DNA of 47,632 nt from a virus: positions 1 to 47,632 of the IMG/VR virus record IMGVR_UViG_3300013094_000090. One strand, written 5' to 3'. A model generated the notes under the pieces. That model was not told the DNA's origin. It saw nothing but the letters and a program-made list of their open reading frames with translations, and ran no database searches. Both the position numbers and the translations under genes were made by a program. This document shows, piece by piece, positions 1-47,632 of the stretch (position 1 is its first letter; every line of letters begins with the position of its first letter).

Positions 1-1
1 C

Positions 2-259
2 ATTAATAGCTATAACGTAATGCACATTACTAACCAATCAGCAAACATAACAGGAATAGCATTTACAGGAACACCTGTAGACGGGCAGACTGTAAGAGTT
101 TCTATCACAGCTACTGGAACTATTAGCATCTCTTGGAGCGCTTCATTTGAGGCCTCTACTATTCCGCTTCCTACTGCTACTAATGGCACTAACCGTATTG
201 ATATTGGATTCTTTTATAACACTGAAACTTCTAAATGGCGTTGTGTGGCGGTAGCTTAA
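2..259 (+). CDS. Tail fibre protein, C-terminal fragment (5' end outside window)
   Basis: The reading frame is open from base 2 to the TAA at 257-259, so this is the last 85 residues of a gene that starts before the window. An internal ATG at 20 exists but has no ribosome-binding site, so I treat the gene as truncated by the window edge. The segment is Ser/Thr-rich and beta-type, with a core around GTPVDGQTVRVSITATGT and a closing FFYNTETSKWRCVAVA. That ending style is common at the distal end of phage fibre proteins (family knowledge from memory). Its place directly before other fibre genes supports an adsorption role. The receptor is unknown. Confidence 0.6.
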   Translation: MNSYNVMHITNQSANITGIAFTGTPVDGQTVRVSITATGTISISWSASFEASTIPLPTATNGTNRIDIGFFYNTETSKWRCVAVA

Positions 260-260
260 T

Positions 261-1274
261 ATGGCACTTGCAATTGATGGTACAGGCTCAGCTATTAGTA
301 GCCCAAATACTGTTGCTGGAGAATCAATATCTGTAAGTTTAACTACATCATTTAGTAATGATATTATTTTGGTTTATTGGCATGGGGAGTATCCAAGTGT
401 AAATAATGCAAATGTTACGAGTGTTACAGCATCTGGACTTACATTTCAAAGACGTTGGGCATATGATAACTCTGGCATGTCTACAGCAGGAACACAGCAA
501 CAAGAACTTTGGTGGGCAGTAGCAACAAACCCATTTAGTGGGCTTATAACATTGAATGTAAGCGGAAGTATTGATGATGCCAATGTAATTGCCTTTGGTG
601 TATCTGGTGCCAACGTTTCAAACCCTTGGGATTCAAACTCTTCATTACCTGCAAAATTAGGGTATAACGTTGGTGGAGCAAACATATCTACAAATTCAAG
701 CTCAGGAATGGTCTTAGCGTTTTGGGGAAGTCCAGGATATAACGGAAGTACAGCACCGCAGCCAACTGGTCTAACAAATATGACAAGCCTAGTAAATACA
801 TCGAATACTGGAGGTCAGTGGTTTGAATATGGTTTTACAGCATATGCAACAACATCTTCTGCGGTAAATAATATTTTTTATGGCTGGACTGGTTGGACCC
901 CAATATATGGGTCTCCTGGTGGAAACTCTTCTTATACTGTTCTTGATGCTCTTCAAGCACCAAACCCTGCCCCAACAACACCAACAATTGGAACAGTAAC
1001 TGTGATTAATTCTTCTACAATATCCATACCCTTTACTGGGGGCACAAATGCAACAAGCTTTACTGGGACCGCTACAAGCTCTTCTGGACCTATTACTTTG
1101 TCCATCTCTGGGACTTCTAGCCCCCTTGTAGCCACTGGTTCTTTTTCCTACAACTCTTCTTATTATGTAGTTATAACGGCTACTAATACCTATGGCTCCG
1201 CTACATCAGGCAATTCGAATACAATTATTCCTATAAATTCAGTAGGTAACTTCTCAGCGTTAGGATTTTGTTAA
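261..1274 (+). CDS. Putative tail fibre/appendage protein with Ig-like C-terminal region
   Basis: This 337-residue protein starts with MALAIDGTGSAISSPNTVAG one base after the preceding stop and ends in TAATG overlap with the next fibre gene. It has almost no charged residues and is dominated by Ser, Thr, Gly, Asn and aromatics, which is typical of secreted or virion beta-sandwich proteins. Residues about 1-230 look like one lectin- or concanavalin-like beta domain. After a Pro-rich linker (NPAPTTPTIGTVTV), residues about 235-325 read like a fibronectin III or Ig-like domain, with alternating strands and an NTYGSATSGNSN turn near the end. I infer a distal adsorption protein; no specific family was recognised with certainty. 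Confidence 0.6.
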   Translation: MALAIDGTGSAISSPNTVAGESISVSLTTSFSNDIILVYWHGEYPSVNNANVTSVTASGLTFQRRWAYDNSGMSTAGTQQQELWWAVATNPFSGLITLNVSGSIDDANVIAFGVSGANVSNPWDSNSSLPAKLGYNVGGANISTNSSSGMVLAFWGSPGYNGSTAPQPTGLTNMTSLVNTSNTGGQWFEYGFTAYATTSSAVNNIFYGWTGWTPIYGSPGGNSSYTVLDALQAPNPAPTTPTIGTVTVINSSTISIPFTGGTNATSFTGTATSSSGPITLSISGTSSPLVATGSFSYNSSYYVVITATNTYGSATSGNSNTIIPINSVGNFSALGFC

Positions 1275-2548
1275 TGGCATTACAATTTCCAGCGAGTCCT
1301 GTACAAAATCAAACCTACACATACAATGGTTTGACGTGGCAGTGGAATGGCGCTGCTTGGGACAACATCTCATCAGTCAGTAGCACTGCCTATGGCCACA
1401 ACTTTACCTTTGCTGCTGTTCCGCCATCCAACCCAAACATTGGCGATGAGTGGCTTGATTCTAACTCTGGTTCTGTTTATACATGGATGTCTGACCCTAA
1501 TGGTTTTCAGTGGATGGAAATCAACCCAGCTGGTTTTGCTGGTACACAGGGAATCCAAGGTATTCAAGGTGCATCATTCCAAGGTATTCAAGGCCTACAA
1601 GGTCAAGCAATTCAAGGCGTGCAAGGCCTTCAAGGTTTTCAGGGACTTCAAGGTATCCAAGGCTTCTTTGGTCTACAAGGTGTTCAAGGACCTAACGCAG
1701 CTATTGCATTTGGTGCAACTCCTCCAGCTAACCCTAATATTGGCGACCGTTGGGTAGATGCCAACTCTGGCTCTGAGTACACATGGATTAGCTACAGCGG
1801 AGTTACCGCATGGGTTGAAGTATCAGCCTCTGGTTACAGCGGTGTTCAAGGAATCCAAGGTATCCAAGGCCAATCAATTCAAGGCGTGCAGGGTATCCAA
1901 GGTAATCCTGGTATTCAAGGTTTTGGATACGCTCAGCTTCAAGGAACCCAAGGTCTGCAAGGATTTACAGGTACTCAAGGAACCTACTATATTTCTCAAA
2001 CAGCTCCTCTCGGAGTATCTGCAGGTAACGCTTGGTTAAACACCACCGACGGCTCTCTTTACATCTTTGATGGCAACGAGTGGTTTGAGCCATATGGAAA
2101 CTATCTTGGAGTTCAAGGATTACAGGGATTTCAAGGACCTTCTGGAATTTCGGGAAGTAACGGTTTTCAAGGAGTTCAGGGACTTGTAGGACCTGCAGGA
2201 GTTCAAGGAGCCACTGGTCCAGGAGTTCTTGCAATCAATAGCCAGTATGGTAGTACTTACACAGCAATTCTTAACGACGGCAACGCTTTTATTACCATGA
2301 GCAACGCAGGTGCTAACACATTTCTAATACCTACAGGAAACTCTGTTGGGTATCCAATAGGAACTTCTCTTACAGTTATGCAAGTTGGCTCTGGTCAAAC
2401 AACTATACAGGCTGCAAGCATTGGAGTGACAACCATTCTTTCAAATGCTTCAACTCCCTCATCTCCAAAACTTAGAACAGCTTTTTCATCAGCTACGCTG
2501 ATAAAGGCAGGCTCTGATTTATGGTACGTGGCTGGAGACATCTCTTAA
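1274..2548 (+). CDS. Collagen-like tail fibre protein 1
   Basis: The start is ATG 1274, in a TAATG overlap with the previous stop. The alternative TTG at 1268 would add two residues and break an N-terminal motif shared with the genes at 3505 and 5592 (MA-L/I-x-FPxxPxxNQxYxY, then W-x-W/F-x-G). That motif probably anchors fibres to the particle. Three G-x-Q collagen-like blocks (about residues 88-140, 188-236 and 278-316) alternate with GD-x-W modules such as NPNIGDRWVDANSGSEYTW. The C-terminal 100 residues end in LIKAGSDLWYVAGDIS, a common phage fibre tip. The 424-residue protein should form a trimeric fibre and is followed at once by a fibrinogen-like protein gene. Confidence 0.85.
   Translation: MALQFPASPVQNQTYTYNGLTWQWNGAAWDNISSVSSTAYGHNFTFAAVPPSNPNIGDEWLDSNSGSVYTWMSDPNGFQWMEINPAGFAGTQGIQGIQGASFQGIQGLQGQAIQGVQGLQGFQGLQGIQGFFGLQGVQGPNAAIAFGATPPANPNIGDRWVDANSGSEYTWISYSGVTAWVEVSASGYSGVQGIQGIQGQSIQGVQGIQGNPGIQGFGYAQLQGTQGLQGFTGTQGTYYISQTAPLGVSAGNAWLNTTDGSLYIFDGNEWFEPYGNYLGVQGLQGFQGPSGISGSNGFQGVQGLVGPAGVQGATGPGVLAINSQYGSTYTAILNDGNAFITMSNAGANTFLIPTGNSVGYPIGTSLTVMQVGSGQTTIQAASIGVTTILSNASTPSSPKLRTAFSSATLIKAGSDLWYVAGDIS
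1535..2225 (+). repeat. Collagen-like G-x-Q coding repeats, fibre 1
   Basis: Imperfect 9-nt units of the form GGT-NNN-CAA encode GIQ, GLQ, GVQ and GFQ triplets. They occur in three blocks, about 1538-1692, 1839-1980 and 2108-2222, separated by non-repeat modules. The same units and an identical GFGYAQLQG segment recur in the fibre gene at 3505, so the blocks are likely recombination substrates between the two genes. They are protein-coding repeats, not a CRISPR array. Confidence 0.85.
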
Positions 2549-2550
2549 TA

Positions 2551-3453
2551 ATGATTACTGTAGGAACGTCTGCTTCTAGTGTAGAGTCCCACACACCACT
2601 AGGAAACTATGCTAACCCTGCTTCGTCTATCTCAGCGTTAAGGGCTGCAGGCATAACTACTGAAGGTGTTTATTGGTTTTCAACGCCTTACTCGCCATCT
2701 GCATTTCAGGCTTACTGCAAGTTCTCATACATTGACGGAAACGATTGGGTTCTTTTATTAAAGGTGTTTAACAACGCAGACCTACCTTCTGGTAGCGGTT
2801 ATTGGATGGACAATAAAACTTTTAATGACACAGACTTTAATCTCACAAGCGGAACTTGGTCTAAATACAGGACATGGAACTACTATCCATTCAGCCATTT
2901 AATGATGAATATGGGCGGTAACTTTCCTCCTATAATGAACTTCTCGTCAACAAATACTATGTATAAAATCATTCAAGGTCAGCTTGTTAATGGGCAACCA
3001 GCCTACAACAACGCATACTTGGCAGTTTCAACAACACCAAGCCTTTCAGGTCATGCGACGATGGATTACTCAAATGCAACTCAGTTTCCTATGCTATCAG
3101 GTTCAAACTTTTCTAGAGCAAGCGGTGGACAAGAGCAGTATATAAACGCTTATGGAATATGTTCATGGAATGGTCAAGCATCTCATGCAAACACTTACAT
3201 ATCTGATTCCGCAAATGGCTCTTTGCCGACAGTGGCGTACAACGGAGCATGGATTGGTGCTCCGATGGATGAGGTAGCGTCATGGCCTTTTAATGTGTAC
3301 AACACTAATACTGGAGATACCTCAGACTCTGGATTTGGATTTGGTTTTAATGCTGGTAATGGAAACAGGACAGGGTCTTGTGGAATTGCGGAGTGGCAGC
3401 AAACTAACGACGCCGTAACTACGGCTCTTCCTGGGTATGTGTGGGTTAGATAA
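2551..3453 (+). CDS. Fibrinogen C-terminal-like (FReD-like) adsorption protein 1
   Basis: I place the start at ATG 2551, two bases after the collagen-like fibre stop. A longer in-frame ATG at 2521 would lie inside that gene. The 300-residue product shows the opening signature of fibrinogen-related domains: an Ala-rich helix, AGITTEGVYWF, a short loop, then AYCKFSYIDGNDWVLLLK, matching the family pattern DGxYxI...VYCDM...GGGWxxxxK. It ends with GFGFGFNAGNG, SCGIAEWQQ and PGYVWVR. In animals such domains bind acetylated sugars. The pairing with a collagen-like fibre suggests a distal sugar-binding head encoded as a separate polypeptide. It is paralogous to the gene at 4584 but diverged. Confidence 0.7.
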   Translation: MITVGTSASSVESHTPLGNYANPASSISALRAAGITTEGVYWFSTPYSPSAFQAYCKFSYIDGNDWVLLLKVFNNADLPSGSGYWMDNKTFNDTDFNLTSGTWSKYRTWNYYPFSHLMMNMGGNFPPIMNFSSTNTMYKIIQGQLVNGQPAYNNAYLAVSTTPSLSGHATMDYSNATQFPMLSGSNFSRASGGQEQYINAYGICSWNGQASHANTYISDSANGSLPTVAYNGAWIGAPMDEVASWPFNVYNTNTGDTSDSGFGFGFNAGNGNRTGSCGIAEWQQTNDAVTTALPGYVWVR

Positions 3454-3504
3454 ATTAAAAAAGGTATACTTTTATCAAAATTATTAAGGATATGGGGAGA
3501 GTAA

Positions 3505-4584
3505 ATGGCTATCAGTTTTCCAGTTAACCCCGTCCTTAATCAGACATATTCATATGGCGGACGAGGCTGGATATGGAACGGTACTGTCTGGAAATCTGTA
3601 GGAACCACTGTTGGTAGCCAAGGCGTACAAGGTATTGCTGGCCAAAATGGTACTCAAGGCCTGCAGGGACTGCAGGGACCAAACGCTGCTCTTAGCTTTG
3701 GCGCTACTCCGCCACTAAGCCCTAACGTAGGAGACCGCTGGGTTGATTCTGGCTCAGGCTCTACTTATACATGGATGACTACAGATGGAGTTGATTACTT
3801 CTGGGTAGAAGTTAACGCCTCAGGTTTCTCTGGTGTTCAGGGTATTCGTGGTTTCCAAGGAATCCAAGGTGGACAAGGTCTACAGGGAAATGTTGGCGCA
3901 CAAGGCTTTGGCTATGCGCAGCTCCAAGGATTGCAAGGTATCCAAGGCATCTACGGACAAACAGGTATCCAAGGTAATCAAGGTTTTCAAGGAGTGCAGG
4001 GCTTTGGATACGCACAGCTCCAAGGTATTCAAGGTGTGCAAGGAAACTTTGGACCACAAGGAATCCAAGGCGGCATTGGTATTAATGGCGTGCAAGGCCT
4101 GCAGGGAACTCAAGGAATCCAAGGAGCATACCCTTCAACAGCGGGCGTTCAATACACGTCTGCGTTCTTTAATGGAACAACCTCTATTGCACAGATGCTC
4201 GAAGCAACTTATTTATCTGGTGTCGCTCTAACAACAGGTGTCAACAACTACTCTGTGTTAACTCAGGGCGGAATTACGTTTTACACAGTAGCGTCTACAG
4301 GTAACTGGACTCTTAACGTGACAGGTATTGCTGGAGGAACAACCCTCGGTTCTCTTATGAACATAGGTCAAACTCTTACTATTGCAGTACTTGCAACTAA
4401 CGGCGCGACCCCCTACTACCAGTCAGCTATGCAGATTGATGGAGCAGCTGTTACTCCTAAGTGGGCTTTTGGTTCTGCGCCTATTGCTGGAGATGCAAAC
4501 GCCATCGACTTGTATTCATTCTCTATTCTTAAAATAGCCTCTGCTACCTATACGGTTATAGGCTCCTACACAAAGTACGCATAA
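3505..4584 (+). CDS. Collagen-like tail fibre protein 2
   Basis: This 359-residue fibre has an SD-like GGGGAGAG about five bases before ATG 3505. It repeats the anchor motif (MAISFPVNPVLNQTYSYGG), a short G-x-Q block (about residues 37-59), one GD-x-W module (SPNVGDRWVDSGSGSTYTW) and a long G-x-Q block (about residues 109-208) containing GFGYAQLQG twice. The C-terminal about 145 residues (TYLSGVALTTG, then GNWTLNVTG, QIDGAAVTPKW, and SILKIASATYTVIGS) form a globular tip type widely used by cyanophage and pelagic phage fibres. The tip differs from that of fibre 1, so the genes share a stem and anchor but carry different heads. Its stop overlaps the next start (TAATG). Confidence 0.85.
   Translation: MAISFPVNPVLNQTYSYGGRGWIWNGTVWKSVGTTVGSQGVQGIAGQNGTQGLQGLQGPNAALSFGATPPLSPNVGDRWVDSGSGSTYTWMTTDGVDYFWVEVNASGFSGVQGIRGFQGIQGGQGLQGNVGAQGFGYAQLQGLQGIQGIYGQTGIQGNQGFQGVQGFGYAQLQGIQGVQGNFGPQGIQGGIGINGVQGLQGTQGIQGAYPSTAGVQYTSAFFNGTTSIAQMLEATYLSGVALTTGVNNYSVLTQGGITFYTVASTGNWTLNVTGIAGGTTLGSLMNIGQTLTIAVLATNGATPYYQSAMQIDGAAVTPKWAFGSAPIAGDANAIDLYSFSILKIASATYTVIGSYTKYA
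3829..4128 (+). repeat. Collagen-like G-x-Q coding repeats, fibre 2
   Basis: About 300 bases of imperfect GGN-NNN-CAA units encode GIQ, GLQ, GVQ, GFQ and GNQ triplets. The segment encoding GFGYAQLQG occurs twice here and once in the fibre gene at 1274, so part of the repeat was shared or exchanged between the two genes. The repeat lies entirely within an open frame. Confidence 0.85.
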
Positions 4585-5504
4585 TGCCTACATTAGGAGC
4601 GCTGGGAGGAACCAGTAATAAAGGCTTCTTGCCAGCTAGAACATTGCCAGGAACGGGATTAAACCCATCTGCTCCTGGTGCTTCAGCTAAAGCTCTTCAG
4701 TCAGCATATGGCTACACAACCGACGGAATCTACTGGATTAACGTCAACAGCCAGTCAACTCCTGTGTATTGCATCATGAATCCCGCAGTAGCTGGTGGGG
4801 GTTGGATGATGATTATGAAAGCTACTACAGGAAATACTTTTCAATATAGCTCTCCTCATTGGACTACTGCAACAACGCTAAATCCTGGAGACACCACAAG
4901 AAATAACGCGGACGCAAAGTTCAACACATTTAATTACACACCTGGCACAGACTTGCTTGCCATCTTTCCAGATAGCCCTAACCAAGGTGGTTCTATATCT
5001 GTATCTGGCTATAACTGGACGTGGTACCAACCAAGCTTTGGTTCAGCCTCAGGATTTAACTCAGGGCAAGCAATCAGTGCGTTACAGCTTTTTGGTGGAG
5101 GTCAACCAACAACAGGAGGTAACTCAGGCTCTGGTGGACAAAACTGGGGTGGAACTGGTTGGTACATTCAGAGAGCTGATACATACGCTGGATGGAACAA
5201 TGCTGGAGCTGGTCCGAACATCTTCTCATCTCAAACCGATATCCACTTTTACGGATTTAACTACAGTAACTATGGAAATAGCAATGCAAACGTTCGTTGG
5301 GGATTTGGTTGGAACGAGAACTCTGAGGGGTATTGGCCGTCCAACAACGTTGCATATATTGGTACAAATGACGTGACAGGTGGAATTGGCCTTAACTACG
5401 CAGGAACTCCAGGAACTACAGCCTCTGCGGGTGACTACTACAACTGCTGTCAGAACGTTACAGGCTTAAATCGCTCTATGCGCGTAGAGATGTACATCCG
5501 ATAA
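4584..5504 (+). CDS. Fibrinogen C-terminal-like (FReD-like) adsorption protein 2
   Basis: This 306-residue protein begins in a TAATG overlap with collagen-like fibre 2. It carries the clearest fibrinogen-related-domain signature in the window: GYTTDGIYWINVNSQ, TPVYCIMNPAVAGGGWMMIM and KATTGNTFQYSSPHW, followed by NNADAKFNTFNY and closing with NRSMRVEMYIR, analogous to the SMKIRP-like end of animal domains. Two adjacent Cys (NCCQN) lie near the C-terminus. By family analogy it would bind a surface glycan. Tight coupling to the fibre gene implies coordinated synthesis and probably physical assembly on the fibre tip. Glycan binding is inferred; the fold assignment is by motif only. Confidence 0.75.
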   Translation: MPTLGALGGTSNKGFLPARTLPGTGLNPSAPGASAKALQSAYGYTTDGIYWINVNSQSTPVYCIMNPAVAGGGWMMIMKATTGNTFQYSSPHWTTATTLNPGDTTRNNADAKFNTFNYTPGTDLLAIFPDSPNQGGSISVSGYNWTWYQPSFGSASGFNSGQAISALQLFGGGQPTTGGNSGSGGQNWGGTGWYIQRADTYAGWNNAGAGPNIFSSQTDIHFYGFNYSNYGNSNANVRWGFGWNENSEGYWPSNNVAYIGTNDVTGGIGLNYAGTPGTTASAGDYYNCCQNVTGLNRSMRVEMYIR

Positions 5505-5528
5505 AACACTTTCCTCTTTACCCTCGTG

Positions 5529-5544
5529 GCGGGCAATTGTCCGC
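5529..5544. promoter_or_regulatory. Near-perfect 16-bp palindrome with adjacent TATACT box
   Basis: Bases 5529-5544 (gcgggcaattgtccgc) pair across their full length with one G.T wobble. TATACT at 5546-5551 could be a -10 element for the short fibre gene 41 bases downstream. I see no good -35 at 16-18 bp, so promoter activity is unproven. The palindrome might be an operator or a small RNA hairpin. Confidence 0.35.
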
Positions 5545-5591
5545 TTATACTGATTACTGAGTCCACAAAGAAAAGGTGAGTGCTGTCAACT

Positions 5592-6101
5592 ATGGCAATT
5601 AACTTTCCGCTAAACCCAACAGTAAACCAGGTCTATACCTACGGTAACCGTACATGGACATTTACTGGTTACGGTTGGCAAGCTACAACTACGTCCCTGG
5701 GACCTCAGGGTATCCAGGGTCTACAAGGCCCTGCAGGAGCTTCGGCTGCTGCTCTAGACGTCACCATTCTGGATAACATCCGCCAATTATTTAACAACTT
5801 CGACAGGGTATTTACTCCTACCTATGAAGGTAACCCAGTAAGTATCACCAACCCAGGTCTCCTCGAGGTTTACCTCAACGGAGTCAAGCAAAAAGTCCTT
5901 ATGTCGACCCCGACTTGGATGAGTTATTTTGTAGCTGAGCCAGCTACAATTGCAGTTAATAACGACGGAAACATTGCTTGGACATCTGCTCCAGCAGCTG
6001 GTTCCATGTTTGAAGGAATAATTGTTGTAGGCGCGACTACAACAAGTAATACAACTAACTATCCATTTGCGCCAATGGATTTAATGATGGGAGCTCTCTA
6101 A
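5592..6101 (+). CDS. Short fibre/baseplate-associated protein with shared fibre anchor
   Basis: I choose ATG 5592, because the protein then begins MAINFPLNPTVNQVYTYGNR, aligning with the anchors of the fibres at 1274 and 3505. The AAAAGGTGAG at 5571-5580 gives a usable ribosome-binding site, whereas the in-frame GTG at 5580 overlaps it. The 169-residue product has only two or three G-x-Q/P triplets (GPQGIQGLQGPAG) and then a distinct 110-residue domain with FTPTYEGNPVSITNPG and LEVYLNGVKQKVL. That domain resembles tail proteins that describe a user-like attachment strand (SITNPG...LEVYLNGV). It precedes the giant virion protein gene by two bases. Confidence 0.65.
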   Translation: MAINFPLNPTVNQVYTYGNRTWTFTGYGWQATTTSLGPQGIQGLQGPAGASAAALDVTILDNIRQLFNNFDRVFTPTYEGNPVSITNPGLLEVYLNGVKQKVLMSTPTWMSYFVAEPATIAVNNDGNIAWTSAPAAGSMFEGIIVVGATTTSNTTNYPFAPMDLMMGAL

Positions 6102-6103
6102 GC

Positions 6104-9100
6104 ATGTCACGCAAAGTATTAATGGAAGGTAACTACCAGCTAAACCCTGGCGCCTCAGGCGTCGGTACTTTATATATTGGTAAGTTAGTTCCGTGGGAAC
6201 GCCTCGTTCTTATTACGGACGTATCCGCCAACAAAGTTCTTTATAACTTCTCAGACCCTTCAACAAAGCTCACCAGCCTTCTTCAATACGCTGATGGTCA
6301 GCTTACAGCTAACATTACAGGAGCTGTTGGAAACGGCACCTCTGTAACATTCACATTCGCCAACATTGCAAGCGCCTTGAATGTTCAAGGAGCTACCTCT
6401 GTTACTGGTGCTTATGTCCCTGGTATGTACATCTACGTCAGCGGTGTTACTCCTGCAGCATTTAACGGATACTTCCGTGTAACTGCAGCAACTGCAACAA
6501 CCGTAACAGTTGCATCTACTGCAACAGGTACATTCTCTGTTGGCGGTATCATTTGGAACCAAGAGTGCACAGTCGCTACTCTCTATGTCAATACCTCAGC
6601 ACTGTCTTCTAACGATGAAGTTCAAATCACCATTGATGAGTTTGATGAGCGCATCAAGCCTGCCGAAGAAATGCAAGACCCAGTCGGTAAGCTTCGCACA
6701 TCTGCTCCTCAGTCACTTATCGATACCGACTTTGAGTATTCTCGTCAGGACTCTAAGTGGGAGTCTGTATCTCTTATCAACAACCGCCCATTTGCTATCA
6801 CACCTCTTTACAACGCACTTGTGCTCTCTGATATGCAGACATCTACTGCTGGTACAAAGACCATCACCGCATACTTTAACAACACCACAGTTGCTACAAC
6901 TGCCTCTGGTGTACAGGGTAACGGCTACACAACTTTGTACACAACAGCTGCTGCTCACAACTTGAATGTCGGACAGTTCGTCACCATCACAGGTATCACA
7001 CCTTCTGGTTACAACACCACTTCAGGTATCCCAGCTCAGGTTCTTGCTGTTCCATCTTCAACAACGTTTATCATTGCTAACGGAACAACCACAACACAGT
7101 CAACTGTTGCAGGTACTATTACATCTAACGTTGCTCTTCCAGTAGGAACACCATTTACTGTTACAGATACCTACGCGCCTACAGTGCCTGGTAACTATGT
7201 CGTTGAGACACGTCCTGGTGAAACATCGTTCACATTCTCAGCTAAGGGTTCAACACCTTCAGCATGGGCATCTCAGACAATCTTTGACCCTAACAAGACA
7301 CTTCTTGCCTTTGGTAACTTCTACGCACAATCATCATTGATTGCCTCTGCGTTCTCTAACTCAGGTCAAGCAGTTACTGTTACAACAACAACACCTCACG
7401 GCTTGTCCATCGGTAACGAAATTGCTGTTTTGGGTACAACTGCTACAACGAACACACCTAACGGTAACTTCTATGTATCGCAGGTTCTCTCTCCGACACA
7501 GTTCGTCTACTACAATAACGCAACTCCAACAGGAACAATTGCTGCTAACCAGACTGCCACAACAGCTACAGGTACTGCAGGAACCAACATTATTCAGGTT
7601 GCTTCTGCTGCTAACTTGGTTGTTGGTATGACCGTAGCTGCTTCAGGTATTCCTACTGGAACATACGTTCAGAGCGTTCAAAATACTGTTGTTGTTCTCT
7701 CTCAGAACCTTACAGCAGGTCTTTCTTCAACAACAACCACTTTCTATGCGTCTATCTTTACTCGTCCTCAGGGACAAGTTTTGCAACGTGCGTTTGATGG
7801 CGGAGTTATCTTTAACTCAGGTTCTGGTTCAAACAACTCTCAGTTAATTCGTCAGACCCGTCGTTATTTCCACTATCAATCAGGTAAGGGTGTCCAGATG
7901 TCATCTGGAACAATCCTTAAGCCTACATTTGGTATTGACTCCCTTACATACTCAGCTCCATATGTAACTGTCACAACCAAGGAACGTCATGGATTGCAGC
8001 CTGGCTACCAAGTAACCATTTACGGCGCAAACGAATATGGTTACAGCGGAACATTTGCTGTTGCAGCGGTAACAGGCTTGAACTCATTTACCTATGTTCC
8101 ACTTGTTTCACCATCTACAGCTAACGCATCTGGTTCTTACTACCTATCTGTTGCATCATGGAACGGTGCGGTAACCCGTCTAGGTGTCTTCGATAACCAG
8201 AATGGTATGTTCTTTGAATACGATGGCCAGACTTTGTGGGCAGTTCGTCGTTCATCAATCTTCCAGATTGCAGGACGCGTCACTGTAACAAACGGTTCAA
8301 GCACCATCACAGCATCGACAAACTACCCAACAACATTCTCTCGTCAACTTACCGTTGGTCAGAGCATTGTTATCCGTGGCCAGTCCTACCGTGTAACAGA
8401 TATCGCATCTGATACCTCAGCTACAATTCAGCCTGCGTATCGCGGTATCACTGCTTCGAACGTCGTTGTTTCATCAACACTCGAAACACGCGTACCACAA
8501 TCACAATGGAACCTTGACCCTGTAAACGGCACAGGTCCTTCTGAGTGGGGAATCGACCTTACAAAGTCGAACATGTTCTACATTGACTACTCATGGTATG
8601 GCTCAGGCTTTATCCGTTGGGGTGTCCGTGGCGGTAACCACGGTAACATCACCTACGTACACAAGATGGCAAACAACAGCCAGAACGCCACTGCTTACAT
8701 GCGCTCAGGTAACTTGCCAGCTCGTTACGAGGTTGCCTCTCCAGCTGTTACGACAACAACTACAGCTTCAGTAGGTACTACAGATACAACCATTAACGTA
8801 GCCAATACCTACGGATTCTTTACTCCAACAATCGCTACAACAACTGCTACAGGTACCTCTGGACAGTACACAATCTCTGTAGGTTCAGCTACAGGTATCG
8901 TATCAGGTATGTTTGTTAACGCAACAAACGTCAACGCAGGTACTCAGGTTGCGTTTGTATCTGGTACAACAGTGACTCTTACACAAGCTAACGCTGGTGC
9001 GGTCTCTGGTTCAGCTACCTTCTCAAGCTACATCGGAACTGCAACAATCCGTAACGGCTCTACCTACGAAACAATCAACTACACAGGCTTAACCTCAAAC

Positions 9101-10273
9101 ACTCTTACAGGTGTTACACGTGGTCAAGCAGGTAACTCATCACTTGCCCTCACAATTGCTGTGGGTTCTAACATCGCTACAGTATCTTCAAACTCAGGTT
9201 TGCAGGTAGGTCAGCGTATCGTCAGCCCAGCATTCCCTGACGGAACAAAGATTGAGTACATCCAAGGCACAACAATTGTTCTCTCAAACGCACCTACAAC
9301 AGCTAACCCAACAGTTATTGCTGCTCCTGCTGGTGCTACATCAGGTCAGGCCTTTGCGTACTCCGCAACTGCTCCAACCGCTGTAGAGCTAGCCTTCCCA
9401 ACCTTCGCTCCACTGCTTTCACACTGGGGTACTTCGGTTATCATGGATGGCTTGTACACACCAGATAAGAACTTGCTCTTCACCTACGGTCAGACAACTT
9501 CAACACAGTTGGCACCAAACGGTGGTACAACAGCTACTGGTTCGACATCAGGCTCATCAACAACGGTTACACTCTCAGCAGCAAACACCAACATCGTTCC
9601 AGGTATGTTTGTGGTTGACGGTGGTACAGCAATCCCTCGTGGAACCTACGTTGTATCAGTAACATCAAGCACTGTTATTGTTCTCAGCGCAGCTGTGACA
9701 CTCTCATCTGCTTCGTTGACCTTTTTCGGTGCATCTTCAAAGGCTCTCTTCTCAATCCGTGTAGCGCCTTCTGTTGATAACAGCATCCCAGCAGGTTTTG
9801 GTGCTCGTGAAGTCCTCAACCGCATGCAGTTGCTCCTAAACACATTGGACATCAGCTTGTACGGAACCACCGTCGGTAACGTACTTGTGCAGGCGTTCCT
9901 TAACGGTTCAGTGTTCAACCCAACAGGTTCGTTCACAAACGTTTCATGGCAGAACGTTGTTCAGGGTAAGACAAACATCCCTAACTCGTCTCTTGCTCAA
10001 GTTGCTGACTACTCAACAATGGGTGCTACTGGCTCTCAGATGCTCCTCCAAGGTGGAGAAGCAACTGGTGGATTCTTGACCAACTCAACTGGTACTCAAG
10101 ATATTTCACAGGTACGTGACCTTGGTAACGCTATCCTTGGCGGAGGAACAAACTACTCCAACACAGGCGTCTACCCAGACGGTCCAGATACTCTGACAAT
10201 TGTTGTAACTAACATTTCAACAACTGCTCAACCAGTACTTGGTCGTATCTCATGGCAGGAAGCTCAAGCTTAA
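6104..10273 (+). CDS. Giant modular beta-rich virion protein
   Basis: At 1389 residues this is the largest gene here, starting two bases after the preceding stop. Two repeated module types are visible. Type A has an HGL-x-x-G core followed by VTIxG and F-x-V: AAHNLNVGQFVTITG (about residue 283), TPHGLSIGNEIAVLG (about 430) and ERHGLQPGYQVTIYG (about 626). Type B reads as V-x-G-M-x-V then GTYV then VxLS, at about 493, 920, 1022 and 1152. Segments about 515-930 contain aromatic-rich unique domains, and the C-terminus (VGNVLVQAFLNG, then QPVLGRISWQEAQA) is a compact cap. Such composition fits a long tail fibre or another surface virion protein. The precise role is not recognisable. Confidence 0.65.
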   Translation: MSRKVLMEGNYQLNPGASGVGTLYIGKLVPWERLVLITDVSANKVLYNFSDPSTKLTSLLQYADGQLTANITGAVGNGTSVTFTFANIASALNVQGATSVTGAYVPGMYIYVSGVTPAAFNGYFRVTAATATTVTVASTATGTFSVGGIIWNQECTVATLYVNTSALSSNDEVQITIDEFDERIKPAEEMQDPVGKLRTSAPQSLIDTDFEYSRQDSKWESVSLINNRPFAITPLYNALVLSDMQTSTAGTKTITAYFNNTTVATTASGVQGNGYTTLYTTAAAHNLNVGQFVTITGITPSGYNTTSGIPAQVLAVPSSTTFIIANGTTTTQSTVAGTITSNVALPVGTPFTVTDTYAPTVPGNYVVETRPGETSFTFSAKGSTPSAWASQTIFDPNKTLLAFGNFYAQSSLIASAFSNSGQAVTVTTTTPHGLSIGNEIAVLGTTATTNTPNGNFYVSQVLSPTQFVYYNNATPTGTIAANQTATTATGTAGTNIIQVASAANLVVGMTVAASGIPTGTYVQSVQNTVVVLSQNLTAGLSSTTTTFYASIFTRPQGQVLQRAFDGGVIFNSGSGSNNSQLIRQTRRYFHYQSGKGVQMSSGTILKPTFGIDSLTYSAPYVTVTTKERHGLQPGYQVTIYGANEYGYSGTFAVAAVTGLNSFTYVPLVSPSTANASGSYYLSVASWNGAVTRLGVFDNQNGMFFEYDGQTLWAVRRSSIFQIAGRVTVTNGSSTITASTNYPTTFSRQLTVGQSIVIRGQSYRVTDIASDTSATIQPAYRGITASNVVVSSTLETRVPQSQWNLDPVNGTGPSEWGIDLTKSNMFYIDYSWYGSGFIRWGVRGGNHGNITYVHKMANNSQNATAYMRSGNLPARYEVASPAVTTTTTASVGTTDTTINVANTYGFFTPTIATTTATGTSGQYTISVGSATGIVSGMFVNATNVNAGTQVAFVSGTTVTLTQANAGAVSGSATFSSYIGTATIRNGSTYETINYTGLTSNTLTGVTRGQAGNSSLALTIAVGSNIATVSSNSGLQVGQRIVSPAFPDGTKIEYIQGTTIVLSNAPTTANPTVIAAPAGATSGQAFAYSATAPTAVELAFPTFAPLLSHWGTSVIMDGLYTPDKNLLFTYGQTTSTQLAPNGGTTATGSTSGSSTTVTLSAANTNIVPGMFVVDGGTAIPRGTYVVSVTSSTVIVLSAAVTLSSASLTFFGASSKALFSIRVAPSVDNSIPAGFGAREVLNRMQLLLNTLDISLYGTTVGNVLVQAFLNGSVFNPTGSFTNVSWQNVVQGKTNIPNSSLAQVADYSTMGATGSQMLLQGGEATGGFLTNSTGTQDISQVRDLGNAILGGGTNYSNTGVYPDGPDTLTIVVTNISTTAQPVLGRISWQEAQA

Positions 10274-10293
10274 TAGCAACACGCTTACAAGTA

Positions 10294-10330
10294 CTACCCC
10301 ATCAGGAAACTGGTGGGGTAGACTTGTTTT
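10294..10330 (+). terminator. Intrinsic terminator with GAAA loop
   Basis: The left arm 10294-10305 (ctaccccatcag) pairs with 10310-10321 (ctggtggggtag) to form a 12-bp stem with one G.U pair and a GAAA tetraloop at 10306-10309, followed by acttgtttt. It lies 20 bases after the giant virion gene. The U-rich tail directly abuts the GTG start at 10331, and the right arm contains the only purine-rich tract upstream of that start. Confidence 0.85.
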
Positions 10331-11353
10331 GTGAACCTTGTTAAATATGTAGTAGACCATGGCGGAAAACTTGCGCCCCTTGTTATTGATAAAGGGTTGA
10401 CGGCAGGCACAGGGTTGATGAACCCATCTGTATTTGTTGACAGTGATGGCGATATTCTCGTTAATTTACGCCACGTTAACTACACGCTCTACCACTCAGA
10501 GAACATGCAGCGTTTCCCTTCAAAGTGGGGTCCTCTTGCTTATTTGCATCCTGAGAAAGATATGCGCCTTGTAACTGAGAACTACCTCATGCGCTTAGAC
10601 AATAACCTTGATGTCATTAACCATACCAAGGTGACCATGACTCACGATGTAGCCCCTCTGTGGGAGTTTGTTGGTTTAGAAGATGCCCGTCTTGTTCAAT
10701 GGGATAACGACTACTACCTGATTGGTGTTAGACGAGATACGACGACCAACGGAGAAGGTCGTATGGAATATACCAAGATTGCTATCGATAAGAAGAACTG
10801 GGAAGTCCACGAGCAATGGAGAACAAGAATCCCTACGCCAGGAGCTAACGACTCTTACTGTGAAAAGAACTGGGTACCTGTTATTGACAAGCCATACCAC
10901 TTTATCAAGTGGACTATACCTACTGAGCTAGTTCACTCAACTCCGTTCAACCCATCAACAACTGTTCAGGTACTTTTAAAAGAGCCGCCGTTTCCCCCAC
11001 CCGCAGACCAAAGAGGAAGTTCTCACGTCTTTACTTGGGGTGACTTCTATGTCTCTATCACCCACGAAGTAAATTTGTTTAAGAACTACCTTCAACAGAA
11101 AGATGGACGCTACCGACATCGGTTCGTTGTATGGGACAAAGACTTTAATATGGTGGGCTTGTCTAACTCATTTACCTTCCTGGAAGGCCATATTGAGTTC
11201 TGCGTAGGAGCTGCCGTATATGAAGGCGACCTTCTTATTAGTTTTGGATTTCAGGACAATGCAGCGTTTATCCTTAGAACGCCTGGGGAACTCATTAACA
11301 ATATAGTTAACTCTGCAATAACAGAAGGCATTGAGGGAAACCTATGGAAATAG
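10331..11353 (+). CDS. Five-bladed beta-propeller glycosidase-like protein (GH130/GH43-like)
   Basis: The 340-residue product starts at GTG 10331. It shows the periodic blade motifs of the GH130/GH43/GH32 propeller superfamily: LMNPSVFVDSDGDILVNLRH near residue 35, FVGLEDARLVQWDNDYYLIG near 116, EKNWVPVIDKPYHF near 178, RGSSHVFTWGDFYVSITHE near 229, and HIEFCVGAAVYEGDLLISFG near 285. In GH130 enzymes the ED-x-R-like and KNW-like motifs line the active site, but I cannot assign catalytic acids or a substrate. It may cleave or bind host surface glycans, or modify virion glycans. The next gene overlaps it by ten bases, suggesting a functional pair. Confidence 0.65.
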   Translation: MNLVKYVVDHGGKLAPLVIDKGLTAGTGLMNPSVFVDSDGDILVNLRHVNYTLYHSENMQRFPSKWGPLAYLHPEKDMRLVTENYLMRLDNNLDVINHTKVTMTHDVAPLWEFVGLEDARLVQWDNDYYLIGVRRDTTTNGEGRMEYTKIAIDKKNWEVHEQWRTRIPTPGANDSYCEKNWVPVIDKPYHFIKWTIPTELVHSTPFNPSTTVQVLLKEPPFPPPADQRGSSHVFTWGDFYVSITHEVNLFKNYLQQKDGRYRHRFVVWDKDFNMVGLSNSFTFLEGHIEFCVGAAVYEGDLLISFGFQDNAAFILRTPGELINNIVNSAITEGIEGNLWK

Positions 11354-11910
11354 CAGCACTGATTGGGGACTTATCTCAAGACCCTTTTAACCCTGAGCTT
11401 AACTTTGCGACAGCACTTGAATACGAAAGATTAAACCAAACAGCCTCCGCAGTTTCATTCTTTCTTAGAACAGTTGAGTATGGAAATGAGGCGGATAACG
11501 CAGAGATTATCTACATATCCCTCCTCAAGCTAGCCCACTGCTTAGCTGACCAGAACGACCGAGAGCACTCAGTGACTAACGCGTATCTTCAAGCGTTGAC
11601 AGTCTGCCCTGACCGCCCCGAGGCGTACTTCCTAATGTCTCAATACTGTGAGCAGAAGCAAGAATGGCAAGAAGCCTACACATGGGCAAGACTAGGAAAA
11701 AATGTTATTAAGGTACACGGCTACTTGGCCCTTACACATAATGTTAAATACCCAGGTGAGTATGGGCTTGATTATGAGATGGCAGTGAGTTCTTGGTATA
11801 TCGGTCGACAGGTAGAATCGATTACCCTGTTTGAAGTCCTTGAAAAGAGCGAGATTGCTCCTGAATATAAAGCCTCGGTTAAGAGCAACTTAAAGTTCAT
11901 ACGAGGATAA
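11344..11910 (+). CDS. TPR-like helical-repeat protein
   Basis: This 188-residue protein overlaps the propeller gene by ten bases. It is all-helical, with repeat signatures of the TPR type: LNFATALEYERLNQTASAVS near residue 19, a second helix pair around LLKLAHCLADQND, and AYFLMSQYCEQKQEWQEAYT near 97. TPR proteins of this kind often accompany sugar-active enzymes in phage and giant-virus genomes. Here the tight coupling suggests a scaffold or chaperone for the propeller protein. That partnership is inferred from gene order only. There is no signal peptide or membrane segment. Confidence 0.6.
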   Translation: MEIAALIGDLSQDPFNPELNFATALEYERLNQTASAVSFFLRTVEYGNEADNAEIIYISLLKLAHCLADQNDREHSVTNAYLQALTVCPDRPEAYFLMSQYCEQKQEWQEAYTWARLGKNVIKVHGYLALTHNVKYPGEYGLDYEMAVSSWYIGRQVESITLFEVLEKSEIAPEYKASVKSNLKFIRG

Positions 11911-11919
11911 AATAGAGTA

Positions 11920-12453
11920 ATGAAATCCTACAGCCCAGGCGGTCGCTTTGATAAAGACTTTGAGTCTAGGGATGTAAGGGACGCAGTAGTTTCTGAACTT
12001 CAAAACTCCGTAGGAACCACAGTTGAGTGGTGGCTCTTTGAACTAGGAGAGTCCACGGCTGACCCCATTTACGATGTGGGCGCCATTGGCTCTGGCCGTC
12101 AGTGGAATGGTCCGCACACAGTTCCAGTAGTTCGAGCAGTACTTACACAGGGTCAAACTATGCAGACTGACCAAGGCTTCTACAACACCGACGCCCTGCA
12201 CCTTACCCTTGACGCAAACGTTATTGAGAAGCTCATCCCAGGCGTTCTTACCAACCCTGACCCACAGGACCGCGGCCGTGTTGTCTATAAAGGTGAAGTA
12301 TTTAGACCTACCCTTGCACAACAGAAGGGCATTATCGGGGAAAAGTTCAGCCTTCTAGCTGTAGACTGTTTACAGGTAATGCCAGACGAAATGGTCAACG
12401 ACCCACAGTTTGCTGCGTATTCCTCAAACGTACCAGACGATTACGACGAGTAA
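11920..12453 (+). CDS. Putative virion connector/neck protein
   Basis: This 177-residue protein is soluble and has an acidic C-terminus (NVPDDYDE). It starts with MKSYSPGGRFDKDFESRDVR nine bases after the previous stop. A helical N-terminus is followed by a likely beta-barrel containing GRVVYKGEVFRPTLAQQKG and EKFSLLAVDCLQVMPDEM. The latter resembles head-tail connector or head-closure proteins, in which a barrel carries a loop with a VYKGxxFRP-type strand. The assignment rests on position among virion genes and on fold impression only. No defined family was recognised. Confidence 0.4.
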   Translation: MKSYSPGGRFDKDFESRDVRDAVVSELQNSVGTTVEWWLFELGESTADPIYDVGAIGSGRQWNGPHTVPVVRAVLTQGQTMQTDQGFYNTDALHLTLDANVIEKLIPGVLTNPDPQDRGRVVYKGEVFRPTLAQQKGIIGEKFSLLAVDCLQVMPDEMVNDPQFAAYSSNVPDDYDE

Positions 12454-12462
12454 AGGACACTC

Positions 12463-12768
12463 ATGGCACTTACACACTCCGTTATTGCGCTTAACAGTTC
12501 AACAGCTGTTCAGCTCAACACTGACGCAACTGTCACTGTTGGCTTTGAAACACGCAACGCATGGCAGTACGCCACAATCTCCGTGCAGAATATTGATGCT
12601 TCAGCAATCGTGTATCTAGGCGGTTCTACTGTTAGCTCAACATCGTATGGAGTATCTCTAATTCCAGGGGCAAGCGCAACCTTTGATAGCCTTGGTACAG
12701 AGGACGCACTCTATGCAATTTCAACTGGCTCTACAAAAGTTGCTGTTTTTATGGTGACATCCGCATGA
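12463..12768 (+). CDS. Small beta-sandwich virion protein
   Basis: The product has 101 residues starting MALTHSVIALNSSTAVQLNT and almost no charged residues. Regularly alternating strands (ATVTVGFETRNAWQYATISV, then IVYLGGSTVSSTSYGVSLIP, then TKVAVFMVTSA) look like a single small jelly-roll or beta-sandwich. This type is common among capsid decoration and head-fibre proteins, where strands of the SASIVYLG/SSTSYGVSLIPG kind are frequent. A GGACACTC tract before ATG 12463 is a modest ribosome-binding site. The stop overlaps the next start (ATGA). Confidence 0.5.
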   Translation: MALTHSVIALNSSTAVQLNTDATVTVGFETRNAWQYATISVQNIDASAIVYLGGSTVSSTSYGVSLIPGASATFDSLGTEDALYAISTGSTKVAVFMVTSA

Positions 12769-13265
12769 GTATTAAAGTAAATATCCCGGTAGTGCCGGCC
12801 GCCATTCTTTACTACGGCAACTTTGCTTTAAGCACAAGCCAGGCTAGCGGAGGAACTACAGCGGATAATTTAATTACTTGGGATACAACAAACTTAAGTA
12901 AAGGAATGGCTCTTGGTTCAGATACTAGCAAGATTGTTTTTGCTGTACCTGGCACCTACAACCTTAACTTTTTAGGTCAGTTTAATTTTACTGGCGGTAC
13001 AAGTGACTACCACGTCACAACCTGGTTTTCTAAAAACGGTGTTCAAGTCCCATCCTCTGCTTTTACTTTTACCACAGCTAATGCTCAGAATTCACAAGTA
13101 TTAGCAAACATTGAGTCTCCAATCAGTGTTCTCCCAAATGACTATATCCAATTTCACTGGTGGTCAGGTGCTTCTGGAATGTCACTTCTTGCTACAGCGG
13201 CTGGCACTAACCCAACTCGTCCAGCGTCTCCATCAGCTAACTTAACCATCTATAACGTCGGATAA
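12765..13265 (+). CDS. C1q/TNF-like jelly-roll virion protein
   Basis: The 166-residue protein starts in an ATGA overlap with the upstream gene. Its sequence follows the pattern of C1q/TNF-like trimeric jelly-rolls in phages: the strand KIVFAVPGTYNLNFLGQFNF, then VTTWFSKNGVQVPSSAFTF, then a strand ending in NDYIQFHWWSG, and a final strand ANLTIYNVG. The I-x-F-x-x-x-G-x-Y core and the W-x-x-x-NG pair are typical. A trimeric head or tail decoration with glycan or receptor binding is plausible; the role is inferred. It ends with TAATG into a tiny gene. Confidence 0.55.
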   Translation: MSIKVNIPVVPAAILYYGNFALSTSQASGGTTADNLITWDTTNLSKGMALGSDTSKIVFAVPGTYNLNFLGQFNFTGGTSDYHVTTWFSKNGVQVPSSAFTFTTANAQNSQVLANIESPISVLPNDYIQFHWWSGASGMSLLATAAGTNPTRPASPSANLTIYNVG

Positions 13266-13408
13266 TGCCATTTAAGTCACAACGTCAGCGTGCTTTTATG
13301 TACGCTGTACACCCAGAGATGGCAAAAGAGTGGGAAGAAAAAACCCCTAAAGGTAAAAAGCTTCCTAACAAAGTAAGCAGCAAAACCACTACGAAAGGAA
13401 ATAAATAA
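13265..13408 (+). CDS. Small basic protein (KSQRQRAFMYA family type)
   Basis: This 47-residue gene begins in a TAATG overlap. It reads MPFKSQRQRAFMYAVHPEMA, then KEWEEKTPKGKKLP, then a Lys/Thr tail. The pattern KSxxQRxxFYA...WExxTPxxKKLP is a recurrent tiny protein type in tailed phages (recognised from memory) with no established function. It is encoded in a cluster of three short Lys-rich genes between virion genes and a terminator, so it is probably a late protein associated with the particle or with packaging. Confidence 0.65.
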   Translation: MPFKSQRQRAFMYAVHPEMAKEWEEKTPKGKKLPNKVSSKTTTKGNK

Positions 13409-13409
13409 T

Positions 13410-13550
13410 ATGTGCGCTACATGCGGATGCGGAATGAAGGATAAGAAGGCTCCTGGATACGGCAAGGGTAAGAAAGCCACCGCTGCTCCTAAGGGAATGA
13501 AGAAGGCTGCTCCAGCTGCTGGAATGAAGAAAATGGGTAAGAAGAAGTAA
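13410..13550 (+). CDS. Small Cys-rich N-terminus, Lys-rich tail protein
   Basis: Only 46 residues long, this protein starts MCATCGCGMKDKKAPGYGKG and continues with GMKKA repeats to a KKMGKKK end. C2, C5 and C7 (C-x2-C-x-C) look able to bind a metal or form a disulfide, and the rest is a flexible basic tail likely to bind nucleic acid. An AAAGGAAATAAATA tract provides the ribosome-binding site. The next gene starts in the base after its stop, so the pair is surely co-translated. The MCxxCGCG opening is seen in other actinobacterial phages (from memory), and its function is unknown. Confidence 0.65.
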   Translation: MCATCGCGMKDKKAPGYGKGKKATAAPKGMKKAAPAAGMKKMGKKK

Positions 13551-13706
13551 ATGGCTCACGACGACAAAAAGTTTGAAAAGGGCATGACTGCAGCTCAAAA
13601 AAAGAAGTTTGAAAAAACTGATGAAAAGAACGACAAAGCTTTAGCCAAGGATATAAAGAAAGCCCCAGCCAAGGCAAAGAAAGCCCCAGCTAAGAAAAAG
13701 AAGTAA
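13551..13706 (+). CDS. Histone-tail-like Lys/Ala/Pro-rich small protein
   Basis: This 51-residue gene starts immediately after the preceding stop. The N-terminal half (MAHDDKKFEKGMTAAQKKKF) is charged and helical. The C-terminal half is a low-complexity AKDIKKAPAKAKKAPAKKKK tail made of KKAPAK repeats, like the C-terminal tails of histone H1 or of bacterial Lys-rich DNA-binding proteins. It could neutralise packaged DNA or bind nucleic acid during assembly; this is inferred from composition. A GAAA-loop terminator follows five bases after the stop. Confidence 0.65.
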   Translation: MAHDDKKFEKGMTAAQKKKFEKTDEKNDKALAKDIKKAPAKAKKAPAKKKK

Positions 13707-13710
13707 GAGT

Positions 13711-13740
13711 AAGCCCCTCGGAAACGGGGGGCTTTCTTTA
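13711..13740 (+). terminator. Intrinsic terminator with GAAA loop
   Basis: A 10-bp stem is formed by 13711-13720 (aagcccctcg) and 13725-13734 (cggggggctt), with one T.G pair and a GAAA loop at 13721-13724, followed by tctttat. It ends the unit holding the small Lys-rich proteins and separates it from the tail operon. The loop matches that of the terminator at 10294. Confidence 0.9.
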
Positions 13741-13755
13741 TACTTTAAGAGTACT

Positions 13756-13767
13756 CACCGTGCGGTG
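13756..13767. promoter_or_regulatory. Inverted repeat in tail-operon leader
   Basis: CACCG-tg-CGGTG (13756-13767) lies in the 110-base leader between the terminator and the GTG at 13817. TATACT at 13739-13744 might be a -10 element. No convincing -35 is seen, so this is only a candidate control site for the tail operon. Confidence 0.25.
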
Positions 13768-13816
13768 TTTATAGCTTTACCCTTGCGAACGACCTCTCTC
13801 ACTAGGAGTTATTACC

Positions 13817-13972
13817 GTGGCTGACTCAAAGATTTCTCGTGCCGATAAAGACGACTTTGAGAACACCATTTTTCAAAACCTTCCCGACGCAAGGGAAAAC
13901 CGTAATAACTGGTTAGCGGTGACTGCAGGCGTTCTCTTGGGAAGGGCGATGGCCAAGCGTGGGAAGCGTTAA
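13817..13972 (+). CDS. Small protein with hydrophobic C-terminal segment
   Basis: GTG 13817 has an AGGAG tract (13804-13808) eight bases upstream, which fixes the start. The 51-residue product has a charged N-terminus (MADSKISRADKDDFENTIFQ) and a short hydrophobic stretch WLAVTAGVLLGRAMA ending in KRGKR. That pattern could be a single membrane-spanning or amphipathic helix with a positive-inside end. It is the first gene of the tail operon and overlaps the next by 14 bases. I do not recognise a family. Confidence 0.5.
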   Translation: MADSKISRADKDDFENTIFQNLPDARENRNNWLAVTAGVLLGRAMAKRGKR

Positions 13973-14291
13973 TTTTAAAAAGCATGAAGCTGATGCTGTA
14001 GACCTTCTCTGTACACAGCTGACTAAAGACTTTCAAACACATGCCCTCAAGTACGGGTGGAACAAGACTCTTGTTTCTCAGATGTCTGTCATTCTTGATG
14101 ATGAAGATACTGTTGTCATCCAATACCCTGACTCTTTACGCGACCAAGTAGAAGACCTTGAATATGGAGAACTGGGTATGCCCCCAGCTCCCGCTATTCG
14201 AACATTTAAAAATATTATTAAAGAGTTTGTCCATAATAGTCTGGAAGATGCTGTCGTAAATTCCCTCTTTGATTCGGACGTGTTTGAATGA
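13959..14291 (+). CDS. Putative neck/head-tail joining protein
   Basis: This 110-residue protein starts at a GTG inside the preceding gene and ends in an ATGA overlap with the next. It is acidic and alpha/beta: MGSVNFKKHEADAVDLLCTQ, then an amphipathic strand with ILDDEDTVVIQYPDSL, then PPAPAIRTFKNIIKEFVHNS. In myoviruses the genes just before the tail terminator and sheath usually encode neck or head-closure proteins. The central QMSVILDDEDTVVIQYP resembles the HK97-gp10-like fold of such proteins (weak). The role is inferred mainly from position. Confidence 0.4.
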   Translation: MGSVNFKKHEADAVDLLCTQLTKDFQTHALKYGWNKTLVSQMSVILDDEDTVVIQYPDSLRDQVEDLEYGELGMPPAPAIRTFKNIIKEFVHNSLEDAVVNSLFDSDVFE

Positions 14292-14944
14292 GCGACATCG
14301 AGACAACTTTCCTCGTACGAGAAGACGAGGCACTCAAGAACTGGCTTAACGGAATAACTGTAGCTGACGGCAAGTCATCTGCTCGACCTGTTAAAATCTG
14401 GTTTACCATGCCTGATATCGAATTACAGAGCATGACATTTCCGTTTATCACAATTGACTTGATTGACATGGTTCAGTCTAAAGAACGTCAAGTAGGTGGG
14501 GGAACGGTTTATGACGACACCCTAGGTGGTCAAGTTACTCCTGTCAGTGGGGTCGTTTACAGCTATGACACTCCTATTGCGTGGGACCTTTACTATCAGA
14601 TTACTACTTACTCACGTCATCCTCGCCATGACCGTGAAATCATCAAACAAATGCTAGAAACCTATACCCCAGGTAAATGGGGCTTTCTACCTTTGCCTAA
14701 CGTCGACGGAAGCATATACGAATGGCGTCATATGTTTATGGAGAGTTATGCAAAAAGAGACGCAATTGTTGACAGTCGTCGACTCTACCGTAACGTCATA
14801 ACTGTGCGAGTGCTTACTGAGATGACCCAAGATGTTTCAGATGCAGCAGCTCTAGGCATAGTTTCGAGCGTCGACATCACACTATCTGGTGCAACTAATA
14901 ACGATAACTTTAACCCGATTACTCAGACGGTCACTTCCGACTAA
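14288..14944 (+). CDS. Putative tail terminator/tail completion protein
   Basis: The 218-residue product starts in an ATGA overlap and lies directly before the sheath gene, the usual place of a tail terminator. It contains FPFITIDLIDMVQSKERQVG, then the strand-helix pair AWDLYYQITTYSRHPRHDRE-IIKQMLETYTPG. That matches the common terminator pattern, in which a YxxxxxxRxxxxDxxI segment precedes a helix and a WGFLPLP-like hairpin. A closing YRNVITVRVLTEM strand follows. It would cap the tube and sheath after they reach full length and join the tail to the head. No specific family is claimed. Confidence 0.5.
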   Translation: MSDIETTFLVREDEALKNWLNGITVADGKSSARPVKIWFTMPDIELQSMTFPFITIDLIDMVQSKERQVGGGTVYDDTLGGQVTPVSGVVYSYDTPIAWDLYYQITTYSRHPRHDREIIKQMLETYTPGKWGFLPLPNVDGSIYEWRHMFMESYAKRDAIVDSRRLYRNVITVRVLTEMTQDVSDAAALGIVSSVDITLSGATNNDNFNPITQTVTSD

Positions 14945-14962
14945 TCTATAAAGGAGATACCA

Positions 14963-16501
14963 ATGGCAGTTTACCAACGCCCTGGGGTTTACTTGAATGA
15001 GACCCTAACACCAACACCACCATCAGTAAGTGCTGCAACAAACATTTACGCAGCATTTCTTGGTGCCATTAACCAAGGTCCACTTGCTCCTACTCTTGTC
15101 ACATCATGGACTCAATTTACACAGCTTTATGGAAACTGGCAGTATGACTCTACTGACGTATTTCGTCTTGCCGTCAACTCTTTCCTTGTAGGTAACGGGG
15201 GTGGACAGTGCTACATCCAGCGTGTACCTGCCACAGGCTACGCAACAGCTTCTCGTCAGCTCTATGACTCAAGCGGTACTGGCGGTACTCAAGGAGCTAC
15301 CTACACCATGCAGATTAATGCTCTTAGCCCAGGTGCTTGGGGTAACAATCTTTATGTAGATATCGTTAAGCAGACAACAACATCCCCTACATTTTCTATT
15401 GTCATTTATTACGGAAGCTCAGCTCAAAACAGCATTGTAGAGCGCTTCAATGACCTATCAATGGATAGCACAAACTCTCGTTATGCTCCACAAGTTATCA
15501 ACGGAGTTTCACAATGGATTACGGTTACTGATGATAACGATGCAAGCTCAGAGCCAGGAAAAGCTCCAGTAGGGGCTCTTGGTCTTCAGCTAGCAGGAGG
15601 TGCCAACGGTTCTGGTGGACAGACAAGTTCAGCTATTGCTGGAACCGTCTCTGCGTTTGATGCAGTTCAATCAAGCCTTATTATCAATGCCCCTGGAATC
15701 ACAGCATCTACAGACGTCAACACTATTCTTGCTTACGCTGTAAACCGTGCTGACTGCTTTGTAGTAATCGACCCAGGCTATCAAGATGTAGCTGATGAGC
15801 TCACCCTAGCCGCTAGCTACACTCAGACATCTTATGGTGCTGCGTACTATCCAAACATCACCATTGCTGACCCAACAACAAACGCACCTGGAGCTACAAG
15901 GTCAATTGCTCCTGGAGCTGCGGTTGTTGCTCAGTACCTTGCTACAGACAAGGCTCGTGGTAACCCTGGTGTTTTCAAAGCACCTGCAGGTCTTCAAACC
16001 CGTATCGGTGGGGCTGTATCAGTAGCAACAACCACAAACACAGACCTTGATAACTTGACCTCTGGCGGAGCAGCTGGCGTACCAGTTAATGCTATTCGTT
16101 ACATCAATGGTTCAGGGATTGTTATCTGGGGAGCTCGTACCCTGCAACAAGGATATGTAACTCGCTACGTTCCAATTCGCCGTACCCTTATTTACTTGGA
16201 GAAGGCTCTTAACGACCTTACCAAGTTTGCTATCTTTGAGCCAAACGACCAGAAGCTATGGCGTAGTCTCAACGCAACCGTAACCAACTTCTTGAACCAG
16301 TTCTGGCGTCAAGGCGGTTTGCGTGGAGATACTCCATCTCAAGCTTATTATGTTGTTTGCGATTCATCAGTAAACACGCTACAAAGCATTGATGCTGGCA
16401 TCGTTAACATCAATATCGGAGTAGCTCTACAACGTCCAGCCGAGTATGTCGTCATCAATATTGCTCAATATGATGGTGGCACAGTAATCACAACAGCGTA
16501 A
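14963..16501 (+). CDS. Contractile tail sheath protein
   Basis: ATG 14963 has an AAGGAGAT ribosome-binding site. The N-terminus MAVYQRPGVYLNETLTPTPP is the classic sheath opening (RPGVYxxE). It is followed by FLGAINQGPLAPTLVTSWTQ and FTQLYG, as in T4 gp18-like and other phage and injection-system sheaths. The C-terminal core contains NAIRYINGSGIVIWGARTLQ, VPIRRTLIYLEKAL and YVVCDSSVNTLQ, all standard in the domain that surrounds the tube. At 512 residues it has the usual length. It contracts to drive the tube through the envelope. The tube gene follows 12 bases later. This gene defines the phage as a myovirus. Confidence 0.97.
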   Translation: MAVYQRPGVYLNETLTPTPPSVSAATNIYAAFLGAINQGPLAPTLVTSWTQFTQLYGNWQYDSTDVFRLAVNSFLVGNGGGQCYIQRVPATGYATASRQLYDSSGTGGTQGATYTMQINALSPGAWGNNLYVDIVKQTTTSPTFSIVIYYGSSAQNSIVERFNDLSMDSTNSRYAPQVINGVSQWITVTDDNDASSEPGKAPVGALGLQLAGGANGSGGQTSSAIAGTVSAFDAVQSSLIINAPGITASTDVNTILAYAVNRADCFVVIDPGYQDVADELTLAASYTQTSYGAAYYPNITIADPTTNAPGATRSIAPGAAVVAQYLATDKARGNPGVFKAPAGLQTRIGGAVSVATTTNTDLDNLTSGGAAGVPVNAIRYINGSGIVIWGARTLQQGYVTRYVPIRRTLIYLEKALNDLTKFAIFEPNDQKLWRSLNATVTNFLNQFWRQGGLRGDTPSQAYYVVCDSSVNTLQSIDAGIVNINIGVALQRPAEYVVINIAQYDGGTVITTA

Positions 16502-16513
16502 GGAGAGAAATAA

Positions 16514-17152
16514 ATGGCATCGTCAGCAGACATCACACGTTGGAGTGCTCGACAAAGTGACCCACTACGTAACTTTAAGTACTTCGTAGAATTCATGCCA
16601 CCAGTCAATGGTGCAGCCTTCTTTGACCCTAAGGTAACTAACAACGGAGCAAACCAGTTCTCTGGAGGTTTTACTCAGGTTCAAGGTCTTACCATCAACA
16701 CGCAGGCAATTGCCTACCGTGAAGGTGGATTTAATACAACCGTTCACCAGATTCCTGGAACAACGTCTTTCCAGCCAATCGTCCTTAACCGAGGAATGAT
16801 TTATGGTCAGGACCAGGCAATCACATGGATGCGCTCATTGTTTGCAGCAGCTTCTGGAAATGGAATTACAACAGCTGGTGCAGATTTCCGTCTAGACGTA
16901 AAGATTTACGTTCTTGACCATCCATCGACAGCAACAAACGCTAACGGTATTGGTGGAGTTACCTCACGTGCAGTATTTACTGCTCACAACGCGTGGATTA
17001 GTTCTCTTACCTATACAGACCTTAATGGTACAGATAACAACGTTCTTTTCGAACAAATGACTCTTGTACACGAAGGTTTGGACGTATTCTTTACCGATAC
17101 AAACAATAACGCAATCACTACCCAAGACGGACCATATACGTTTTCTAACTAA
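16514..17152 (+). CDS. Tail tube protein (gp19-like)
   Basis: This 212-residue protein follows the sheath gene with an AAGGAGAG site upstream. It shows the T4 gp19-like tube pattern: DPLRNFKYFVEF near residue 17, the SGGFTQVQGL turn near 51, AYREGGFNTTVHQIPGTTSF near 69, and IVLNRGMIYGQDQAITWMRS near 91. A later strand is DVKIYVLDH. The subunit stacks as hexamers to form the rigid inner tube through which DNA passes. Length and position immediately after the sheath are canonical. I see nothing irregular except an Asn/Thr-rich C-terminal strand. Confidence 0.95.
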   Translation: MASSADITRWSARQSDPLRNFKYFVEFMPPVNGAAFFDPKVTNNGANQFSGGFTQVQGLTINTQAIAYREGGFNTTVHQIPGTTSFQPIVLNRGMIYGQDQAITWMRSLFAAASGNGITTAGADFRLDVKIYVLDHPSTATNANGIGGVTSRAVFTAHNAWISSLTYTDLNGTDNNVLFEQMTLVHEGLDVFFTDTNNNAITTQDGPYTFSN

Positions 17153-17173
17153 GTAACTAAAGGAGCATAACTC

Positions 17174-17965
17174 GTGCCACAAACGTCGGACCCACGAATA
17201 GTCAATAAGCTTGCAGAAGAGCTGACAGCTGGTCCTCAGGAACAACAAAAAATTGCTACTGAGTCACCAGCTGACACTCTTGTACATTTGCCAGGCGGAT
17301 TTTTAACAAAGGACGGAAGCGCGGTAAAAACCGCTGAAGTCAGGGAGCTAAACGGTCTTGATGAGGAAGTTATTGCAAAAGCAGGTAGCACTTCAAAAGC
17401 TCTCCTTACTATCCTTCAACGAGGACTAGTAAGCATTGGAGACCGAGCCCCAGTAAAAGAAGACTTTGATGTCATGCTCTCAGGAGACCGAGACGCTATT
17501 TTGCTAGGAATTAGAAAAGTTACTTTTGGCAAGATTGCAGATTTTACAGCTTATTGTAACGTCTGTGAAAAGCCCCAAGACTTTTCTATTGATTTAGATA
17601 CTGATATTGAAGTAAACGAGTTAGAGAATCAAGCAGACCGTTCGTGGGTTGTACCTATCAAAGCGGGAAGAGCTCGTGTGTCTTTACCAAATGGCATTAC
17701 CCAAAGAAAAGTTATGGATAGTACCGACAAAACTTTGGCAGAATTGAATACAATTATTCTTGCGGGATGCGTTGTTAGTCTCAACGACTCCCCTACAACA
17801 CCGAACACCGTCTTAGAACTCGGCATAAAAGACCGCGAAACTCTTATTAAAGAGATTGTCGACCGTAACCCAGGTCCACGCCTAGGGGAGGTGAGCAAGG
17901 CTTGTGAGGCATGTGGTACAGAGATTGAACTACCACTAAGTCTCGCTTCCTTGTTTCGACTATAA
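17174..17965 (+). CDS. gp26-like baseplate/tail assembly chaperone with Cys4 zinc site
   Basis: This 263-residue gene starts at GTG 17174 behind AAGGAGCATAA. Its middle (LLTILQRGLVSIGDRAPVKE, then LSGDRDAILLGIRKVTFG) matches the T4 gp26-like baseplate protein family. Two CxxC pairs, C128/C131 (CNVC) and C244/C247 (CEAC), bracket the second half and should bind one zinc. Lying between tube and tape measure is the usual place of tail assembly chaperones. An overlapping frame continues past its stop (see 17988), so a frameshifted longer product is possible. The reading to TAA 17963 is the default product. Confidence 0.75.
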   Translation: MPQTSDPRIVNKLAEELTAGPQEQQKIATESPADTLVHLPGGFLTKDGSAVKTAEVRELNGLDEEVIAKAGSTSKALLTILQRGLVSIGDRAPVKEDFDVMLSGDRDAILLGIRKVTFGKIADFTAYCNVCEKPQDFSIDLDTDIEVNELENQADRSWVVPIKAGRARVSLPNGITQRKVMDSTDKTLAELNTIILAGCVVSLNDSPTTPNTVLELGIKDRETLIKEIVDRNPGPRLGEVSKACEACGTEIELPLSLASLFRL

Positions 17966-17975
17966 GGAAACCGAT
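17943..17975 (+). other. Possible programmed-frameshift region at chaperone overlap
   Basis: The chaperone frame ends ASLFRL-stop at 17963-17965. Another frame, +1 (or -2) relative to it, is open across this region and reads LPCFDYKETDYESLMDQYE. Tail chaperone genes in many phages make a minor fused product here. I see no textbook slippery heptamer, so the mechanism is uncertain; internal initiation at 17988 is the alternative. Confidence 0.4.
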
Positions 17976-17987
17976 TACGAGTCTTTA

Positions 17988-18101
17988 ATGGACCAGTATG
18001 AAGTGCTCACTCGAGCATTTAAATGGTCTTTATCAGACATACGCAATCTTTCCTTTAGGGAAAGAAAAAATTGGCTGGAACGTTCTAAGAGAGGCTTATA
18101 G
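17988..18101 (+). CDS. Short downstream chaperone segment (gp51-like / frameshift extension)
   Basis: From ATG 17988 this 37-residue frame reads MDQYEVLTRAFKWSLSDIRN, then LSFRERKNWLERSKRGL. It has the LxRxFxWSLxDIRxLSxRERxxW pattern found in second tail-assembly-chaperone frames of myoviruses, where it is expressed as a gp51-like protein or a frameshift fusion. The frame is open upstream through the chaperone stop, adding CFDYKETDYESL. The only purine-rich tract, AAGGAAA at 17964-17970, sits 17 bases before the ATG, farther than usual, which favours fusion. The tape measure gene begins three bases after its stop. Confidence 0.6.
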   Translation: MDQYEVLTRAFKWSLSDIRNLSFRERKNWLERSKRGL

Positions 18102-18103
18102 AC

Positions 18104-20107
18104 ATGGCAAAGCGTCAAGACCTTGTTGACTTGGTCGCGCTCTCTGAGAAACTTGCTCAAAATCTTGAAAAAGCAGGCGCTGCCTCTCAAACTATACACA
18201 CAGGACTTGCAGGAGCCAGCGCTGCCGCTGGAAATACTGTGGGTACTGGCAGCATGTCCAACCCAGGAGGAGGCGCTAACGGAACAGTAGCTACTCCTAG
18301 AACGACATCTACCGCAGGTGCTGCAGGTCAAGTACTAGGTACTGTTCTTAAAGGTCTTGGCTCTGTTGCAGGTGTAGGAATTTCAGCTGCTGCAAATATG
18401 CTGCCTAGCCCTGCAGAAGCAGCGTCATACCAGCTTTCAACATCTCGCCAAGGCTTCTTCGGTGGAATGAGCTTTGGTCAAACGGGTAATTTACAGAAAG
18501 CCATTTCTGCTGGGGGAACTGCTCTTAATTCCCAAGACGCTGTTCAAGCAATAGCTGCTCTTCAAAGCGCAGGTATCTATAACGTTAACCAAGTAGGTGG
18601 CGGAGTTGCCTCTCTTTCTAATTATGCTCCAAACCTTGGATTAGCAGGAACAGCTCAGGCGTCCGCGTCTTTGTACCAAGGTCGTTCAACAAACTTGTTA
18701 AACCAAATTGGTGTTAAGACCATGACTGCAGCTGGTCTAGCAAGAAGTCCTGACCAAATAGCAAACGACTTTGTTGATAAAATTTTTGCAACAACACCCC
18801 CTTTACAAAAGGGCTCTGTAGAAGCCTACGCTTATTTACAAGGAGCTCTTACTCCATCTGGTCAGCTTACATTTATTCTTAATACGTATATTCCTGACCA
18901 AAATCTTCAACAGATTATTATCACTAAGCTTTTTGCTAAAGCTAAGGGGTTGCCTGATGATGCGACAAAAGCGCAGCTTACTGCAGCAGGAATCACAACA
19001 GCAACTGTTGGTGCTCAAAGTGCTTACAACACTGCACAACTGGGTGTTACTCAAGCAACGCAAGCCAGTATAAACGTAGGAACTGTTGCAGCTCTTAAAA
19101 CACTAACAGTTGCTGCAAATGATTTTGCTAAAGTTGCTAAAGATTTAGGACCAGAGCTAAAAGCCTATGGTTTTGGTAGTACTTTGATGGGTGGAATAGG
19201 TACTACAGCAAGTGCTGGTCTTGGTGGACTTCTAGGTCATTTCTTAAGCGGTACAGGTGGTGCGATATTTAAGGCTCTTAAAGGGTTTTTTACAAACCCA
19301 GTCGTTGAAGACGCAGAAACAACTGTAGAAGGCTTAGCAACAGGTGGTCCTGCTAAAGGTAATGTTCCTTATATCGTTGGTGAAAAAGGACCTGAACTCT
19401 TCGTTCCAGATAGCAGCGGAACTATCATTCCTAACCATCTTATCGCTAGAGCTAACGGAGGTCCTGTAGACCAAGGAGGCTTTGCTTCCATGCTTCTCGG
19501 AGCTCTCGGCGCTCCAGCAACTCAACAAAATGTTGCTGACTTAACCATGTGGGAAAACATGGAAGGCGGAAACTGGAACAACACCGCTACTTACAACCCC
19601 CTCAATACAAGCTATCAGCTTAACGGTTCGGTTAATTACAATACTAGAAAAGCAGGTAGCGGTGTTCAGGCGTACAGCTCTTGGCAACAAGGTCTGGCTG
19701 CAACCGTTGCAACATTAACAGGTGCCAACGCGGGTTCTCGCGGGTATACAAATATCGTCTCTGCGCTTCGTGCAGGAGCCAGCTCACAAGGCGACTTCCT
19801 TAAGCTTCTTCAAGCTTCGAGTTGGGACGCAGGTCACTACTCAGGAGGAGCATCTACATCTGTAGCTGACAGCAGTGCTGGAGGAATGTACAGTACAAGT
19901 AGTGTTGGTCTTTACGGAACAATAGGTAACACAGCACCTTTAGGAACTTTGCTGAGCACAACTCCAGCATCGACAGGCGCACCTCAAATTAATATTAACG
20001 TTACAGTTCCATCTGGAACGGACCCACACGCTGCAGCAAAAACGGCCGCTACTATTCAAGCTGCAGTTAAAAAAGCACTAGCTCAAGCAGGAGTAACTAG
20101 CAAATGA
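18104..20107 (+). CDS. Tape measure protein with lysozyme-like C-terminal domain
   Basis: This 667-residue protein is Ala/Gly/Thr-rich with long helices, as expected of tape measures, although short for one. Two features are diagnostic: GEKGPELFVPDSSGTIIPNH near residue 424, the standard tape-measure C-terminal motif, and a following domain of about residues 478-585. That domain has WENMEGGNW (candidate acid E487), TYNPLNTSYQ, VQAYSSWQQGLAATVATLTG and NIVSALRAG. It is the lysozyme/muramidase-like pattern seen in actinobacterial phages that cut peptidoglycan during injection. The length sets the tail length. Its stop overlaps the next start (ATGA). No free endolysin gene was seen in the window. 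Confidence 0.85.
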   Translation: MAKRQDLVDLVALSEKLAQNLEKAGAASQTIHTGLAGASAAAGNTVGTGSMSNPGGGANGTVATPRTTSTAGAAGQVLGTVLKGLGSVAGVGISAAANMLPSPAEAASYQLSTSRQGFFGGMSFGQTGNLQKAISAGGTALNSQDAVQAIAALQSAGIYNVNQVGGGVASLSNYAPNLGLAGTAQASASLYQGRSTNLLNQIGVKTMTAAGLARSPDQIANDFVDKIFATTPPLQKGSVEAYAYLQGALTPSGQLTFILNTYIPDQNLQQIIITKLFAKAKGLPDDATKAQLTAAGITTATVGAQSAYNTAQLGVTQATQASINVGTVAALKTLTVAANDFAKVAKDLGPELKAYGFGSTLMGGIGTTASAGLGGLLGHFLSGTGGAIFKALKGFFTNPVVEDAETTVEGLATGGPAKGNVPYIVGEKGPELFVPDSSGTIIPNHLIARANGGPVDQGGFASMLLGALGAPATQQNVADLTMWENMEGGNWNNTATYNPLNTSYQLNGSVNYNTRKAGSGVQAYSSWQQGLAATVATLTGANAGSRGYTNIVSALRAGASSQGDFLKLLQASSWDAGHYSGGASTSVADSSAGGMYSTSSVGLYGTIGNTAPLGTLLSTTPASTGAPQININVTVPSGTDPHAAAKTAATIQAAVKKALAQAGVTSK

Positions 20108-21810
20108 CAGCTACATCAGCCAGCACAACTAACTCTGCTATTGCTAAATGGTTGGCAACAAATCCACCTGCAGCAAAACAGAGTAAACTTAAAGATATTC
20201 AACAAACTTTTCAATCACAAAAAACTTCTGCTATTGCTCAAATTGTGGGTGCCATCAATCAAGCAAACGCCGTGTTTTACACGGGAAGTGGCAGCAGTGC
20301 GGTATTAATCAACTCACCTAAAGGGCTTACATATCCAAATCAAGCTCATTTTTACGATGGACCTTCTGACGGTTCCGTTAGTACCATAACTTTTTATGGG
20401 GGTCTATACCAGAATCCAACAAAACCAGGTGATTGGTGGACAGGGTATCTTCCTTTTGATTCCAGTACAAAAGACGGTCTTTATGATTATTACTTTGCCG
20501 TTCACTACAACGACTATCTTTTAGCTGGAAACGGAAACAATCCTTGGGCTGATACGACGCCTACTAACTTAGTATATGGGGACACGTTCACCATTACAGT
20601 ACCTTTGTTGTGGGCATATAACTTTTATACAAGCAGTAAAGTACTAAATTATTTACAAAACATGCTTGTTGCTGTAAATGCTTCTAACGCCTCAACTACT
20701 GTAAAAAACCAAGTAGAAGCCCAATACACTGATTATGTAGGTACTCCTGCTAAAGCAGTTATTAATCAGTACGGACGTATGCAAGCAAATATTAACTTAG
20801 GTAAAACTGTGCTAGCTCAGGCTGAGACAACGTACACAGATGCGGTTAACGCGTTAATTGGAGGATACTCGGGAGCACAATCTGCAACTGCAGCTGCTGC
20901 AGCCGCTGCTGCAAGAGCCGCAGCAGCTAACTCTAGTGCTTTAAACAATGGAGCAGCGTTAAGCGGTAATGATTACGCATCCCCTCCAAGCCTTCCTAAT
21001 GACTGTAGTTTTAACCTACCTCCTCACAGAGCAAGTTTGCCACTAACAATGAGCTCAGACGGTCAGTATGGCCAAGACAGCTTAAGTGACATAGACCGTA
21101 GGGGTCGTTTTTGGTTTCACGCTGACCAGAAAGGGCTAGCTTTTACACAAAGCGCTACGTCTAGTCAAGACACCAATGCTAAACCTACGACGTCATCCAA
21201 GTTATATGGGTTTCAATTTTTATGGAATCCTGAGTCGTATAGTGTTAATGTACAAATTAATGATGGGGTTACCCCTACATCGGCGCAATATTGGTCAACA
21301 GCTCTTCCAGTTTTTCCAGGAGGAGAGAGTTTGTCTGTTTCTATTGTTCTTGATAGAACAAACGATTTTGCAAGTTTTGGTGCTACTCAAGACTACAATC
21401 AACTAACAAACTACTACGATGTGAGCAGCAGTGGTGTTGCAAAGACCCCTGATTCATCAGAGACCGATGAAAGTCTAGAAACAAAGATTAAAGATTTAAT
21501 CGCTCGAGGTACTCTTGCAGATATTGAATACCTTTATAAAACAATCAACGGCGATGGGTGGGTAGGTCCAAGTGGACCATCTTCAGACATCGGTTTCTTA
21601 ATGATGACGCTTGTTTGGATTGAACTTGGCCCTAAAATCTACTTAGGATACTTAGACAGCTTAAACATTACTCATACAAAATTTACACAAGATATGAAAC
21701 CTATTACTTCTCAGCTTGATATGTCATTTATTTTGATGGCAACAGCTCAAGCAGTACAGCAATCTAGCGGAAATAGCAATAACACTCCTCCAAAAGGCGC
21801 AAAAAAGTGA
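20104..21810 (+). CDS. Baseplate tube-initiator-like protein (CIS tube / LysM-adaptor type)
   Basis: The 568-residue protein has a helical and beta N-terminal part of unknown fold, an Ala-rich linker (SATAAAAAAAARAAAANSSA) near residue 265, and a C-terminal domain of about residues 360-555. The C-terminal domain matches the contractile-injection-system tube/initiator family: LYGFQFLWNPESYS, FPGGESLSVSIVLDRTNDFA, then LVWIELGPKIYLGYLDSLNI and THTKFTQDMKPITSQLDMSF. In R-type and injection systems this protein links hub and tube and is followed or fused to LysM. Here LysM is a separate overlapping gene. It would seed tube polymerisation. Confidence 0.7.
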   Translation: MTATSASTTNSAIAKWLATNPPAAKQSKLKDIQQTFQSQKTSAIAQIVGAINQANAVFYTGSGSSAVLINSPKGLTYPNQAHFYDGPSDGSVSTITFYGGLYQNPTKPGDWWTGYLPFDSSTKDGLYDYYFAVHYNDYLLAGNGNNPWADTTPTNLVYGDTFTITVPLLWAYNFYTSSKVLNYLQNMLVAVNASNASTTVKNQVEAQYTDYVGTPAKAVINQYGRMQANINLGKTVLAQAETTYTDAVNALIGGYSGAQSATAAAAAAAARAAAANSSALNNGAALSGNDYASPPSLPNDCSFNLPPHRASLPLTMSSDGQYGQDSLSDIDRRGRFWFHADQKGLAFTQSATSSQDTNAKPTTSSKLYGFQFLWNPESYSVNVQINDGVTPTSAQYWSTALPVFPGGESLSVSIVLDRTNDFASFGATQDYNQLTNYYDVSSSGVAKTPDSSETDESLETKIKDLIARGTLADIEYLYKTINGDGWVGPSGPSSDIGFLMMTLVWIELGPKIYLGYLDSLNITHTKFTQDMKPITSQLDMSFILMATAQAVQQSSGNSNNTPPKGAKK

Positions 21811-22088
21811 CTATTAAAAATAATTCTCGTTATATAAACTCAATTATTGAGTACATTCAATTAGAAGAAAATGGCCCGCAACTACCTATTGTTTTTTATA
21901 CGTTTTCTGATTTAGGACGGCTATCCTACAAAACTCATGTGTACGTTGAGGGTGAGCGTTTAGACCAAATAGCCTTTAAGTACTACAACAGACCAAATCT
22001 TTGGTGGGTTATAGCTGAATTTAATCCACAAATATTTGACCCAATGTCTATTGCACCTGGAACAGAGTTGTTGATTCCAAATGTATAA
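21807..22088 (+). CDS. LysM-like baseplate protein (gpX-like)
   Basis: GTG 21807 overlaps the previous stop (GTGA). The 93-residue product has the tail-protein X / LysM pattern: HVYVEGERLDQIAFKYYNRP, then NLWWVIAEFNPQIFDP, ending SIAPGTELLIPNV. The W-W-x-I-A-E-x-N core is typical of phage baseplate LysM domains. It probably sits between the tube-initiator protein and the hub, by analogy with P2 gpX and T4 gp53. It overlaps the hub gene by eight bases, consistent with coupled translation. Confidence 0.85.
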   Translation: MTIKNNSRYINSIIEYIQLEENGPQLPIVFYTFSDLGRLSYKTHVYVEGERLDQIAFKYYNRPNLWWVIAEFNPQIFDPMSIAPGTELLIPNV

Positions 22089-23397
22089 TTTTATAGACAT
22101 AAAACTACCTCAATCGCAAACAAGCACCGTACTTTCCTACCGCACTGTATTAACTATGGGTAGATATAAGCACCAGCATTTAAGCTTGTATGTAAAAAAT
22201 TGGGGCATGACGTATTCTGACATTAAAACAGGTTCTCCTATACAAGTAACTATTTCTTCTCCATACGGTTCTCAAGAGTTTGCTGGGTATATTCACTCTA
22301 TAACACCTGACCTACAAACAAATAAAAACTTTGTAGAGATAACCGCTTTAGGTGCAACATACGTTATGAAACAAGCATCACAAAATGTTTGGACAAACGT
22401 CACCGCAGACCAAGTAGCTGCTCAGATTTGTAAAAAACATAACCTAGCCTATTACTGTGCCCCTCACGGCAGAGTTTTTGACAACTTGTGTCAAATGGGT
22501 GAAACAGATTGGGAATTTTTATGCAAACTGGCTATTCAAACTGGCTACACCCTTAGGTCAGAAGGTACTTCAGTTTATTTTGATACAATGACAGCTGATT
22601 TTACAAAGTATCAGGAAAATGCTCCTTACTTTATTCTTCGTGAAGCAAACGACCCCCAAGGCCTCAGTTTATTTAACTTTAATCCAGAAGTAAGTGATGC
22701 AAACGAATATGACGAGCAGATGAAGTCTGCGGTAGCGGTTGGTGGGGTAAGTCTTACATCTGGAAATAAAATTGTTAATACCAATCAAAACAGACCAACT
22801 GCTACAAAAACACAATCACAAACAGAATTTTTTGATAGTTTTCATACTTCAGCGGTTATTCCTAATTCACAAGTAGCTGGTTACGAAGCAGTAGCAGCAG
22901 ATGAAAGAAATCGATACCCATATCGAGGAACAGCTGAAGTTTTAGGTGACGCTCGAATTCGCCCTGACATGCCTGTTTTTCTTGATGGTCTTGGAAAAGA
23001 CTACTCAGGTTACTGGACAGTTCTTGAGTGTACCCACATATTTAAAGAAAAAATGTACACAACTGAAATGGTTGTTGGAACAGACTCTCTTGGACAAGTT
23101 GCTTCTGGAGCTAAAGCACCTAACCCGACTCCTCAAAGAATTATTAGTCCAACTAGCCCTGCTACCTCGACACCAGCAGCATCAAAACTAATTTCTAATA
23201 CGCCTATTGTAAATAACAGCGCAAAAAACACTGGATTCAGTTTGGCACAAAATAGAAAGCAACCCGATGCAACACGTAGTCCCAACACTTCAGCCCCTAA
23301 ATGGGGTAACTCATCGGGTAACCTTCGTAATCAACCATCAAAAACGGCTGCTAGCGCGGCTACTATCAACAAATTAAGGAGCTCAGGTGTCAGATAA
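22081..23397 (+). CDS. Baseplate hub protein (gpD / gp27-like)
   Basis: This 438-residue protein carries the late-control gpD/gp27 hub signature: TGSPIQVTISSPYGSQEFAG, YIHSITPDL, ITALGATYVMKQ, TADQVAAQICKKHNLAYY, and the key segment QMGETDWEFLCKLAIQTGYT (residue about 138). A further domain with YEAVAADERNRYPYRGTAEV and a YWTVLECTHIF strand follows. The last about 100 residues are a Ser/Thr/Pro/Asn-rich disordered tail unusual for a hub. The trimer would hold the spike encoded next and guide the tube. Its 3' end overlaps the spike gene by 11 bases. Confidence 0.85.
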   Translation: MYNFIDIKLPQSQTSTVLSYRTVLTMGRYKHQHLSLYVKNWGMTYSDIKTGSPIQVTISSPYGSQEFAGYIHSITPDLQTNKNFVEITALGATYVMKQASQNVWTNVTADQVAAQICKKHNLAYYCAPHGRVFDNLCQMGETDWEFLCKLAIQTGYTLRSEGTSVYFDTMTADFTKYQENAPYFILREANDPQGLSLFNFNPEVSDANEYDEQMKSAVAVGGVSLTSGNKIVNTNQNRPTATKTQSQTEFFDSFHTSAVIPNSQVAGYEAVAADERNRYPYRGTAEVLGDARIRPDMPVFLDGLGKDYSGYWTVLECTHIFKEKMYTTEMVVGTDSLGQVASGAKAPNPTPQRIISPTSPATSTPAASKLISNTPIVNNSAKNTGFSLAQNRKQPDATRSPNTSAPKWGNSSGNLRNQPSKTAASAATINKLRSSGVR

Positions 23398-23755
23398 ACG
23401 CTACTACGGGCTCTATAGAGGCATCTGCTACAACAACGTAGACCCTACAGGTCACAATCAAATTCAAGTGTCTATCCCAGATTTACTGGGAGACCCTAAG
23501 TTAAACCCTAAAGGGGTCACTGGTTGGATTCCTGGCTGTATGCCTGTTGTTGACAACGGAACTCACGCTAACCACACAGACACCTATACAACGACTGCAG
23601 CTACGGTAGGACAATATGGAAGTCACACGCATAACGTGACTTTGAACTCAGCACATAGTTCCCACATTAGTGTTCCTAACATTAATCAAGTTGTCTGGAT
23701 AATGTTTGAAAAAGGCGACCCTAACTTTCCAGTATGGATGGGAGTGTATATCTAA
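23387..23755 (+). CDS. OB-fold central spike protein (gpV/gp5-like), His-rich insertion
   Basis: GTG 23387 has AGGAGC upstream. The 122-residue protein is the OB-fold of baseplate spikes: YYGLYRGICYNNVDPTGHNQ, then IQVSIPDLLG, then INQVVWIMFEKGDPNFPVWM-GVYI. Between strands there is a His-rich loop with GTHANHTDTYTTT and GSHTHNVTLNSAHSSHISV, eight His in about 40 residues. No downstream beta-helix or separate tip domain is encoded. It would sit at the tip of the hub. In P2-type spikes HxH residues bind iron at the apex; here a similar role for the loop is only a hypothesis. Confidence 0.8.
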   Translation: MSDKRYYGLYRGICYNNVDPTGHNQIQVSIPDLLGDPKLNPKGVTGWIPGCMPVVDNGTHANHTDTYTTTAATVGQYGSHTHNVTLNSAHSSHISVPNINQVVWIMFEKGDPNFPVWMGVYI

Positions 23756-24165
23756 TGGCTAATATCGAGGGCAGCGCTATTGCATTTCCTTTCTCAATTA
23801 ATCAATCAGGTGAAGTAAGCTTTTACGAAGACAATGATGCAGCTATCTGGCAGGACAGAGTTCGCTACGTCATTTTTACACAAATGGGTGAGCGTGTAAT
23901 GCGACCAGATTTTGGTTCACGAGTTCAAGATTTAGTATTTGAGAATAATTACTCAACTACCGCGTTAGCAACAAAAATTGTTGCTGCTGCTTTTGCTAAA
24001 TGGTTGCCTTCTTTAACACTAAATAATGTTGTAGCTACACCAGATGACGTAAACTACGGATTAAACTTAGAAATTGACTATACTATTCCTAACGGTCAAC
24101 GTCAGCAGCTGTCAACTCAGACCAAGGTATTCAATCGCTATGGCGAGATAGTTCAGGGAGAATAA
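23755..24165 (+). CDS. gp25-like baseplate wedge protein (gpW-like)
   Basis: I use ATG 23755, in a TAATG overlap with the spike gene; an upstream in-frame ATG at 23734 would lie inside it. The 136-residue product is gp25-like: FPFSINQSGEVSFYEDNDAA, then RVRYVIFTQMGERVMRPDFG, then LVFENNYSTTALATKIV. The RV-MRPDFGSRVQDLVFEN stretch is the hallmark of the family, which starts sheath assembly at the baseplate. Its length and position before the gpJ-like gene are canonical. The next gene begins two bases after its stop. Confidence 0.92.
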   Translation: MANIEGSAIAFPFSINQSGEVSFYEDNDAAIWQDRVRYVIFTQMGERVMRPDFGSRVQDLVFENNYSTTALATKIVAAAFAKWLPSLTLNNVVATPDDVNYGLNLEIDYTIPNGQRQQLSTQTKVFNRYGEIVQGE

Positions 24166-24166
24166 A

Positions 24167-25639
24167 GTGACAACGTCATATCCGATTTATAGTAACTTTG
24201 TCCCTCAGCAGGACTACACAAGCCGTGATTTCTCATCCATTAGCGAGGATTTACAGAACCTCATTCAGTACTTTTTACCAGAATGGACATCAAGAGATAC
24301 CTCTGATTTTGGTATAACAATGATTGAGTTGTTTGCTGCAGCAGCTGATAACTTGAGCTTTTTTATTGATAGAGCAGCAAATGAGGCGTTCTTAACAACA
24401 GCAAGCCAAAGAAGCAGTATCTTAGATATCGCCAACTTGTTGAACTACGTTCCAGCAAACGCCAGAGCAGCTACGACGTCAGTTACATTCTCTAACTCAA
24501 CAAGCTCTTCAATAACGATTCCTGCTGGAACACAGGTATCTACTACAACAGTAGTAAACAGTAACAACGAACAAATTAACTTTCAGACACTCTATACAAC
24601 GGTTGTACCTGCAGCAGCATCCTCGTCTAGCCCAGGAACTGTCAGCACTCAAGTAGTTGAAGGCACCACTTATACAGACCCTGTTCAAATATCAGATGGA
24701 CTTGCTAACCAAAGCTATCAGTTGCTCAATGCCCCTGTAGTTGATGGAACAATTTCTGTAACAGTTGACAGTATTCCTTACACATATATTAAAAATATTG
24801 TTGATGCTGGAGCAAATGACCCATTCTTCTCAACAACATACGATGACCTAGGAAACTCATACATTATCTTTGGCGATAACATCAGTGGTCGCATTCCTCC
24901 TATTAATACACAACTTACCTTTACCTACACTGTAGGAAGTGGTTCGTCTGGAAACGTAGCAGCTGGTTCAATTACCAATATTACTAACTTAGCACAACCA
25001 GGTTTAACTGTATCGCAACCATCTGCTGCTTACGGGGGTGCCGACCAAGAAGCGACTGATTCCATTAGAGTCAACGCTACAAAGAAAATATCAACACTTA
25101 ATCGTGTTGTTACCCTTCAAGACTACGCTGATTATGTAAACAGTAATTTAGGAGCAGACAAAGCAAATGCAGTAGCTAACTCCTTTACAAGCGTCATTGT
25201 TTACGCAGCACAGTCAGGCGACCCAGGGGTATCAAGCGGTTCTTTTACAAGTAACTTTACAATCCTGCAAACAAACATTTTAAACGGACTTGCTTCAGTT
25301 ATTCCACCGAATACAACCGTCACTGTGCTTCCACCTAGTTACGTTAACGTAGATGTTTCGGTGACAGTAACTGTACTTGCTAACAGAAAAGCCACTACAG
25401 TGCAGACTGCAGTTGTGGCTGCTATATCTAACCTACTGTCGTTTACTTACACATCTTTTGGTGAGACTATTTATCAAACAGATATCGCCTCTGCTGTAGC
25501 AGCTGTGGACGGAGTAGCTTCCTACACAATTACCCTTCTTTGCAGAGATGGAAGTAGTGGAGTTCAGGACATTACTACTCAGTACTTTGAAATCCCTCAG
25601 GCAAACAACATCAGCATAACCACTGTTGGTGGAATCTAA
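24167..25639 (+). CDS. Baseplate wedge protein (gpJ / gp6-like)
   Basis: GTG 24167 starts a 490-residue protein with the gpJ-like opening: FVPQQDYTSRDFSSISEDLQ, then ISEDLQNLIQYFLPEWTSRD and SDFGITMIELFAAAADNLSF. The pattern P-x-W-x-x-x-x-x-x-DxG-x-x-x-x-E-L-x-A-x-x-x-D-x-L is typical. The NRVVTLQDYADYVNSNLG segment around residue 317 and QTDIASAVAAVDGVASYTIT near the end are further family features. It forms the wedge core with the gp25-like and gpI-like proteins. The length is normal for a gpJ-like protein. Confidence 0.92.
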   Translation: MTTSYPIYSNFVPQQDYTSRDFSSISEDLQNLIQYFLPEWTSRDTSDFGITMIELFAAAADNLSFFIDRAANEAFLTTASQRSSILDIANLLNYVPANARAATTSVTFSNSTSSSITIPAGTQVSTTTVVNSNNEQINFQTLYTTVVPAAASSSSPGTVSTQVVEGTTYTDPVQISDGLANQSYQLLNAPVVDGTISVTVDSIPYTYIKNIVDAGANDPFFSTTYDDLGNSYIIFGDNISGRIPPINTQLTFTYTVGSGSSGNVAAGSITNITNLAQPGLTVSQPSAAYGGADQEATDSIRVNATKKISTLNRVVTLQDYADYVNSNLGADKANAVANSFTSVIVYAAQSGDPGVSSGSFTSNFTILQTNILNGLASVIPPNTTVTVLPPSYVNVDVSVTVTVLANRKATTVQTAVVAAISNLLSFTYTSFGETIYQTDIASAVAAVDGVASYTITLLCRDGSSGVQDITTQYFEIPQANNISITTVGGI

Positions 25640-25650
25640 AAGGAGAGAAA

Positions 25651-26052
25651 ATGCCATACGGAGTCACGTCAGCTTACCCGCTATCGATTATTTCTAGCTT
25701 TACTACCCATGTAAACCAAACGGAAATTGTTGATGCTAGCCATCCTAACCTCATTCAAGCAGAGGTTTACGCTATTGAGTCTACCCTAGGTCTTTCTCCT
25801 CAAAACTCAGGAAACTTTAAGACTAACCTCACGCTTAATAGTGCTGGAAGTACAACACCTAGCATTAGTACATACTTTTACACAGGTTACACCACCTTTG
25901 GTTCTTTTGGTGACCGTGTTACTAACGTAGAGAACCTAGCTGCTACGGCCTACTCCTTGGCGTCAACGACATCAGGATTAGCAGCCACCGTAACAACAAA
26001 CCAAACAAATACTTCAAATATCTTTGCTATTGCTGCAATGGGCGGGTTCTAA
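25651..26052 (+). CDS. Small baseplate/fibre accessory protein
   Basis: AAAAGGAGAG precedes ATG 25651. The 133-residue protein starts MPYGVTSAYPLSIISSFTTH and then has VNQTEIVDASHPNLIQAEVY-AIESTLG. That pattern (HVN...D-A-x-H-x-N-x-x-x-x-E-x-x-A-x-E-x-x-LG) recurs at the N-terminus of phage fibres that dock on a baseplate. A coiled-coil-like segment (VTNVENLAATAYSLASTTSG) and a Gly-rich end follow. Position between gpJ-like and gpI-like genes supports a wedge-associated or short-fibre role. The exact function is unknown. Confidence 0.5.
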   Translation: MPYGVTSAYPLSIISSFTTHVNQTEIVDASHPNLIQAEVYAIESTLGLSPQNSGNFKTNLTLNSAGSTTPSISTYFYTGYTTFGSFGDRVTNVENLAATAYSLASTTSGLAATVTTNQTNTSNIFAIAAMGGF

Positions 26053-26061
26053 GGACTATAA

Positions 26062-28869
26062 ATGGCACGCTATGGAATTGATTACTATGGTCGGAGTTAT
26101 TACGGAAACATTACTCTAGCCAACTACGATGCTACCCCTTTTACTGTCAATTCTGTTGATTACGCCAAACTTTTGTGTGAGTGGACGACTCCTTCAGGCT
26201 ATTGGACAGGTATTCGCTTAATTAGAAATATTCACGGTTTTCCTGAAACAGCGGATGACGGAATTATTCTTGTAGACCAAACTCGTGGCTCTACTAGTAC
26301 GTCGACAATCTCTTCTTACTATGACCCTGCTCCACCAGAGACCCCTATTATTCCCCATACAAATACACAAACAGACCCTAACGCTGTTAGAGAAATTACT
26401 TATTGGTTTGTTGAACCAGGTCAAATTCAGGTCACTGTTAACGACGCAACATACATTACTTTAGGGTGCACCATAAGTATCTACGGAGGCACTGAAATTG
26501 ATGGAACATGGCTTGTCAGCTCTGTAAATGGAAATACTCTTACCATAGCAACTGTAGGAACAGAACTAGCTGGAGGCTACGGTACTTCTGGCTATGTATA
26601 CGTAAATGAGCTACAACAAGGCCGCTTTTACTACTACTCTGTTTTTTGTAAAATTTTAACAAACACTTTATCCGTAACAGGCGCCTCGGCTGTAAAATTC
26701 ACTGATGTCGCATATGAAGTGACCTACACAACAGCTACACCACACACCTATGCAGTAGGTAACTATGTAGGCGTCATGAACATGCCTGATTCTGATTACA
26801 ATATTTTAAATAGTCAAGTTTTGTCAGTAACCTCAACAACGTTTACTGTTTATGCAATTGTTAGCGAGACTACCTGTTTAGGAGGAGGAACCGCTGGAAT
26901 AAATACGCAGTGGGTTCGCGCTGGAAACGCTACAGGCCTTTCTGTTAAAGACTATGGAAGTCAATATAAATTTTATGATATGTTGCCAAATATCTATAAA
27001 GTACCCAACATTGCTGAGGGTATTGATAGCCCAGAAAACCCTACACTAAGAAGTTTCTTAGCTATTTTTGGTTTTTATTATGACATTTTAAAAACTTACG
27101 CAGAGCTTGCAGGAAAGCGTTATAAAATAGAATCGCTTTATGGAAACCTTATCCCACCTGCTCTACAACAGTTTAACTTTCAATATCAACCAGAACTTGG
27201 ATTTAGACGCTCACGCTCACTAATTGCTAATGCTTTAGATATTTATCAATCTAAAGGAAGCACAGCAGGAACAGAGCTATATATAAAGTCCTTAACAGGA
27301 GAGACTACAAAGCTTGTTCAAGGAAAGAACCTTTTCTTAGATTCTAATGATGCTTCGTTTGAGCACAGTTCTACGGACAACCCTTCAGGTCGTTGGGTAA
27401 CAACTGGTGGAACTTTAGTAGGAGCTGTTGCAGTACCTATAACATCTTGGTCATCTTCAGGAACAACCCTCACTATCAAGACAGTTTATAACTCAAAAAC
27501 ATCAGCCACATTTAGTTCAGGTGTGTATGTATATGGAACAAGCTCGGTTGACGGGGCATATAAAACAGGAGTTGTTACATCTACAACTACAAACACAAAC
27601 CAACAAGTAGCAACAACAACACTCACCATCACCACATCTACATCATTGCCAACAGCCTCAGGTACTACAGGATACGTTTATCCTACACCAGTACTTCCGT
27701 ACTTTGAAACGGGTGCGCCATCAACTGCTCCTGCCAATAGTTCTCAAGGATTAGGGGTACTTACAGCCACAGCAAGTGGCACAGTAACCTCAGGATGTGG
27801 GCTTACTGACACAGTTCAACAGAGTATCCCCGTGACCTCTGGGATGTCGTATACCTTTGGTTATCGCGTCTACTCGGTCTCAGCAGCCAAGTCTTTTAAA
27901 GCAACTATTAACTGGTATGACTATCGAGGGAACCTACTGTCGACCTCTACATCAGCCTCAGCAACAACGTCTTCTACTACATCCTGGACACTGGTTTCTG
28001 TAACAGCGTCAGCACCCTCTACAGCATATTTTGCGGTACCAGGAATTAGCACAACATCAGCTGCTGTTGGAAACATCCATTACATAGATGGATGTCAGTT
28101 AGAAAAATCTGGAGCAGCAACATATTTTCAAGATGCTCGTCAGATTCAAGTTTACGTAGAACCAGACCGCATCAACCTATGTGCAACGCCTAACTTCCAG
28201 ATTAGTATAGGAAGTTGGACTGCGGTAAATGGAACAGCAGCGGTCGCCATTGGAGAAGGACTTTCTCTTTCGGCAAGTAACATTCCATACGCAGCAAACC
28301 AAATGGAAGTTTATTCAACAGGAACTTCTGACGTCAACATCATCTACACAACAAATACCTCTCAGTACATGCCTGTAAATGCTGGTCAGCAATACACGTT
28401 TAGTGTCAACCTTGTGACATCTGACGATAACAGCCCAACGGTGGGTTACAACGCTTACTTAGCTATTGATTGGTACAACTCAAGCAATACTCTTATCAGC
28501 ACTACTGAATCTCCTATATATCAAACACCACTAGACCCAGCAAACCCAACAACGTATTCATTAACAGACATCTCACCATCTACAGCAACATCAGCAAACA
28601 TTAGAGTTGTATGGCTTGCACCGCTAGGAGCGGGATATGGCTTACGCCTGTCAAACGTTATTTTTGAAAATCAACCTTATTACATTGATTTCTTTGATGG
28701 GGACTACGGCTACGCTGATGTGGACGATACCTTTTGGTCAGGAACTGTAGGTGCCAGTACCAGCTATTACTACAAAAATAAGGATGCTACCAAGGGAGTT
28801 TTAACTGCCACACTAGGCAGCTTTTTGCCACACGGCTCTAATTTTGCCATCTACTATCAATCGATGTAG
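26062..28869 (+). CDS. gpI-like tail protein fused to carbohydrate-binding-like domains
   Basis: This 935-residue protein has three parts. Residues about 1-295 are beta-rich and include a module like those in the giant virion protein (TPHTYAVGNYVGVMNMP). Residues about 300-415 match gpI-like wedge proteins: YDMLPNIYKVPNIAEG, then LRSFLAIFGFYYDILKTYAE and ANALDIYQSKGSTAGTELYI-KSLTG. Residues about 417-690 and 700-905 look like two CBM4/9-type beta-sandwiches (FLDSNDASFEHSS, INLCATPNFQISIGSWTAVN). Fusion of a wedge protein to sugar-binding modules suggests it bridges the baseplate to the host surface. Such fusion is unusual for a classical gpI. Confidence 0.75.
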   Translation: MARYGIDYYGRSYYGNITLANYDATPFTVNSVDYAKLLCEWTTPSGYWTGIRLIRNIHGFPETADDGIILVDQTRGSTSTSTISSYYDPAPPETPIIPHTNTQTDPNAVREITYWFVEPGQIQVTVNDATYITLGCTISIYGGTEIDGTWLVSSVNGNTLTIATVGTELAGGYGTSGYVYVNELQQGRFYYYSVFCKILTNTLSVTGASAVKFTDVAYEVTYTTATPHTYAVGNYVGVMNMPDSDYNILNSQVLSVTSTTFTVYAIVSETTCLGGGTAGINTQWVRAGNATGLSVKDYGSQYKFYDMLPNIYKVPNIAEGIDSPENPTLRSFLAIFGFYYDILKTYAELAGKRYKIESLYGNLIPPALQQFNFQYQPELGFRRSRSLIANALDIYQSKGSTAGTELYIKSLTGETTKLVQGKNLFLDSNDASFEHSSTDNPSGRWVTTGGTLVGAVAVPITSWSSSGTTLTIKTVYNSKTSATFSSGVYVYGTSSVDGAYKTGVVTSTTTNTNQQVATTTLTITTSTSLPTASGTTGYVYPTPVLPYFETGAPSTAPANSSQGLGVLTATASGTVTSGCGLTDTVQQSIPVTSGMSYTFGYRVYSVSAAKSFKATINWYDYRGNLLSTSTSASATTSSTTSWTLVSVTASAPSTAYFAVPGISTTSAAVGNIHYIDGCQLEKSGAATYFQDARQIQVYVEPDRINLCATPNFQISIGSWTAVNGTAAVAIGEGLSLSASNIPYAANQMEVYSTGTSDVNIIYTTNTSQYMPVNAGQQYTFSVNLVTSDDNSPTVGYNAYLAIDWYNSSNTLISTTESPIYQTPLDPANPTTYSLTDISPSTATSANIRVVWLAPLGAGYGLRLSNVIFENQPYYIDFFDGDYGYADVDDTFWSGTVGASTSYYYKNKDATKGVLTATLGSFLPHGSNFAIYYQSM

Positions 28870-28873
28870 TACA

Positions 28874-28892
28874 GTTGTCACATTATGACAAC
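28874..28892. promoter_or_regulatory. Inverted repeat across the start codon of the membrane protein
   Basis: GTTGTCA (28874-28880) and TGACAAC (28886-28892) are a perfect 7-bp inverted repeat separated by CATTA, and the ATG at 28885 lies within it. It could be an operator or an RNA hairpin hiding the start codon. There is no clear ribosome-binding site upstream. Confidence 0.4.
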
Positions 28893-29148
28893 ACTGGTAC
28901 TTGTTTCGTGTTTTTCTGCATTCTTTTTAGCGTTCTTTGAACGATTTACCCATCTAGGTATTTTGAAAGTAGTCGTCTCATTAGTCTTTTCTGTAACAGG
29001 TTGTCTACTTTTAGGTAATTTGTCCCTTAAACAAGATGTTGTCTACGTAGGGGCGTCATGCTTTCTAGCTCCATTTTTAGCGCTGGCATCAGAGAAGCTT
29101 GCTACCTTAACCAAGACGGTGGTAGTGCCCCCTAGGAGAAATCTCTAA
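28885..29148 (+). CDS. Small multi-span membrane protein (holin candidate)
   Basis: This 87-residue protein is almost wholly hydrophobic. Three likely membrane segments are MTTLVLVSCFSAFFLAFF (about residues 1-18), LKVVVSLVFSVTGCLLLG (about 27-45) and DVVYVGASCFLAPFLALA (about 51-68), with a basic end (PPRRNL). It lies at the boundary between the tail operon and the replication region, where lysis genes are often found, so a holin is possible. No endolysin neighbours it, and short three-span phage proteins also have other roles. The start lacks a clear ribosome-binding site. Confidence 0.5.
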   Translation: MTTLVLVSCFSAFFLAFFERFTHLGILKVVVSLVFSVTGCLLLGNLSLKQDVVYVGASCFLAPFLALASEKLATLTKTVVVPPRRNL

Positions 29149-29191
29149 AAAGGTGTAGAGTGGCTCTTCCCTTCAATGAGAGGAGCAGTCA

Positions 29192-29866
29192 ATGGCTGAT
29201 TCAGCATATTTGCTCATAGCGGGCAATGGAGCAACAAGCAAAACAAATATCGAAGCGCTTTTAAGCGATTACCTTGTCATGCTTAAACAACAGAAGCAGA
29301 CACCTGTTATGGCACTGGTCTATGACGACTATCCGTCAACAGGTCTACAAGAAGCAGCAAAGCTAGCAAAAGAAAAAAATATCCAAATCCTCGCCTACTT
29401 GCGCGATGAGGATAAGGCGGTAGGACTGCCTGCGGGTACATCGTTCCAGGTTGAACGAGAGCCTTACAAGGAGGCTGCAAAGCTTGCCAAAGGGAGCTCA
29501 GACAAAGCCTATGGATTTCTATTATGGGACGATGAAGACCCACATTGCGTCGATGCTCTAGCCACTTTTAGCGCCAAGGGCATCCCCTGTTTTGACCTAA
29601 CCAAGGGTCTGACCGATATCAACCCTGTCAAGGGCTTAAAAGCCCCTAAAGAGCCTAAAATGCCCGATATCGAGGTTGAGGTAGAAGAAGTACTTGACGA
29701 ACGGTCACAAGAGCTCCTAGAGGCTTCTGAAGACGATTCTGAGGTATCTGAGGAGTACACCGACGAAGAGGAAGTCTTGATGGAGTATCTCTATGACTCC
29801 ATGCTAGGATTCGCCAAGGTCATGGCACAACTTATCGCCATTGAGCTAAAAAAGGATTCCGAGTGA
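29192..29866 (+). CDS. Rossmann-like (possibly SLOG-related) protein with acidic tail
   Basis: A strong GAGAGGAGC precedes ATG 29192. Residues about 1-145 look like an alpha/beta fold: AYLLIAGNGATSKTNIEALL, then PVMALVYDDYPSTGLQEAAK, KNIQILAYL, and KAYGFLLWDDEDPHCVDALA before GIPCFDLTKGL. This order of strands and the LLWDDE-like motif resemble SLOG/YspA-type nucleotide-binding proteins, but the match is weak. Residues about 160-224 are strongly acidic and helical (EVEVEEVLDERSQELLEASE). It begins the replication region and overlaps the initiator gene (GTGA). Its function is unknown. Confidence 0.5.
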   Translation: MADSAYLLIAGNGATSKTNIEALLSDYLVMLKQQKQTPVMALVYDDYPSTGLQEAAKLAKEKNIQILAYLRDEDKAVGLPAGTSFQVEREPYKEAAKLAKGSSDKAYGFLLWDDEDPHCVDALATFSAKGIPCFDLTKGLTDINPVKGLKAPKEPKMPDIEVEVEEVLDERSQELLEASEDDSEVSEEYTDEEEVLMEYLYDSMLGFAKVMAQLIAIELKKDSE

Positions 29867-30771
29867 TTTCACTCGAGGCAATGGCTTTATGGCTTTTTGC
29901 AAAAAGCGTTGGCTGGGAGACGATTACGGCTGAGAAGGTTGTAAACGAGTTTCCTGACCACGGCAAAAAGTATTACTACCGAGTCTTAAAAGAGATTCGA
30001 GTCGCAGGTGGCATCACCATGACCCGCGAATTTTATAACGGACATTGCACAACGGTTCAACGGCTTACAGAGTTCCCTGACGGGAGTCCCGAAAAGGCGT
30101 TTCTGTATCAACTAGTAAAGCCATATAGCTATTTAGCTGATTATGCTATAAAGCTACAAAGCTCTAAAGCTATTACTTCTAAAAGCTTACCTATACCGAA
30201 AATTTCGGAAAAGGGCGCGAAAAAATTTGAAAGTCAACTTTTGTCTTACGGAGTAAACGTGGATTTCGAATATACGGCAGACGACAAAGAGTACGCAGAA
30301 GAGCAACAGGCTCTTCGCGCCAAAGGTCGGGCTGAAAAGCAAAAAGCGTACGCTGAAATCAAAGAAACGGAATATCGCAGGAAAGTCGAACTCCGTGACC
30401 GAGACCGCGTTCCTGCAAAAGACTGGTCTTCGTCAGACATCGCGTACTACTTCAGCGATAATCTCATGTTCCGCCGTTGGGACATTCCACCTTGGCAGGT
30501 TAAGCACACTCGCTTTGTGCAGGCTTTAGCTGAGAAGCGAAGTCATGAGCAGACTAACGGTGCTATTGAAAAGAAGATGGTTGACATTTATCTTGCAGAG
30601 CCGTGGGTAAAGACTGTTTCTGATTCAGAGCGTCTTTGGAAAACTTTTGTTAAACGTTTTGGAAGTTTGAAAGAGCAAGCCTTGCTTCAGTATCACAACC
30701 CTGATAGCTTTGCTGCTTCGAAAGAACTCGATGAGGCTCGTACTCGTCAAGCTTTAGGGTTGGAGGGATAA
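29863..30771 (+). CDS. Putative replication initiator (winged-helix N-terminus)
   Basis: GTG 29863 overlaps the previous stop. The 302-residue protein begins with what reads as a winged-helix DNA-binding domain: ITAEKVVNEFPDHGKKYYYR, then VLKEIRVAGGITMTREF, ending near residue 70. A charged linker and long coiled helix (EEQQALRAKGRAEKQKAYAE) lead to a C-terminal helical domain with DWSSSDIAYYFSDNLMFRRW. It directly precedes a DnaC-like loader, the usual order for phage initiators that bind the origin and recruit loader and helicase. The role is inferred from order and domain style; no strict family match was recognised. Confidence 0.55.
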   Translation: MISLEAMALWLFAKSVGWETITAEKVVNEFPDHGKKYYYRVLKEIRVAGGITMTREFYNGHCTTVQRLTEFPDGSPEKAFLYQLVKPYSYLADYAIKLQSSKAITSKSLPIPKISEKGAKKFESQLLSYGVNVDFEYTADDKEYAEEQQALRAKGRAEKQKAYAEIKETEYRRKVELRDRDRVPAKDWSSSDIAYYFSDNLMFRRWDIPPWQVKHTRFVQALAEKRSHEQTNGAIEKKMVDIYLAEPWVKTVSDSERLWKTFVKRFGSLKEQALLQYHNPDSFAASKELDEARTRQALGLEG

Positions 30772-31451
30772 TGTACGCACTTGAGTCATTGAAGATACGT
30801 AGACGTTCGTGGTTTAAAGTGGCAAACATCCCTGCCAAATCTGTGGGCTGGACTTTGTCTGACTGCCTGCCGTTAGGGAACGCCACCGATTACGTTAAAC
30901 ACTGGTTAGAGCATGTTAAGTCTGACCGTGTTATTCGTGCGTATGGTTCATCGTTCTGCGGTAAAGGTGTGATGCTCTACGGTGATGCAGGTCACGGTAA
31001 ATCCACGCTAGCGTCTGCTGTATTACAAGAGATGATTACAACGTTTTCTTTAGCAACGTTTAAGAGCGAAGCTGTTTTAGTTCGCCCGTGCTACTTTACG
31101 TCGTATACAAAGCTCATCGCTTTAAAAGGTCGAACCATGGAACCTGATACGAGCGATTGGGATTACAAGCTGTATTACGGCATCTTAGGTGAGTGTGCTG
31201 ACGACGCTTACAATGTACGTGTACTTGTTATAGATGACGTTGGGCACGAGCATATGGGTCAGAACGGTTGGAGTAAAAATCTTTTACACGAAGTTCTGCG
31301 CACTCGATTTGAGAACGGATTGCCTACCATAATGACAACTAACCTCTCTACAGAGGATTGGGTAAACGGTTATGGTGATGCGACACGAAATTTCCTTTTC
31401 GAGGCTTTCCTTTCTATAGCCGTCGAAAATACATCAGGTCATCTAAGATAG
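30771..31451 (+). CDS. DnaC-like AAA+ helicase loader
   Basis: ATG 30771 lies in a TAATG overlap with GGAGGGATA upstream. The 226-residue protein is an AAA+ ATPase of the DnaC/IstB group. Walker A is GVMLYGDAGHGKSTLASAVL (about residue 65), Walker B is VRVLVIDDVGHEHMG, and sensor 1 lies in LPTIMTTNLSTEDWV. The N-terminal 45 residues contain the basic segment LKIRRRSWFKVANIPAKSVG. It would load the DnaB-like helicase encoded at 32172. The DD of Walker B departs slightly from the usual DE/DD-x-G but is acceptable for DnaC. Confidence 0.85.
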   Translation: MYALESLKIRRRSWFKVANIPAKSVGWTLSDCLPLGNATDYVKHWLEHVKSDRVIRAYGSSFCGKGVMLYGDAGHGKSTLASAVLQEMITTFSLATFKSEAVLVRPCYFTSYTKLIALKGRTMEPDTSDWDYKLYYGILGECADDAYNVRVLVIDDVGHEHMGQNGWSKNLLHEVLRTRFENGLPTIMTTNLSTEDWVNGYGDATRNFLFEAFLSIAVENTSGHLR

Positions 31452-31456
31452 AAGTT

Positions 31457-31753
31457 GTGAAAGGTTATAAGCTTCTTCAAGTATTTCTCAGTACGAAGAC
31501 AACTTCGCATCCTGGGATTTTCGAAGTCTCTACCAACTCTAACGACGACTTACACTGCACATGTCCAGGATTTACTTCACGTGGGTTGTGTAAACACATT
31601 GATTTCGTAAAAGCTAAGATGAATGAAAACAAAGGAGTGTACCCGTTAGCGGTGTCTAGCAAGGCTACGTCATATGACGCAGAGGCAGCTAAGACATCTG
31701 AGAAAGCTATGCGGGACTTTGTTATACGATTTGGAAAAATAGAGGTGTTTTAA
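31457..31753 (+). CDS. SWIM-type zinc finger protein
   Basis: The start is GTG 31457, five bases after the loader gene. The 98-residue protein has a complete SWIM motif, HCTCPGFTSRGLCKHIDFVK, with C34, C36, C45 and H47 (C-x-C-x8-C-x-H). SWIM domains bind DNA or proteins and in cells occur in recombination factors and Snf2 ATPases. The C-terminus is helical and charged. Position between the helicase loader and helicase genes suggests a part in replication or in guiding the SNF2-like helicase, which is a guess. Confidence 0.75.
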   Translation: MKGYKLLQVFLSTKTTSHPGIFEVSTNSNDDLHCTCPGFTSRGLCKHIDFVKAKMNENKGVYPLAVSSKATSYDAEAAKTSEKAMRDFVIRFGKIEVF

Positions 31754-32175
31754 TGCAATATGGTGATATCAGCAATGAGCTTCCCAAGCGTTTGCTGGTT
31801 CACCTAGACGTGGTAACAACGTCAACCCCTGAAGTTACAAAGAAATTTAAAGTAATCCCTAAAGTCTCTTATAAAGTGGAGTACAACATGGGGGCGCTTA
31901 GTCGTTTCTATTTATACACCAGCCGCGTTGGTACTACTCTGGAGTTAATCAGTACAGATAGGGACGATGAAGCGACGAAAGAAATTATTGATTATCTGGA
32001 TAGAGTAGGGACAAACCCTTTTCGATACTACAGGGCATACGATTCCGTAGAACAACTTGTTGCAGAACTTCCATATCGACCTGAAGTAACAGGTGTTGTG
32101 GATTTGCCAAATAGGTTGCTAAGGTATGGTCATTGGGGTCTTACATTCAGCGACGTATTTGGTGGTGGAATTTGA
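31753..32175 (+). CDS. Hypothetical protein between SWIM and helicase genes
   Basis: This 140-residue protein begins in a TAATG overlap. It shows alternating strands and helices: LPKRLLVHLDVVTTSTPEVT, then VSYKVEYNMGALSRFYLYTS, then TKEIIDYLDRVGTNPFRYYR, ending GHWGLTFSDVFGGGI. There are no cysteines, transmembrane stretches or recognised motifs. Its stop (TGA 32173-32175) overlaps the TTG start of the helicase gene, so the two are probably coupled. I do not recognise a family; the context suggests a replication accessory role. Confidence 0.6.
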   Translation: MQYGDISNELPKRLLVHLDVVTTSTPEVTKKFKVIPKVSYKVEYNMGALSRFYLYTSRVGTTLELISTDRDDEATKEIIDYLDRVGTNPFRYYRAYDSVEQLVAELPYRPEVTGVVDLPNRLLRYGHWGLTFSDVFGGGI

Positions 32176-33407
32176 ATAACGAAACAAGGATTCTTCATAA
32201 GCTCATTGCTAATAGAGACCTGTCTCCGCTACTTACCCGTGGGGTAAGCGACTCTTGGTTTTCTGATGATAGCAACATCCGCCTATTTCAATTTATCCGT
32301 GAACACTTTATTAACTACTCAGAGTGTCCAAGTATTGAAGCGGTAAATAAAAACTTTCCAAACTTTGTTTTAGAAGAACCTCTTGATTCTATTGATTACT
32401 TGCTTGACACATTTGTGTCCGATAGACGAAAGAGCTTTACCCATGCTTTGTTAAAAGACGCTATTGAAGTCTATGACAAGTTTGGTCACGAAGAATCCTT
32501 GATTGCTTTGCAAGGAGGTTTACTTCGCATTGATGAAGAGACTTTTAGTTCAAGCGATGATGTCGACTTAACAAAAACTACTGAAGAACGTTTTGCGGAG
32601 TACTTACGTAGAAAGGACACTCCTGATGGCATCCTTGGTTATCGCACTGGTTTTCCCACTATTGATAAGAGCATTAGCGGTATACAGCCAGGACAACTCA
32701 TTGTCGTAGCTGCTTTGCCAAAGACTGGTAAGTCAACCCTGTGTTTGCAGATGGCTATCAACATGCAGCTTGAAGGTCAAAAGGTTATGTTTCAATCTTA
32801 CGAAATGACTAACGTGGAACAAGAAGCGCGTTACGATGCTATTCGAGGAAAGCTGTCACATTTTCGTTTGATGACAGGTTCTATGACTGAAGAGGAAGAA
32901 GCCCGTTACCGTTCAAGCTTAACTTTTACAAGTAAGTTAGAGAGCGGATTTCTCTTGCCTAGCCAAAAGGTGGGTAAAACAATTACTGGAATTGCTAACA
33001 AGATTCAGTTGTTGCAACCTGACGTGGTGTTTATTGATGGTGTCTACTTGATGCTTGATGAACAGACCAAGGAGATGAACACTCCTCGTGCGCTGACTAA
33101 CATCACACGTAACCTCAAGAACTTAGCTATGCGAGTTCAAAAGCCAATCATTATTAACACTCAGTACTTGGCGCATAAGACTAATAAGGGTAAAGCAACC
33201 ATTGACTCTATTGGTTACGCGTCCTCGTTCGCACAGGATGCTGACGTTGTGATGGGCTTGGAGCGCGAGTCCGAAGAGGTTGACGACATGCGTATTCTAA
33301 AGATTATGGCTAGCCGTAACTCAGGTCCTGCAGAGATTTCTTTGACATGGGAATGGGATAAGGGCGTCTTTAAAGAGCAAGAGGAGAGTGACCTCAATGA
33401 CTACTGA
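32172..33407 (+). CDS. DnaB-like replicative helicase
   Basis: I choose TTG 32172, which follows GGTGGTGGA and overlaps the previous stop; the alternative TTG at 32133 lacks a ribosome-binding site. The 411-residue protein has a short DnaB-like N-terminal helical domain (NNETRILHKLIANRDLSPLL). The RecA-like motor follows, with Walker A AALPKTGKSTLCLQMAINMQ (about residue 185), Walker B PDVVFIDGVYLMLDE (about 283), the IIINTQYLAHK motif and an arginine-finger-like ERESEEVDDMRILKIMASRN. It unwinds DNA at the fork, with the loader and primase encoded on either side. The primase start overlaps its end. Confidence 0.88.
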   Translation: MNNETRILHKLIANRDLSPLLTRGVSDSWFSDDSNIRLFQFIREHFINYSECPSIEAVNKNFPNFVLEEPLDSIDYLLDTFVSDRRKSFTHALLKDAIEVYDKFGHEESLIALQGGLLRIDEETFSSSDDVDLTKTTEERFAEYLRRKDTPDGILGYRTGFPTIDKSISGIQPGQLIVVAALPKTGKSTLCLQMAINMQLEGQKVMFQSYEMTNVEQEARYDAIRGKLSHFRLMTGSMTEEEEARYRSSLTFTSKLESGFLLPSQKVGKTITGIANKIQLLQPDVVFIDGVYLMLDEQTKEMNTPRALTNITRNLKNLAMRVQKPIIINTQYLAHKTNKGKATIDSIGYASSFAQDADVVMGLERESEEVDDMRILKIMASRNSGPAEISLTWEWDKGVFKEQEESDLNDY

Positions 33408-34335
33408 TGAGATGGTCAGCCTTCTTGAAAAACTCGGTGTTGAGGCTGGAGAAGTTCAAGGACGTGAGGTAAAGGCTCGTTGTCCTGCTCACCTAGCTCG
33501 TACAGGTAGGGAAGACTCTCACCCTTCGTTCTCTATCAACGCTTCTACAGGTGCCTTTCGTTGCTGGTCCTGCCACTTTAAAGGAAACCTTCAGTACCTT
33601 GTTTCTTACATCGGTGGGGTTGACTACGAAGATGTTGATAAATTCATCAAAGACAAAGAAGAGTTAAGTGATTTGCTTGCACGTGTAGACGCTGAACCTG
33701 AGGAAGACCTGATTCCTACTGTTCTATACGAGTCTGAGCTAGCTCTTTTTACACCACCCCCTACGGACATTTTACGAGGTCGCGGAATACTTCCTAGTGC
33801 TGCTGCACGCTTAGGGATTTTGTACGACCCTAAGAAACGTTCATGGATTATTCCTATTCGTGACCCTCTCACAAACGCTTTATGGGGTTGGCAAGAAAAA
33901 GGAATTACGGGTCGTTACTTTATGAATTACCCGACAGGTGTTAAAAAAGGTCGAACACTCTTTGGCTACTATCAACAGATGAAGGTTTCTACAGATGAAG
34001 CAAGCCTGCTTCTCGTAGAGTCTCCGTTAGATGTGGCTCGACTAGCTTCTGTAGGGATTGACTTTGGTGTTGCTGCTTACGGCGCTAGTTTGACCAAAGA
34101 CCAGTATGAGCTTCTTAATACCGACCGCAAACTATATGTTGCACTGGATAACGACGAAGCTGGGCGCAACTCCACCAGTGAGGTTGGAGTGTGGGCTGAT
34201 AAGGTCAATCGTCCTGTATGGTTCTTTAATTACAACCATACTGACCAAAAGGATGTTGGCGGTATGAGCAAAGATGAGATTTACACAGGAATAGCAAACG
34301 CACGCATATCATTAAGAAAAGGGGCTTTTCAGTGA
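33397..34335 (+). CDS. DnaG-type DNA primase (CHC2 + TOPRIM)
   Basis: ATG 33397 is preferred: GAGGAGAG ends eight bases before it, while the in-frame GTG at 33388 lies on that tract. The 312-residue protein has a CHC2 zinc finger with C29, H32, C56 and C59 (VKARCPAH, then FRCWSCHFKGNLQYLV). A TOPRIM fold follows, with LLLVESPLDVARLASVGI near residue 205 and KLYVALDNDEAGRNS near 246. It makes RNA primers at the fork. It is shorter than bacterial DnaG and lacks an evident C-terminal helicase-binding domain. Overlap with the neighbours suggests a coupled replisome operon. Confidence 0.9.
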   Translation: MTTDEMVSLLEKLGVEAGEVQGREVKARCPAHLARTGREDSHPSFSINASTGAFRCWSCHFKGNLQYLVSYIGGVDYEDVDKFIKDKEELSDLLARVDAEPEEDLIPTVLYESELALFTPPPTDILRGRGILPSAAARLGILYDPKKRSWIIPIRDPLTNALWGWQEKGITGRYFMNYPTGVKKGRTLFGYYQQMKVSTDEASLLLVESPLDVARLASVGIDFGVAAYGASLTKDQYELLNTDRKLYVALDNDEAGRNSTSEVGVWADKVNRPVWFFNYNHTDQKDVGGMSKDEIYTGIANARISLRKGAFQ

Positions 34336-34859
34336 TTATTGGACTATCGGGTTACGCTCGTTCGGGCAAAGATACTGTTGCTGAGTATCTTGTTGAGCAC
34401 TATGGTTACACTCGCGTTGCATTTGCTGATGCTGTGCGTAACTATGCTTATGAAATTAATCCCCTTATAGATAATGCTATTCGCCTTGCTGAGGTTGTAG
34501 ATGACTACGGCTGGGACGTTGCAAAGCAGAACTTAGAGGTACGTCGAACCCTCCAGCAGGTTGGCGTCGCTGCTCGTAATCAATTTGGCGACTTGTTCTG
34601 GGTAAATATGGCTTTGGATAAGGTTAGTTATACGGGTGACTACGTTATTACAGATGTACGGTTTAAAAATGAAGCGTCGCACATTAAGCGCCGTGACTAC
34701 GCACAGATATGGCGCATTGAACGCCCAGGCGTAGGTCCCATTAACAATCACATTTCTGAGGTCGACATGGATGATTGGGAGTATGACTTTACATTCGTTA
34801 ATTCAGGTACTTTAGAAGATTTAGCTCTATCTGTCAGAACGCGTCTGCAGCATGTTTAA
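34332..34859 (+). CDS. Deoxynucleoside monophosphate kinase
   Basis: GTG 34332 overlaps the primase stop. The 175-residue protein begins MIIGLSGYARSGKDTVAEYL, a P-loop of the dNMP/AAA kinase type (G-x-x-R-S-G-K-D-T), as in phage T4 gp1-like kinases. Later features are RVAFADAVRNYAYEINP, RRTLQQVGVAARNQFGDLFW and DYVITDVRFKNEASHIKRRD, the latter a standard lid/strand of the family. It phosphorylates dNMPs to feed DNA synthesis. A full-length product is seen with no defects. It overlaps the helicase-like gene by eight bases. Confidence 0.9.
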   Translation: MIIGLSGYARSGKDTVAEYLVEHYGYTRVAFADAVRNYAYEINPLIDNAIRLAEVVDDYGWDVAKQNLEVRRTLQQVGVAARNQFGDLFWVNMALDKVSYTGDYVITDVRFKNEASHIKRRDYAQIWRIERPGVGPINNHISEVDMDDWEYDFTFVNSGTLEDLALSVRTRLQHV

Positions 34860-36438
34860 AGGTACCCTTTTACCTTATCAACCTGAAGCCGTTGACAAAA
34901 TGTGTGAGCGGGGAAGGGTTCTTGTTGCCTACGATTTAGGTTTAGGTAAGACTGTGCTAACCATTGCTGCCCTAGAACAGCTTAAGGAAAGCCAGCAAGT
35001 AACCTCTTCAGGAATTGTAATCTGTTTATCTTCCCTGAAATATCAGTGGGCTAACCAGATTAGAAAGTTTACAGATGGCACTTCACGCGCTTTGGTCATT
35101 GATGGAACACCAAAGAAAAGAGCAGCCCAGTATCAATCTGTCATCAACAAAGGTACTGAAGCAGCTGACTACGTCATTCTTAATTATGAACAAGTAGTCA
35201 ACGATTGGAAGTTTGTCCAACAGCTTCCAAGAGGTTTTGTTGTCCTTGATGAGGCAACTGCCATAAAGTCTTTTCGGTCAAAGCGGTCTAAACATGTTAA
35301 AAAGCTTAGTGACGCGACTTACAAGTTTGCTCTGACAGGTACCCCTATTGAGAACGGTAAGCCTGAAGAGCTTTATAGCATCATGCAATTTGTCGACAAT
35401 CAGCTTCTAGGTGGGTTTGAAAAGTTTGACAACACCTTTATTGTTCGTAACCGTTGGGGTGGAGTAGAGCGCTACCGTAATCTACCTATCTTGCACGAAC
35501 GCTTGAAACAAGCCTGCGTCCGTAAGTCTCAAAAAGACCCTGACGTTGCACCATTCCTTCCAGATGTAATCCATAAAGACCCTCTACTGGTCACCTTAGA
35601 TAGGAAAACAGCTAAGTTGTACAACAAGATAGCTGATGACCTTTTGACCGACTTAGCGGATGCTGAAGCCCTTTTTGGCTCCTCTTTTAACCTGCTTGCT
35701 CACTACGGCATGGAAAAGCAGTGGGGAGGTCCTGCGGATGAGCTTAGAGGCAAACTTATGGCAAAGATTGGTGCGCTTAAAATGCTGTGTTCGCACCCTG
35801 ACTTGCTCCGTACAAGTGCTGCCAAATTTCATGAACAGCGGGGAGAAGGTTCCGCTTATATTGCAGAACTAGCAGATGACGGCTGGCTCGACACCATTAC
35901 TCGTTCTGACAAACTTACAACACTAGTGTCGTATGTTAAGGATTTTCTTGATATTGCTGAAGATAACAAAGTAGTTATTTTTGCAACACACGTAGACATG
36001 CTCGACGTCATTCAGCAAGAACTGGGAGCTAGTATTTGTCGGCTGTACTCAGGTCGTCTTAACGCTAAGCAGAAAGAGGATAACAAAATTGCATTTAACA
36101 CAGATTCTAATGTTCGTGTTCTTATTAGCTCTGACGCTGGCGGTTACGGCGTTGACCTGCCGTCTGGGAACTTACTTATCAACTATGACCTCCCGTGGTC
36201 CTCTGGAACGGCCACTCAAAGAAACGGACGAATTGTTAGAGCTTCATCTAAATTTAAGTCCGCCGTCATACTCGATATCCTCGTCGACAACTCAATCGAG
36301 TACAGGCAGTATCTATCGCTCCAGCAAAAAAGTGCCGTGGCGAGCGCGGTCATTGACGGTCAGGGCATCGATGAGAAGGGCGGAGTGGAACTCACTTTGG
36401 CGTCCCTCAGCACCTTTCTTAAAACCACCTCAATCTAA
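34852..36438 (+). CDS. SNF2-like superfamily II helicase
   Basis: This 528-residue protein shows SF2/SNF2 motifs: Q-like YQPEAVDKMCERGRVLVAYD, motif I DLGLGKTVLTIAAL (about residue 28), motif Ia VICLSSLKYQWANQI, motif II LDEAT (D133), motif III ALTGTPIENGKPEELYSIMQ, and C-terminal motifs VVIFATHVDMLDVIQQ, LISSDAGGYGVDLPSGNLLI-NYDLPWS and QRNGRIVRASSK. Motif II is DEAT rather than DEAH. It may remodel DNA or displace proteins during replication or recombination, and the SWIM protein upstream could be a partner. The next gene is nine bases away behind AGGAGA. Confidence 0.88.
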   Translation: MFKGTLLPYQPEAVDKMCERGRVLVAYDLGLGKTVLTIAALEQLKESQQVTSSGIVICLSSLKYQWANQIRKFTDGTSRALVIDGTPKKRAAQYQSVINKGTEAADYVILNYEQVVNDWKFVQQLPRGFVVLDEATAIKSFRSKRSKHVKKLSDATYKFALTGTPIENGKPEELYSIMQFVDNQLLGGFEKFDNTFIVRNRWGGVERYRNLPILHERLKQACVRKSQKDPDVAPFLPDVIHKDPLLVTLDRKTAKLYNKIADDLLTDLADAEALFGSSFNLLAHYGMEKQWGGPADELRGKLMAKIGALKMLCSHPDLLRTSAAKFHEQRGEGSAYIAELADDGWLDTITRSDKLTTLVSYVKDFLDIAEDNKVVIFATHVDMLDVIQQELGASICRLYSGRLNAKQKEDNKIAFNTDSNVRVLISSDAGGYGVDLPSGNLLINYDLPWSSGTATQRNGRIVRASSKFKSAVILDILVDNSIEYRQYLSLQQKSAVASAVIDGQGIDEKGGVELTLASLSTFLKTTSI

Positions 36439-36447
36439 GGAGAACTA

Positions 36448-37011
36448 ATGCACCACGAAGTATTTCTGACACGGCTTCAGTACAAGCATGCTTTGGATGT
36501 GGGCTACGCACGGTCTACCGCTCACAGAGATGAGTATGGTGTTCGTGGAGGTTCACAATTCCGCACAGGCCGTAAACTTCCAGATATTGCAGGTGACCAG
36601 TTAGGAGCTGTTGCTGAGTGCGCTGTGGGCGTTTTCTACCAAACACATTGGAATGATGACGCTTGGGACTTATCTACCCATGCCACGCGGAAAAAAGCTC
36701 CCGATGTAGAGCCTAACTTTGAAGTTCGTCGCATCAATTTTATTGATGGTCAGCTATCTCTTCGCGCAGATGATGAGCCTAGTAAGACTGCTATTTTGGC
36801 ATACGTTGACTGGGAAAATTCACAGCGTGTAGTCCTTGTTGGTGGCATCAGCATTGATTATGTGTTTAAGAACGCTAAGCCAGCATCCTATGCCATGCCT
36901 GAGGACAACTATTTGTATTTTGAGAAAGACAGTACCTATATGGTTATGCAAGCAGGATTACAAGACGTATTGGAGTTTAGCCCCGTTAACGCGTTTGAAA
37001 AGGTAAACTAA
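36448..37011 (+). CDS. Hypothetical protein, possible PD-(D/E)XK-like fold
   Basis: AAGGAGAAC precedes ATG 36448. The 187-residue protein contains an N-terminal helix (EVFLTRLQYKHALDVGYARS), then QLGAVAECAVGVFYQTHWND (E51), APDVEPNFEVRRINFIDGQL, and ILAYVDWENSQRVVLVGGIS with a Trp-rich region. The order helix-E, then D-x-E-x-x-x-EVR strand, then a further strand, resembles the PD-(D/E)XK nuclease core, with R replacing the usual K. The same layout occurs in phage proteins between the helicase and polymerase genes (from memory). I call this tentative; it may be inactive or unrelated. Confidence 0.45.
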   Translation: MHHEVFLTRLQYKHALDVGYARSTAHRDEYGVRGGSQFRTGRKLPDIAGDQLGAVAECAVGVFYQTHWNDDAWDLSTHATRKKAPDVEPNFEVRRINFIDGQLSLRADDEPSKTAILAYVDWENSQRVVLVGGISIDYVFKNAKPASYAMPEDNYLYFEKDSTYMVMQAGLQDVLEFSPVNAFEKVN

Positions 37012-37015
37012 TAAG

Positions 37016-37156
37016 ATGCCTAATGCACCTAAGACCCCGACACGTACAATCCGTGTAGCCGATGACCTTTGGAAAGCAGTACAGACAAAAGCTGCTGAGG
37101 AGAAGGTCACCGTTACCAGCGTCATTATCGAAGCTCTTGAGGCTTATATCAAATAG
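37016..37156 (+). CDS. Ribbon-helix-helix (Arc/CopG-like) small regulator
   Basis: This 46-residue gene starts four bases after the previous stop. After a short basic N-terminus it reads TRTIRVADDLWKAVQTKAAE, then a helix with VTVTSVIIEALEAYIK. That is the ribbon-helix-helix layout: one strand whose side chains enter the major groove (T-R-T-I-R-V), then two helices with a VT-x-x-x-VI turn. It should dimerise and bind operators. It ends three bases before a strong promoter and a terminator hairpin, so control of the 37216 gene or autoregulation is plausible. It is the best candidate transcription factor for the replication region after WhiB. Confidence 0.8.
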   Translation: MPNAPKTPTRTIRVADDLWKAVQTKAAEEKVTVTSVIIEALEAYIK

Positions 37157-37159
37157 GAC

Positions 37160-37188
37160 TTGACAACTCTAGCAACCCCCGATAGGTT
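37160..37188 (+). promoter_or_regulatory. Housekeeping-type promoter inside a terminator hairpin
   Basis: TTGACA (37160-37165), a 17-bp spacer and TAGGTT (37183-37188) form a perfect -35 with a -10 of the actinobacterial TAnnnT type. The -10 lies inside the hairpin at 37174-37210, so transcription would start near 37195, after the left arm. It would drive the gene at 37216. Confidence 0.7.
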
Positions 37189-37215
37189 CTTCCTGAATCT
37201 AAAGGGGGTTCTTTT
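37174..37215 (+). terminator. Two-part terminator hairpin whose right arm is the next SD
   Basis: The outer stem pairs AACCCCC (37174-37180) with GGGGGTT (37204-37210). The inner stem pairs TAGGTTC (37183-37189) with GAATCTA (37195-37201) with one G.T pair and loop TTCCT. CTTTT follows at 37211-37215 and ATG at 37216 is next. AAAGGGGG in the right arm is the only SD-like tract for that start. Confidence 0.75.
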
Positions 37216-37617
37216 ATGGACACGGAAGCTATCCGTTCGCAAGTTCGTCAATACGTAGGATTACAAGAACAAGAAAAACTATTGGCAGAACGCAAGAAAG
37301 CAATTCATACAGTATTAATGCAAGCCATCGATTCGTATGGTGAAGAAGACGCTAAAGGTAACATCACACTAGAAATTGGTGATGATGAAGTCGGCGTTTC
37401 ATCTATTACAAAGCGCAAGCGCACATCTACTTCTATTGACGTAGAAGCTGCTGTACCTTATCTTGAAGCCAAGGGGTTAGATAAGTGTGTTAAGCAGGTT
37501 AAGATGGTAGAAGAAGACGCTCTTATGGCTGCGTACTATGAAGGTGAAATTACAGAAGAAGACATGAACGTCATTGTGTCTAAATCAACTAGTTACGCAT
37601 TTTTTGTTAATAGGTAA
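37216..37617 (+). CDS. Hypothetical early protein with coiled-coil N-terminus
   Basis: The start follows the U-tract of the terminator hairpin directly. The 133-residue protein has an N-terminal heptad-rich helix (VRQYVGLQEQEKLLAERKKA), a short linker, a beta segment (NITLEIGDDEVGVSSITKRK), and a helix containing VEAAVPYLEAKGLDKCVKQV. It ends in a Tyr/Phe strand (TSYAFFVNR). That order is seen in phage proteins next to recombination or SSB genes (from memory) and might bind DNA. No recognised domain. Its promoter suggests strong or separately timed expression. Confidence 0.6.
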   Translation: MDTEAIRSQVRQYVGLQEQEKLLAERKKAIHTVLMQAIDSYGEEDAKGNITLEIGDDEVGVSSITKRKRTSTSIDVEAAVPYLEAKGLDKCVKQVKMVEEDALMAAYYEGEITEEDMNVIVSKSTSYAFFVNR

Positions 37618-37622
37618 AATAA

Positions 37623-38072
37623 ATGTCAGAAGATTTTATGGAGCAGTTTGCTGAACTGGATAAGTTTTATCCAGGCAGTAAAAAGACGCGCCGAGAAGCA
37701 CTGCCACCAGAAGTGCAGCCTGACTTAGAATGGGATGCCAAGCCCTACATCAAGACCCTTCCTAGCGGAAAGGACATTGAGATGTTTACAATTGGAGCGT
37801 TGGCGGGAGCGATAGGGAGACCTATCATTACCGTACGTAAATGGATGCGAGAGGGTCACGTGCCCCCATCTCCATACCGTTTACCAACAAAGAAAAACAA
37901 ACACGGCGAAGAACACAAAGGTCGTAGACTCTACACAAGAGCTATGGTCGAGGTTGCTGTAGACATCTTTACGAAGAATGGACTTATGGACAAGACTCGT
38001 ATAGATTGGTCGCAACACCGTTCAGTTGCTCAACAGCTAAACGAGGCGTGGCAACAGCTACGCGAGGAATAA
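37623..38072 (+). CDS. MerR-like helix-turn-helix DNA-binding protein
   Basis: This 149-residue protein starts five bases after the previous stop. The central part is a MerR/excisionase-like winged helix: MFTIGALAGAIGRPIITVRK, then WMREGHVPPSPYRLPTKKNK, then GRRLYTRAMVEVAVDIFTKN. The pattern IGxLAxxxGxxxxTVRxWxxxGxxPxxxxRxxxGxRxYTxxxVE is standard. The N-terminal 55 residues are acidic and probably flexible. It may regulate phage genes or help at the origin. A separate N-terminal extension distinguishes it from a plain excisionase. Confidence 0.75.
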   Translation: MSEDFMEQFAELDKFYPGSKKTRREALPPEVQPDLEWDAKPYIKTLPSGKDIEMFTIGALAGAIGRPIITVRKWMREGHVPPSPYRLPTKKNKHGEEHKGRRLYTRAMVEVAVDIFTKNGLMDKTRIDWSQHRSVAQQLNEAWQQLREE

Positions 38073-38095
38073 ACACGACACGACAAGAAGAGAGA

Positions 38096-38785
38096 ATGAA
38101 CATGACAACAAATCAATCACAAACATCAGCACAAGAGTTCGTTTCAGAAGAAGAAGAATTTTCTGTAAACGACCGTCCAGTACCTACAGCATCCTCACTA
38201 GTCACATCTGGCTGGGACGCTGCAGAGGTTCTTACACCTAAGCGTGAGGGAGGATTCCCTAACGATTACAAGCACAAGGAAACACCACAGATTATTAAGT
38301 TCATCGACCAAGGTGGTCCTTTTGCTGCATTTAAGCAGCACTTCCTTACTAAGCAAGGAAAGCGTTCATACGTCTGCTTAAACACTCTTAATGACAACAC
38401 CGATTGCCCATTGTGCACCATCTTGCATAACAAGGCTGAAGAAAAGCGTTGCTTTACTGTCATTAACTTTTCTGCTGAGGGTGGTCCAGAGAAGCAAGTT
38501 CTCATGGCAAGTCCTCGCCTTTATAAGTCACTTAGTACTGCGCACTACTCACCGCAAGGTCCATTGACTAAGTCTTATTGGGCTTTGAGTCGTACAGGTG
38601 AGAAGCAAGGTACTGTTTATCACATGCTCGCCATTAAGCCTCGTGACCTCTTTGAGGATTGGAATATCAACGAGGCAGATGCCGAAGCACTCGTTAGTGA
38701 AGCTGAATCATTTTCTCCGTCAATCTACACAACTCAGTCATACGCAGAGTTGTTGCAGATTGCTCAAGAAATGATGGACAACTAA
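38096..38785 (+). CDS. Single-stranded DNA-binding protein (gp32-like zinc type)
   Basis: AAGAAGAGAG precedes ATG 38096, and an in-frame ATG at 38102 is an alternative. The 229-residue protein has an acidic N-terminal tail and then an OB-like core: IIKFIDQGGPFAAFKQHFLT, then YVCLNTLNDNTDCPLCTILH, VINFSAEGGPEKQVLMASPR. The C-x9-C-x2-C pattern followed by C (KRCF) resembles the zinc module of T4 gp32-like SSBs. It ends IAQEMMDN, without a long acidic tail. Location before polymerase and near RecA supports the SSB role. The assignment is by motif and context. Confidence 0.65.
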   Translation: MNMTTNQSQTSAQEFVSEEEEFSVNDRPVPTASSLVTSGWDAAEVLTPKREGGFPNDYKHKETPQIIKFIDQGGPFAAFKQHFLTKQGKRSYVCLNTLNDNTDCPLCTILHNKAEEKRCFTVINFSAEGGPEKQVLMASPRLYKSLSTAHYSPQGPLTKSYWALSRTGEKQGTVYHMLAIKPRDLFEDWNINEADAEALVSEAESFSPSIYTTQSYAELLQIAQEMMDN

Positions 38786-38797
38786 CACACTAGGTCG

Positions 38798-38858
38798 TTT
38801 ACAGAGAAGGGATGTTCACGCTGAGTTCACAGCACCCCTTTCATCCCTTCTCTGTAGA
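38798..38858. repeat. Large inverted repeat (cruciform/stem-loop) before polymerase
   Basis: ACAGAGAAGGGATG (38801-38814) is perfectly complementary to 38842-38855 (14 bp). Flanks TTT/AGA can add three more pairs including one wobble. The 27-base loop itself holds a GCTG-agttca-CAGC hairpin (38820-38833) and two GTTCAC copies. No U-tract follows, so it is not an obvious intrinsic terminator. Confidence 0.8.
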
Positions 38859-38876
38859 CATTACAAAGGGGATATT

Positions 38877-40826
38877 GTGAGCGTAATTCTAAACAAAGAA
38901 CAGCTCACTGAGATGGTTCAGTTTTATATGCAGCAAGATGCGTTTGCATTTGACGTTGAAACTATCGGTGAACAAAGACTATTAACACCCATTAATCAGG
39001 TTGCATGGATAACGTTTGCTACTTATGGGCGCGTTGATTCCATACCTATGGGTCACCCTAATGGTGACTTTGTTGAGTATGTACGCCCACTTACAGGCAT
39101 GGGTCAAAAACGCCTAGACAGTGGATTACCTGTACGTCCCAGCGATTACTCTAGAGATGTTAAAAAGGCTACTAAAGTATTCACTCCGCCTCCTCAACAA
39201 TTGTTTCCAGAAGAGGTATTTACAGCCCTTCAACCACTGTTATTTAGCGATAAATTGAAGATAGGTCACAACCTTATCTTTGACCTCACATCCATTACTA
39301 AGTACTGTAGCAACGAGGTACCACCAGGACCTTACTTTGACACTATGATTGCGTCGTTTCTTTACAATAACCGCAATAAAGGACGCTGTGCGCTAGATGA
39401 CTGTCTAGCACGCGAGCTTGATTTTAAGATGGCTAAAGGCGTTGGTAAAGACATATCGGTACACACCTTTGATGATGTTTTGCTATATGCCGAACTCGAT
39501 GCCAAATACACGTGGTTGTTGTGGGATAAGCTGAAGGTAAAGGTTGCTGAGTCCAATGTAGAGAAGACTATGAAACTGGAGATGAAAGTGCTCCGCGTCC
39601 TCTGCGATATGAAGTTGTCTGGTGCCCCCATCGATACTGAAGCGTTAGTTCAGTTAAAGATTGACCTTGAACGGGACATTGATGAACTACGGGCAAAGAT
39701 TTACCAAGAAGCAGGAGTTCGGTTTAATATCAACTCTGTTGCAGATAAGCAACGCATCTTGTATTCATCTAAAAAAGACGGTGGTCGTGGATTAAAGACC
39801 ACAATACTTACCCCTAAAGGTGCTCAAAAGAAATCAGATAACAAGCCACTTGAGTACTCAGACTACTCAACTTCTGAAGAGGCGATGAAAGAGATTGTCC
39901 AGGACCCTCTAGGAAAGCTGCTATCGGAATACTCAGATTTAAACAAGCTATTGACTACCTATATCGTCCCGTACCTTGGAGATGAAGAGAAAACTAGTCT
40001 GCTTATTAATGGGCGTATTCACTGCGACTTTGTGCAGATTGGCGCTGAGACAGGACGCTTTTCGAGTAAAAGTCCTAATCTTCAGAATATCCCTAACCCT
40101 GAGAAAAGCATTATAGGTAAAAAGATTCGTAATTTGTTTATATCACCTGAAGGGTACAAGCTGGTAGTAGCAGACTATGCTCAGATTGAACCTCGACTTA
40201 TTGCGTCTTTTTCACAAGACAAGACCATGATGGATGCGTTCCTTACTGGACAGGATATCTATACAGCTATTGCGTCTAAAGTGGGTCGTGACCGTTCTGC
40301 AGGTAAGGTGTTAAACCTGTCTATGTCCTACGGTGTAGGTCCTGATAAGGTTGCTAAGACCCTAGGCATTAAACTAGAAGAGGCTAAACAGCTTCTGGAT
40401 GACTTCGCCATAGAGTTTAAAGAGATTAACAACTATCGACGAAGGGTCATAGCCAGTGCTCGTAAAAACGGGTATGTGACCACTATCTGTGACAGGCGCC
40501 GTTATCTTCCCGATATCAACTCTGACATTAGAGAGTATAAGAGCTCCGCTGAACGCCAAGCTTTTAACACCAAAATCCAAGGTTCGGCTGCAGATATCAT
40601 GAAACTCGCCATGGTCAAGGCACATGAAAAGCTTCCTGAAGGGGCTAGACTTCTACTCACAGTTCACGATGAACTTGTAACCTTGACACCTGACCACTTG
40701 GCAGAGCAGACCGCAGACGCCATTAAAGATGCCATGGAAAACGTACTAGAGGGCACAACCCTTCTGCGAGTTCCGCTTATCGCAGATGTAAAGGTTGTTA
40801 ACAAATGGGGTGATGGCAAGAAGTGA
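38877..40826 (+). CDS. polA: Family A DNA polymerase with 3'-5' exonuclease
   Basis: GTG 38877 has AAAGGGGAT upstream. The 649-residue enzyme has an active-looking proofreading domain: D26/E28 in AFAFDVETIG, N/D in GHNLIFDL (about residue 130), and Y204/D208 in YAELDAKY. The polymerase domain has motif A ADYAQIEPRLIASF (D433), motif B RSAGKVLNLSMSYG (R473, K477, Y485) and motif C TVHDELV (D598). There is no 5'-3' exonuclease domain. The residue equivalent to E. coli Phe762 is Leu481. It would be the replicative polymerase. It follows a large inverted repeat and overlaps the next gene (GTGA). Confidence 0.96.
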   Translation: MSVILNKEQLTEMVQFYMQQDAFAFDVETIGEQRLLTPINQVAWITFATYGRVDSIPMGHPNGDFVEYVRPLTGMGQKRLDSGLPVRPSDYSRDVKKATKVFTPPPQQLFPEEVFTALQPLLFSDKLKIGHNLIFDLTSITKYCSNEVPPGPYFDTMIASFLYNNRNKGRCALDDCLARELDFKMAKGVGKDISVHTFDDVLLYAELDAKYTWLLWDKLKVKVAESNVEKTMKLEMKVLRVLCDMKLSGAPIDTEALVQLKIDLERDIDELRAKIYQEAGVRFNINSVADKQRILYSSKKDGGRGLKTTILTPKGAQKKSDNKPLEYSDYSTSEEAMKEIVQDPLGKLLSEYSDLNKLLTTYIVPYLGDEEKTSLLINGRIHCDFVQIGAETGRFSSKSPNLQNIPNPEKSIIGKKIRNLFISPEGYKLVVADYAQIEPRLIASFSQDKTMMDAFLTGQDIYTAIASKVGRDRSAGKVLNLSMSYGVGPDKVAKTLGIKLEEAKQLLDDFAIEFKEINNYRRRVIASARKNGYVTTICDRRRYLPDINSDIREYKSSAERQAFNTKIQGSAADIMKLAMVKAHEKLPEGARLLLTVHDELVTLTPDHLAEQTADAIKDAMENVLEGTTLLRVPLIADVKVVNKWGDGKK

Positions 40827-41317
40827 GTTTTTTCGACAAGTTTACTCGGGATGAAAACTCCGCTGACGATGTGGGATATATCCCTATGTCCACATTGATG
40901 CGGTGGTACCTCTATGACATGGATGTTGTAGATAGAGAGGAACTTGCTCAGAAGTTTGAATTGCCTCCCATCAGCCAAGAGGGTATTGAGATGGAAATCC
41001 TAGACAGCAAGGCTCGTATGGCTGTGGTGGAAAAATACACTGACTTTGTAAAAGGTTTGGCTGAAATAAACGGATATATTATTAATGAGATTCACTCAGC
41101 AACTTTGAGAGAAAAGCTCGAGTTACTTAGAGATGAATTTGGCGACGACGTCGATGACATGTATGAAGAGCTTACCGAGGAAACGACAATATTTTTTGAC
41201 CAGATAAGTTTTGCTGCAATTATGTTCGGTTTATCTGTAGGATTTGCTGTCGGACTATTATCTGAAGGACCAGCAGAAGTTAACTACGCAGGAGAAAACC
41301 CATATGAGCAACAATAG
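40823..41317 (+). CDS. Acidic helical protein with C-terminal membrane segment
   Basis: GTG 40823 overlaps the polymerase stop. The 164-residue protein is highly acidic and helical (MSTLMRWYLYDMDVVDREEL, then IEMEILDSKARMAVVEKYTD, then EFGDDVDDMYEELTEETTIF). Near the C-terminus FAAIMFGLSVGFAVGLL (about residues 131-148) looks like a single membrane span, followed by a short PYEQQ end. A membrane-anchored replication accessory is imaginable. I do not recognise a family. It overlaps the next gene by 14 bases. Confidence 0.6.
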   Translation: MSFFDKFTRDENSADDVGYIPMSTLMRWYLYDMDVVDREELAQKFELPPISQEGIEMEILDSKARMAVVEKYTDFVKGLAEINGYIINEIHSATLREKLELLRDEFGDDVDDMYEELTEETTIFFDQISFAAIMFGLSVGFAVGLLSEGPAEVNYAGENPYEQQ

Positions 41318-41891
41318 CGACTGGTACGCCCGCCAATTAGGTGGTCGCGCTCCACAGCAACCTCAGCAGCTTCCCCCACAATTTCAACAGGTTCCTCCGC
41401 AGTACCAGCAGCCTTACCCACCCCAGTATCAACAGCAGCCTCCAGTCTATCCACCACCACAGTTTCAACAACAACCTGTCTACCCACCCCAGTACCAGCA
41501 ATACCCACCACAGCCACCTCAGTATTACCCTCCACAACCACAGTACTATCCACAGCAACCTCAAAACTATCCTCCACAACAGTACGGTCCTATGCCTGGG
41601 CAGAAGTTATCGGAGTACCAAGGTTATGAGCACACTCCTCCAAAGAGCGCAAACTCCGCCGACCTTTGTCCAGATTGCAACAGTAGAAATTACTCAAAGG
41701 TAGGAAAGACTCCACCATCACAAGCAGGTCCAGGTCAGGATATTTGGCGCTGTTATGACTGTGGCTACCCTGTTAAGCAAACAACAAGCGGTATGGGTGG
41801 ATTTAGCCAACAAAGTACTGGACCAACTATGCCTGCAAAACAAGTTCCGACAGGCGGGTTCAACCCACAGGGGATTATCGGTCACATCTAG
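41304..41891 (+). CDS. Pro/Gln/Tyr-rich protein with C-terminal zinc ribbon
   Basis: I place the start at ATG 41304, after a GGAGAA tract; an upstream in-frame start would run far into the previous gene. The 195-residue protein has a low-complexity region (about residues 13-95) of PQ, PPQY and YPPQ repeats such as QYPPQPPQYYPPQPQYYPQQ. It ends in a zinc ribbon with CPDC (about 118-121) and CYDC (about 148-151), then a Gly/Pro tail. The prion-like composition suggests self-association. It lies between polymerase and RecA genes, so an SSB-like or scaffold role in replication is conceivable but unproven. Confidence 0.65.
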   Translation: MSNNSDWYARQLGGRAPQQPQQLPPQFQQVPPQYQQPYPPQYQQQPPVYPPPQFQQQPVYPPQYQQYPPQPPQYYPPQPQYYPQQPQNYPPQQYGPMPGQKLSEYQGYEHTPPKSANSADLCPDCNSRNYSKVGKTPPSQAGPGQDIWRCYDCGYPVKQTTSGMGGFSQQSTGPTMPAKQVPTGGFNPQGIIGHI

Positions 41892-41903
41892 TAGTATGAG
41901 CGC

Positions 41904-42965
41904 ATGAAATCAACAGGCGCACTAGAAAAGACAATTAAGCTTCTTAACAAGAAGCTTGGTGATGAAACAATTATTCCTGCACAATCTGTAGTCGACTACG
42001 GGCGCATCCCATCAGGTTCCTTATCATTAGATATTGCTCTGGGCGGCGGATGGTCACTTAATAAGTGGCACGAGATTATTGGTGAGCAAAGTAACGGTAA
42101 GACTGCACTAGTTTTAAAGACTATTGCTACCAATCAACAGCGAGACCCAGACTTCACAACGGTCTGGGTAGCTGCTGAAGACTGGGTACCCTCACACGCA
42201 GAGATGTGTGGTGTTGATGTTAGCCGTGTGTACGTTATTACTACAAATATTTTGGAGGATGCTCTAGATGCCGTTCTCGAAATCGCAGAAACAAAAGATG
42301 TTGATTGTATTGTTATTGATTCTTTGCCTGCCCTTCTTACTAAGTTGGAAGAAGAAAAGGAGATGAACGACGCGATAGTTGGTAAGACCGCCCTCCAGCT
42401 TAATAAGTTTTGGCGCAAGGTTACCTTCTCATCGCATCGTAGTTTGCTGGGTGGAGAGCGTCCTTTCCTAGGTTTGGTTATTAATCAGTTTCGTTCCAAG
42501 ATTGGCGTGGTATATGGCGACCCACGAACAACTCCAGGGGGAGAAGGCAAGAACTACCATTTCTCTACCCGTTTACAGTTGAGTCGTGATGAATGGATTC
42601 ACGAAGGTAAGGGCGAAGCAAGGCACAAGGTAGGTCAGACCATCAAGGTCAGGGTCATTAAGAACAAGACAGCTGTCCCTGCGCAGGAAGCCGTGTTTGA
42701 TTTCTACTTTGATGACAGCCAAGAGCATCCATTTAAGGCTGGAGATATTGACTACATCAAAGAGATGATGGCGCTTTCTAAGCTGTTTAAGGTAGTGAAA
42801 CGAGCAGGTTCCTACTATCGGTACGCCGAACGTCAGTGGCAAGGCGAGGATGCTATGATTAAGTCACTGAGAGAAGAACTTGACCTTCAAGAGATGTTAG
42901 ATAAAGACGTCCGAGAAGCTATCAAGATTAGTTCTAAATTTGCACCCGAGTCCGATGAGGAGTAA
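41904..42965 (+). CDS. recA: RecA-like recombinase
   Basis: The 353-residue protein starts at ATG 41904. It carries RecA features: IPSGSLSLDIALGGGWSLNK, Walker A GEQSNGKTALVLKTI (about residues 60-70), AEDWVPSHAEMCGVDVSRVY, and Walker B DCIVIDSLPALLTKLEE. A KTALQLNKFWRKVTF helix and the GLVINQFRSKIGVVYGDPRT loop 2 region follow, with TTPGGEGKNYHFSTRLQLSR. The Walker A is variant (GEQSNGKT rather than GPESSGKT). It would catalyse strand exchange for recombination-dependent replication and repair. It overlaps the resolvase-like gene by 11 bases. Confidence 0.95.
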   Translation: MKSTGALEKTIKLLNKKLGDETIIPAQSVVDYGRIPSGSLSLDIALGGGWSLNKWHEIIGEQSNGKTALVLKTIATNQQRDPDFTTVWVAAEDWVPSHAEMCGVDVSRVYVITTNILEDALDAVLEIAETKDVDCIVIDSLPALLTKLEEEKEMNDAIVGKTALQLNKFWRKVTFSSHRSLLGGERPFLGLVINQFRSKIGVVYGDPRTTPGGEGKNYHFSTRLQLSRDEWIHEGKGEARHKVGQTIKVRVIKNKTAVPAQEAVFDFYFDDSQEHPFKAGDIDYIKEMMALSKLFKVVKRAGSYYRYAERQWQGEDAMIKSLREELDLQEMLDKDVREAIKISSKFAPESDEE

Positions 42966-43293
42966 GGGTCAGATAGAGTCTAGAAAACACGAGGACCGAT
43001 TAGCCAAAACCTTTGGCGGGAAACGTAACGCGGGGAGCGGAAGTTTCTGGCAGCGGAAAGGTGATGTTCGTACTCCTGAGCTTTTAATCGAGCACAAGTG
43101 GACGGGCAAAACCCAAATCACTGTCAAAGCAGCGGTGCTTGAGAAGATTGTTAAGGAAGCAATCCTTGACAGTCGAACACCTGTTCTAGGCTTTCATCTT
43201 AATGGTGAAAATTACGTATGCCTAACAGAAGACGACTTTCTTGAGCTCTGCTATGAGCTTAAGGATTGTTCGTGTACAAAGGCGACGAGCTAG
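42955..43293 (+). CDS. PD-(D/E)XK resolvase-like nuclease
   Basis: ATG 42955 lies in the end of the recA gene; a TTG at 42940 is less likely. The 112-residue protein has the core RKHEDRLAKTFGGKRNAGSG (E13), SFWQRKGDVRTPELLIEHKW (D37, E46, K48) and then a strand with TGKTQITVKAAVLEKIVKEA. E...D...E-x-K is the PD-(D/E)XK catalytic pattern, as in phage and archaeal Holliday junction resolvases. Genomic pairing with RecA supports a role in resolving recombination intermediates. A RuvC-like resolvase is also encoded nearby. Substrate specificity is not shown. Confidence 0.75.
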   Translation: MRSKGQIESRKHEDRLAKTFGGKRNAGSGSFWQRKGDVRTPELLIEHKWTGKTQITVKAAVLEKIVKEAILDSRTPVLGFHLNGENYVCLTEDDFLELCYELKDCSCTKATS

Positions 43294-43583
43294 ATTATTG
43301 GGATAACCATGGCAAATGTAAAGGCATGGATACTGAACAGTGGTTCCCCCCTCGCGACAAAGATAAATACAAAGACATTGCTGATAAGGCAAAGGCTATC
43401 TGTTTTGGTAAGGATGGTAAGCCTGAGTGCCCCGTTCGCAGAGAGTGCCTGCTAGCAGCTATTAAAATTGACGAGCAGCACGGTATCTGGGGTGGTATGA
43501 GTCATCGAGAGCGCAACGCTTTACAACGTAAGGCAACTCGTAATAAGATGACCGTAGCCGAATGGCTAGACCAAAAGGGGTAG
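43272..43583 (+). CDS. whiB: WhiB-family iron-sulfur regulator
   Basis: GTG 43272 has AAGGA (43261-43265) at a six-base distance, so it is preferred over TTG 43266. The 103-residue protein has the WhiB pattern: C16 in GKCKGMDTEQWFPP, then C44, C53 and C59 in AICFGKDGKPECPVRRECL, followed by the signature GIWGGMSHRERNAL and a basic tail. WhiB proteins bind a 4Fe-4S cluster and act with the primary sigma factor in Actinobacteria. Between C44 and C53 there are eight residues instead of the usual two. It probably changes host or phage promoter use. It overlaps the 42955 gene by 22 bases. Confidence 0.92.
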   Translation: MYKGDELDYWDNHGKCKGMDTEQWFPPRDKDKYKDIADKAKAICFGKDGKPECPVRRECLLAAIKIDEQHGIWGGMSHRERNALQRKATRNKMTVAEWLDQKG

Positions 43584-43585
43584 AA

Positions 43586-44461
43586 ATGAAACAACCGATG
43601 TCAGCTGCTTTTAAAAAGTTTGCAGAAACAGGAAAGACTGACACTCGTGTGTTAGGTCCTTTAGAACGTTACGTACTATCACGTCCTCACGATGATTCCC
43701 GACCTACAAATGTGTTTCATCCATCTGAGATGTCTAAAGATAACTGGTGTTATCGTGCATCATACTTTCACCTTAAAGGCTATAAGCCATTAAAAGCTGA
43801 TACACCCAACGGATTACAACGAGAGAATGTGTTTGCTAATGGTCACGGCGCACATGAACGTTGGCAGAACTGGTTTGCACAAGCAGGAACGTTATATGGA
43901 ACTTGGGGTTGTTGGCATCAGCAATGCGAAAAAGACAAAGTTCGTGTATGGGGTATGCCTTATCCAGAATGTCCTAATGGTCATGGACCAATGAAGAAGT
44001 ACAAAGAGGTCCCACTAGTACATAAGAAACTTCGCTTTGGTGGCCATGCAGACGGTTGGTTAATTGGTTATGGCGCACCTTTGCTTCTTGAAGTGAAGAC
44101 TGTTGGTGAAGGCACTTTTCGATGGGAAGCGCCAGAAATGCTTAGAGAAGATACTTTTGAACAAGCGTGGAAAAAGCTAGATACACCTTTTCATTCACAT
44201 ATTATGCAAGCACAGATTTATTTAAAGCTTATTGAATTAATTGGCAATGAACAAGAATGCCCTCAAGAGATTATGTTTTTGTACGAGAAGAAAGCTGACC
44301 AAGAGGCAAAAGAGTTTATTGTTCCAAAGAGTGACTTTGGCGTATCTGAAAAGTTTGCAGCAGTCGATATGATTTTAAATGCCATTGAGAATAACAAGGC
44401 ACCTTCATGTAATGTTGCCAGCTACGGTAAATGCAAGAGTTGCGGAGGATATGATGATTAA
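43586..44461 (+). CDS. Cas4/RecB-like nuclease with Fe-S cysteines
   Basis: ATG 43586 is used because AAAAGGGG ends five bases before it; ATG 43562 would lie inside whiB. The 291-residue protein has H45 in VFHPSEMS and C55, an inserted possible zinc ribbon (GCWHQQCEKD, then YPECPNGHG), catalytic D156 in FGGHADGWLIGYG, E169/K171 in LLLEVKTVGEG, and a QxxxY motif HIMQAQIYLKL. C275, C283 and C286 close the C-terminus. One N-terminal plus three C-terminal cysteines is the Fe-S arrangement of Cas4 and AddB-type nucleases. It is probably a 5'-end processing exonuclease in recombination; no CRISPR genes are present. Confidence 0.82.
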   Translation: MKQPMSAAFKKFAETGKTDTRVLGPLERYVLSRPHDDSRPTNVFHPSEMSKDNWCYRASYFHLKGYKPLKADTPNGLQRENVFANGHGAHERWQNWFAQAGTLYGTWGCWHQQCEKDKVRVWGMPYPECPNGHGPMKKYKEVPLVHKKLRFGGHADGWLIGYGAPLLLEVKTVGEGTFRWEAPEMLREDTFEQAWKKLDTPFHSHIMQAQIYLKLIELIGNEQECPQEIMFLYEKKADQEAKEFIVPKSDFGVSEKFAAVDMILNAIENNKAPSCNVASYGKCKSCGGYDD

Positions 44462-44942
44462 GTTAGTCAGTCGCGAAGGTAGTAAAGATGTTACAGCTGC
44501 TTTGGCTTCAGGTGGGCTTGGAGTACCTGATAGTTTTGACTACCCTCAACCAAAGATTCCAGAGGATTTAACAAGCCTTACCGATAGTGATTTGATGGGG
44601 CTTTATCTGTTATTTAATGAGTACAACAACTTTCTGTTAATGCAGGTTTCCATTGCTAAAGTAGATGCAGATTACTATTCCAAGCTTCGTTCAATTGAAG
44701 AGGCAAGGTTTATCCTAGAAGCGCCTAAAGGAGAGACGGTAGCTAAGACTAAGGCTCGTTGTCTTTTAGACCCTGATTACATTAAAGCCCTTAACATGGC
44801 TGACTCCACAGAGAGTTATGCCACTATTGTTGAGGCTATTCAAAAGACTTCATCCGAGAGTATGTGGGTAATCAAAGGAGAGATTACTCGTCGTCGCAGT
44901 AATGCCAGCTTCTCACAGGCAGCTCGCGGATACTCGGCATGA
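44454..44942 (+). CDS. Hypothetical helical protein between nuclease and RuvC-like genes
   Basis: GGAGG at 44444-44448 best fits ATG 44454 (ATG 44451 is too close). The 162-residue protein has a flexible N-terminus with SREGSKDVTAALASGGLGVP, then PEDLTSLTDSDLMGLYLLFN and long helices (EARFILEAPKGETVAKTKAR, then a YIKALNMADSTESYATI region), ending RRSNASFSQAARGYSA. There are few motifs and no Cys. It is coupled by overlap to a Cas4-like nuclease gene and a RuvC-like gene. A recombination mediator is a reasonable speculation, but I do not recognise a family. Confidence 0.6.
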   Translation: MIKLVSREGSKDVTAALASGGLGVPDSFDYPQPKIPEDLTSLTDSDLMGLYLLFNEYNNFLLMQVSIAKVDADYYSKLRSIEEARFILEAPKGETVAKTKARCLLDPDYIKALNMADSTESYATIVEAIQKTSSESMWVIKGEITRRRSNASFSQAARGYSA

Positions 44943-45478
44943 AAGTATTTCAAGATGGTATGGTCGTGGGAAGCCCCGTGTGGCTTGGCATTGACCAGTC
45001 CTTTAGTGGATTTGCTATTACTGCCCTTGGGGATGCTGGCTTTTATACAGAGGTTTATAAATCAGACAAGCGCGGTACAGACCGTTTAAAAGATATTCAA
45101 TCCCATGTAATGGATTGGTTAGTAGAGTTTGACCAGATTCACGACGTTGCTATGGAAGGCTACGCGTACGCAGGGGCTGGAATGGTTTACAACTTAGGAG
45201 AGCTAGGTGGCATGGTTAAGCTGACTTTATTGGAGTTCGGTATTTACCCACTAATTGTTCCCCCTACAAACTTAAAGAAGTACGCAGCAGGAAAAGGTAA
45301 TGGCGTCAGTAAGAGCCAGATGCTTCTTAACGTTTATAAAACATGGGGCGTGGAGTTTACTGATGACAACGCTGCTGACTCCTACGTCCTTGCCCATATG
45401 GTTAAAGGGACTACTAAGTACTCCTATCAAGAAGACGTTATTAAGAAATTGCAAGACCCTAAGTTCAGGGAACGTTAA
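44939..45478 (+). CDS. RuvC-like Holliday junction resolvase
   Basis: This 179-residue protein starts in an ATGA overlap. It has the RNase H-fold catalytic acids: D19 in WLGIDQSFSGFAITAL, E74 in VAMEGYAYAGAGMVY, and D residues in FTDDNAADSYVLAHMVKG. The intervening PTNLKKYAAGKGNGVSKSQM segment is typical of RuvC (K-x-G-x-G-x-x-x-K-x-x-M). It should cleave four-way junctions, and it may assist the resolvase-like protein at 42955. The length is normal. The next gene starts in a TAATG overlap. Confidence 0.88.
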   Translation: MKVFQDGMVVGSPVWLGIDQSFSGFAITALGDAGFYTEVYKSDKRGTDRLKDIQSHVMDWLVEFDQIHDVAMEGYAYAGAGMVYNLGELGGMVKLTLLEFGIYPLIVPPTNLKKYAAGKGNGVSKSQMLLNVYKTWGVEFTDDNAADSYVLAHMVKGTTKYSYQEDVIKKLQDPKFRER

Positions 45479-45825
45479 TGGAACTACCTAAGCCTGAGTC
45501 TGTTAACTTCTATGAGATGTCCCATGCAGAACAAAATAGGTACTACGCTAAAAATGTTAGAAAATTAATTGAGTGGCTGCTGCTTCAAGACGATTTTCCT
45601 GATAAATTTCGTCGTGCGGTGGAAGCCATCGATGATTACACATTCTATATCGGAGAAGAGATAGGAGTTCGACAATTGGTTGAGGACGAGTACTTTTGCA
45701 ATGACCCTGAGTGCGGTTGTGATAATTGCGACGGAGATTGCGATTGCGTAGAAGAGTCTGTAGATGATTTTGAAGATGACGACCTACTAGATGAAAGTCT
45801 ATTTGAGGAGAATGATGAAGACTAA
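45478..45825 (+). CDS. Acidic protein with Cys-rich metal-binding knuckle
   Basis: This 115-residue protein begins in TAATG overlap with the RuvC-like gene. The N-terminal part is helical (MSHAEQNRYYAKNVRKLIEW). Then YFCNDPECGCDNCDGDCDCV contains six cysteines in 17 residues. The last 25 residues are very acidic (EESVDDFEDDDLLDESLFEE). The Cys cluster resembles a small metal-binding knuckle, reminiscent of metallothionein spacing, but no family is recognised. The acidic tail hints at protein-protein contacts or DNA mimicry. Confidence 0.6.
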   Translation: MELPKPESVNFYEMSHAEQNRYYAKNVRKLIEWLLLQDDFPDKFRRAVEAIDDYTFYIGEEIGVRQLVEDEYFCNDPECGCDNCDGDCDCVEESVDDFEDDDLLDESLFEENDED

Positions 45826-46051
45826 CGACGACTACAAAAACCTTCGTAACATGGGGTACATGACCTCAGAAGAATATGTCAGTTGCATGTCCCCAGCACT
45901 TATCAGTTACCTAGATGAGTCATGGGGTTTTGAGGGTCACAAGCTACGCCACCCTGAAGACTTAGCAACCAATGCGTCTATCTTTTTTGACATTGCATAT
46001 CGAGTAACCGCAGAGCTGACACTGTTTTGGCAAAGTCAATCAGAGAACTAA
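45815..46051 (+). CDS. Small hypothetical protein
   Basis: ATG 45815 is preferred because GAGGAG ends at 45810; ATG 45812 is too close. The 78-residue protein starts MKTNDDYKNLRNMGYMTSEE and has EDLATNASIFFDIAYRVTAE near its end. It is soluble, mildly acidic and helical. There is no recognised motif. It is embedded in a run of overlapping small genes after the recombination genes, which in phages often encode accessory or host-interaction factors. Confidence 0.55.
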   Translation: MKTNDDYKNLRNMGYMTSEEYVSCMSPALISYLDESWGFEGHKLRHPEDLATNASIFFDIAYRVTAELTLFWQSQSEN

Positions 46052-46248
46052 AACCTGATTATTCAGGGAGCATGGACTACGCAGATGAGGTGCACCACGA
46101 ATGCCCTCACTGCGAGTCTAACTTGTGGAACGTTAAAGTTTCTTTTGACGATTATGAAATAGCCCAATACCTCCTTGAGATGGAATGCGCTATTTGTGGG
46201 ACCTACGCCTTAGCCCCCACCCCACTCGATAAACCTCACACACTGTGA
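46027..46248 (+). CDS. Small zinc-ribbon protein
   Basis: The frame opens at TTG 46027 inside the previous gene; ATG 46072 is an alternative with AGGGAG directly before it, so the start is uncertain. The 73-residue form contains HECPHCESNLWNVKV and later MECAICGTYALAPTP, a CxxC-x~30-CxxC zinc ribbon with an acidic segment between. Small zinc ribbons of this kind bind nucleic acids or host proteins. It is the last gene before an intergenic hairpin and the SpoVS gene. Confidence 0.6.
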   Translation: MAKSIRELKPDYSGSMDYADEVHHECPHCESNLWNVKVSFDDYEIAQYLLEMECAICGTYALAPTPLDKPHTL

Positions 46249-46253
46249 AGTTT
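46231..46253 (+). other. Imperfect hairpin at end of replication cluster
   Basis: AAACCTCAC (46231-46239) pairs with GTGAAGTTT (46245-46253) at eight of nine positions around loop ACACT, spanning the stop codon at 46246-46248. There is no U-tract, so its action as terminator is doubtful. Confidence 0.3.
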
Positions 46254-46264
46254 AGCCTGTAAAA
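46254..46264 (+). repeat. 11-nt direct repeat, copy 1 (AGCCTGTAAAA)
   Basis: The exact 11-base sequence AGCCTGTAAAA follows the stop of the zinc-ribbon gene and recurs at 46602-46612 right at the stop of the next gene. TGTAAAAT includes a plausible -10 (TAAAAT, 46260-46265). A promoter element or regulator site is possible. Confidence 0.4.
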
Positions 46265-46284
46265 TCTGACACAAAACCTCACAC

Positions 46285-46327
46285 TTTATACCGCAGAACA
46301 ACAACAATTCGGTAAATGAGGTATAAA
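46285..46327. promoter_or_regulatory. Inverted repeat in SpoVS leader
   Basis: TTTATACC (46285-46292) and GGTATAAA (46320-46327) form perfect 8-bp arms; the right arm ends two bases before the ATG at 46330. The GAGG tract at 46318-46321 lies at its edge, so a folded leader could partly hide the ribosome-binding site. Confidence 0.4.
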
Positions 46328-46329
46328 AC

Positions 46330-46602
46330 ATGTCAGATAAAAAGGAACCGTTACGCGCTGGTGCGGGCACGAGCCCTCAGTCACTAGCTTCAGCTATCGC
46401 CCACGCCATCTATGAGGACCGAAGTTGCACTATTCGTGCCGTCGGCGCGGGAGCTACCAATCAAGCAGTTAAGGCTATCGCCATTGCCAGAGGTTTTGTC
46501 GCGCCTCGTGGAATGGACCTTGTATGTGTCCCAGGATTTACATCCATTAGCAGCCGTGATGGGGAAATTAGCGCTGTCCTTTTCACAGTAGATGTCCGTT
46601 AA
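46330..46602 (+). CDS. spoVS: SpoVS-family (Alba-like) protein
   Basis: This 90-residue protein matches SpoVS closely: LRAGAGTSPQSLASAIAHAI, then CTIRAVGAGATNQAVKAIAI-ARGFVAPRG and MDLVCVPGFTSIS, ending AVLFTVDVR. In Bacillus SpoVS affects sporulation and septation, and the family has an Alba-like fold thought to bind nucleic acid. The motif GAGAxNQAVKAxAIARGF is nearly intact. It stands alone after a leader of 81 bases with an inverted repeat, so it is probably controlled separately. Its phage role is unknown; nucleoid or RNA binding is possible. Confidence 0.92.
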   Translation: MSDKKEPLRAGAGTSPQSLASAIAHAIYEDRSCTIRAVGAGATNQAVKAIAIARGFVAPRGMDLVCVPGFTSISSRDGEISAVLFTVDVR

Positions 46603-46612
46603 GCCTGTAAAA
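46602..46612 (+). repeat. 11-nt direct repeat, copy 2 (AGCCTGTAAAA)
   Basis: This copy begins with the last base of the SpoVS stop codon and matches 46254-46264 exactly. Here it is followed by AGGC, so GCCT-gtaaaaa-AGGC can also form a small hairpin (46603-46616). It lies 50 bases before the next ATG. Confidence 0.4.
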
Positions 46613-46662
46613 AGGCCCTAATCCTCGTATCCTGTAATTAATCCTAGCGCTATGGAGACATT

Positions 46663-46974
46663 ATGAAGAACACAGCTAACAACAAGTTTACAAAGGCTGG
46701 TACAACATCAGCCAAAGTAGAGGCTCCTGAAAAGGGCAAGCTTGTCAAGAAGAAGAACGTTGCAGCTGGTGGAGCTACAGGCCCAGCTACAGTTCGCACC
46801 GTTTCAAGCTCAGCAACAACCTCTGGTGCACGTTACGGTGTAAAGGTCAAGCTATCAGGTGGAACATCACCAGAAGCTGGAGCTACACAGTCTAACGGTC
46901 GCATCATTGCGCCTGCGGTCAACCGCACACGCCCTAATTTTACAGATGGTGCTCACGAATCAATTAGTCGCTAA
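46663..46974 (+). CDS. Basic disordered hypothetical protein
   Basis: ATG 46663 has a GGAGACATT tract upstream. The 103-residue protein is rich in Lys, Thr, Ala, Gly and Ser, with MKNTANNKFTKAGTTSAKVE, then KLVKKKNVAAGGATGPATVR, and a C-terminal PAVNRTRPNFTDGAHESISR. No Cys and little hydrophobic core are seen, so it is likely disordered and nucleic-acid binding or part of the particle. No family is recognised. Ten bases separate it from the next gene. Confidence 0.6.
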   Translation: MKNTANNKFTKAGTTSAKVEAPEKGKLVKKKNVAAGGATGPATVRTVSSSATTSGARYGVKVKLSGGTSPEAGATQSNGRIIAPAVNRTRPNFTDGAHESISR

Positions 46975-46984
46975 GGACTAGAAA

Positions 46985-47512
46985 ATGCCAGGCACGCATC
47001 AAAACCTGCAAAATCTTGGTGCAGGTGGCATGTATGGCACCAACACTAACTATGGTGGCGGTGGCGTTCCTGTCGCTCGTTCCGAGCTCGATTTTCTACG
47101 CCTTGGTGTTGGTCGCACACCACAAGCCGAATATCCAGATGGTTATCTAGGAACTATTCGCACACGTCGCGATGACCGCGGACGTCCAGGCTCCACATCA
47201 GAACGCGTACTTGATTCAACCAAGCAACGCGTTACTCAGCGTTCCTATCAACGTGGTGTTCACCGCGGTGAGCGCATTGACCAATCAGATTACTTCTGGA
47301 ATTCGTCAATGAGAGCTGACCAAGGAATCAAACGTCAGATGGCTGCTGCTCGCAAAGGCGAAGACCCTAAGCGTTTTGGCATCAATCCATTACTTGCGCC
47401 TGCTCCACACTTACCTAACGATGGTAAGACAAATATGCAGAGCACATCACCAATGGAAATCAACCAACGTCGCGTTGACCAATGGTCACGTATGCGTCCA
47501 AGCTGGGGGTAA
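46985..47512 (+). CDS. Hypothetical Arg/Gly-rich protein
   Basis: The 175-residue protein begins MPGTHQNLQNLGAGGMYGTN and contains YPDGYLGTIRTRRDDRGRPG, RVTQRSYQRGVHRGERIDQS and FWNSSMRADQGIKRQMAAAR before an RRVDQWSRMRPSWG end. It is basic, Arg- and Gly-rich and poor in hydrophobic residues, so it is probably extended or nucleic-acid binding. Its place after SpoVS and the basic 46663 protein suggests a small late or packaging-related block reaching beyond the window. I do not recognise it. Confidence 0.55.
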   Translation: MPGTHQNLQNLGAGGMYGTNTNYGGGGVPVARSELDFLRLGVGRTPQAEYPDGYLGTIRTRRDDRGRPGSTSERVLDSTKQRVTQRSYQRGVHRGERIDQSDYFWNSSMRADQGIKRQMAAARKGEDPKRFGINPLLAPAPHLPNDGKTNMQSTSPMEINQRRVDQWSRMRPSWG

Positions 47513-47513
47513 A

Positions 47514-47632
47514 ATGGCACGACGACGTACAGGAAGAGCTGAAAAGCAATCACGCGAAGCTTCTATTGCTAAAAGCACTAGACCACCTAAACTTTCTAGT
47601 GTTTATGCTGCTTTTAATACTAAAAAAATTAA
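47514..47632 (+). CDS. Basic protein, N-terminal part (3' end outside window)
   Basis: ATG 47514 follows GGGGGTAAA by a short gap. The frame is open to the window end, giving about 39 residues: MARRRTGRAEKQSREASIAK, then STRPPKLSSVYAAFNTKKI. It is strongly basic with an RRR start, consistent with nucleic-acid binding. Too little is present to identify it. The gene must continue past base 47632. Confidence 0.5.
   Translation, partial: MARRRTGRAEKQSREASIAKSTRPPKLSSVYAAFNTKKI

What the first reader, a model, noticed from the sequence alone, without database searches (positions are those of the whole stretch)
1274..5504. Two collagen-like + fibrinogen-like gene pairs resembling split ficolins
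Seen: a G-x-Q repeat fibre gene is immediately followed by a protein with a fibrinogen-C-terminal-like signature, twice in a row (1274/2551 and 3505/4584), with 2-base spacing or TAATG overlap. Known: animal ficolins join a collagen stalk to a fibrinogen domain that recognises acetylated sugars. Inference: this phage encodes the same architecture as two separate polypeptides and carries two versions, possibly for two host glycans.
Basis: partly seen in the sequence, partly recalled or inferred. Interest (0 to 1): 0.65.

Follow-up and report, generated by a model that had tools for sequence, protein, structure and literature searches.

The report
Phage fibres with plug-in intelectin-like heads
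This virus of bacteria encodes two collagen-like fibres, each followed by a separate sugar-binding-type head protein; the better-modelled head has the fold of the animal immune lectin intelectin, not ficolin, and seems to plug onto its fibre with a short docking tag that many unrelated phage heads share.

Summary
ORFs 1274-2548 and 3505-4584 are collagen-repeat fibres, and each is followed directly by a ~300-residue head (2551-3453, 4584-5504). The 'split ficolin' reading is only partly right. The 4584 head carries a sub-threshold fibrinogen-like 'GGGW' signature. Its predicted fold matches intelectins over its full length (Z 13.8-14.3, 218-227 residues) far better than ficolins (Z at most 7.7, ~167 residues). 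Among solved structures, profile search hits only intelectin-type lectins. The 2551 head is a distant homologue, secure only over its first ~100 residues. Collagen is not the conserved partner. Only two other phages found, from one lineage, pair a collagen fibre with this head; most relatives fuse the domain to other tail proteins. What is conserved is the fibre's C-terminal cap (phrog_5906-like). In unrelated phages it is followed by a separate head opening with an anchor peptide like MPLLGTRGAASAKGFGF (53 of 64 adjacent genes versus 8 of 603 other ORFs). After the anchor, heads fall into ~25 unrelated groups (glycine-rich, LamG-like, intelectin-type). The 4584 head has this anchor; 2551 does not. 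Best reading: a T2/S16 gp37-gp38-like fibre with exchangeable tip adhesin, here intelectin-fold. Docking and glycan binding are inferred, not shown.

The parts
1274..2548 (+). Fibre 1: N-terminal module MALQFPASPVQNQTYTYNG..W shared with 3505 and 5592, three collagen-like blocks (42 triplets), C-terminal domain weakly like phrog_8780 minor tail protein
   Evidence: Pfam Collagen 2.4e-14; phrog_8780 1.6e-12 on residues 325-423; triplets; N-termini
2551..3453 (+). Head 1: divergent fibrinogen/intelectin-superfamily head, no detectable docking anchor; residues ~20-120 confidently modelled
   Evidence: hhalign to the 4584 family E 5.8e-9; model pLDDT 58 overall, 76-92 for residues ~21-120; best fold intelectin-1 Z 10.6 with trimming off; one relative, L081
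3505..4584 (+). Fibre 2: same N-terminal module, four collagen-like blocks (39 triplets), C-terminal cap
   Evidence: Pfam Collagen 7.2e-13; phrog_5906 9.8e-25 on residues 231-358
4192..4581 (+). Fibre 2 C-terminal cap, conserved in many phages and usually followed by an anchored head gene
   Evidence: 412 related stretches in viral contigs; 53/64 adjacent genes carry the anchor
4584..5504 (+). Head 2: intelectin-fold (X-type lectin-like) tip protein
   Evidence: 80 relatives in viral contigs; AF2 pLDDT 81.2, pTM 0.82; intelectins Z 13.8-14.3
4584..4646 (+). Putative docking anchor of head 2, MPTLGALGGTSNKGFLPARTL
   Evidence: Best of all window starts on both strands with an anchor HMM trained on non-intelectin heads of other phages (10.4 bits; next window start 5.7)
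5580..6101 (+). Third short fibre-like ORF with the same N-terminal module (ATG 5592) and 5 collagen triplets; not followed by a head
   Evidence: syntenic in L001 and L015
6104..10273 (+). Large virion structural protein downstream of the cassette, marker of the phage lineage
   Evidence: phrog_5838 E 6e-241; same order in L001 and L015

Best explanation
The region encodes two collagen-shaft tail fibres of a myovirus, each with its own separately encoded tip adhesin. For 3505/4584 the mechanism is most likely that of the T2/S16 gp37-gp38 fibre: the trimeric fibre ends in a cap domain, and a head made from the next gene docks onto that cap through a short N-terminal anchor and presents a receptor-binding domain, which here has the intelectin fold. 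Cap and anchor act as socket and plug, so phages can exchange heads of unrelated fold. Shown here: the genes, the collagen repeats, the homology of the two heads over ~100 N-terminal residues, the intelectin-like predicted fold of 4584, and the statistical association of cap with anchor across phages. Inferred: physical docking, glycan recognition and its calcium dependence. The 1274/2551 pair is probably a related fibre-plus-head unit, but its cap and head N-terminus differ, so its attachment is unknown.
For: Collagen repeats. The window encodes tail sheath, tail tube and baseplate proteins, so a contractile-tailed phage. Intelectin fold: Z 13.8-14.3, 218-227 residues spanning 28-306, against 7.7 at most for ficolins and other fibrinogen domains; Foldseek top four all intelectin-type lectins; hmmsearch of the 54-sequence profile against solved structures gives four hits, all intelectin-type, E 0.0022-0.014. 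Anchor: 53/64 genes adjacent to a cap score at least 10 bits with a cross-validated anchor HMM, against 8/603 other ORFs, and seven of those eight are heads encoded elsewhere in loci whose cap gene lacks an adjacent anchored head. Anchor HMM trained without intelectin heads ranks 4584 first among window starts. In loci fetched by the intelectin domain, all six ORFs with an anchor of at least 5 bits follow a cap fibre, against 3 of 56 without. 63 caps form one blastp cluster; their heads form 25. In MW202481 the gene after the cap is annotated phage tail fiber adhesin gp38. In T2 the gp38 N-terminus interacts with gp37, and swapping the N-terminal 113 residues restored compatibility (PMC12892980). 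L015 carries the same tandem: collagen + LamG-like head, collagen + intelectin-type head.
Against: No structure of a cap-anchor complex could be predicted. The window's own anchor is weak (10.4 bits, E 0.021). The anchor may mark a chaperone or assembly interface rather than a permanent joint. Related sequences inflate the association counts. L016, L034 and L050 have a cap fibre but no detectable anchor. No glycan data exist; of the human ligand residues only Asn260 and Pro273 have a conserved counterpart in the alignment (N244, P252). 2551 lacks the anchor, and more than half of its model is low confidence.
Confidence: 0.72

Rival explanations
1. Split ficolins: ficolin-type fibrinogen domains that pair specifically with collagen stalks and bind acetylated sugars.
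For: Collagen fibre directly upstream of a fibrinogen-superfamily domain, twice; ficolin domains do align with the model (Z 7.7).
Against: Intelectins match far better and over the full length; Pfam PF00147 does not hit; most relatives are not paired with collagen; the same fibre cap carries non-fibrinogen heads.
Confidence: 0.08
2. The downstream proteins are tail-fibre chaperones (like T4 gp38, Pam3 gp25 or Alteromonas phage V22 gp27) that fold the fibre tip and are then released; the cap itself binds the host.
For: Chaperones are typically encoded directly downstream of the fibre gene; Pam3 gp25 and V22 gp27 are absent from the final fibre (PMC9608196; PMC7289586).
Against: Chaperones acting on one conserved cap should be conserved, but here the caps form one cluster and the heads 25; heads have lectin or glycine-rich adhesin domains; the same intelectin domain is the C-terminal part of larger fused tail proteins and bacterial secreted proteins.
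Confidence: 0.12
3. 2551 and 4584 are not functionally equivalent: 4584 is a docked lectin head, whereas 2551 is a diverged or decaying copy that attaches differently or belongs to another structure.
For: 2551 has no anchor, its fibre has another C-terminus with no relatives found, it has one distant relative, and its C-terminal part is not confidently modelled.
Against: Intact 300-codon ORF in the same tandem position with 2-base spacing; L015 shows a similar tandem with two different heads.
Confidence: 0.3

Closest known systems
Intelectins / X-type lectins (human intelectin-1, Xenopus XEEL, lamprey serum lectin)
   Same: Fibrinogen-like N-terminal GGGW segment, full-length predicted fold (Z ~14), aligned aspartates D110 and D263 matching D133 and D282, the positions that coordinate the buried calcium in the lamprey lectin (PMC9682848)
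   Different: Phage protein with 3 cysteines rather than the conserved eight; N-terminal fibre anchor; ligand residues mostly not conserved; about 14% identity; separate collagen shaft
T2/S16/PP01 gp37-gp38 tail fibre and tip adhesin
   Same: Adhesin encoded as a separate protein directly after the fibre gene, attached by its N-terminus, variable receptor-binding part; one cap neighbour is annotated gp38 (PMC12892980)
   Different: 4584 has no polyglycine sandwich; shaft is collagen-like; anchor is a ~20-residue peptide rather than a ~110-residue segment; cap family differs
Ficolins
   Same: Collagen part plus fibrinogen-superfamily recognition domain
   Different: Two polypeptides, intelectin-type fold, no Fibrinogen_C hit
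Cyanophage fibrinogen-domain and phrog_1325 proteins (P-HM2, S-H9-1, P-TIM40)
   Same: Same domain by sequence (34-44% identity) and fold
   Different: In the Kyanoviridae locus inspected (S-H9-1) the domain ends a 323-aa protein with no collagen or anchor
GGGWT_bact NF040941 bacterial domain
   Same: N-terminal 46-residue signature, E 6.9e-6
   Different: Below the curated cut-off; covers only the first part of the domain

Membership tests
Ficolin | Collagen-like and fibrinogen domains in one polypeptide | tested here: not met
   Separate ORFs with stop codons between them
Ficolin | Fibrinogen C-terminal domain (PF00147) | tested here: not met
   No hit even at E 5; no match in the window (that family search also rang in no control genome)
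Ficolin | Ficolin-type fold as best structural match | tested here: not met
   Ficolins Z at most 7.7 against intelectins 13.8-14.3
Intelectin / X-type lectin | Whole intelectin fold (fibrinogen-like lobe plus intelectin-specific part) | tested here: met
   For the 4584 model: Z 13.8-14.3, residues 28-306 aligned, rmsd 3.5-3.9; prediction, not experiment. 2551 only tentatively
Intelectin / X-type lectin | Buried calcium site aspartates (D133, D282 in human intelectin-1) | tested here: inconclusive
   D110 (52/54) and D263 (54/54) align by profile; no coordinates available to check geometry
Intelectin / X-type lectin | Ligand residues 243, 244, 260, 262, 263, 274, 288, 297 | tested here: inconclusive
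   N244 (54/54) aligns with N260; no clear counterpart for H263, E274, W288, Y297 in a low-confidence global alignment (residues from PMC8324875)
Intelectin / X-type lectin | Conserved cysteines of vertebrate intelectins | tested here: not met
   Only C63, C288, C289; eight conserved per PMC9682848. A vertebrate trait, so this bears on orthology rather than on fold
Intelectin / X-type lectin | Calcium-dependent glycan binding | not testable with these tools
   Needs protein
T2-type gp37/gp38 fibre | Separate adhesin gene next to the fibre gene | tested here: met
T2-type gp37/gp38 fibre | N-terminal docking of the adhesin to the fibre tip | tested here: inconclusive
   Conserved cap-anchor association; no complex modelled
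T2-type gp37/gp38 fibre | Polyglycine II sandwich receptor domain | tested here: not met
   4584 is modelled as intelectin-like; glycine-rich heads occur on other phages' caps
Collagen-like phage fibre | Gly-X-Y repeats above the Pfam cut-off | tested here: met
   53.3 and 48.5 bits against a cut-off of 27.2

The most novel reading that the evidence does not exclude
Phages carry true intelectin-type (X-type) lectins as interchangeable receptor-binding heads, plugged onto tail fibres by a cap-anchor joint that also takes unrelated heads. [quoted passage not shown]
Probability: 0.45. Interest if true: 0.8.

Novelty: new variant of a known kind. Interest (0 to 1): 0.6.

Why it matters
If the cap-anchor joint is real, one short peptide would identify tip adhesins in many uncultured aquatic and other environmental phages whose receptor-binding proteins are now annotated as hypothetical, and it offers a simple rule for pairing fibres with heads. 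An intelectin-fold adhesin in phages would also give a testable source for a fold known mainly from chordate immunity.

Tried and rejected
Direct phmmer of either head against solved structures: nothing. More relatives of 2551: three viral scans gave only L081, and cultured phages gave none. Relatives of the 1274 C-terminus: none confirmed (after a frame error). Combined-alignment model of 2551: only residues ~20-120 confident, and the alignment mixes in the 4584 family, so its intelectin match (Z 10.6) may be biased. A hand-made anchor regular expression was too loose and was replaced by cross-validated HMMs. A window-wide Fibrinogen_C search was uninformative because the family rang in no control. 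Primary paper on intelectin-1 (PMC4526365) not held. Considered and rejected: collagen as the conserved partner (only 2 of 62 distinct intelectin-type ORFs follow a collagen fibre).

Full report
Observation. 1274-2548 and 3505-4584 hit Pfam Collagen well above cut-off. They hold 42 and 39 Gly-X-Y triplets in runs, with Gln at Y in 25 of each. Head genes follow after 2 bases (2551) or with a one-base TAATG overlap (4584). The record is a 47.6-kb virus contig with tail sheath, tube, baseplate and replication genes, so a contractile-tailed phage; the host is unknown. The two fibres are paralogous (40-55% identity over segments). They share an N-terminal module with a third short fibre-like ORF at 5592.

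Head 4584. Public models see only a sub-threshold fibrinogen-like GGGW segment (NF040941, E 6.9e-6) and phrog_1325 of unknown function. One viral scan returned 80 loci. From 54 non-redundant members AlphaFold2 gave a model with pLDDT 81.2 and pTM 0.82. Foldseek ranks intelectin-type lectins first. VIA-align gives Z 13.8-14.3 for human intelectin-1, Xenopus XEEL and lamprey serum lectin over 218-227 residues, and at most 7.7 for ficolins and other fibrinogen domains. The family profile searched against all solved-structure sequences hits only those lectins (E 0.0022-0.014). So the fold is intelectin-like, not ficolin-like. In the profile alignment the two aspartates matching the buried calcium site (D110, D263) are conserved. 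Of the ligand positions only N260 (and its neighbour P273, not itself a ligand) has a clear counterpart, so the specificity is open. A lamprey lectin paper proposes a phage origin for the fibrinogen-like part but states that phages lack the intelectin domain (PMC9682848); the model here argues otherwise.

Head 2551. No public family recognises it. Profile comparison ties its first ~100 residues to the 4584 family (E 5.8e-9). Its model is confident only for residues ~20-120, and its intelectin match (Z 10.6) leans on low-confidence parts. Only one relative was found.

Is the pairing conserved? Most intelectin-type relatives are not paired with collagen. Of 62 distinct ORFs only those in L001 and L015 directly follow a collagen fibre, and both share the window's downstream genes (168-173 aa and 1383-1389 aa), so this is one lineage. 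Most others are the C-terminal part of larger tail proteins, or occur in bacterial secreted proteins. In L015 the tandem recurs as collagen plus LamG-like head, then collagen plus intelectin-type head. The LamG assignment of that head rests on its sequence pattern and on phrog matches; Pfam gave no hit for it, though a similar protein in L014 hits Laminin_G_3.

What is conserved is the fibre cap. A scan with the C-terminal ~130 residues of 3505 and relatives found 412 related stretches and returned 79 loci. Almost all are followed at once by a separate protein that opens with a peptide like MPLLGTRGAASAKGFGF. In a five-fold cross-validated test, 53 of 64 adjacent ORFs scored at least 10 bits with an anchor HMM, against 8 of 603 other ORFs. 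Seven of those eight were heads encoded elsewhere in loci whose cap gene lacks an adjacent anchored head. Fisher p values are very small but overstate the case because the sequences are related. The caps form one blastp cluster of 63, the heads 25 clusters, including glycine-rich (PF21722), LamG-like and intelectin types. An anchor HMM trained without any intelectin-type head ranks the 4584 start first of all starts in the window (10.4 bits, next 5.7) and does not detect 2551. In the loci fetched by the intelectin domain, all six ORFs with an anchor follow a cap, against 3 of 56 without. In a podovirus record (MW202481) the gene after the cap is annotated tail fiber adhesin gp38, and Roseobacter phage CRP-3 has an anchored protein after its cap gene.

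Mechanism. This matches the T2/S16 plan, in which gp38 sits on the gp37 trimer and its N-terminus decides compatibility (PMC12892980). I propose that the 3505 cap is the socket, the 4584 anchor the plug and the intelectin-fold domain the receptor binder, probably for a surface glycan. Docking and binding are inferences. The main rival is a released chaperone, as in Pam3 and V22; it explains gene order but not why heads vary so much on a constant cap. Collagen-like phage fibres, gp38 adhesins and fibrinogen-annotated cyanophage proteins are known, so this is a new variant. The intelectin fold in phages and the shared anchor did not turn up in the papers I could search, which cover only openly licensed literature.

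Noticed in passing
5580-6101: Short fibre-like ORF (ATG 5592) with the same N-terminal module as both fibres and five collagen triplets, not followed by a head; syntenic in L001 and L015.
   Followed up: partly
L180, L181, L183, L206, L208 and other genome-contig loci: The intelectin-type domain also ends secreted Bacteroidota proteins of ~480 aa (often next to another ORF of similar length) and occurs in proteins with pilin-like N-terminal leaders (L206, L208).
   Followed up: partly
L077 5001-5749: Intelectin-type gene broken by several stop codons in a viral contig.
   Followed up: no
L014 2610-5816: Laminin_G_3 lectin protein next to, and a LamG-like region apparently fused to, the intelectin-type domain.
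   Followed up: no
L211 1851-5690: Actinomycetia phage DSL-LC01 has collagen genes, a cap fibre and then a YHYH-domain head with a weak anchor-like start.
   Followed up: partly
L103, L105, L106, L107, L108, L112, L151: Phages with a 231-residue cap fibre whose anchored head is encoded upstream of it rather than next to it downstream.
   Followed up: partly
20-259 and 261-1274: Two ORFs upstream of the first fibre; 261-1274 has no family match, 20-259 weakly matches phrog_3030.
   Followed up: no
11344-11910: Weak match to a phage glycosyltransferase (phrog_13126, E 1.1e-5) downstream of the virion protein.
   Followed up: no
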